Source of the DNA: Helicobacteraceae bacterium
GTDB lineage: Bacteria; Campylobacterota; Campylobacteria; Campylobacterales; Sulfurimonadaceae
DNA length: 35,526 nucleotides
Direction: 5' to 3'
NCBI GenBank assembly: GCA_027052175.1
Contig: JALUFE010000075.1
Location: 1 to 35,526 of the forward strand
Position 1 is the stretch's first letter, and every line of letters starts with the position of its first letter. Positions 1-35,526 of this stretch are shown piece after piece. The notes under the pieces are model-generated. The model did no database searches and was not told the DNA's origin. It worked only from the letters and a program-made list of their open reading frames with translations. Made by a program: the position numbers and the translations under genes.

Positions 1-386
1 GGAAGATCAAAAAAATTTTTGAAGAGGAGGGTGAGAGATATTTTCGCAAGCTTGAAAAGAGAGTGGCTAGGTGGCTGGAAAGAAGTGTAAAAGATACGCT
101 TGTCTCAACCGGAGGCGGTTTTTACACAGTTGATAATTTAAACAAAATAGGTACAATAGTGCTTCTCGATTCGCCGTTTGAGAAGATTCTGCAGCGAATC
201 AAAGAGCATCCCAACGCCAAGAGGAAACTGGCAAAACGCCCGTTGCTTCAAGACCTCAAAAAGGCAAAAGAGCTCTATAAAATACGTAGACCAGAGTATC
301 TTGAAGTGGCGGATATCGTCATCGAGGTAACGGACAAATCGCTGCCGAAAATAGCGAAAGAAATTTTAAAAAAGGTAAATAAATGA
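1..386 (+). CDS. aroK: Shikimate kinase, 5'-truncated by window edge
   Basis: Open frame continues upstream of the listed M; 'STGGGFY...IVLLDSPFEKILQRI...KRPLLQD...Y' matches the shikimate kinase pattern. Confidence 0.85.
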   Translation, partial: KIKKIFEEEGERYFRKLEKRVARWLERSVKDTLVSTGGGFYTVDNLNKIGTIVLLDSPFEKILQRIKEHPNAKRKLAKRPLLQDLKKAKELYKIRRPEYLEVADIVIEVTDKSLPKIAKEILKKVNK

Positions 387-829
387 AAAAAATCCTTCTT
401 GTGATTGCGCTTTTAGCGAGTGTCAATGTTTTTGGGGCACAGATTCATTGGGCAGCTTCTTACAAAGAAGCGCTTGCACTTTCTAAAAAAGAGAAAAAAC
501 CGGTCATGTTTGTTATGACAAAAAGTGATTGTAAATATTGTAAGCTGCTTAAAAGTACGACGTTCAAAGATCCGAAAATTATCGCCAAACTCAACAAAGA
601 TTTTGTCAACTATATGGTCACAACGGATGAGGAGGGCGCAACGGTGCCCTATATGCTCGCCGTCTATACAAAAGGCTTTCCTACAATCTGGTTTCTCGAC
701 GAACATGGGCAAGCTCTTTTTCAACCTATAGGTGGTTACATGCAAGCAAAAAACTTTGCTGATGCGTTGGATGTTGTAACGAAAACATATAAAGAGTATT
801 TCTCAACCCATGGGAAAAAGGGTAAATAG
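383..829 (+). CDS. Exported thioredoxin-fold protein
   Basis: N-terminal signal peptide; 'MTKSDCKYCKLLKSTTF' CXXC motif; 'FPTIWFLDEHG' thioredoxin-fold segment. Overlaps the aroK stop. Confidence 0.8.
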   Translation: MKKILLVIALLASVNVFGAQIHWAASYKEALALSKKEKKPVMFVMTKSDCKYCKLLKSTTFKDPKIIAKLNKDFVNYMVTTDEEGATVPYMLAVYTKGFPTIWFLDEHGQALFQPIGGYMQAKNFADALDVVTKTYKEYFSTHGKKGK

Positions 830-831
830 AT

Positions 832-2121
832 ATGATTTTTATCAAAACTAGCGATGCTGATTTTGCAAAAAGCTTCGATGAACTGCTGCAAAGAGGAAAA
901 ATGGATATCGCCAATGTCGCTTCCATTGTCAGCGGTATAATCGAGGAGATACGCAGTGAAGGTGATGATGCACTTTGCAGGCATATAGCCAAGTTCGACG
1001 GCTGGCAGCCGGAAGATGGCAGAGCACTTGCGATCGATCCTTCAGATATGCAAGAGGCGTATGCGAAGCTCGATGCCGACTTGAAAGATGCACTTCATTT
1101 GGCATATGAGCGTATCAAGTCCTATCATGAAAAGCAAAAACCTCAAAGCTGGATAACGACGGAAGAGAGCGGCACGATTCTCGGGCAAAAAGTTACACCG
1201 GTTGACAAAGCGGGGCTCTATATACCCGGAGGGAAAGCGGCGTATCCAAGCTCTTTGCTTATGAATGTCATCCCTGCGCAGGTTGCGGGAGTGGAAGAGA
1301 TCATTGTCTGTACTCCTACTCCTGAAAATGAGCCAAACGAACTGCTGCTTGCGGCATGCCATCTTTGCGGTGTAGAGAAAGTTTTCAAAGTCGGTGGTGC
1401 AAGCGCGATCGCCGCAATGGCATATGGAACCAAGAGTATCCCTAAAGTTGATGTCATAACAGGACCGGGTAATATCTTTGTCGCCACGGCAAAAAAACTT
1501 GTCTTTGGCGAAGTCAATATAGATATGATAGCAGGTCCAAGTGAGATAGGTGTGCTGGCGGACGCCAGTGCAAATCCAAATCATATCGCGATCGATCTGC
1601 TCTCTCAGGCAGAACACGACGAGATGGCAAGCTCTATCCTTATAACTCCTGATGCAGCTTTCGCCGCCAAGGTAAAAGAGGAGATAGAAGTATGGCTTGC
1701 AAAACTTCCACGCCAAGAGATAGCGAGAAAATCGATCGAGGAGCGTGGAGCTATCATTATCACCAAAGATATGGATGAAGCGGTGAGTTTGATGAATGAG
1801 ATCGCGCCGGAACATCTTGAAGTAGCGACTTCCAGTCCGTTTGAACTGTTGCCATATATAAAGCATGCAGGGGCTGTCTTCCTGGGACACAATACCCCTG
1901 AAGCCATAGGGGACTATATAGCCGGACCGAACCATACACTTCCGACAGGAGGAACGGCAAAGTTCTACTCCCCTCTTGGTGTAGAGCACTTTATGAAAAA
2001 GAGCTCCATCATCTCCTTTAGCAAACAAGCGATCGAAGAGATTGGTGAAGAGTGTGCTATTATCGCCAATACGGAAGGACTTACCGCACATGAACAGTCT
2101 GTCAGAGTCCGCTTAAAATAG
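832..2121 (+). CDS. hisD: Histidinol dehydrogenase
   Basis: 429 aa; 'PGGKAAYPSSLLMNVIPAQVAGV', 'DVITGPGNIFVATAKK', 'DMIAGPSEI', 'PNHTLPTGGTAKFYSPLGV' are HisD signatures. Confidence 0.97.
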   Translation: MIFIKTSDADFAKSFDELLQRGKMDIANVASIVSGIIEEIRSEGDDALCRHIAKFDGWQPEDGRALAIDPSDMQEAYAKLDADLKDALHLAYERIKSYHEKQKPQSWITTEESGTILGQKVTPVDKAGLYIPGGKAAYPSSLLMNVIPAQVAGVEEIIVCTPTPENEPNELLLAACHLCGVEKVFKVGGASAIAAMAYGTKSIPKVDVITGPGNIFVATAKKLVFGEVNIDMIAGPSEIGVLADASANPNHIAIDLLSQAEHDEMASSILITPDAAFAAKVKEEIEVWLAKLPRQEIARKSIEERGAIIITKDMDEAVSLMNEIAPEHLEVATSSPFELLPYIKHAGAVFLGHNTPEAIGDYIAGPNHTLPTGGTAKFYSPLGVEHFMKKSSIISFSKQAIEEIGEECAIIANTEGLTAHEQSVRVRLK

Positions 2122-2142
2122 GAGTTTTTCACTCCTGTTTTT
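2120..2142 (+). terminator. Intrinsic terminator after hisD
   Basis: AGGAGT-ttttc-ACTCCT stem followed by GTTTTT. Confidence 0.55.
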
Positions 2143-2297
2143 ACGAATCATAATTTAATATTTTTAATATTATAAAGTCTACAAATATAACCTCTTCTGA
2201 TATTTACTTATCTTCCCATTTGAGAGAAATTCCTTAAAAAAATATCACTTTTTTATCCTTTTTTTAAGATAAGAAAGGTACTATCATAGCAGTAAAG

Positions 2298-2341
2298 AAA
2301 GTCTTTATCCGCTTTGGTAGTGAGGTATAAGGACTTTTTTT
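2298..2341 (+). promoter_or_regulatory. Leader hairpin with trailing T-tract upstream of the molybdoenzyme operon
   Basis: AAAGTCTTTATCC / GGTATAAGGACTTT pair with one wobble and one bulge, followed by TTTTTTTA; about 105 nt before the first gene. Confidence 0.5.
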
Positions 2342-2445
2342 AGTAATCATTAGTATCAGTTATCAATGTTGCTCTTGCTGCCCTCCTGTGAGTGTAGAAG
2401 AGAAACTTGAACTTAAATCTTGCCTTTATGGCTGAAGGAGAATAT

Positions 2446-3084
2446 ATGCAATTAGGTTTCCTAGTTGATTTGCATCTTTGTATGGGATGTAAAGGGTGTG
2501 AAATCGCATGTAAAGTGGAAAACGAGGTTCCACTCAGTACATGGAGACTTCGCGTTAAGTATGTAGATGTCGGGACTTTCCCTGAAACGAAAAGAACATT
2601 TACACCACTACGATGTAACCATTGTGAAAACGCACCGTGTGAGCGTATCTGCCCGGTCAGTGCATTGCACTATATCGAAAACGGTATTGTCAATATCGAC
2701 AGAGAGAGATGTATCGGTTGTGCGGGATGTGTTATGGCATGTCCTTACGGTGCTATCTATATAGACCCTGAAACACAAACAGCTGACAAGTGTACATACT
2801 GTGCACACCGTATCGCTTCTTCTATGATGCCTGCGTGTGTTGTTGCGTGTCCGGTTCAAGCAAACATCTTCGGTGACCTTGACGATCCTGCTTCAAGTAT
2901 TTCAAAGTATATCATGGAGCATCAAGGGAACGTTCAGGTTCGTAAGCCGGAAAAAGGAACGAAACCGCATCACTTCTATGTCGGTGGTGGAGAGGTTAAC
3001 CTCAATCCACTCGCTTCCAAGAGAGAGGAAGGCTACAACCTCTTTAACAAAATCACAAAACTTCCACTAGGAGGGCATCACTAA
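2446..3084 (+). CDS. 4Fe-4S electron transfer subunit of a DMSO-reductase-family complex (PsrB/PhsB/DmsB type)
   Basis: Cys clusters 'CMGCKGCEIACK', 'CNHCENAPCERICP', 'CIGCAGCVMACP', 'CTYCAHR...CVVACP'; likely start MQLGFLVD (ORF track opens at 2407). Confidence 0.9.
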   Translation: MQLGFLVDLHLCMGCKGCEIACKVENEVPLSTWRLRVKYVDVGTFPETKRTFTPLRCNHCENAPCERICPVSALHYIENGIVNIDRERCIGCAGCVMACPYGAIYIDPETQTADKCTYCAHRIASSMMPACVVACPVQANIFGDLDDPASSISKYIMEHQGNVQVRKPEKGTKPHHFYVGGGEVNLNPLASKREEGYNLFNKITKLPLGGHH

Positions 3085-3989
3085 TGGTACATGAATCTTT
3101 AGCGGCGACACATGCCGTAGTAACTTTGGATGTAGCGCTTCCGGATGTATTCTGGGGCTGGTTCGTTACGATGAATATGTGGGCGAAGAGCATCGGTACA
3201 GGTTTGATATTTATGCTCTTCTTGCTTCTTAGAAAAGCTCCGAGTGAAGTGGATAGTAGTCTAAGAACGAAGACGGTGATCGTCTCTTTCGTTTTTATGA
3301 ACATTTTCCTTCTCTTTACATGGCTTGACCTGCACCAAATGTGGAGAATGTGGCATATTTTCTTTTATCCACACTGGACATCAGCCATCACTGTAGGGGC
3401 ATGGATGGCGACACTGTTTGTCGGTCTTGAGTTCCTGATGATCGTGATTATGGTAAAAAACAAAGGAACTGCAGCGTTTGACAAGCTGCTCTTTTGGGTA
3501 ACGCTTCTTGCCATCCCTGTTACGCTTTATACTGCAGGTATTATGGCTGAAGCAACTGCGAGAGAACTATGGCAGATGCCGACTGAGTCTGCGCAGATGA
3601 TCCTTGCTGCGACACTTTCCGGTTCAGCTGCGATGATCCTTATAGGGGGCAGTAAACTCAGTGATGAGACAAAATCGTTCCTTGGAAGTATCTTGGGTCT
3701 GAGTGCGCTTATGGCGTTTATCATCTATATGTCAGAGTATGTCTTTGGTGCTATGAAGTCTGAAGATGCCGCTGCTATCCTTGCTTATGTCAAAGGAAAC
3801 GGTGAATACTCTACAATGTTCTGGATAGGACAGTGGGTTGCATATATCTTGCCTATGCTTCTTGTTGCACTGTATCGTGTCAGCAGAAGTTCTGCGCTTC
3901 TCAGCCTCGCTTCGATCCTTGCGATCGTCGGTCTATGGGTTGTTAAGCATGTATGGCTTGTTATTCCACAATTATTACCACTTAGTTAG
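3084..3989 (+). CDS. NrfD/PsrC-type polytopic membrane subunit
   Basis: 301 aa, many hydrophobic segments, overlaps the Fe-S subunit stop; operon position. Confidence 0.85.
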   Translation: MVHESLAATHAVVTLDVALPDVFWGWFVTMNMWAKSIGTGLIFMLFLLLRKAPSEVDSSLRTKTVIVSFVFMNIFLLFTWLDLHQMWRMWHIFFYPHWTSAITVGAWMATLFVGLEFLMIVIMVKNKGTAAFDKLLFWVTLLAIPVTLYTAGIMAEATARELWQMPTESAQMILAATLSGSAAMILIGGSKLSDETKSFLGSILGLSALMAFIIYMSEYVFGAMKSEDAAAILAYVKGNGEYSTMFWIGQWVAYILPMLLVALYRVSRSSALLSLASILAIVGLWVVKHVWLVIPQLLPLS

Positions 3990-4001
3990 GAGAGGATATA
4001 A

Positions 4002-7000
4002 ATGTATTTAGAAAGTAGAAGAACATTTTTAAAAGGTGCCGCATTTACGGTTGCAGGTGCCGCGATAGCAAAAGGTGTATTTGCTACAGACGCTGCAGCG
4101 GAGTCAGTAGCGGACAGTAAATTTACAAACACGCCAAGCTCTCTTTCGTTCTATCCTGACCAATCTGAGTGGGATAGCTTCAAAGAGCTTGACGGAGATG
4201 ATTGGAAAAGAGGTGGTATCGAGCGCCACGGTGTTCGAAGCCCTTCCAATCCTGACGGTATCCAGGTCAACGACTATGTCATCGTTCCAACAGTTTGTTC
4301 TAACTGTGAGGCGGGATGTGGTCTAACTGCATGGGTTAACAAGAACGACTACGACAAAGGTATCCTGACAGTACGCAAGTACATGGGGAACCCGCTTCAC
4401 ACAGGAAGCCGTGGTAGAAACTGTGCAAAGGGTTATGCTGTAACATCTCAGATGTACGATCCGGATCGTATTCCGTTCCCAATCAAAAGAGCTCCAGGTT
4501 CTAAAAGAGGTGAAGGGAAGTGGGTAAGAACTACTTGGGATGAGGCGATGGCGACTATCGGTAAGAAGATGCACGATACGCTTAAAAAGGGCGATGAGAT
4601 CTCCAAAAAGCAGATCATGTATCATGTCGGTCGTCCAAATGAGAACGGTTTTGGACCTCGTGTTCCTCAGTCTCTTGGAATCGATGGTTACAACTCACAC
4701 ACAAACATCTGTTCCGCAGGTGCGCGTGAAGGTACGATCCAGTGGGCGAATGACGACAGAAACTCTCCAGACTGGGCAAACGCGAAGCTGATCTTCTTGC
4801 AGTCTTCTCACGCAGCGGATGCAGGTCACTACTTCCAGCAGTCTGCAGGCTATATCGCCGATGCAAGAAGAAAAGGTGCGAAGATGGTCGTTCTCGATCC
4901 TCGTATGTCCAACTCTGCAGGGATGGCGGATCTTTGGATCCCGACTTGGCCAGGTACGGAAGCAGCGCTTTATCTTTATCTTGTCAACAGAATTCTCAAC
5001 GAGAAAGATAAAGATGGAAGCGATCTCATCAACCATGACTTTGTTAAAAACTGGGTTAACTGGGACAGATTGATGAAAAACCGCAACTACCTCAAAAAGA
5101 TGGTAGAGTACGGTTACATCAAACAAGTACCAAAAGGTGACTCATATGAAGACTTTATCGAACTTTTAAAAGAACTCTACGCTCCATATACAAAAGAGTT
5201 CGTTGTCAAAGAGTGCCGTCTTGAAGGTATGGAGTACAAACTCGATCAGCTTTGGGAGATGTTCATCCCTGCAGGTGATCAGATCGCTACATATCTCTGG
5301 AGAGCCGGACCGATCGGTCACAGAGGCGGTTGGATGAACACTCGTGCCGGATTCCTTCCACTTGCACTTCGCGGTGCGCTTCGTGGTGATATCGGTGGTA
5401 CATCTTTCCACCACTGGCATGAGATCTCCGTTGCCGGTAAAGGTGACAAAGCGACAGTAGCCGGTGAACACCCGAAAAAAACGGATGTCTGGAACGAGCT
5501 TGCATGGCCGCCTGAGTATCCGATCTCTACATATGAGATGGGATTTATGCTGCCACAGCTCATCATGGATGAGGAGTGGATAGCAAAATGGGAGAGAAGA
5601 GGTCTGAAGATCCCTCACTCTATCGCTGTTTATGTTCCAAGAATGCACAACCCACTCTGGATCAACCCGGATGGTTTCAGATGGATGGAGGCTCTTAAGC
5701 GTGAAGACAAGTTCGAGCTTACTATGAACCTTTCTCCAACATGGTCTGAGACAAACTGGTACTGTGACTATGTTCTTCCGGTTGGTCTTGCAGGTGAGAG
5801 AAACGACCAGCAGTCAACTCCGTCCAAGCCTGAGCAGCGTATCGAGTTTAGACAGGCTGTTTTAAGAGTCGCTGCTGAGAAGCAGGGATGGAAACCAAAA
5901 GATCCAACTCGTGCGACACTTGAAGCGCATATGAAGTTCGGTCTTGGTGAGATCTGGGAAGAGAGTGAATTCTGGCCAAACATCATGGTGCACTATGTCG
6001 ATCCAGACGGTAGCCTTGGTGTGAGAAAATACTGGGCGAGTAAAAAAGATCCAAGCCGCGCGGTTACGATCCCTGAGTACTTCGATACGGCGCTCAGCTT
6101 GCTTCCAAAACTCAAAGCGGCAGCTACGAAGCTCTATCCAAACGAAGAGTATCCGGTATATGCATACATCAGAGACCACGGTGCATGGACAGAGAAGACT
6201 GATGTTTACAAGCCTCAGGAAGAGCCGCTTGAGATCAAAGACGGATATGTCTATGCTCACGGTCACAAGTACCACCATACAGAGGTCGAGCAGGATGAGT
6301 TCGGTGCTCTATGGGTCAAAGACGGCGAGTTGAAAAAGTCTATCGGTGTCGAGATCGACGGCAAATTCTACGAAGGTTTCCATACACTCAGTAAGAAACT
6401 CGAGTACTTCTCTGAGTGGCTGACAGAGTGGAAGTGGCCTGAGTATGCGATCCCTGTTTACCCTAGAAACGAGCAGGAACGCAAAAAGATGATCCATCTC
6501 GTTACTCAGGTACACCATGATCATATGAAAGCCGAGAACGAGTTCGCGCTCAATACGATCTACAGATTGCCATACAACATCCATACACGTTCTGTCAACT
6601 CCAAGCACCTTATGGAGATCTCTCAGAACCACAACCCTGTATGGATCTACACTGAAGATGCGAAACGTCTTGGTATCAAGCGTGGCGATGCGATCAAAGT
6701 CAAGATCGTCGATACACTTTCAGGTATCGAGAGTGGACACTTCATCGCGATGGCTGTTCCGACGGAAGCGACTCGTCCGGGTGTTCTTGCATGTTCTCAC
6801 CACGCCGGTAGATGGAGACTCAAAGAGGCTGTATCTATCCCAGGTTTCGAGCATCAGCTTGGCGTTATGGGGCTTGGTGCACCACTGTATGAGATGACAA
6901 ATGATGGGAAAGTCGGTACGATGAAACCGAAAAAAGGTATTCATCCATACCATCATGTATGGCAGTTCAAAGAGTATAACAAAGACCTTGACAACATCTG

Positions 7001-7292
7001 GTGGGATGGACTTAGTGGTGCGTGGCAAAATGCCGTCGCTCCTTGTCACCCAGACCCGATTGCCGGTAACCATGGATGGCATCAAAAAGTCATCATCGAG
7101 AAAGCCGGACCGGATGAGAAGATCGGTGACATCTATGTCAATTATGAAAATAACTATAAAGTCTACCAGGAGTGGAGAGACAAACTTACTCGTCCTCTCG
7201 CACCTGGTGACAAGTGGAGAAGACCGTACCACATCAAGAGACCGGTCAAACCAAGTCAAAAAGCTTACAAAGTCGAGATTAAAGACGTATAA
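4002..7292 (+). CDS. Tat-exported molybdopterin oxidoreductase catalytic subunit; substrate not assignable
   Basis: 1096 aa; Tat motif 'SRRTFLKGAAF'; N-terminal [4Fe-4S] 'CSNCEAGC...GRNCAKGYA'; 'HTNICSAGAREG' with candidate Mo-ligand Cys; 'KGAKMVVLDPRMSNSAGMADLWIPTWPGTEAAL' is typical of the DMSO reductase family. Confidence 0.92.
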   Translation: MYLESRRTFLKGAAFTVAGAAIAKGVFATDAAAESVADSKFTNTPSSLSFYPDQSEWDSFKELDGDDWKRGGIERHGVRSPSNPDGIQVNDYVIVPTVCSNCEAGCGLTAWVNKNDYDKGILTVRKYMGNPLHTGSRGRNCAKGYAVTSQMYDPDRIPFPIKRAPGSKRGEGKWVRTTWDEAMATIGKKMHDTLKKGDEISKKQIMYHVGRPNENGFGPRVPQSLGIDGYNSHTNICSAGAREGTIQWANDDRNSPDWANAKLIFLQSSHAADAGHYFQQSAGYIADARRKGAKMVVLDPRMSNSAGMADLWIPTWPGTEAALYLYLVNRILNEKDKDGSDLINHDFVKNWVNWDRLMKNRNYLKKMVEYGYIKQVPKGDSYEDFIELLKELYAPYTKEFVVKECRLEGMEYKLDQLWEMFIPAGDQIATYLWRAGPIGHRGGWMNTRAGFLPLALRGALRGDIGGTSFHHWHEISVAGKGDKATVAGEHPKKTDVWNELAWPPEYPISTYEMGFMLPQLIMDEEWIAKWERRGLKIPHSIAVYVPRMHNPLWINPDGFRWMEALKREDKFELTMNLSPTWSETNWYCDYVLPVGLAGERNDQQSTPSKPEQRIEFRQAVLRVAAEKQGWKPKDPTRATLEAHMKFGLGEIWEESEFWPNIMVHYVDPDGSLGVRKYWASKKDPSRAVTIPEYFDTALSLLPKLKAAATKLYPNEEYPVYAYIRDHGAWTEKTDVYKPQEEPLEIKDGYVYAHGHKYHHTEVEQDEFGALWVKDGELKKSIGVEIDGKFYEGFHTLSKKLEYFSEWLTEWKWPEYAIPVYPRNEQERKKMIHLVTQVHHDHMKAENEFALNTIYRLPYNIHTRSVNSKHLMEISQNHNPVWIYTEDAKRLGIKRGDAIKVKIVDTLSGIESGHFIAMAVPTEATRPGVLACSHHAGRWRLKEAVSIPGFEHQLGVMGLGAPLYEMTNDGKVGTMKPKKGIHPYHHVWQFKEYNKDLDNIWWDGLSGAWQNAVAPCHPDPIAGNHGWHQKVIIEKAGPDEKIGDIYVNYENNYKVYQEWRDKLTRPLAPGDKWRRPYHIKRPVKPSQKAYKVEIKDV

Positions 7293-7299
7293 TCTCGCT

Positions 7300-7329
7300 A
7301 TTAAAGCCCACTTCAAGTGTGGCTTTAAT
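7300..7329 (+). terminator. Strong hairpin between the catalytic subunit and the chaperone gene
   Basis: ATTAAAGCC / GGCTTTAAT with inner CAC/GTG; a second hairpin (AGTAAAA / TTTTACT) lies just downstream. Confidence 0.5.
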
Positions 7330-7388
7330 ATACTTCCAAAGTAAAAACTCTACTTTTACTATCAATCCTATTAAAGGCATAATCAAAT

Positions 7389-8042
7389 ATGAATAAAGAT
7401 CTACTCCAAAACCAGACAGCACGCATCAACCTGTATGCTTTGATCTCGAGACTCACAATGAGCGAAGTCGATGAAGGGTTACTAAAGACAATAGAAGAGG
7501 ATCAAAACATCATGGACTTCTTTCCCAACTATGAGAAGTGGGAGAAGAGAAAGAAGTTCTCACGAAAAGATCTGATAGAGCGCTATCTCAACGTTGACTT
7601 TACTAACCTTTTCTTGCTGCATCTCATTCCTTATGAGTCTTTTTATATGCGAGAAGATCAGATGATGGAAACAGGCGGGGATAACCCTGTGCAGCAGCTT
7701 TACAATGAGTATGACTTTAGAGTCGAACTTGATAAGGCGAGGGTGCTCAGCGGTGATCACATCGGTGTGGAGCTTGAGTTTATGTATAAGCTAACCGAAG
7801 CAGAGTATAAAGCACTTGAAAACGAGGACTATAAGGCGGCTGGTGAAATCGCGAAGATTGAGTACGAATTTATGAAAGATCATATTATGCAGTGGGCACC
7901 AATGTATCTTATCAATGTCAAAAGTGAAGCTGGGACGGCTTTTTATTTCGACTTGGCGGATCTTGCACTAGAGTTTATTATGAGCGATTTTGAGTATCTG
8001 AACAAACTTGTCAAAGAAAAAGAGTGTAACTACCTCGCATGA
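7389..8042 (+). CDS. TorD/DmsD-family molybdoenzyme chaperone
   Basis: 217 aa acidic helical protein; 'PYESFYMREDQMMETGGDNPVQQLYNEYDF...DHIGVELEFMYKL' fits TorD; located after the molybdoenzyme subunits. Confidence 0.85.
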   Translation: MNKDLLQNQTARINLYALISRLTMSEVDEGLLKTIEEDQNIMDFFPNYEKWEKRKKFSRKDLIERYLNVDFTNLFLLHLIPYESFYMREDQMMETGGDNPVQQLYNEYDFRVELDKARVLSGDHIGVELEFMYKLTEAEYKALENEDYKAAGEIAKIEYEFMKDHIMQWAPMYLINVKSEAGTAFYFDLADLALEFIMSDFEYLNKLVKEKECNYLA

Positions 8043-9151
8043 GCCTTTTAACATTAGATCCTTCCAAATGTGTCAGAACCACGAACAAGTTCTCGCAGTG
8101 TCACGCCTGTGCGGAAGCCTGCCCGGTAGAGACGATACGCATCGACGAGCAGATCCCGACTTTCGTACCCAACGACTGTGTAGGCTGTGGGGGTTGTATG
8201 GCGGCATGCCCTGATGCGGCGTACAAGCTCGATGATTTCAGCACGATCAACTATATATTCTCCATTTTGGAGCAAAAACGCGACGTGCTTTCCTGCAAAG
8301 AGAGCATCCCGTGTCTGGCGGCTTTGAGTGTCGAGGAGTTGATCTCGCTGGCTCTCTTGCATCCGGAAGATTTGACGCTCGATCGCGCCTACTGTGCGGA
8401 GTGCGATATAGCTAAAACGAACGAACCGTTTATAGCCGAGCGCGTCGAGGAAGTAAACTTCATCCTCGAAGCGATAGAGAGCAAGAAGCGCCTGAAGTTC
8501 GAGGATGTTCAGCTCACACCTGAGCAAAAAGAGCATGACAGACGTGCGTTTCTTTCCAAACTCAATGTCAAAGAGGCGATCAAAGCCAAGCAGAAGTTCG
8601 AGAACGAAGTTGAGGCTGTGAGTGAAGAGGAAACGAGTGGGGAAATAACTGTTGAGGATATCCAAAAGATACGAAACAACAAAGATGTGCCCGATCGTCG
8701 TAAACTCCTGCTGATGGCGCTGAAAAAGACAAACAGACCAAACATCTTCCATAAACTCGATATCAACGATGTGAGCTTTATTTCGCAAAAAATCCTCGAT
8801 GAGGAGACCTGTACAAATTGTCAGATGTGTTATCGCATCTGTCCGACGGGGGCGCTTAGTTCGGACAAGTTCAATGCAAGTATCTTTTTCGATGCGATCT
8901 CGTGCATCAAATGTGCGAGTTGTCATGATGTCTGTGAGCCGGATGCACTGACACTGCGCAGTGTTTTTGATCTCAAAGAGCTCTTTGAGCCAAAGCGTGA
9001 AACGTTAGCTAAATTCACCGTCAAACGATGTGATGAGTGTGGACTGCCGTTTGTTTATCGAGGCGGTGAGGTGATGTGTCAGCGATGCCGCATCGAAGAG
9101 GAAGAGGCGATGACCCTATGGGGCATCGACCCGGAAAAAAGGAGCTTTTGA
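8039..9151 (+). CDS. Polyferredoxin-like accessory protein (multiple 4Fe-4S clusters)
   Basis: 'CHACAEACPVE', 'CVGCGGCMAACP', 'CTNCQMCYRICPTGA', 'CIKCASCHDVCEPDA', plus a zinc-ribbon-like C-terminus 'CDECGLPF...CQRC'. Confidence 0.85.
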   Translation: MSLLTLDPSKCVRTTNKFSQCHACAEACPVETIRIDEQIPTFVPNDCVGCGGCMAACPDAAYKLDDFSTINYIFSILEQKRDVLSCKESIPCLAALSVEELISLALLHPEDLTLDRAYCAECDIAKTNEPFIAERVEEVNFILEAIESKKRLKFEDVQLTPEQKEHDRRAFLSKLNVKEAIKAKQKFENEVEAVSEEETSGEITVEDIQKIRNNKDVPDRRKLLLMALKKTNRPNIFHKLDINDVSFISQKILDEETCTNCQMCYRICPTGALSSDKFNASIFFDAISCIKCASCHDVCEPDALTLRSVFDLKELFEPKRETLAKFTVKRCDECGLPFVYRGGEVMCQRCRIEEEEAMTLWGIDPEKRSF

Positions 9152-9576
9152 TGGCAGTAGGACTGGCTGCACCAGAGAGTATGAATGCCGACAACAGCAT
9201 CACCAAAGAGACGAAGCTCTTTGGACTGATCGCCGAAGAGGCGATGAAAAACAGACTCTTTGCCGTGCTGAACAAGATGATAAAACCAGAAGCGATGATG
9301 ATACCGATGAACATCCGAGAAGATGACTTTTACTTCACGGTTGCCAATATGAAAAAATCGCACGTAAACGGCGCATATATAGCAAAAGAGTACCAAGAGG
9401 CCGTGCTTGACCTGCTTGATGAGAAAGATGAGATGGTCGAAGCGTATGGAAAGTGCGATTTTGTCATCCGTGAGGGTGAGAAACTTGTTGGATATCTGGC
9501 AGAGAAAAATAATGTCGATTCTGTGGATGCACTGGCGAAAATAATCTATGAAGAATTTATAAAGGATATGAAATGA
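9151..9576 (+). CDS. Small protein resembling a stand-alone AroE N-terminal (shikimate-binding) domain
   Basis: 141 aa from ATG at 9151; 'TKLFGLIAEEAMKNRLFAVLNK...MIPMNIREDDFYFTVANMKKSHVNGAYIAKEYQEAVLDLLDEKDEMVEAYGKCDFVIREGEKLVGYLAEKNN' follows the AroE N-domain order; no NAD(P) domain follows. Confidence 0.6.
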   Translation: MAVGLAAPESMNADNSITKETKLFGLIAEEAMKNRLFAVLNKMIKPEAMMIPMNIREDDFYFTVANMKKSHVNGAYIAKEYQEAVLDLLDEKDEMVEAYGKCDFVIREGEKLVGYLAEKNNVDSVDALAKIIYEEFIKDMK

Positions 9577-10034
9577 CACCGGAAGATATAAATGAATTTA
9601 GAAACGAATTCGAAGTTTTCAAACAGCAAAGTATGATGGAGTGTGCCGATGGCAGCTGCGATCTTGAGGAGGAGTATGAGGATTATCCCGATTATCTCAA
9701 AGCGATATATCATGAGATCATGCCGCCGGTAAAGAGTGGTATCTACTTCTCAAGATGGGATCTCAAAAATATGGCGCTTGGGCTTGACGAGTCTTTTGCT
9801 CTTGATGTTAGAGAGCGTATGTTTCGAAAGTTTATGCAGTGGATTGCAACTCCTGAGGATATGCTGAAAGTCATTGGTCAGTTTGAAGGTCTGATGGATA
9901 TGAAGTGCGATCTCTACCGCGAATACTCCGAGCGCTATCCTGCAACGAAGTCGATATTTGACGAGAAGATAGCTAAAGCAGAGAAGGCAAAGCGCTATCT
10001 TCACAAAGTTTATGAGGACTTCTTTACCGAATAG
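9573..10034 (+). CDS. Conserved-looking hypothetical accessory protein
   Basis: 153 aa; overlaps the upstream stop; includes 'MMECADGSCDLEEEYEDYPDYLKAIYHEIMPPVKSG'. No family recognised. Confidence 0.75.
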   Translation: MTPEDINEFRNEFEVFKQQSMMECADGSCDLEEEYEDYPDYLKAIYHEIMPPVKSGIYFSRWDLKNMALGLDESFALDVRERMFRKFMQWIATPEDMLKVIGQFEGLMDMKCDLYREYSERYPATKSIFDEKIAKAEKAKRYLHKVYEDFFTE

Positions 10035-10043
10035 AAATCCTTT

Positions 10044-11192
10044 TTAGAGGCTTTCAAGCCTCTTTATCACCTCTTTTTTCACCCTCTCAAAATCTTTTGT
10101 ATTTTTCCCGCGCATCATTGTTTCAAGTTTGTCTATATATTCGGATATGGCAGGGTCATGACCGTAGTCACGGATCAGCAGCAGCATCAGCTCTTTTGGC
10201 GTTTTGCTTTTGTCGAATTTCTCGAAGACTTTTTTCTTCTTCCCAAACTCTATCTTGCTGTTGGCTAATGTAGCGCTGAGATAACCAAAGGCGAAGATGA
10301 CAAGATAGATAAACCACTCTTTTAGGGTTTTGTAAGAGACAAGCGGTTTTTCGTTCGGGCTCTCCTCTTTGTCAAGCAGTGTGGTTGGATCGATCGTCTT
10401 GACGGTCACGTTATAGGCAGGTGCAGCAAGAGTGTAGTACTCTTTACGCGTAGGAGAGAAGGCTTGGATGGCAACTGCGGGGATAGTGAAGCTCTTTTTT
10501 GCCGTCAGCGCGTAGATGAACTCCTTGGCTATCAGGTAGCCTTTGTCCGTGAGTCTGTCGGCAAGTGTTTCGATGTCGAAGAAGGTATTGACACCGTTTA
10601 GTTTTGGAAGGATTTTCGTTACTTCCGAGTAGCCTGTTCCTCGAAGCACATAGTGAACATTGACACTGCCGTACTGGTCGATCTTGGTTTTGTCGATGCG
10701 GCTTTGGAGTGTGAAATCCCCCACAAGATCGACGGGTTTTTCCAGTGCCTTCACTTGCAGTTTCAGCGGCTTGATGGGGATTTGTGTCGTTTTGAGATCG
10801 ATCCCGACACTGTCGTCGTGATCCTCCACATACGCTTTTGCCACCGCTTTGTCGGTTGCGGTCTTGACGACGAAGTCAAAATCGACCGTTACAGGACCGC
10901 TTTTGAGTGGAAAAAGGACGAACTTGAACAGAGCGTTTGAGTTGTGATAGCTGTGATCATCCACCTCTTTTGTCAAGAACTCTATCTTGTAGTCACTGCT
11001 TTTTTTTGGATGCAAAAAGAAGAACATCACATGGGAGTGGTCCTTCTGTTGCGCTTCAAAGGTAATCTCAACAGCCTCTTTTTGATAGACTTCGGATTTT
11101 GCCGCTTTGAGCGAATAGGTCGCAAGCGGCGATGCCTGCAGCGTCAGTGTGAAAAACAGGAGAACGAGGAGATTACCAAGGCTCTTTTTCAT
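10044..11192 (-). CDS. batD: BatD-like (oxygen-tolerance operon) exported membrane protein
   Basis: Signal peptide; repeated beta-rich segments; 'VLRGTGYSEVTKILPKLNGVNTFFDIE'; C-terminal TM; follows BatA and BatB/C genes. Confidence 0.7.
   Translation of the reverse strand: MKKSLGNLLVLLFFTLTLQASPLATYSLKAAKSEVYQKEAVEITFEAQQKDHSHVMFFFLHPKKSSDYKIEFLTKEVDDHSYHNSNALFKFVLFPLKSGPVTVDFDFVVKTATDKAVAKAYVEDHDDSVGIDLKTTQIPIKPLKLQVKALEKPVDLVGDFTLQSRIDKTKIDQYGSVNVHYVLRGTGYSEVTKILPKLNGVNTFFDIETLADRLTDKGYLIAKEFIYALTAKKSFTIPAVAIQAFSPTRKEYYTLAAPAYNVTVKTIDPTTLLDKEESPNEKPLVSYKTLKEWFIYLVIFAFGYLSATLANSKIEFGKKKKVFEKFDKSKTPKELMLLLIRDYGHDPAISEYIDKLETMMRGKNTKDFERVKKEVIKRLESL
10046..10063. terminator. Bidirectional terminator between convergent operons
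   Basis: Near-perfect palindrome AGAGGCTTtcAAGCCTCT flanked by T-rich and A-rich tracts; overlaps the last codons of the batD-like gene. Confidence 0.6.
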
Positions 11193-12726
11193 CTGCGTAT
11201 CCTTTGTTGATGATCTCGTAGGCTCTATAGCCCATTTTGTAGTTGTTTGGTTTCTTTTTGGCTTTTATAACGGATCCTTCTTGTACTTTTTTCTTTTTCA
11301 TACCGCCGCCACCCTGGCTACTTTGTGAAGAGCTGTTTTGAGAGGAGCCTCCCTGCTTTTGTTTTTTGTTCTCATCATTTGCCTCTTTTTGCGACTTTTG
11401 CTTTTGTTTTTTCTTTTTGCTGCTTTGTGCGGCTCTTTGGGGCATATCGCTCTTTTTGTCATGGAGCGCGCGAATGGCGAGGAGATTCTCGAGTGCATCT
11501 TTGTCGTTTGGATCCAGAGCGAGTGCATAGCGGTAGTAGCGCTTTGCCTGATCGTACATCTTCAGTTTTGTGGCTGCGTTGCCCATATTGTAGTAGATGG
11601 CGGCTTTGAGGTTTGTATGGTGCGTTTTGATGCGGGAGTAGAGCTTGAGCGCTTTTTTGTACATTCCGGCTTTGTAGTAGGCGGTGGCGGCATTGTAGGT
11701 GCTTTGGGGCGTGGCTCTTAGATGCTCGAAACATCGCGCTGCCTCTTTGTAGTGCTTGGATGCGTAGGACTGCTTGGCTTGATCGAGGTAGTAGAAGTCC
11801 AGGATGTTGGCCTCAGCCTTGTAGGGCAGGAGGGTCAGCAAAAGAAGCGGGAGTAGTTGATGAAACTTGGTGATACTGACAAAAAAGAGTGCGATGCCCA
11901 CAAGCAGCGGGATGGTAAAAAGCTCTTTGTAGCTTTGCACCTGTAGCTGGCTTCTCTTTGTCTTGGTTGTATCGCTGATGTCGCGTGAAAGCTCCTCTAT
12001 GACGCCTTTGGATGTAAGCTCGTAGTATTTGCCCCCACTCAAGCTTGCGATATCCTGCAAGGCGGGGTTGATCTTGGAGATGACAAGCTCGTTGTGGATG
12101 TTTTTGAGATACTTTCCATCCTTTTTCAGTGGGGCGCCCTTTTTGGTTGCCGTGGCGACGAAATAGGGGGTAATATGGTTGCGCTTGAGTGTGCTTACAA
12201 GCTTGGCGACATCGGTATCGTCTCCGCCATCACTGAATATGATCAGCTTCTTCTTTTTGAACGAGACTTTGCCCACGGTTTCGAAGAGATTTTCGAGGTT
12301 GGTGCTCTTTGTCAGGATGTACTTGGGATTGAGCGTCTCCAGCGCATCGAGTGCTATAGCCGTATCGGTCGTTGGCGGGGAGATCAGCAGAGCGTTGGAG
12401 GTAAAGGCAAAGAGGGTGAAGCGATCTTTTGGATGGAGACGAAGCAGTTTGGCTATGGCTTTCTTTGCCGCTTCAAAGCGGTTTGGCTTGATATCTTCGG
12501 CCATCATAGAGTAGGAGGCGTCGATGGCGATGATGAAGTCCTGCGAGTTGAAGCTCTGTTTGGTAGGTGCGTTTTTGAGTGCGGGCTCACTAAGCGCTAT
12601 GATCATAAAGAGTAGTGAAAGATAGAGCAGCTTGATCTGACGAGTGTCTGTCTGCTTGATATGGCGTCTATAGAGCAGCCACAGCGGCAAAAGGGCAAAA
12701 AGCGCCCAGGCGTTTAGGAGGACCAT
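11173..12726 (-). CDS. BatB/BatC-like fusion: VWA domain plus TPR repeats
   Basis: 'DFIIAIDASYSMMAEDIKPNRFEAAKKAIAKLL' MIDAS, followed by TPRs 'YYNMGNAATKLKMYDQAKRYYRYALALDPNDKDALENL'. Confidence 0.85.
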   Translation of the reverse strand: MVLLNAWALFALLPLWLLYRRHIKQTDTRQIKLLYLSLLFMIIALSEPALKNAPTKQSFNSQDFIIAIDASYSMMAEDIKPNRFEAAKKAIAKLLRLHPKDRFTLFAFTSNALLISPPTTDTAIALDALETLNPKYILTKSTNLENLFETVGKVSFKKKKLIIFSDGGDDTDVAKLVSTLKRNHITPYFVATATKKGAPLKKDGKYLKNIHNELVISKINPALQDIASLSGGKYYELTSKGVIEELSRDISDTTKTKRSQLQVQSYKELFTIPLLVGIALFFVSITKFHQLLPLLLLTLLPYKAEANILDFYYLDQAKQSYASKHYKEAARCFEHLRATPQSTYNAATAYYKAGMYKKALKLYSRIKTHHTNLKAAIYYNMGNAATKLKMYDQAKRYYRYALALDPNDKDALENLLAIRALHDKKSDMPQRAAQSSKKKKQKQKSQKEANDENKKQKQGGSSQNSSSQSSQGGGGMKKKKVQEGSVIKAKKKPNNYKMGYRAYEIINKGYADEKEPW

Positions 12727-13628
12727 GCGGCACCTCGCTTGTAGAGCAGATAGAGTAGCAGTAAAACAGCCAGCACGAGCGGATAGGCAAAGAGCATATG
12801 CTTGTTGAGGTAGTTTTGGGAGCGGATGGGACTCGGCTCGAGTCTGTCGAGCTCGGCATAGACCGCTGCAAGCTCCTTGGCATCTTTTGCACCGAACATC
12901 TTTCCGCCCGTCTCTTTGGCGATTCGCTTGAGCAAGGCGGCATCATACTCTCCTGGTTTGCCCACACCTATTGTGTAGATCTTTACATGCTCTTTTTTTG
13001 CGCGCTCCACCGCCGCCTTGACCGACACACTGCCGCTGTTTTGATAGCCGTCTGTCACCAAGATGATGACCTTTTCTTTTGCATGTCCTTTTTGGAGTGT
13101 ATCGAGTGCGGTGTTGATCCCATCGCCTATGGCAGTATTTTCTCCGGCGATGCCGACATCGAGAAAATCAAGCAGGAAACTGACCGCTTTCATATCATAC
13201 GTCAGCGGCACACTGCAAAAGGCGAAACTCCCAAAGACGACGACCGCGACATTGTCGTCGTATCGGTGGGTGATGAAAGAGGCGATGAGGGACTTGAGGA
13301 TATCGAATTTGCTTTTGTCGCTATCTTCCTCGCTGTAGCCACTCTCTCCCATCGAGCCGCTGGTATCGAGTACAAAAGCGAGATCACGCCCGTTTCTCTC
13401 TTGCGAGAGCTTGGCATCATAGCTGATGGGGGAGGCAAGGGTGGTGACAAGAAATGTGAAGATGATAGAGTAGAGTAGCTTTTCACGGTTGAAAAAGGAG
13501 GTGAACTTGCCGAAAAAATGGGTATGGGGAAAGATGATCTTCTTGATGACGGCAGGACACTTGTAGATGCAAAATATTAACACTAACAGTAAAAATGCGT
13601 AAGGATATTCAAACTCGAAGTGGGTCAA
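12714..13628 (-). CDS. batA: BatA-like VWA membrane protein
   Basis: 'DLAFVLDTSGSMGESG' MIDAS motif, N- and C-terminal TM segments, overlaps the downstream gene. Confidence 0.85.
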   Translation of the reverse strand: MTHFEFEYPYAFLLLVLIFCIYKCPAVIKKIIFPHTHFFGKFTSFFNREKLLYSIIFTFLVTTLASPISYDAKLSQERNGRDLAFVLDTSGSMGESGYSEEDSDKSKFDILKSLIASFITHRYDDNVAVVVFGSFAFCSVPLTYDMKAVSFLLDFLDVGIAGENTAIGDGINTALDTLQKGHAKEKVIILVTDGYQNSGSVSVKAAVERAKKEHVKIYTIGVGKPGEYDAALLKRIAKETGGKMFGAKDAKELAAVYAELDRLEPSPIRSQNYLNKHMLFAYPLVLAVLLLLYLLYKRGAAWSS

Positions 13629-13644
13629 TTTGTCATCTCTTTTG

Positions 13645-13699
13645 AACTGACCTTACGCACCATCTCACTCAGTTTATGATATGGTATGTAAGGTCAGTT
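13645..13699. repeat. 19-bp imperfect inverted repeat in the divergent batA / cytochrome intergenic region
   Basis: AACTGACCTTACGCACCAT (13645-13663) versus ATGGTATGTAAGGTCAGTT (13681-13699): 17/19 complementary, 17-bp spacer. Confidence 0.85.
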
Positions 13700-13741
13700 T
13701 TTGATATAATTATATCCAATAAGTGCTTAATGAGGATTGTG

Positions 13742-14107
13742 ATGAAACTGTTATTTATTTTGAGTTTGGTAGTGATGCCGATTTTGGCAGGGCAACTGGA
13801 TGAAGCTTCTTATAATCGAGGTGAAATGCTCTTTCTCTCCAAAGGATGTTCAAGCTGCCACGGTGCGGAAGCGGAGGGAAGTACGATGTATCCGCGCCTT
13901 GCCAACAAACCGGCAAAGTATCTCAAAGGGCGTATAGAGAAGTTCAAAGCGGGCAAGACCGACACCCCTTCAGAGCAGATGATGGCGCAGTTTGTCGAGA
14001 AGCTCTTGCAAAAGCAGATAGCCGATCTCGTTTACTTCCTCTCCCACCACAAAAAAGCCAAAGAAACGGAGCTCGATGACGATCTGCTTGGAGGGTTTGG
14101 TTCCTGA
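13742..14107 (+). CDS. Small periplasmic c-type cytochrome
   Basis: Signal peptide MKLLFILSLVVMPILAG; 'CSSCHGAEAEG'; downstream Met 'PSEQMMAQFVEKL'. Confidence 0.88.
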   Translation: MKLLFILSLVVMPILAGQLDEASYNRGEMLFLSKGCSSCHGAEAEGSTMYPRLANKPAKYLKGRIEKFKAGKTDTPSEQMMAQFVEKLLQKQIADLVYFLSHHKKAKETELDDDLLGGFGS

Positions 14108-14124
14108 TAGGGTATAATGAGCTT

Positions 14125-14493
14125 ATGGATACGATACAAAAAGCTAAAACAGTGCTTGAAAAGTTGGAGAATGTACAGTTTGCCTACCTCTTTGGTTCCT
14201 ATGCAAAAGGAGCACAAACGGAAAGTAGTGATGTGGATGTTGCACTTTTTCTCAAAAACGATAGCTTCGATGAAAAATTGAGTATCCACCATACGCTGCA
14301 GAGAGCTTTGCAAAAAGAGGTCGATCTCGTAGTGCTCAATCGCGTGCGTAACTATGATCTTCTAAGTGATATACTGGAAGAAGGTGTTTTGTTAAAAGAG
14401 TGTGAGGATGATTCGCGGGTGATGTTCGAGCTGCAAAAGGAGCATGAGATCAAGGATTATGCCGTTTTTAAGAAGATGAATTATGTTGCATAG
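14125..14493 (+). CDS. MntA-like minimal nucleotidyltransferase (antitoxin)
   Basis: 122 aa; intact GSX10DXD: 'GSYAKGAQTESSDVDVALF'; preceded by TATAAT. Confidence 0.88.
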   Translation: MDTIQKAKTVLEKLENVQFAYLFGSYAKGAQTESSDVDVALFLKNDSFDEKLSIHHTLQRALQKEVDLVVLNRVRNYDLLSDILEEGVLLKECEDDSRVMFELQKEHEIKDYAVFKKMNYVA

Positions 14494-14497
14494 AATA

Positions 14498-14763
14498 GAC
14501 TTCTTGCAAAACTCCTAAACAGTCTCAGAGGAGAGAAAGCCAAGAGATTTTGTAAAACAAATTTTCAAGCCTAGCCGTAGCTAAGTTTGGAAATTTTTTT
14601 GCGAAATGTCGCAGGCTTTCACTCCTCCCGTAGGGCGTTATAAAGAGAGCTTTACTCTGCGTTAGATAACCTTCACCGTAGCGCTCGCTACGCTAAAGAA
14701 CATCTGCCTTGATTAAAACTCTCTTGATAACGCTGAGACTACTTAGGAGTTTTGCAAGAAGTC
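14498..14763. mobile_element. MITE-like element 1 (266 bp), TA target duplication
   Basis: Including the flanking TAs: TAGACTTCTTGCAAAACTCCTAAACAGTCTCAG versus reverse complement of the right end TAGACTTCTTGCAAAACTCCTAAGTAGTCTCAG (31/33); TA at both ends (14496-14497, 14764-14765); no transposase. Confidence 0.88.
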
Positions 14764-15067
14764 TAATAGAGAACAAGATCAAATCCATCGAAGAGACGCT
14801 CGCTCTTTTGGAAAGCTTGAAGAGTGATTGTAAGCAAAAATTTCTCGATGATATGATCTATCAAGGGGCACTGCTTCACTATCTCTATCTTGTTGCCGAT
14901 CGTTCCATCGCTCTGGCTGAAATGGTGCTCAAATACAAAAACTGCAAAAGATCGAACAGCTACTATGAAAGCATCAATATGCTTGGAGAGTGTGGTATTG
15001 TTCCTGCGGAGTTCGCGTATGATTTTGCTCGTATAGCATCGTTCTGTAACTTTCTCGCCCATGATTA

Positions 15068-15338
15068 AGTAATGAGGCAAAAATAATTTCATAACCCAAC
15101 AGCAAGAAAAAGGTATAGATGCAAGGCAGATTTTTGAAAGCTTAGCCGTAGCTAAGGTGAGAAAATCTAACGCCGTCAACTATGCTTTTTTCTTGCTGCC
15201 CCTGCGGGGTGAGATGATTTTCGCTCATCTTTGCACGAAAATCGCTTTGAAGTAGAATAACTACGACTATAGCAATTTTCATACAAATCTGAACGAAACT
15301 CATCTCATTGGGTATGAAATTATTTTTGCCTCATTACT
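15068..15338. mobile_element. MITE-like element 2 (271 bp), TA target duplication
   Basis: Perfect 28-bp terminal inverted repeat TAAGTAATGAGGCAAAAATAATTTCATA (15066-15093 versus 15313-15340, including TAs); no coding potential. Confidence 0.9.
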
Positions 15339-15443
15339 TATGAGCGTATAGACTATTTGGAGATATGTGAGGGAGTGCTCTCAAAACTTGATGATATCAA
15401 AAAATACTTGGTTTATATAAAAGAGACACTCGATATCGAGTGA

Positions 15444-16004
15444 CTATCTTTTTTTCGTAAAGTGGGTAAGATACCACCAGAGTCCGCCTCCAAGTATCAA
15501 AAGGATGACGGGGGCGAGCCACTTGTTGTGGGCGATAAAGAGTGCGAAAGCTTTGAGCGGCGCCCCGAAATAGTAACTCGCCAGTCCAAAGAAAAGTGCC
15601 CACACGGCTGCAGCGAAGATGTTGAGGATGGCAAATTTCTTGAAGTCGTACTTTGTCAGCGCTATGGCGATAGGGACGATGGTTTTGAGCCCATAGATGA
15701 ATTTTTGAATGAAGATAACCCAATCCCCATGCTTTTTCATAAGGATGTGTGAAAGAGCGAGTTTGCGTCTGTGTTTTTTGAGTGTTTCCATCATCATCGG
15801 CTTTTGATAACGTGTCAACCAAAAAAGCAGGATGTCTCCCAGCGCGTTACCCGCAAAGGCTACGGCGATGCTTGTCCAAAGGTCCATCTTTCCCATGTAG
15901 CTGAGCACTCCGGCAGCCACGATTCCGATAAATCCGCCGCCAAGCGAATAGAGAAAAAGTGCGATATAACCGTATGTAGTGAGGTTGCTGTAAATATCTT
16001 CCAC
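15444..16004 (-). CDS. DedA-family membrane protein
   Basis: 186 aa; 'GGGFIGIVAAGVLSYMGKMDLW...AGNALGDILLFWLTRY...FIQKFIYGLKTIVPIAIALTKYDFKKF'. Confidence 0.85.
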   Translation of the reverse strand: MEDIYSNLTTYGYIALFLYSLGGGFIGIVAAGVLSYMGKMDLWTSIAVAFAGNALGDILLFWLTRYQKPMMMETLKKHRRKLALSHILMKKHGDWVIFIQKFIYGLKTIVPIAIALTKYDFKKFAILNIFAAAVWALFFGLASYYFGAPLKAFALFIAHNKWLAPVILLILGGGLWWYLTHFTKKR

Positions 16005-16076
16005 GAGAACCTTTTTTTAGTGAATTATAACATAATACCAAAGACGACTCATCAAAGGTGCCACGATTGCATCGAA

Positions 16077-17609
16077 TTACGAAAAAAGCCCGGCGAGAAA
16101 CGCGCTTTTGTAGTCGCCGCTTTGGGTTTGGAAGTTTGCGAGATTTGGAAACGCACTCTTCATTGTGCGCTCATCCACTCCAAACCAGTCAAGAACGGGT
16201 GCAAACATCTGCTCTATGGATGTAGTCGGGATAAGACGGCCTTTGATGTTGCGGCTTGGGTAGAAGTTGGTGTTGGTGTCTTCAAGCTTATAGTTATCGA
16301 CTGATTTTCCCACTATCTCGCCTCCATTGAAGTTGGAGTCACCACACATAACGAACTGATGTCCGCCCCATCCGTGATCGGTGCCATCCCCGTTGCTTAG
16401 CAGCGTTCTACCAAAGTCGCTTGTCGTAGCCAAGAGCACTTTCTCTTGCAAGCCCATCTCCTCAAGCGCTTTGTAGAAGTCACTCACCGCAAGGCTTATA
16501 CTTCGAAGTCGCTGGGTATGATCGACCATCTGCCCGGAGTGGAAGTCAAATCCTCCCATAACCATATAAAAAACCTGTCGCTTGTAACCGAAATGCTCTT
16601 TGCCGATCTTGATAAAACGAGCGATGGATTCGAGATATTTGAAGAGTCTGGAGTCAAGCCCATGCACATCTAAACCTATGTCGGAGGTTTTTGGTACGCT
16701 AAAGAGAGCATCCCCATAGGAGTTTTTGGCACTAAAGGTGCTAAAATCGACTGCATCGTTCCACACGCTTTTGAATGTATCGGAGAACTCTTTTGCGTCG
16801 AGATTGAGGCGTTTGTAGTAGGATTCGAAGATATTGCTGTCTTTGGTCTTTGCGAACGCTTCGATGATGGGAGGTATGTCTTTGTTTTTGAACAGGTCGG
16901 GCTTTTCGCCAAAGACAAGCGGGGAAGTGTCTTTGCCTGTCACCATCATATCGAGCCCATGGTAGGAGACATTGAGCCCGATCTTGCCGTTGATGGGACT
17001 CCAGGCATCGGCAACCCTGCCAAGCCAGCCGGAGTTGATCCTTGACTGCGCGTAAGCGGTGGCGATGGCGCGCCGTTGATGATCGTGCGCAAAGAGAAAG
17101 AGCGGTAGATCGGCAGTTTTGTTCGCTATATCATCGTAAGTTGTAGGTTTTACAAGTGTTCCGACATTACTGACAACTGAAAGCACCCTTTTTTCATAGA
17201 GTGCTGCAAGTTCTGGCATCAAGCCGTGAAATCCAAGCTCACCGCCCACCTTATACATCCCCTTGCGATAGACCGACTCCAGATCGTTTCCGGCATAGGG
17301 GTTTTTGGATTTGTCACTACTTGTGTAGTAGCCGTTGGCATCTTTATTGTAGTAGGTATCTTTCGTGAGATCGGTATCGAAGACGGAGATCTTCTGTCTG
17401 ACTGCAGCATAGTCGCTGTGATGGGTGCTGTCAGTCGGTATAAAGGTGTTAAACGAGTCATTTCCCCCATAAAACTGCAAGATGACGATCGCCTTGTAGT
17501 CGCTGAAGTTGGTCGAAGAGGCAAAAAGCCCCTCTGCCGCTGCGGCACTAAGCAGCGGAGCCGAAGCCATACCTTTAAGTGTGTTTTTTAAAAAATCTCT
17601 TCGCTGCAT
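16077..17609 (-). CDS. DUF1501 family Tat-exported protein (copy 1)
   Basis: 'QRRDFLKNTLKG' Tat motif; 'IVILQFYGGNDSFNTFIPTD'; 'DFGRTLLSNGDGTDHGWGGHQFVMCG'. Confidence 0.9.
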   Translation of the reverse strand: MQRRDFLKNTLKGMASAPLLSAAAAEGLFASSTNFSDYKAIVILQFYGGNDSFNTFIPTDSTHHSDYAAVRQKISVFDTDLTKDTYYNKDANGYYTSSDKSKNPYAGNDLESVYRKGMYKVGGELGFHGLMPELAALYEKRVLSVVSNVGTLVKPTTYDDIANKTADLPLFLFAHDHQRRAIATAYAQSRINSGWLGRVADAWSPINGKIGLNVSYHGLDMMVTGKDTSPLVFGEKPDLFKNKDIPPIIEAFAKTKDSNIFESYYKRLNLDAKEFSDTFKSVWNDAVDFSTFSAKNSYGDALFSVPKTSDIGLDVHGLDSRLFKYLESIARFIKIGKEHFGYKRQVFYMVMGGFDFHSGQMVDHTQRLRSISLAVSDFYKALEEMGLQEKVLLATTSDFGRTLLSNGDGTDHGWGGHQFVMCGDSNFNGGEIVGKSVDNYKLEDTNTNFYPSRNIKGRLIPTTSIEQMFAPVLDWFGVDERTMKSAFPNLANFQTQSGDYKSAFLAGLFS

Positions 17610-17618
17610 CCTCTCTCC

Positions 17619-19589
17619 TTATCTGATAACCATATAGTACGGCGAAGTCGCGATCGCCACGATCGCCGCAACAACGATCCGTTTTGCTCTGTGTGGCAGC
17701 TTGTTGTCATAGCCTCCGACATTTGCCAAATATTTCACTAAAGCATCCCTGTAATCCTTTGGCAAACGATCCCCCAGCATCTTGTGATCGAGATATGCCA
17801 CAAGCACTTGGGCACCCTTTTGCTGTTTCGCACTCTCTTTTAAGCCGGCAAAGTCGCCGTTCGTATCGCCATCGACCGCCTTTTCGAAAGTCGCATAGAC
17901 ATCGCTAAGATCGACACACATCAGCTGCGGTGCCGCCTGACCTTTTTTACTTAGTCCTTGCGTCATGAACTCTTCAAGTGTCGCGAACTTTTTGTCTATA
18001 TGGAGTATCGCGTATTTGTCAAATGATCCCAGTATCATCGTGATAAAGTTGTTGTAGCGGATCAGATTGGATGGTGTTTGGATCTGGAGTTCTGGCGCTA
18101 TAAGATGGTTGGCTGTAAAGTTCGCATCTTTTGGAGCGTAGTCGGCATCATAGAAATTAAAGACATCCGGCGCACTCATCGCCGCCTGGGCGAAGATGCC
18201 CTTGGTAGCCGCCCAATACAGCGGCATATCGCTTGAAACCTTGTCCCCGTAAAATATCCACGAATGCGTCGGCATCACACCAAATGTCGAGTAGAGATGC
18301 GCCAAAGAGGTGAGCAGCTCATCGACACGCCCTCTGTTTTCGTTCAGACCGTTGCGAACCTCTTTGTCAAGCAGGATCGCTCGCACAACCGCTCCAAGAT
18401 CACCCTTCTTGCCATGACCGTTGTCGTTGAAGACGCTTGCGACTCTTTTGACATACTCCGGTGAAGGGTTGGAGGTGGTTAAGCGCTGGATGAGCTTCTT
18501 GGCGATGAAAGGAGCGATGTTTTTGTTCCGTGTGAGGATATCGAGCTCCGACTCGATATCCTGCTCTCCTGTTTGTCCAGATGGGATATCCTGACCCAAA
18601 AGACGCTTCGCACCCGTGTCGTGATACTGAGAGTAGAATTCTATAGGCAGCAGATAGCACCCGCCCCCTTTGGCGATGCGATCAAACCGACCATTACCCG
18701 CAACACTCCATCCGCTAAAGATCCGCGCTCCCTCCATCACATCATCTTGCGTATAGGTAGGGATATCTCTGCCGTTTTTCGTCTCTATCGTTCCATCCAG
18801 ACGCAGCTCGCTTGGACCGATGGAGAACATCTGCATGATCTCTCTGGCATAGTTTTCATCGGGACTCTCCCCTTTGCTTGGGTCGTACTTCGCACTTCCT
18901 ATGTAGGTCATATAGTATGCCATAGCAGGGGAGTAGGTGATGTCTCTTAGCAGCTTCTTGTAGGTACTAAAGGCATCGCGCTGGAGGATATCGTAGTAGT
19001 AAGCAAGCCCCTCACCCCGCCACTCAAGCAGGTTGCCCGCAGGTGAAACCGCAGAGACGACGATGATCTGACTCAGCGCATACGCAACCTTCTGGCGCAG
19101 CTGATCCGTTCCCCTGAAGGCTCTTTGCCACCAAAGAGAGTTTGATACAAGTCTGTACTTCTTGGGTGTGGCGATCTTGTCGCAGCTACTTCCATCTGTA
19201 GGATGCGCCATCTGTGCGGTGTAGTTCCCATCGAGTTTGCTCAAAGTCTCATAGAGCAGATCGACCATCGACTTCTTTTCATCAAAAGGCATACCAAGCT
19301 GCTTATCGATCCATGCCGCATAGCCATGCTGCATCACATACGTTATATCGCTCTCCTTTTGTGCGATGGCGGCTTGCTTCAAGAAGGTGATCGCCTGTGC
19401 TCTTGTTGCACTTTTGTTGGTGTTGAGCCAGCTATTTTCAGGAGTGGTGGTCTCTCCATCACCTCCACTATTTTTTTGGTTGTTTCCACCGCCGCTGCTT
19501 GAGGAGCCACCCCCTCCTCCACAGTTTCCAAGCAGCATAGACAAAAGCAGTGCTGTAGCGATCTTGAATGATATAGAGACTATTTTCAT
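17619..19589 (-). CDS. DUF1800 family exported protein (copy 1)
   Basis: Hydrophobic N-terminus then NCGGGGGSSSS; 'ENYAREIMQMFSIGPSEL', 'VARIFSGW'-like segment, 'APFIAKKLIQRLTTSNPSPEYVKRVASVF'. Confidence 0.9.
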   Translation of the reverse strand: MKIVSISFKIATALLLSMLLGNCGGGGGSSSSGGGNNQKNSGGDGETTTPENSWLNTNKSATRAQAITFLKQAAIAQKESDITYVMQHGYAAWIDKQLGMPFDEKKSMVDLLYETLSKLDGNYTAQMAHPTDGSSCDKIATPKKYRLVSNSLWWQRAFRGTDQLRQKVAYALSQIIVVSAVSPAGNLLEWRGEGLAYYYDILQRDAFSTYKKLLRDITYSPAMAYYMTYIGSAKYDPSKGESPDENYAREIMQMFSIGPSELRLDGTIETKNGRDIPTYTQDDVMEGARIFSGWSVAGNGRFDRIAKGGGCYLLPIEFYSQYHDTGAKRLLGQDIPSGQTGEQDIESELDILTRNKNIAPFIAKKLIQRLTTSNPSPEYVKRVASVFNDNGHGKKGDLGAVVRAILLDKEVRNGLNENRGRVDELLTSLAHLYSTFGVMPTHSWIFYGDKVSSDMPLYWAATKGIFAQAAMSAPDVFNFYDADYAPKDANFTANHLIAPELQIQTPSNLIRYNNFITMILGSFDKYAILHIDKKFATLEEFMTQGLSKKGQAAPQLMCVDLSDVYATFEKAVDGDTNGDFAGLKESAKQQKGAQVLVAYLDHKMLGDRLPKDYRDALVKYLANVGGYDNKLPHRAKRIVVAAIVAIATSPYYMVIR

Positions 19590-19602
19590 GCTATACCTTT
19601 TA

Positions 19603-21147
19603 TCATGCCATAAAGTTCAGATCGGTTCTTGTAGCATCAAAGTTTTGTCGCTCAGGCAATGCGGTGTCGATCTCGCTATCACTGGCACCGAACCACTCCA
19701 AAATCTTGCCGTAATACTCTGAGTAAGAAGTTGTAGGGATCAATCTTCCTCGATGAGAGATATCATCATCTCCAGCTACTGTAAGATCTGGGAAGACTCC
19801 ATAGTTGCCTGGCTTGACCGCACCAAGCACGAACTGCGCACCACCCCATGCGTGGTCGCTTCCATCACCGTTGCTGGCAGTGGAGCGTGAGAAGTCGGAG
19901 AGTGAGACAACCGCGACCTCATCGAGCCACCCTTTAGTTTGCATAGCACGCATAAAGGCATCGATGCCAAGACTGAGCCCCCGCAAGCGTACACTATGGT
20001 CTCGCTTGAGATGGCTGTGCTGATCAAATCCGGGCACGGTAATGCTCAGCACAATGCGTTTGAAGCCTTTATCCTTCGCGATAGTGATCAGCTTCGCCAC
20101 TGTTTTGAACGACTCAATCACTCGGTTGTTGACCGGCGTATCCATCGCCATTTGCGCTTTGGTGACTTCATGGTGCTGACTTGTAGGATCATAAATTGTA
20201 TTGCCATAGGCATCGGTGATACCTTGAAGATCTGTATCACTGTTAACGCTGTTCCAGTCGATGAGTGTTTGAACTGTCTCGGCGTAACTGCTGCTTCTTA
20301 ATGATCTTATAAGATTTCTAAAAGGATCCTGGTTCCCTGCCGTGCGTGTTTCGTTGACCCACTGCTCATAGGCACTATCGAGATCACTGCCCAATTGTGT
20401 CGGTCCCATATAGCTGTAGTTCATCGGAGAGGTGGTAGCACCGAACATCGCATGTTCGATACCGTATCCCGAGAGGTTGATGTTCATTTTATAGATCGGA
20501 TCACTGTTGACATTGCCCCACTGATCCGCCAATCTTCCCATCCATCCTGTGGGAACCGTCATACTCGAGGAGACGCCCAGATGTGCCAGGAGATTTTGGA
20601 TATTGTGAGCGAAGAGACTTGGTGGTCGCTTGGTTTTGTCACCCAACAGTTGAGATTTGGTATAGGGTCCTCCGATATTTCCCACATTTTGGATCACAGC
20701 GCCCCTGCCTTGATCCAGCCAGTAGGCAAGTTCGGGCATCATGGCGTTGATGGCTATTTTGCTGTTGAAGTTTTGTTTATCTAAAAGATAAAACCCTTTC
20801 ATGTAATGCTTTGCTCCATTCGTTCCGCCGGCATTATAGGGGTTGTCCGATGCGGAACCGATCTGCAACTCTCCACCGTTTACAAGATTGCGAAGAGCAC
20901 CCATCAAATCCGTATCAGGTATCGCGACACCACTTCCTCTTTCTATTCTATAGTTGTTATACCCTGTTTTACTATCGCTTCCTGTCGGTATAAAAGTGTT
21001 CAGCGCATCGTTTCCTCCCTGCGTATCGACAAGCACGATCGCTTTGAAACCGGTTAGAGTATTGCCGGGATCGGCCGATAAGATCTGAGGGAAAGCCCCA
21101 ACGCCCCCTAAGATAGCTGAATATTTCAAAAAGTCTCTTCGTTTCAT
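19603..21147 (-). CDS. DUF1501 family Tat-exported protein (copy 2)
   Basis: 'KRRDFLKYSAILGG'; 'VLVDTQGGNDALNTFIPTG'; 'DFSRSTASNGDGSDHAWGGAQFVLG'. Confidence 0.9.
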   Translation of the reverse strand: MKRRDFLKYSAILGGVGAFPQILSADPGNTLTGFKAIVLVDTQGGNDALNTFIPTGSDSKTGYNNYRIERGSGVAIPDTDLMGALRNLVNGGELQIGSASDNPYNAGGTNGAKHYMKGFYLLDKQNFNSKIAINAMMPELAYWLDQGRGAVIQNVGNIGGPYTKSQLLGDKTKRPPSLFAHNIQNLLAHLGVSSSMTVPTGWMGRLADQWGNVNSDPIYKMNINLSGYGIEHAMFGATTSPMNYSYMGPTQLGSDLDSAYEQWVNETRTAGNQDPFRNLIRSLRSSSYAETVQTLIDWNSVNSDTDLQGITDAYGNTIYDPTSQHHEVTKAQMAMDTPVNNRVIESFKTVAKLITIAKDKGFKRIVLSITVPGFDQHSHLKRDHSVRLRGLSLGIDAFMRAMQTKGWLDEVAVVSLSDFSRSTASNGDGSDHAWGGAQFVLGAVKPGNYGVFPDLTVAGDDDISHRGRLIPTTSYSEYYGKILEWFGASDSEIDTALPERQNFDATRTDLNFMA

Positions 21148-21157
21148 CGTCGTCTCC

Positions 21158-23200
21158 TTAGTTTGTCATATACTCTTCGCTCATGGTGATCTCGGTGATC
21201 AGTGGAGCGATGATTCTTGCAACGAGATACTTTTGTATCGTTTCGTTGTCCCAGCTGGGAGCATATCTATTTGTAAATACATCTCTATAAGCATCTACCA
21301 GCTTTTGAACCGTTTCACTATCGAGCTGCTTGCCCAAGAGACGCTGCGAGGCATCCTGTATAACATATCGCACCGCCGCTTCCCGTCCGGCTTGATCCTT
21401 TGGTCCATCTTTGAACTCTTTTCCAGTTTTTTTGAACTGCTTCAAATAGTCCGCAAAATCAAAGAGCATATAGGTGTGGAACTGTCCGCTTGAGCGTCCC
21501 AGGGTATAGCTGCCATTGGAGTCTTTGTTGCTGGCATAGAGATAGTGATACTCGTTGCGTTTGAATGTATCGAGCGTATTGTTCTCTATCCCCACCATAT
21601 ATTTTGTCGTATAGAGTGAGGCTTTGGGCGCTTTCCAACCTCGTAGTTTGAACTCTGCGTCATTAGGTTGATAACCGTCGCTAAAAAAGCCAAATACCGT
21701 TGGTTGGTAAGTTGGCCACTGATTGAGCGTAGCGTATTTTGAACGGACAAAATAGTGGTTGTCAATGGAATGTTTTGTTCCATCGTCATCGGTCACTTCG
21801 CGCTTAGGCCACGGCTTGACACCCATCGCGCGCAGCATCTGGGTGTACATAAGGTAAGGCTCTTTGATCTCCACAGCCTGGTCGTTTTTGATATTTTCCC
21901 AAATGTTTTCATCAAGCAGTATCGCTTTGACGGTTTTTCCTATGTCTCCGCCGCTGTTTTTAAATACCGTAGCGACCCTTTCGATATAGTCTGTTTTTGG
22001 ATTGGATTTTGTCAAACGGATGATCAGTTTTTTCGCTATAAACGGCGCTGCATTTGGATGGTTCATGAAGATATTGACCGTATCGTTGATATCTTGGTAG
22101 CAGTTTTGCCCTGCCGGTACCGTTTGACCTAGAAATGTTTTCGATCCAGTATCATGATAGCTGCTATAGCAGTCCATCGGATGCAGCGAGTCACTCTGCC
22201 ATAGTGTAGGGTTATGGTTGTTGGGCTGCGTATGGTGCGGATAGATAAGTCCGGTAAAGACTCGTGAGACCTCCATCACATCTTGTTGTCCATACGAAGC
22301 AATGCGTTTGCCGTTTTGACGCTTGGGTGATCCACCCATATCGAGATCGAAAAGTCCTATGGAGAAGAGCTGCATGATCTCTCGTCCATAGTTTTCATCG
22401 GGATAGATGGTTTGGTTTGTATCCTTATCTACATACTCTTTGCGATTGCTTGCATAGGTCAGGTAAGTTGCCATTGCCGGAGAGAGACTGACATCATAGA
22501 GGATATCACCATACTTTCCAAAGGCATTTTTCAGCAGGATATCATAGTAGTAAGAAAGTGCTTCGCCTTTGTTTCTAAAGAAGAAGTCGGTCGATTCACT
22601 CGCAACGATGATTTCAGAGAGTTCAAAAGCGACGCGCTGGCGCAGTTGTGCATCATCTTCGAGATGACCTTTGAGAACAGCACTTGAGTGATAGTCAAGT
22701 TCATCTGCGCCATGAATCAGCGTTCGGTTAAAAACCGTATCGTTATTTGCTAAGAACTGGTTAATCAAGTTGTCGATATCGGCTTCACTTTGGGGGAGAG
22801 GTAATCCAGCCTTATCGCAGTAGGCATAGGGGCGCATCTTGAGTGCATCGTGCATCATATTGTAAACGATACTCTCTTTTTTGAAGTTCCACGGTTTTGC
22901 AAGCTGCTCATCGACCCATGTGACGACCCCTTTTTGTTTAAGTTCTTGGACATCTTTTGGAGTAGCACCCATCGTCGCCATATCGAGGAACTTCACAGCC
23001 ATGCGATCGGTCAACTGGCTTCCTGTTGGGATATAACTGTAAGGGGTTCCGCCGCCACCAGAACCTCCAGAACCTCCAGAACCACCACTAGATCCGCCGC
23101 CTGTTCCACCATCGGAGCCGCCGCCCCCGCCTCCACAGGCACTTAACGCTATGAGTGTCATCACCATCATTATCAGTTTCAGTATGTTTCTTGTTTTCAT
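21158..23200 (-). CDS. DUF1800 family lipoprotein (copy 2)
   Basis: Lipobox LSAC then poly-Gly; 'DENYGREIMQLFSIGLFDLD', 'APFIAKKLIIRLTKSNPKTDYIERVATVF'. Confidence 0.9.
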   Translation of the reverse strand: MKTRNILKLIMMVMTLIALSACGGGGGGSDGGTGGGSSGGSGGSGGSGGGGTPYSYIPTGSQLTDRMAVKFLDMATMGATPKDVQELKQKGVVTWVDEQLAKPWNFKKESIVYNMMHDALKMRPYAYCDKAGLPLPQSEADIDNLINQFLANNDTVFNRTLIHGADELDYHSSAVLKGHLEDDAQLRQRVAFELSEIIVASESTDFFFRNKGEALSYYYDILLKNAFGKYGDILYDVSLSPAMATYLTYASNRKEYVDKDTNQTIYPDENYGREIMQLFSIGLFDLDMGGSPKRQNGKRIASYGQQDVMEVSRVFTGLIYPHHTQPNNHNPTLWQSDSLHPMDCYSSYHDTGSKTFLGQTVPAGQNCYQDINDTVNIFMNHPNAAPFIAKKLIIRLTKSNPKTDYIERVATVFKNSGGDIGKTVKAILLDENIWENIKNDQAVEIKEPYLMYTQMLRAMGVKPWPKREVTDDDGTKHSIDNHYFVRSKYATLNQWPTYQPTVFGFFSDGYQPNDAEFKLRGWKAPKASLYTTKYMVGIENNTLDTFKRNEYHYLYASNKDSNGSYTLGRSSGQFHTYMLFDFADYLKQFKKTGKEFKDGPKDQAGREAAVRYVIQDASQRLLGKQLDSETVQKLVDAYRDVFTNRYAPSWDNETIQKYLVARIIAPLITEITMSEEYMTN

Positions 23201-23212
23201 TACTCTCTCCTT

Positions 23213-23929
23213 TTATGCTAAACAGCGTGTTTTTTGATTCCACAAGGCTGCAAGCAGTCCATCTCCGCTTCCCGATGGAAACTCCTCCGGCGTCTTGCAA
23301 TAGTCCGCTCCAACACTACAGCATCCATTTGCTACGCCATTTTGGATCAACGCATAGTGATACGCCCAGTAGTGACTCTGACTACCGGCTACGAGATACT
23401 TGAATGTCTTTTCAAGATATTTGTTTCCATCTACTTGCCCTAAAAAGCCTGTTAAGTCTCGGATATCCTGTACTTCGACCATACAACCAATCTTTAGAGC
23501 TTGTATATCACCTTGCTTGGCATAAGGGATCAGTGTATCTTTATATCTGGTTTCAAAGTCGGATATGGCATAATCCCCCGCTCCCATCGCTCTTAGTTCT
23601 GTCGGTTTGTAATGGGCATCTTTGTTGGAGTAGTCGTTGACGTCGATATTGTAAAGAGCTACAAGCTCCTCCACCGCCGTCATATGCTGTACCTCCGACC
23701 AGTGCCCTATGTTGTAAAAGAGGCGAAGATGCGGATAGAGCCCATACACCGCTTCAAACGCATCATGCGCCATCTTCTCTTCGCTCCACATGTGTGCCAG
23801 TGCATGGCGCTGTGAATCGGTAAGTGTGAGATCTTTGTCTATATGATCGATGCCGTAAGCTATGGGGTACTCTGCAGGGGTCTTACAGTAGCCGTTTCCC
23901 GCTTTGCAACACCCTTCCGACCACACCAA
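23213..23929 (-). CDS. DUF2202 ferritin-like domain 2 (3' fragment of a frameshifted gene)
   Basis: 'LTDSQRHALAHMWSEEKMAHDAFEAVY...WSEVQHMTAVEELV...MVEVQDIRDL'; opens at TTG inside the upstream ORF; C-terminal 'CCSVGADYCKTPEEFP'. Confidence 0.8.
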   Translation of the reverse strand: MVWSEGCCKAGNGYCKTPAEYPIAYGIDHIDKDLTLTDSQRHALAHMWSEEKMAHDAFEAVYGLYPHLRLFYNIGHWSEVQHMTAVEELVALYNIDVNDYSNKDAHYKPTELRAMGAGDYAISDFETRYKDTLIPYAKQGDIQALKIGCMVEVQDIRDLTGFLGQVDGNKYLEKTFKYLVAGSQSHYWAYHYALIQNGVANGCCSVGADYCKTPEEFPSGSGDGLLAALWNQKTRCLA

Positions 23930-24503
23930 GATCGATCAGCTGTTGGTTAAGCGCCCAGTAGTGCCCCATACTGCCATCTATAAGATAGGTGATGTTTTCT
24001 TGCACCTTTTTACGGTTGGCAAACTCACCAAGATCTCTTTGCATCTCGTCGATACCATCTACACTCACTTTCGCAAGTGTCAAAAACGCGTCTTCCAACG
24101 AAGAGAGTCCCTCCTTTTTGAGCTGATCGAACTTGTTGGTCATAGCCGTAGATGGAAACTTGCCAAGCTCCAAGGCTTGAAGCTGTTTGGTCGTATAAAG
24201 CAGCTGCGCATCACTTGTGTAGCTGAGATCCACATTGTAGAGCTTGACCACTTCGTCAAGCACGGCTCTTCTGTTTGTGGCACTCCATTTGCCCATCGTA
24301 TTTAGCAGGTCGTTGCCAAACTGCTTGGCAAACGTCAGCGCCAAAGATGCCCGTAGCCTTTCATCGTGCCAGATGTCGGCTATGAGCTTTTGCTGTTTGG
24401 CGCTTAGGAGTTTGTACTCCTCACCAAAGAGCGACTCTCCGCCTATGAGCATACTCCCCGATGCCGCCGCGGCCAATTTCAAAAAATCTCTTCTCTCTTT
24501 CAT
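23883..24503 (-). CDS. Tat signal plus DUF2202-like domain 1 (5' fragment of a frameshifted gene)
   Basis: 'KERRDFLKLAAAASGSM' Tat motif; 'LSAKQQKLIADIWHDERLRAS...VLDEVVKLYNVDLSY...GSMGHYWALNQQLIDLGV', then frame lost. Confidence 0.8.
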   Translation of the reverse strand: MKERRDFLKLAAAASGSMLIGGESLFGEEYKLLSAKQQKLIADIWHDERLRASLALTFAKQFGNDLLNTMGKWSATNRRAVLDEVVKLYNVDLSYTSDAQLLYTTKQLQALELGKFPSTAMTNKFDQLKKEGLSSLEDAFLTLAKVSVDGIDEMQRDLGEFANRKKVQENITYLIDGSMGHYWALNQQLIDLGVVGRVLQSGKRLL

Positions 24504-24512
24504 CGCTCGCTC

Positions 24513-26204
24513 CTACTTCATCTCTTTGTGGCATTTGTTACATCCGATGGTCTCACCCGCTTTGAGTTGGGCGTACCGATCCATCACGCCAAGCTTGAAT
24601 GTTCGGTTGGCTGATGCTTTGGAGAGGAAAGTCCCTTTTAGATCCTGACCGTGGCACGCCTTACAACTGCTTGAAGAGTGTTTCAGTACAATGGTGCCAT
24701 GTCTGTTGACCCACTCCTGATTGTGCGGATGCAGTCCGTGCGGTCCTTTGTCGAATGTTGTCGCGACCACCTCATCGGCATGACACGCACCACACTCTCG
24801 TATGGTTCCTTTATAGCCCTGATGCGCCATACTCTGTCTGTTTTCATCCTTGTTGGTTGAGGGGTATATGGCATGCTGCGAACCGTGACACGCGCTACAC
24901 GCCACGCCGCCATGAGAAAGGCTATGTTTGTAGAGCTTCGTTTTGCCGCCATACTTTTCAGTTCCAAAACGCATATCAAGAGCATTGCGAAGTGTGCCCC
25001 TCTTCATATCGGTAACGGCTGCCGTGTATCTTTTGCCATTTTGATGGCACGCCTGGCAGTTTGGCTCGTCTATCCAGCTTTTTCTGCCTTTTTTGGCAAC
25101 CGCTTCCATAGTGCCATGGCAGCTTTGGCACTGGATCTTGGCGTTGCCGTTGGCATCGACGGCATGCCCCATCGCACCTCTAAGACACTGCGTACTCTCA
25201 CCTGGATGGCAGGCGTAGCAGGAGTTTCGATTTGTACTCTCGCCAAGTGTCTGGGTCGCTCCCGGGATGCGTCTTGAAGCATGGGCGTGGTGCATCGCTT
25301 CGGTAAGTGGCTCTATGCCGCTGATCCCTGTTCCAGGCAGTGCGTTGGAGCTGTGGCACGCAGCGCAAAGGATCGGCGTACCCGCTTTAGCCGTCGCTGC
25401 AAGTCCCGCGTTGTCATAGTTGTAGCCTTTGGCTTTAAGTGAGGCGTTATTGTCTTTGACGGCATTTGGATGGAGCTTGTCATGTTTTATGAGCACATCC
25501 ATGCGTACATTGGAGCTGTCTGTGTTATGACACTTCGCACAGCTCATCTCACTGCTGACGGCAAGTGTCGTTACAGTTTGCGCCAGCACCTTTCCGTTTT
25601 TGTTCTTGGCAACCACTTTGACAAGCGGATACTCATCGGCATTGCCCCCATCATCTATAGGGATCGTCGGGATCCCTTCGGCTACATAGAGGTTGTAAGA
25701 GGAGTTGTAGTCCATTGGCTGCGGCACACTGCTTTGTGTTTTTTTACCCTTTAAGCCTACATCGTTTTGGAGTGTTACACCAGGAAAGAGTTTACCTGCA
25801 TACTGCCAAAAGTTACTTTTGTCGCTGCTGGAAGTATTGATGCTGCCATCACTCTTGTCAAGCGCCTCGTAAGTGATGCTCACCCCCTCGTTCACGATAC
25901 GCGGCGATCTGCCTTTTACTATAAGCTGGGCTTTGAGCGTGTTGTAAGGTGGAAGAAGCGAAAATACCCCGTAATCCTTATCCATACAGTGCATACCAAG
26001 CTCACCCCAGGCAAAAAGTGCGAACTTGGTTTTGTTAAAGTCGAAGCTGTAAGCATCTTTATAAGAGTTTATTGTTGATGGGGGCGGGATATTTTCATCC
26101 CCGCCGCTTTTCCCTCCTCCACATCCGGCACTCATAAGCGTCATCGCGAATGAGAGCGAAAAGGAAAGGAAAAATGGTATGAGCTTTTTATGATAAAGCG
26201 TCAT
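24513..26204 (-). CDS. Nine-CXXCH multiheme cytochrome c lipoprotein
   Basis: CAKCH, CAACH, CYACH, CQSCH, CQACH, CSACH, CGACH, CKACH, CNKCH; lipobox 'MSAGCGGGKSGG'; likely start MTLYHKKLIPFF (ORF track opens at 26294). Confidence 0.92.
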   Translation of the reverse strand: MTLYHKKLIPFFLSFSLSFAMTLMSAGCGGGKSGGDENIPPPSTINSYKDAYSFDFNKTKFALFAWGELGMHCMDKDYGVFSLLPPYNTLKAQLIVKGRSPRIVNEGVSITYEALDKSDGSINTSSSDKSNFWQYAGKLFPGVTLQNDVGLKGKKTQSSVPQPMDYNSSYNLYVAEGIPTIPIDDGGNADEYPLVKVVAKNKNGKVLAQTVTTLAVSSEMSCAKCHNTDSSNVRMDVLIKHDKLHPNAVKDNNASLKAKGYNYDNAGLAATAKAGTPILCAACHSSNALPGTGISGIEPLTEAMHHAHASRRIPGATQTLGESTNRNSCYACHPGESTQCLRGAMGHAVDANGNAKIQCQSCHGTMEAVAKKGRKSWIDEPNCQACHQNGKRYTAAVTDMKRGTLRNALDMRFGTEKYGGKTKLYKHSLSHGGVACSACHGSQHAIYPSTNKDENRQSMAHQGYKGTIRECGACHADEVVATTFDKGPHGLHPHNQEWVNRHGTIVLKHSSSSCKACHGQDLKGTFLSKASANRTFKLGVMDRYAQLKAGETIGCNKCHKEMK

Positions 26205-26217
26205 ATAGCATCCTTTT

Positions 26218-27279
26218 TTATTGTCTTGGTTCGCCGAAATCTTGAGTCCAGTATTTGCCGTATTTGTCATCGGCCAGCATAAGGGACATCCCAAGCTCAG
26301 TGAAATGCGGATCCATCAGGTTTTTGCAGTGTCCGTCGCTATCGAGCCATCCTTGTATTACATCATCCAAAGTCCGATATCCTTTGGCGATGTTTTCACC
26401 TATGTAGTAGAAGTTATAGTTGAAATACTCTATCCGGTCACGCATATAACTCCCGCGGCCAAGATGCTGTGTTTTTGCAACGATGTCGCTGTCGGTGTTT
26501 GAGCCCACATGGTGCCACGCATTGCCGTGGACCATATCATAGTTGTAGGTGTATGCTGCTTTGTAGAGTTTGTCATTCCATGTAAGAGCAGGTACGGCAT
26601 CTTGCATACCATACTCTCCGCAATCTTGCTGGTGTGCTCTTGCATTGTTGACGGCATCGAGAAACGCTTTTTTCTGTTTTTCGGATATCGGAGGAATGAC
26701 AAATTTTTCATCTTTGTATCCAAGAGTGTCGTTGAGATTTTTTTGTGCAGTCTGTTTGTCCACCGTTACGGTGATATTCTCGTTGTTTTGCAGTTCGTTG
26801 ATAAAGTCGTTGGAAGGATCGTCAAGTGAAGTCGCATTGTCAAATCGGTGATCTTTGAGTTTTTCGACATCGATATAGGCGCTGCTTGCATGGTTGTCGC
26901 AGTTTTGAAGCAAAATGGCGATATTTGTCGCTTTTGTGCTTGGTGCTGCAGGCGAGCCTCCGCCAAGCGTATAAGGTGTTATAAGTTTTTTCGCTTGGAC
27001 ACGCCCGAGGTAGAGATCACCGAGATAGAAGGCTATATATTCATTTTTTTTATACTGGAACTGTCCCTTTTCATCGGTGTAGCCGTTTTGGGTTTTTGTT
27101 TTATATCTGAGCCCTTTGACGGGAGCGTCGACGAAAGTCCCTGTGAGGAGAGTTTCAGGTTCATACTTGATGAAGTTGGATCCATCATCGCTTCCGCTAT
27201 CGCCTCCACAGCCAACAAGCAAGAGTGTGATTGCAAATAAAAGAAAGAATCTCGGTGAGATCTTGAGAGAGTTTTTCAC
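26218..27279 (-). CDS. CAP/SCP (PR-1-like) domain lipoprotein
   Basis: Lipobox 'LLLVGCGGDSG'; CAP motifs 'LTWNDKLYKAAYTYNYDM', 'ENIAKGYRTLDDVIQGWLDSDGHCKNLMDPHFTELGM'. GTG start at 27279 with AAAGGAG 7 nt upstream. Confidence 0.88.
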   Translation of the reverse strand: MKNSLKISPRFFLLFAITLLLVGCGGDSGSDDGSNFIKYEPETLLTGTFVDAPVKGLRYKTKTQNGYTDEKGQFQYKKNEYIAFYLGDLYLGRVQAKKLITPYTLGGGSPAAPSTKATNIAILLQNCDNHASSAYIDVEKLKDHRFDNATSLDDPSNDFINELQNNENITVTVDKQTAQKNLNDTLGYKDEKFVIPPISEKQKKAFLDAVNNARAHQQDCGEYGMQDAVPALTWNDKLYKAAYTYNYDMVHGNAWHHVGSNTDSDIVAKTQHLGRGSYMRDRIEYFNYNFYYIGENIAKGYRTLDDVIQGWLDSDGHCKNLMDPHFTELGMSLMLADDKYGKYWTQDFGEPRQ

Positions 27280-27344
27280 TACGCTGCTCCTTTGCGTATA
27301 GATTTGTTCGGTCAAGGAGAAGCAAGAAGAAGGGAGTTGCAAAA

Positions 27345-27474
27345 GAGGCAACCGGCTATCTGTCCCTACTCGATTTGTACGTATGCTTTGTGATTTTTTT
27401 TTACACAGCATATCAAGTAGAGACAGACCCTTGGCTTTCCGTCCCCGCTTCGCAGCGGGTTTGGCTTTTTCTCC
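27345..27474 (-). promoter_or_regulatory. Cyclic di-GMP-I (GEMM) riboswitch aptamer
   Basis: Minus-strand RNA: AAAAAGCCAAACCCGCUGCGAAGCGGGGACGGAAAGCCAAGGGUCU ... AGAUAGCCGGUUGCC. Contains the CAAACC, GNRA-capped P1b stem, GACGnAAAGCC, GGGUCU and AGCCGGUUGCC elements of GEMM-I. Confidence 0.88.
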
Positions 27475-27562
27475 TTTTTTATCCTGCGGATTTTAAAGAT
27501 ATATTCTCTCGTTCATTCGGTTTCTAAAATTATAGAATAAAAAACTAAATTCGCCAAAAAAA

Positions 27563-29545
27563 TCAAAGTCTTTTCAGCTTTGCTATCTCATCACGAAGCC
27601 TGGCTGCTTCTTCGAAGTTGAGCTCTTTGGCGGCCTGCTTCATCTTCAGTGTCAGCTCCTTGATGATCGCTTTTTTTTCACTTTTTGGGATCTTCTCCAG
27701 CTTCTCTTTTTTGGAGTAGATGCCGCCGTGATCTTCGAGTTTGAGATTCTCATCAAGCGCTCTTTTGGTCGTTTGCGGGGTGATGCCGTGCTTTTTGTTG
27801 TAGGCTTCCTGCAAGGCTCGGCGTTCGTTGGTGATGTCGATTGCCTCTTTTATCGAATTTGTTATCTTATCGCCGTAGAGGATAACATGACCGTTTACAT
27901 TTCTCGCTGCTCGCCCGATGGTTTGGATGAGTGCGGTTTTACTGCGTAAAAAGCCCTCTTTGTCCGCATCGAGGATACCGACTAAGCTTACTTCAGGCAG
28001 GTCGAGCCCTTCACGCAGCAGGTTGATACCTATGAGTACATCGAACTCCCCTAGACGCAAAGATCGGATGATCTGGTTCCGTTCGATCGTGTCGATGTCG
28101 GAGTGCATATACTGTACCTTGATGCCAAGATCGGCGAGGTACTGTGTAAGCGCCTCCGCCATCTTCTTTGTCAGCACGGTTATAAGGACTTTTTCGCCTT
28201 TTTCTATCGTCTTTTTGATCTCGTCGTGGATATCTTCGACCTGATTTTTGATAGGGCGTACCTCGACGATCGGATCAAGTAGTCCGGTAGGGCGTATGAT
28301 CTGCTTGGCTACCGTAGCACTGAGGTTGAGTTCGTACTCGTTAGGAGTGGCCGAGACAAAGAGGTAGTGGGGTGCCTTGACGATATACTCTTCAAGCTTG
28401 AGCGGTCGGTTGTCAAGTGCGGATGGAAGGCGGAAACCATACTCAACCAGCACCTCTTTTCTGGCTCTGTCTCCCGCATACATCCCACGAAACTGCGGTA
28501 GACTCACATGGCTCTCATCGACGATGACAAGGTAGTCTTTGTGATGCAGCTCGAAGTAGTCAAGCAGGGTATAGGGTGCTTCACCGGGCTTTTTGCCCGT
28601 AAGATGACGTGAGTAGTTCTCGATCCCCTTACAGCTTCCCGTAGTCTCAAGCATCTCCAGATCAAACTCCACTCGCTGCTTGAGCCGCTGATACTCGACC
28701 AGTTTCCCCTCTTTTTGGAAGTAGTCGAGTCTTTCTGCCAGCTCCTTTTCTATGGAGTCGATGGCACGAGCAAGACGGCTTTTTGTGACGGTGAAGTTAC
28801 TCGTAGAGAAGATCGTGAACTTCTTGTGTTCCTCTATCTTTTTATTTTCCAGCACATCGAAGGTATAGATCGCTTCGATCTCGTCACCGAAAAACTCGAT
28901 GCGGATCGCTTCGCCTTCCATATAAACCGGATAAACATCGACTGTTTCCCCATTGACACGGATGTTTCCGCTGTCGAAAAAGGCATCGTTTCTGGTATAG
29001 CCCATATCGACCAAGCGAAGCAGCAGCTCTCTTTGACTTATCTCGTCACCGACCTCCAAAGCCTGTACCATGCTCTCGAACTCTTCGGGGTCTCCCAAGC
29101 CGTAATTGGCTGAAACCGAAGCGATCACGATCACATCGTCGTAACTGAGCAGGTTCGCCGTCGCGCTCAGCCGCAGCCGCTCCAGCTCGTCGTTGATAGA
29201 GCTGTCCTTTTCGATAAAGAGATCCTGCCGTGGGATGTAGGCTTCTGGCTGATAATAATCATAATACGATACAAAATACTCTACATGGTTGTTTGGAAAA
29301 AACTGCCGAAACTCACTGTAGAGCTGTGCGGCAAGCGTTTTGTTGTGGGTCATAATGATCGTCGGTCGCCCCACTTTCTCGATAACCCGCGCCATCGTAT
29401 GGGTTTTTCCACTGCCGGTTACCCCTTCGAGTGTCTGGTAACGGTTACCCTCCAAGATGCTTTTACTGAGTTTTTCTATCGCTTGTGGCTGATCGCCTGC
29501 CGGCTCATAAGGTGAAACTACTTGAAAATTCGCTTTTTTCTTCAT
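27563..29545 (-). CDS. uvrB: Excinuclease ABC subunit B
   Basis: '[14 protein letters not shown]', '[12 protein letters not shown]', '[12 protein letters not shown]', '[24 protein letters not shown]'; likely start MKKKANFQ (ORF track opens at 29614). Confidence 0.97.
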
Positions 29546-29708
29546 AGGTGGAATTATAGCCAAATGGGTGTTTTTTAGAGAAATGGTCGCGGGGATGTGC
29601 TTGAAAATCAGCATAATTTCATGGAGAGAAAAAGGAACGATGAGTGATTTTATCGATAAATATTATCAGTTTGGGGCAATGATTCAAAACAACTTTGCTT
29701 CAACAGTA

Positions 29709-30680
29709 TCACGTAAAACCCGATAAAAAAGCTGGAACTCTCTTTTCGAGATAATATGTCGGTTCAAAGAGTGTTCCGTCAATAAACCCTACATGCCCGC
29801 CTCGTTCATGTAATTCATAAGTGACTGTGTCGGAGAGCTCTTTGGATGTTGGTAGAGCTTCTTGCGGGACAAAAGGGTCATCTTTTGCATGGATCAAAAG
29901 GGTAGGTGTGGTGATCTTGTGTAAAAAAGGTTTCGAGCTTGCTTTTTTATAGTATTCCTCTACTGAAGCGAAGCCATGTGCTGGTGCGGTGTATGCGGCA
30001 TCGAACTTATAAAAAGTGTTTAAAGTGTCTATATGTTCCTTTTTGAGTGGTGTGTAGGGAGTCATATCGAAGCGTTCAAATTTTTGATGCAGCATTTTCT
30101 TGAGATCTTTGAGAATATAGGCCTGATAAACCTTGGAAAATCCTCTGTTGAGTTGGAGCGCACACAATTCAAGATCAAAGGGCGAGGAGATGGCTGTCGC
30201 AGCGCTAAAAGGCGTATTTGTTCCTGTCTCGCCAAGGAGCTTGAGCAGCAGGTTCGCTCCCAAAGAGAAGCCTATGCCAAAGAGTCGTGTATCTGGATAG
30301 CTGAGCGACAAAGCTTCCAGCACTTCGAGTGCGTCATCCGTTTTGCCGCTGTGGTAGGAGAGTGGAGTGTCGTTCATCACACCGGAGGAGCTGCGATAGT
30401 GCATAACGACTGAGTTGATCCCCTCTTTTGATAGTGCATGCATCATCCCATAGATATAGGGAGAAGCATACGAACCACCAAGACCATGGAACAAAATGGC
30501 AAGCGGTGTGCCGTCTCGATGAGGTTCAAACCAGTAAAGCTCGAGAAAATCATTGTCAGAAAGCCTGAAGCGTTCTATAGTATAGTTATGTTTTGCTTTT
30601 TTTCTAAAAAATGTACTATAGACTGTCTGGATATGTCTGTTTTTCAAAATGCCTTTTGGTTCGAATGCTTCAGTATTCAT
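29709..30680 (-). CDS. YheT-like alpha/beta hydrolase
   Basis: 'NRHIQTVYSTFFRKK', 'LFHGLGGSYASPYIYGMMHAL', 'GIGFSLGANLLLKLLGE', 'HAKDDPFVP', 'ERGGHVGFI'. Confidence 0.88.
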   Translation of the reverse strand: MNTEAFEPKGILKNRHIQTVYSTFFRKKAKHNYTIERFRLSDNDFLELYWFEPHRDGTPLAILFHGLGGSYASPYIYGMMHALSKEGINSVVMHYRSSSGVMNDTPLSYHSGKTDDALEVLEALSLSYPDTRLFGIGFSLGANLLLKLLGETGTNTPFSAATAISSPFDLELCALQLNRGFSKVYQAYILKDLKKMLHQKFERFDMTPYTPLKKEHIDTLNTFYKFDAAYTAPAHGFASVEEYYKKASSKPFLHKITTPTLLIHAKDDPFVPQEALPTSKELSDTVTYELHERGGHVGFIDGTLFEPTYYLEKRVPAFLSGFT

Positions 30681-30721
30681 GAAGACGATTATAGCGTTTC
30701 TGTGAGAGATTTTAAAATTTT

Positions 30722-32599
30722 ATGAAACAAATTATGCCTTTTTGTATAATATCGAAAATATTTCAGAGGTGTAGGGTCTTGTTCGTAGAGAAAAAACTCA
30801 TTATTTTTGACTTTGATGGCACGCTTATCGACAGTGTCCCGGATCTGGCAGCCGCTGTCAATTATATGCTCAAAACTCTCGGTTACAAAGAGCAAAAAGA
30901 GAGTGTAGTCCGTGAGTGGATAGGCAACGGTGCTAAGATGCTTGTGCGTCGTGCATTGATTCACACTGGATCAGATAAGAGCCTTAGTGATGAGCTCCTC
31001 CAAGAAGCGCTTGCACTCTTTCTTACCTACTATAAAGAGCATATGTGTGATGCGACCTACCTTTACCCAAATGCGAAAGAGACTTTGAACATCCTCAAAC
31101 GGCACGGAAAAAAAACAGCTATAGTCACCAACAAACCAAGCGCTTTTGTCGCACCGATTTTAGAGAAGCTGGGTATTGTACATCTTGTTGACTTCTATCT
31201 TGGTGCCGAGGATGCCAAGCAGAAAAAACCGCATCCGGCTCCACTTCTGAAGGCATGCAAACAAGCAGGAGTAGAAGTGGAAGAAGCGCTGATGGTAGGG
31301 GATTCGAAAAACGATATAGAGGCTGCCAAAGCGTGCGGTATGCAAAGCATCGCAGTGAGTTACGGCTACAACTACGGAGAGGGTGCCGCTTCTTTGGGAG
31401 CGGATAAAACGGTAGAGGATCTCAAAGAGATCGTACATCTGCTGGGGATACGACCTCGTGTTGCAGTTGTAGGAGGCGGAGTTGCAGGCAGCAGTGTGGC
31501 ACTGCATCTTGGAGAGCTGGGAGCGGATGTGGCGCTTTTTGAGCGAAAAAGCTCTCTTGTTGACGGGCCGCCTATGTGTCATCTTCATGCCGGGGGTAAT
31601 CTGTATCGGGAGATATCGGACGATCAGTGTTTACAGCTTTTGAGAGAATCGATAGAGCTTGTACGCTTCTATCCACAGGGGATCGATTATAGACCTACGA
31701 TTATCGCTATTCCTACCTATGATGATGTGAGCGTGGAAGATCTGTTACCACGTTTGCATTTGCTGCAGCGAGAATATGCACGCCTTGTAGAAACAGATGA
31801 ACGAAACAGGGTACTCGGAGAGCCCAAGGAGTACTTCGAGTTTTTTGACAAAGAGGAGATAGAGGCACTCGCAAGGCAAGAACCAACAAACGATCCAAAG
31901 AGCTCAAAAGAGTGGCTGATCCCCTTTGCCAAAGAGACAGATCTCTCAAAGATAAAATTCCCCGTTCTTTTCGTTCGGGAGTTCGGGCTCAATGTCTTTC
32001 GCATCGCCGCGTCAGCGACACTCCTTATAAAGCGACTGCCAAACGTTTCACTGCATTTGCAAAGTGAAGTGATCGATGTGAGTGAAAATGAGAGCGGCTT
32101 TTTGGTTCGTTATCTCCAAGACGGCAAAGAGAAAGAGGAGTCTTTTGACTACCTTGTCAATGCCGCAGGTTTTCAAAGTGGACATATCGATGATATGCTG
32201 GGGTATAAGCGGGAGCGTTTTGTCGAATTCAAGGCGGCTTACGTTACAAAATGGAGAGAAGATAACTACAAATGGCCGGAGGTGATCTTTCATGGCAGAC
32301 GCGGTACGCCGCAGGGGATGGCACAGTTCACACCGTATGTGGGAGGCCATTTTCAACTGCACGGTATGACAAAGGATATTACGCTTTTTGAAAAGGGACT
32401 GGTTAAAAGCTCTCCTCTCTCTGCACAACCCAAGCTTGATGCAAAATTTAAACAAAATCTACACCGGATGGAGCCAAGAGCCGCTTCACAAACGTACACA
32501 AAGAGCTATCACACACCTTGCACGCTTTATCCCCGCTTTCAAAGAGGCAAAAGTGGCCGCCCAGCCGCTTTATGGGGCACAGCAGATCCCGGGACGTGA
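30722..32599 (+). CDS. Fusion: HAD phosphatase (phosphoglycolate phosphatase-like) plus FAD-dependent oxidoreductase; C-terminus frameshifted
   Basis: 'IIFDFDGTLIDSVPDLAAAVN', 'TNKPSAF', 'MVGDSKNDIEAAKACGM', then 'RVAVVGGGVAGSSVALHLGELGADVALFERK'; last ~40 residues lose similarity where the +1 frame becomes protein-like. Confidence 0.85.
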   Translation: MKQIMPFCIISKIFQRCRVLFVEKKLIIFDFDGTLIDSVPDLAAAVNYMLKTLGYKEQKESVVREWIGNGAKMLVRRALIHTGSDKSLSDELLQEALALFLTYYKEHMCDATYLYPNAKETLNILKRHGKKTAIVTNKPSAFVAPILEKLGIVHLVDFYLGAEDAKQKKPHPAPLLKACKQAGVEVEEALMVGDSKNDIEAAKACGMQSIAVSYGYNYGEGAASLGADKTVEDLKEIVHLLGIRPRVAVVGGGVAGSSVALHLGELGADVALFERKSSLVDGPPMCHLHAGGNLYREISDDQCLQLLRESIELVRFYPQGIDYRPTIIAIPTYDDVSVEDLLPRLHLLQREYARLVETDERNRVLGEPKEYFEFFDKEEIEALARQEPTNDPKSSKEWLIPFAKETDLSKIKFPVLFVREFGLNVFRIAASATLLIKRLPNVSLHLQSEVIDVSENESGFLVRYLQDGKEKEESFDYLVNAAGFQSGHIDDMLGYKRERFVEFKAAYVTKWREDNYKWPEVIFHGRRGTPQGMAQFTPYVGGHFQLHGMTKDITLFEKGLVKSSPLSAQPKLDAKFKQNLHRMEPRAASQTYTKSYHTPCTLYPRFQRGKSGRPAALWGTADPGT

Positions 32600-32861
32600 C
32601 GATACTTTGCGAGCGGCAGATTTTTCAGTTGAGGGCAGGCGTTATGCGCGTTGTGAGATCGTCAAGGCATCATCGGTGCTTTCAATGGCGGATGCCATAA
32701 CCAAACAGCTTGAAGATATTGGATTTTTCAAAGAGGAGCGTGTGGGTCAGCGCTTTGATCATGGTAAACTCGATCCACATGATGTGGAGAAGTTGGCCAA
32801 GTCGTTTGCTACCCAGCGAGGCTACCCGGAGGAGTTGGCCTTGCTGACAAGGCCGAGTTAG
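32388..32861 (+). CDS. C-terminal fragment of the FAD-dependent oxidoreductase in the shifted frame
   Basis: 'TGWSQEPLHKRTQRAITHLARFIPAFKEAKVAAQPLYGAQQIPGRDDTLRAADF...YARCEIVKASSVLSMADAITKQLEDIGF' continues the upstream protein after a +1 shift. Confidence 0.7.
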   Translation: MKRDWLKALLSLHNPSLMQNLNKIYTGWSQEPLHKRTQRAITHLARFIPAFKEAKVAAQPLYGAQQIPGRDDTLRAADFSVEGRRYARCEIVKASSVLSMADAITKQLEDIGFFKEERVGQRFDHGKLDPHDVEKLAKSFATQRGYPEELALLTRPS

Positions 32862-32862
32862 A

Positions 32863-33327
32863 CTATCTCGCAAAATCTTTTTGCGCTACTTTGAGTGCCT
32901 GCTTAAATGTCATGATTTTACCCCCCTTGAGATGTTGGAACTCTCTGGCATCGGAGATGTTGGCAAAGGCGTACTTACTTATGCGGCTCATCGTTCCTTT
33001 GACTTTGCTGCCGACGACGTAGTAGGCTTTGGTGGCATCGATCCATTTGAGGCTTTTGGCATCGACGACTTTGATGTCACTGATTTTCGCACCGCTGTTT
33101 ATCACCTCTGCAAGGCAGTGAAGCGAGCAGAACTCTTTTTGTTTACCATCGACTTTGGCTGCATGGTTGGTTCTGTAGAACATAACCAGATCCATCCCAC
33201 AGTTGCTGCAGTATCGAGCTTCTTTTCCGGTTTGGAGAATCTTCGCTTTGGAAGGCGGCACGCTTTGAAACATAAATGCACTGGCGAGTGTGGTGAAAAC
33301 AGCAAGAAGAAAGAGAACCTTCCTCAT
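32863..33327 (-). CDS. NosL-like periplasmic protein
   Basis: Signal peptide; 'ARYCSNCGMDLVMFYRTNHAAKVDGKQKEFCSLHCLAEVI...DATKAYYVVGSKVKGTMS'. Confidence 0.8.
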   Translation of the reverse strand: MRKVLFLLAVFTTLASAFMFQSVPPSKAKILQTGKEARYCSNCGMDLVMFYRTNHAAKVDGKQKEFCSLHCLAEVINSGAKISDIKVVDAKSLKWIDATKAYYVVGSKVKGTMSRISKYAFANISDAREFQHLKGGKIMTFKQALKVAQKDFAR

Positions 33328-33387
33328 TTTCGATCCTTTTTTTGAATTGTTCGTAAATTTTATAGAGATTTCATTACAATATCGTTA

Positions 33388-33840
33388 ATGAAAACGAAAA
33401 TAAAAAAATATCTTAAAGAGGCTTTTCTTTTTTTTGTGCTGTTTGGTGTAATGAGTATGCTTGTTTCTTTTTACAGGACAAGCAATATGCATATCTCGAA
33501 TGCAGTGTGTCACAAGGGCGGAGAAATAGTTTACTTCTGGGGTGCTTGGTGTCCCGTATGCAAGATGACTTCATCAAATGTTGAGCGTATATCCAAAAGA
33601 TTTGACGTACTTGGCATTGCGGTTCGTTCCGGGAATGATACCGAAGTGCGGAGATATATGCAGGAGCATCATCTTCATTTTAAAAATCTCAATGACGAAA
33701 AAGGAGTGATGGCCCGGCAATACGGTGTCAATGTATTTCCGACCCTTGTATTTTGCAAAGACGGAAAGATCAAGATGAGCGAAACGGGATATATGAGTAC
33801 GTTGGGACTATGGCTGCGTTCCTGGCTGATTGGATTGTAG
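33388..33840 (+). CDS. Membrane-anchored thioredoxin-like protein (TlpA/ScsD type)
   Basis: N-terminal TM; 'VYFWGAWCPVCKMTSSNVERIS', 'YGVNVFPTLVFCKDGKI'. Confidence 0.85.
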   Translation: MKTKIKKYLKEAFLFFVLFGVMSMLVSFYRTSNMHISNAVCHKGGEIVYFWGAWCPVCKMTSSNVERISKRFDVLGIAVRSGNDTEVRRYMQEHHLHFKNLNDEKGVMARQYGVNVFPTLVFCKDGKIKMSETGYMSTLGLWLRSWLIGL

Positions 33841-33859
33841 CAACAAAGGCAAAAGAGGT

Positions 33860-34957
33860 TTATAATATCTTTGTCAACCATGTACTCAGCCAGTTTTCTT
33901 TCTTTTTTTGTTGAGACCGTTTTTGGGACTGTATCTTTTTGAGAGTGGTGCCATAGAGGGCAAGAAACTCGTTTATATGTTTGAAAAGGATATCGATAAG
34001 ATGCGGATCGAAATGCTTGCCGCTTTGCTCTTTGAAAAACTCAAGCATTTCATTCATATCCCATTCCTCTTTGTAACTGCGTTTGGAGGAGAGAGCGTCA
34101 AAAACATCCGCAATGGCGACGATACGGGCATATATATGGATCTCTTCCCCTTTGAGACCCTGCGGATAACCGCTACCGTCCCATTTTTCGTGATGCTCTT
34201 TTGAGACAATCTTCGCCACTTCAAAAAGTGGCAGTTTCACACCTTCGAGCATGGCCGCTCCCAGAGTAGGATGTTTTTTGATCTCTTCGAATTCTTTTTT
34301 TGTAAGTTTCTCTTTTTTATGGAGGATGTAGTCTTTGATCCCTATTTTGCCGATATCGTGAAGATAGGATGCATATTTGAGTGTTTCGGCCTCTTTATCC
34401 TCCATACCGTAATGTTTGGCGAGCAGATAGGTGATCTCCGCCACTCTGCGTACATGTTGGTGTGTTTCGACGGAGTGTCCTTCCGCTATACCGCCAAGCA
34501 TTCGCATAAGATGGATTTGTGCTTCTAACATCTCCTGTGTTCGTTTTTTGACTTCATCTTCGAGCCCTTTTTCGTAATGGCGAATCTTCAAAGCTGCTTT
34601 GACGCGTGCCAGCAGCTCCTCTTTGAAATAGGGTTTACGAATATAGTCGATTCCTCCTACGTTGAAAGCTTTTGTCAAAATGTTTTCCTCACTGCTTGCA
34701 GTGAGGAAAATTACAGGGATATTGGATGTTTCAGGATCGATTTTAAGATAGCGACACACCTCGATTCCACTGATGTCCGGCATCATGATATCAAGCAGGA
34801 TCAGTCCGAAATCTTGTGTACGGACTATTTTAAGTGCTTCGTATCCATTTGTTGCACTTGTCACTTCATAGCCTTCCTGTTTGAGGATGTTCGTGAGTAT
34901 CTTGATGTTTTCTATGACATCATCGACGATCAGAATATGTGCTTTATTTGTCGACAA
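33860..34957 (-). CDS. Response regulator with HD-GYP domain (putative c-di-GMP phosphodiesterase)
   Basis: Receiver 'ILIVDDVIENIKILTNIL...LILLDIMMPDISG...VIFLTA...IDYIRKP'; HD-GYP 'YLHDIGKIGI...HPTLGA...HHEKWDGSGYPQGLKGEEI...ARIVAIADVFDAL'. Confidence 0.93.
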   Translation of the reverse strand: MSTNKAHILIVDDVIENIKILTNILKQEGYEVTSATNGYEALKIVRTQDFGLILLDIMMPDISGIEVCRYLKIDPETSNIPVIFLTASSEENILTKAFNVGGIDYIRKPYFKEELLARVKAALKIRHYEKGLEDEVKKRTQEMLEAQIHLMRMLGGIAEGHSVETHQHVRRVAEITYLLAKHYGMEDKEAETLKYASYLHDIGKIGIKDYILHKKEKLTKKEFEEIKKHPTLGAAMLEGVKLPLFEVAKIVSKEHHEKWDGSGYPQGLKGEEIHIYARIVAIADVFDALSSKRSYKEEWDMNEMLEFFKEQSGKHFDPHLIDILFKHINEFLALYGTTLKKIQSQKRSQQKKKENWLSTWLTKIL

Positions 34958-35174
34958 ATCGATCCTTTAATATTTTAATATTTGAGATGTTATTTTCCGA
35001 TGATATTATTATAATGTGATTTTTTAAAAAAAAGATTATAGTAGCGTTAAACTTATGCTACAGGCTGCAATTTGTTTCATTACTCAAGATGCAAGGAGAG
35101 ATTTTGCAAGAAGAGCAGGATTTATGCTAAAATATATCCATTCAAATCCGAACGAAAACGGAGTATAGAGGAAA

Positions 35175-35393
35175 ATGAACGTGTTGGAAAAACTGGGCAG
35201 TAAAATCGATGAACTATTGAGCAGGATCGGTGCTTTGAAAGAAGAAAATGAGATGCTAAGACAGGAACTTGTCAATGCGAAAGCCCAGTGCGAAATAAAA
35301 ACAACGGAGATCCAAAAACTTCAGGAACTCAATGCTCGAAAAGAGCGTGAGATTGAGGAGATCGTTGCCAAAATCGAGTCAATGATAGGCTGA
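35175..35393 (+). CDS. Small coiled-coil protein (ZapB-like in character)
   Basis: 72 aa, heptad-rich 'LGSKIDELLSRIGALKEENEMLRQELVNAK'. Confidence 0.65.
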   Translation: MNVLEKLGSKIDELLSRIGALKEENEMLRQELVNAKAQCEIKTTEIQKLQELNARKEREIEEIVAKIESMIG

Positions 35394-35394
35394 T

Positions 35395-35526
35395 ATGCAG
35401 TATATACTCTGTGTCAATAACCGTTACTTTAAAATCGATATCGTAGATGCCGATTTTTTAGAATTTCTCGAAGAAAACAGTCGTAAAGATTTCGAAAGTG
35501 AGTGTGTGAACGAAAAAGAGCTGCTT
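35395..35526 (+). CDS. 5' part of an unidentified CDS, truncated by window edge
   Basis: ATG just after the preceding stop; open to the end: MQYILCVNNRYFKIDIVDADFLEFLEENSRKDFESECVNEKELL. Confidence 0.55.
   Translation, partial: MQYILCVNNRYFKIDIVDADFLEFLEENSRKDFESECVNEKELL

Follow-up and report, generated by a model that had tools for sequence, protein, structure and literature searches.

The closest described relatives of the element reported here are Vc2 of Vibrio cholerae, a translational OFF switch (PMC9262584), and the cGAMP switches of the GEMM-Ib group found in Geobacter (PMC6456294). The G20 position of the aptamer has been described as a selectivity factor (PMC9262584), and in the cGAMP aptamer the corresponding position is A14, which is followed by C15 (PMC6274999). 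DUF1800-DUF1501 gene pairs, for their part, have been found adjoining bacterial chitin synthases, where a Tat motif was also noted (PMC5122149).

The locus described here lies in a 35,526-nucleotide stretch of DNA (the window) from a Helicobacteraceae bacterium (GCA_027052175.1, contig JALUFE010000075.1), whose genome is a draft bin that is 86% complete with 5% estimated contamination. A c-di-GMP-I (GEMM-I) riboswitch is found there in the 5' leader of seven genes for exported proteins. The explanation that we regard as reasonably probable is that this riboswitch controls the whole operon as an OFF switch, and that the locus exemplifies a lineage-wide rule joining GEMM-I to DUF1800/DUF1501. 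The features of the leader are as follows, all on the minus strand.

27529..27557 (-): promoter-like TTGGCG-17-TATAAT between uvrB and the aptamer (10/12 consensus matches)
27465..27477 (-): purine leader, comprising the P1 5' strand AAAGGAG and J1/2 AAAAAG and ending at the G20-equivalent 27465 (sequence)
27344..27475 (-): aptamer with extended second hairpin (RF01051, 53.2 bits; order-specific model, 68.6 bits)
27341..27347 (-): P1 3' strand CTCTTTT (7 bp with the purine leader)
27313..27322 (-): pyrimidine tract CTTCTCCTTG, which can pair with the purine leader or with the Shine-Dalgarno sequence (sequence complementarity)
27287..27293 (-): Shine-Dalgarno sequence AAAGGAG of the CAP gene (sequence; 7 nt upstream of the GTG at 27279)

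The initial annotation had placed a GEMM-I aptamer on the minus strand at the head of this gene set and had proposed an Infernal search with RF01051. That search (cmscan, Rfam) bore the proposal out, with a match at 27475-27344(-) that covers the full length of the model, scores 53.2 bits, above the gathering score of 35 (E 7.8e-8), and has a second hairpin with a long extension. It is the sole Rfam match within the window and the only RF01051 match found in the 1.78-Mb draft genome. A covariance model specific to the order, built from 63 aptamers of related genomes with the window excluded, also matched it at 68.6 bits. Since promoter-like sites in this region are not above chance, the main argument for the one at 27529..27557 is its position.

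The P2 loop of the aptamer is GCGA, which is of the GNRA type. At the selectivity position (G20-equivalent) the window has a G at 27465, preceding a CC that pairs with GG, and G is invariant at this position in the related aptamers (63/63). Because the selectivity base is G, the ligand is predicted from sequence to be c-di-GMP rather than cGAMP; cGAMP as ligand, and with it membership of GEMM-Ib, was rejected, as an A is required there. The draft genome contains 28 GGDEF matches, and c-di-GMP signalling is thus present. A response regulator with an HD-GYP domain (HHEKWDGSGYP), which is likely a c-di-GMP phosphodiesterase, is encoded at 33860-34957(-), 6.4 kb from the riboswitch.

Behind the aptamer, the following genes are found in the same direction.

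26218..27279 (-): CAP-domain lipoprotein, 353 aa, GTG start, lipobox LVGC (PF00188, E 4.4e-16)
24513..26204 (-): nonaheme c-type cytochrome lipoprotein, 563 aa (PF22113, E 1.7e-12; nine CxxCH)
23213..24503 (-): two-domain DUF2202 Tat protein, in two frames (PF09968, E 7e-13 in the 3' part)
21158..23200 (-): DUF1800 lipoprotein, 680 aa (PF08811, E 5.2e-75)
19603..21147 (-): DUF1501 Tat protein, 514 aa (PF07394, E 1.1e-21)
17619..19589 (-): DUF1800 lipoprotein, 656 aa (PF08811, E 1.8e-70)
16077..17609 (-): DUF1501 Tat protein, 510 aa (PF07394, E 3e-21)

The matches to CAP, the MtrC/MtrF II-IV domain, DUF2202, both DUF1800 and both DUF1501 proteins are all above the Pfam cut-offs; the two DUF1800 proteins score 253.6 and 238.7 bits and the two DUF1501 proteins, which have RRDFLK Tat N-termini, 77.9 and 76.5 bits, over Pfam gathering. 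The start of the CAP gene is corrected to 27279, as the start of its open reading frame lies inside the aptamer. In the DUF2202 gene, one extra base near 23918 splits the frame, as seen when the DNA is aligned with the copy in another genome of the same genus (G003), where a single 429-aa open reading frame with a Tat signal is found; this base may be an error of the assembly or a genuine lesion. The earlier description of seven exported, co-directional units with gaps of 9-13 bp is correct once the split DUF2202 is counted as one gene, the gaps then being 13, 9, 12, 10, 13, and 9 bp, and all seven products do carry a lipobox or Tat N-terminus as it had stated. Such short spacing suggests that the seven genes are co-transcribed. 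The downstream neighbour, a VTT-domain gene, follows after a 72-bp gap.

Elsewhere in the window lie two MITE-like elements that differ from each other, one of 275 bp (15066-15340) and one of 270 bp (14496-14765). Their terminal inverted repeats are 31 and 33 bp long, respectively, and each has about ten near-full-length copies in the rest of the draft genome (90-98% identity). At 14125-15068 a HepT-like gene (14709-15068), which covers profile positions 1-93 of 120, stands beside a nucleotidyltransferase gene. This HepT-MNT toxin-antitoxin pair is apparently cut off by one of the MITE-like elements, and the other lies between both genes.

Comparison with G003 revealed seven GEMM-I sites in that genome. 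One precedes a cytochrome-DUF2202-DUF1800-DUF1501-DUF1800-DUF1501 series whose cytochrome is 83% identical to that of the window, a separate one stands before an additional DUF1800-DUF1501 pair, and yet another precedes a CAP lipoprotein. Of the other four, one each lies before a collagen-like lipoprotein and before a protein that combines bacterial Ig, F5/8 and phosphoesterase domains, and the remaining two lie before exported proteins that are Pfam-blank. CAP orthologues are riboswitch-led in three other genomes, namely G003 and two more. Besides the window genome and G003, one more genome retains the tail of a DUF2202 gene immediately before DUF1800-DUF1501. Two units that stand apart in G003, that of CAP and that of the cytochrome, have probably been joined in the window genome or split in G003.

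Further survey of the order showed that this linkage extends beyond the genus. RF01051 was found in 43 of 200 relatives (78 sites) and DUF1501 in 41 of 200. Counting a DUF1501 gene as linked when it lies on the same strand within 12 kb downstream of a GEMM-I, 12 of the 26 DUF1501 genes of riboswitch genomes were linked, compared with 0.18 expected under random placement; these 12 genes stand behind ten GEMM-I sites in eight genomes. A 400-genome sample of the order added at least 15 linked genes from at least 11 further genomes, for a total of at least 27 GEMM-I-linked DUF1501 genes in at least 19 genomes of four families (f1, f4, f6, f9). A partner gene was present directly before DUF1501 in all eight further loci inspected, being a canonical DUF1800 in two and a member of a Pfam-blank family in six. 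The latter family has no significant Pfam match; profile comparison with DUF1800 (probability 95.9, E 5.4e-9, 388 columns) indicates that it is related, probably as a remote branch. The same lipoprotein-like family always precedes DUF1501 behind GEMM-I at L182, L183, L184, L185, L186, L187, L045, L052, L071, L051, L054, and L068. Moreover, a lipobox-like N-terminus, scored with a crude pattern, was seen in 19 of 63 first genes behind GEMM-I vs 41 of 479 open reading frames. Tandem GEMM-I copies were also observed before surface-protein genes (L040, L033), with four within 2.8 kb in G026 and two within 0.3 kb in G195.

Many DUF1501 genes of the order are without GEMM-I. None was found at 20 other DUF1800/DUF1501 loci of the relatives at Rfam thresholds, some of these loci being cut by contig ends, and none before 48 DUF1800/DUF1501 loci outside the order with the order-specific model, which divergent aptamers could escape. 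The initial annotation had asked whether GEMM-I precedes the same gene set in relatives and had read the locus as an envelope module under c-di-GMP, a reading that this survey supports: GEMM-I heads exported genes, the gene set is conserved behind it in the genus, and its link to DUF1800/DUF1501 holds across the order. While the riboswitch class itself is well known, its repeated coupling to DUF1800/DUF1501 pairs appears new; a literature search found no work that connects either DUF1800 or DUF1501 to a riboswitch or to c-di-GMP, although most subscription papers lay outside that search and such absence is not proof of novelty.

How the riboswitch might act was examined in the leader. No U-tract terminator was found behind the aptamer of the window, and a terminator-type platform was rejected for want of this tract. 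In ten genus-type leaders (the window, seven of G003, and two of CAP orthologues), which are partly related to one another, the stretch between aptamer and start contains a segment complementary to the purine leader (summed energy -99.4 vs -69.2 +/- 6.3 in shuffles, 0/300) and one complementary to the Shine-Dalgarno sequence (-86.2 vs -72.0 +/- 5.8, 4/300). The two targets overlap in 8 of the 10 leaders, with 4.4 expected and 6/300 shuffles as high. When all 58 leaders from the order are taken together, a weak signal is left (mean z -0.28 and -0.23), and it is clear in genus-type leaders only. When the bound aptamer was imposed on the folding, accessibility of the Shine-Dalgarno sequence fell in four of five testable leaders, in the window from 0.96 to 0.67. 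The expression platform thus looks translational, and this modelling makes OFF more likely than ON. In the ligand-free RNA, the purine leader, made up of the P1 5' strand and J1/2, would pair with the pyrimidine tract and leave the Shine-Dalgarno sequence free. As the leader-tract pairing uses bases of the ligand pocket, binding of c-di-GMP should free the tract: the aptamer would take up P1 and J1/2, and the released tract would mask the Shine-Dalgarno sequence, resulting in less translation of the first gene. The later genes are assumed to follow the first by translational coupling or polarity.

The opposite direction has its own basis in the leader and is, in our judgement, rather unlikely. 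In an ON switch, P1 formed upon ligand binding would keep its 3' strand CUCUUUU off the Shine-Dalgarno sequence, or would block a stem GGUUGC/GCAACU, so that expression would rise with c-di-GMP. This agrees with the complementarity of CUCUUUUGC to GCAAAGGAG, with a terminator-like stem at 27353-27335 that overlaps P1, and with the ON behavior of the Geobacter GEMM-Ib switches (PMC6456294; PMC9262584). That stem, however, lacks a U tract, pairing of the conserved second tract with both leader and Shine-Dalgarno sequence exceeds what shuffles give, and the bound aptamer lowered Shine-Dalgarno accessibility in most testable leaders. The reach of control is a separate matter, since the genes 10 kb downstream carry their own Shine-Dalgarno sequences and would not necessarily be governed by a switch that acts on translation of the first gene. 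It is unlikely, though conceivable, that the riboswitch governs the CAP lipoprotein alone, with the cytochrome gene onward under its own promoter and the neighbourhood being a rearrangement joint. The window aptamer is indeed nearer to CAP-type aptamers (91, 89, and 87%) than to the cytochrome-type aptamer of G003 (78%), and in that genome CAP forms a riboswitch unit of its own. Against this, the gap between the CAP and cytochrome genes is just 13 bp, and shuffled sequences contain promoter-like sites as often as this region does. Moreover, because the cytochrome operon of G003 has its own GEMM-I, riboswitch control of both units is the conserved state.

The initial annotation had also seen a possible extracellular-electron-transfer module here, and that part of its reading is not supported. 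It would have the nonaheme lipoprotein move electrons across the envelope with the other genes in support, and the MtrC/MtrF domain, a weak sequence match to a solved MtrC, and the GEMM-I family switches that precede Geobacter cytochrome genes (PMC6456294) all speak for it. The MtrB/PioB porin (PF11854) of an MtrCAB-type conduit, however, had no match in the window genome (86% complete) or in G003, most riboswitch-DUF1501 operons inspected are without a multihaem gene, and no GEMM-I was found near cytochrome homologues elsewhere. We consider electron transfer as the purpose of the operon quite improbable. Within the same genome, a homologue of the cytochrome (L176, 71-2155; 49% identical) is followed by a protein whose N-terminus has both Tat and lipobox features, with no riboswitch nearby.

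The proteins shared by the linked operons give further clues. To our knowledge, DUF1800 and DUF1501 proteins are exported and widespread and have no assigned function. Sequence searches found no solved relative of either. The DUF1800 model is confident (pLDDT 84, pTM 0.87), and a fold search against the PDB gave no match for it (best E 0.44). The DUF1501 model (pLDDT 84) matches sulfatases and alkaline phosphatases, with a Foldseek E of 1.4e-4 and probability 1.00 to a sulfatase beside low full-length TM-scores of 0.2-0.4, which points to the fold of that superfamily. Asp and His residues are invariant in 48 DUF1501 sequences, and no Ser, Thr, or Cys is, i.e., there is no invariant nucleophile. 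DUF1501 may be a sulfatase/alkaline-phosphatase-like protein and DUF1800 its lipoprotein partner. The N-terminal region of the CAP protein shows a weak likeness to SslE/AcfD lipoproteins, far below cut-off. The products of the operon may build or modify the envelope. More tentatively, DUF1800 and the Tat-exported DUF1501 could form a dedicated, GEMM-I-gated c-di-GMP output cassette of Campylobacterales, in which a sulfatase/phosphatase-like secreted protein, together with a surface lipoprotein whose fold is unsolved, remodels the envelope as cells change from a free to an attached state or back. That DUF1800 and DUF1501 are repeatedly coupled to a single second-messenger riboswitch, in four or more families of the order, tells when the two are called for, which is a concrete and testable clue to their function, and the comparison exposes a Pfam-blank branch of DUF1800.

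Set against known systems, the window operon shares the adjacent pair and the Tat-exported DUF1501 with the DUF1800-DUF1501 operons beside bacterial chitin synthases, for which no riboswitch was described (PMC5122149); unlike those, it has no chitin synthase or other glycosyltransferase gene. With the Geobacter GEMM-Ib switches it has in common the RNA fold and a multihaem cytochrome target (PMC6456294), and it differs from them in having G rather than A at the selectivity position, in a platform that is probably translational instead of a terminator, and in that no electron-conduit genes were found. Its targets, namely CAP, multihaem cytochrome, DUF2202, and DUF1800/DUF1501, are unreported for GEMM-I in the literature examined. 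Compared with RF01051 riboswitches including Vc2, the second hairpin is extended, whereas the aptamer core, the GNRA loop of P2 and the G at G20 are the same. Masking of the Shine-Dalgarno sequence with P1 as the switching helix, as in Vc2 (PMC9262584), is proposed to operate alike here.
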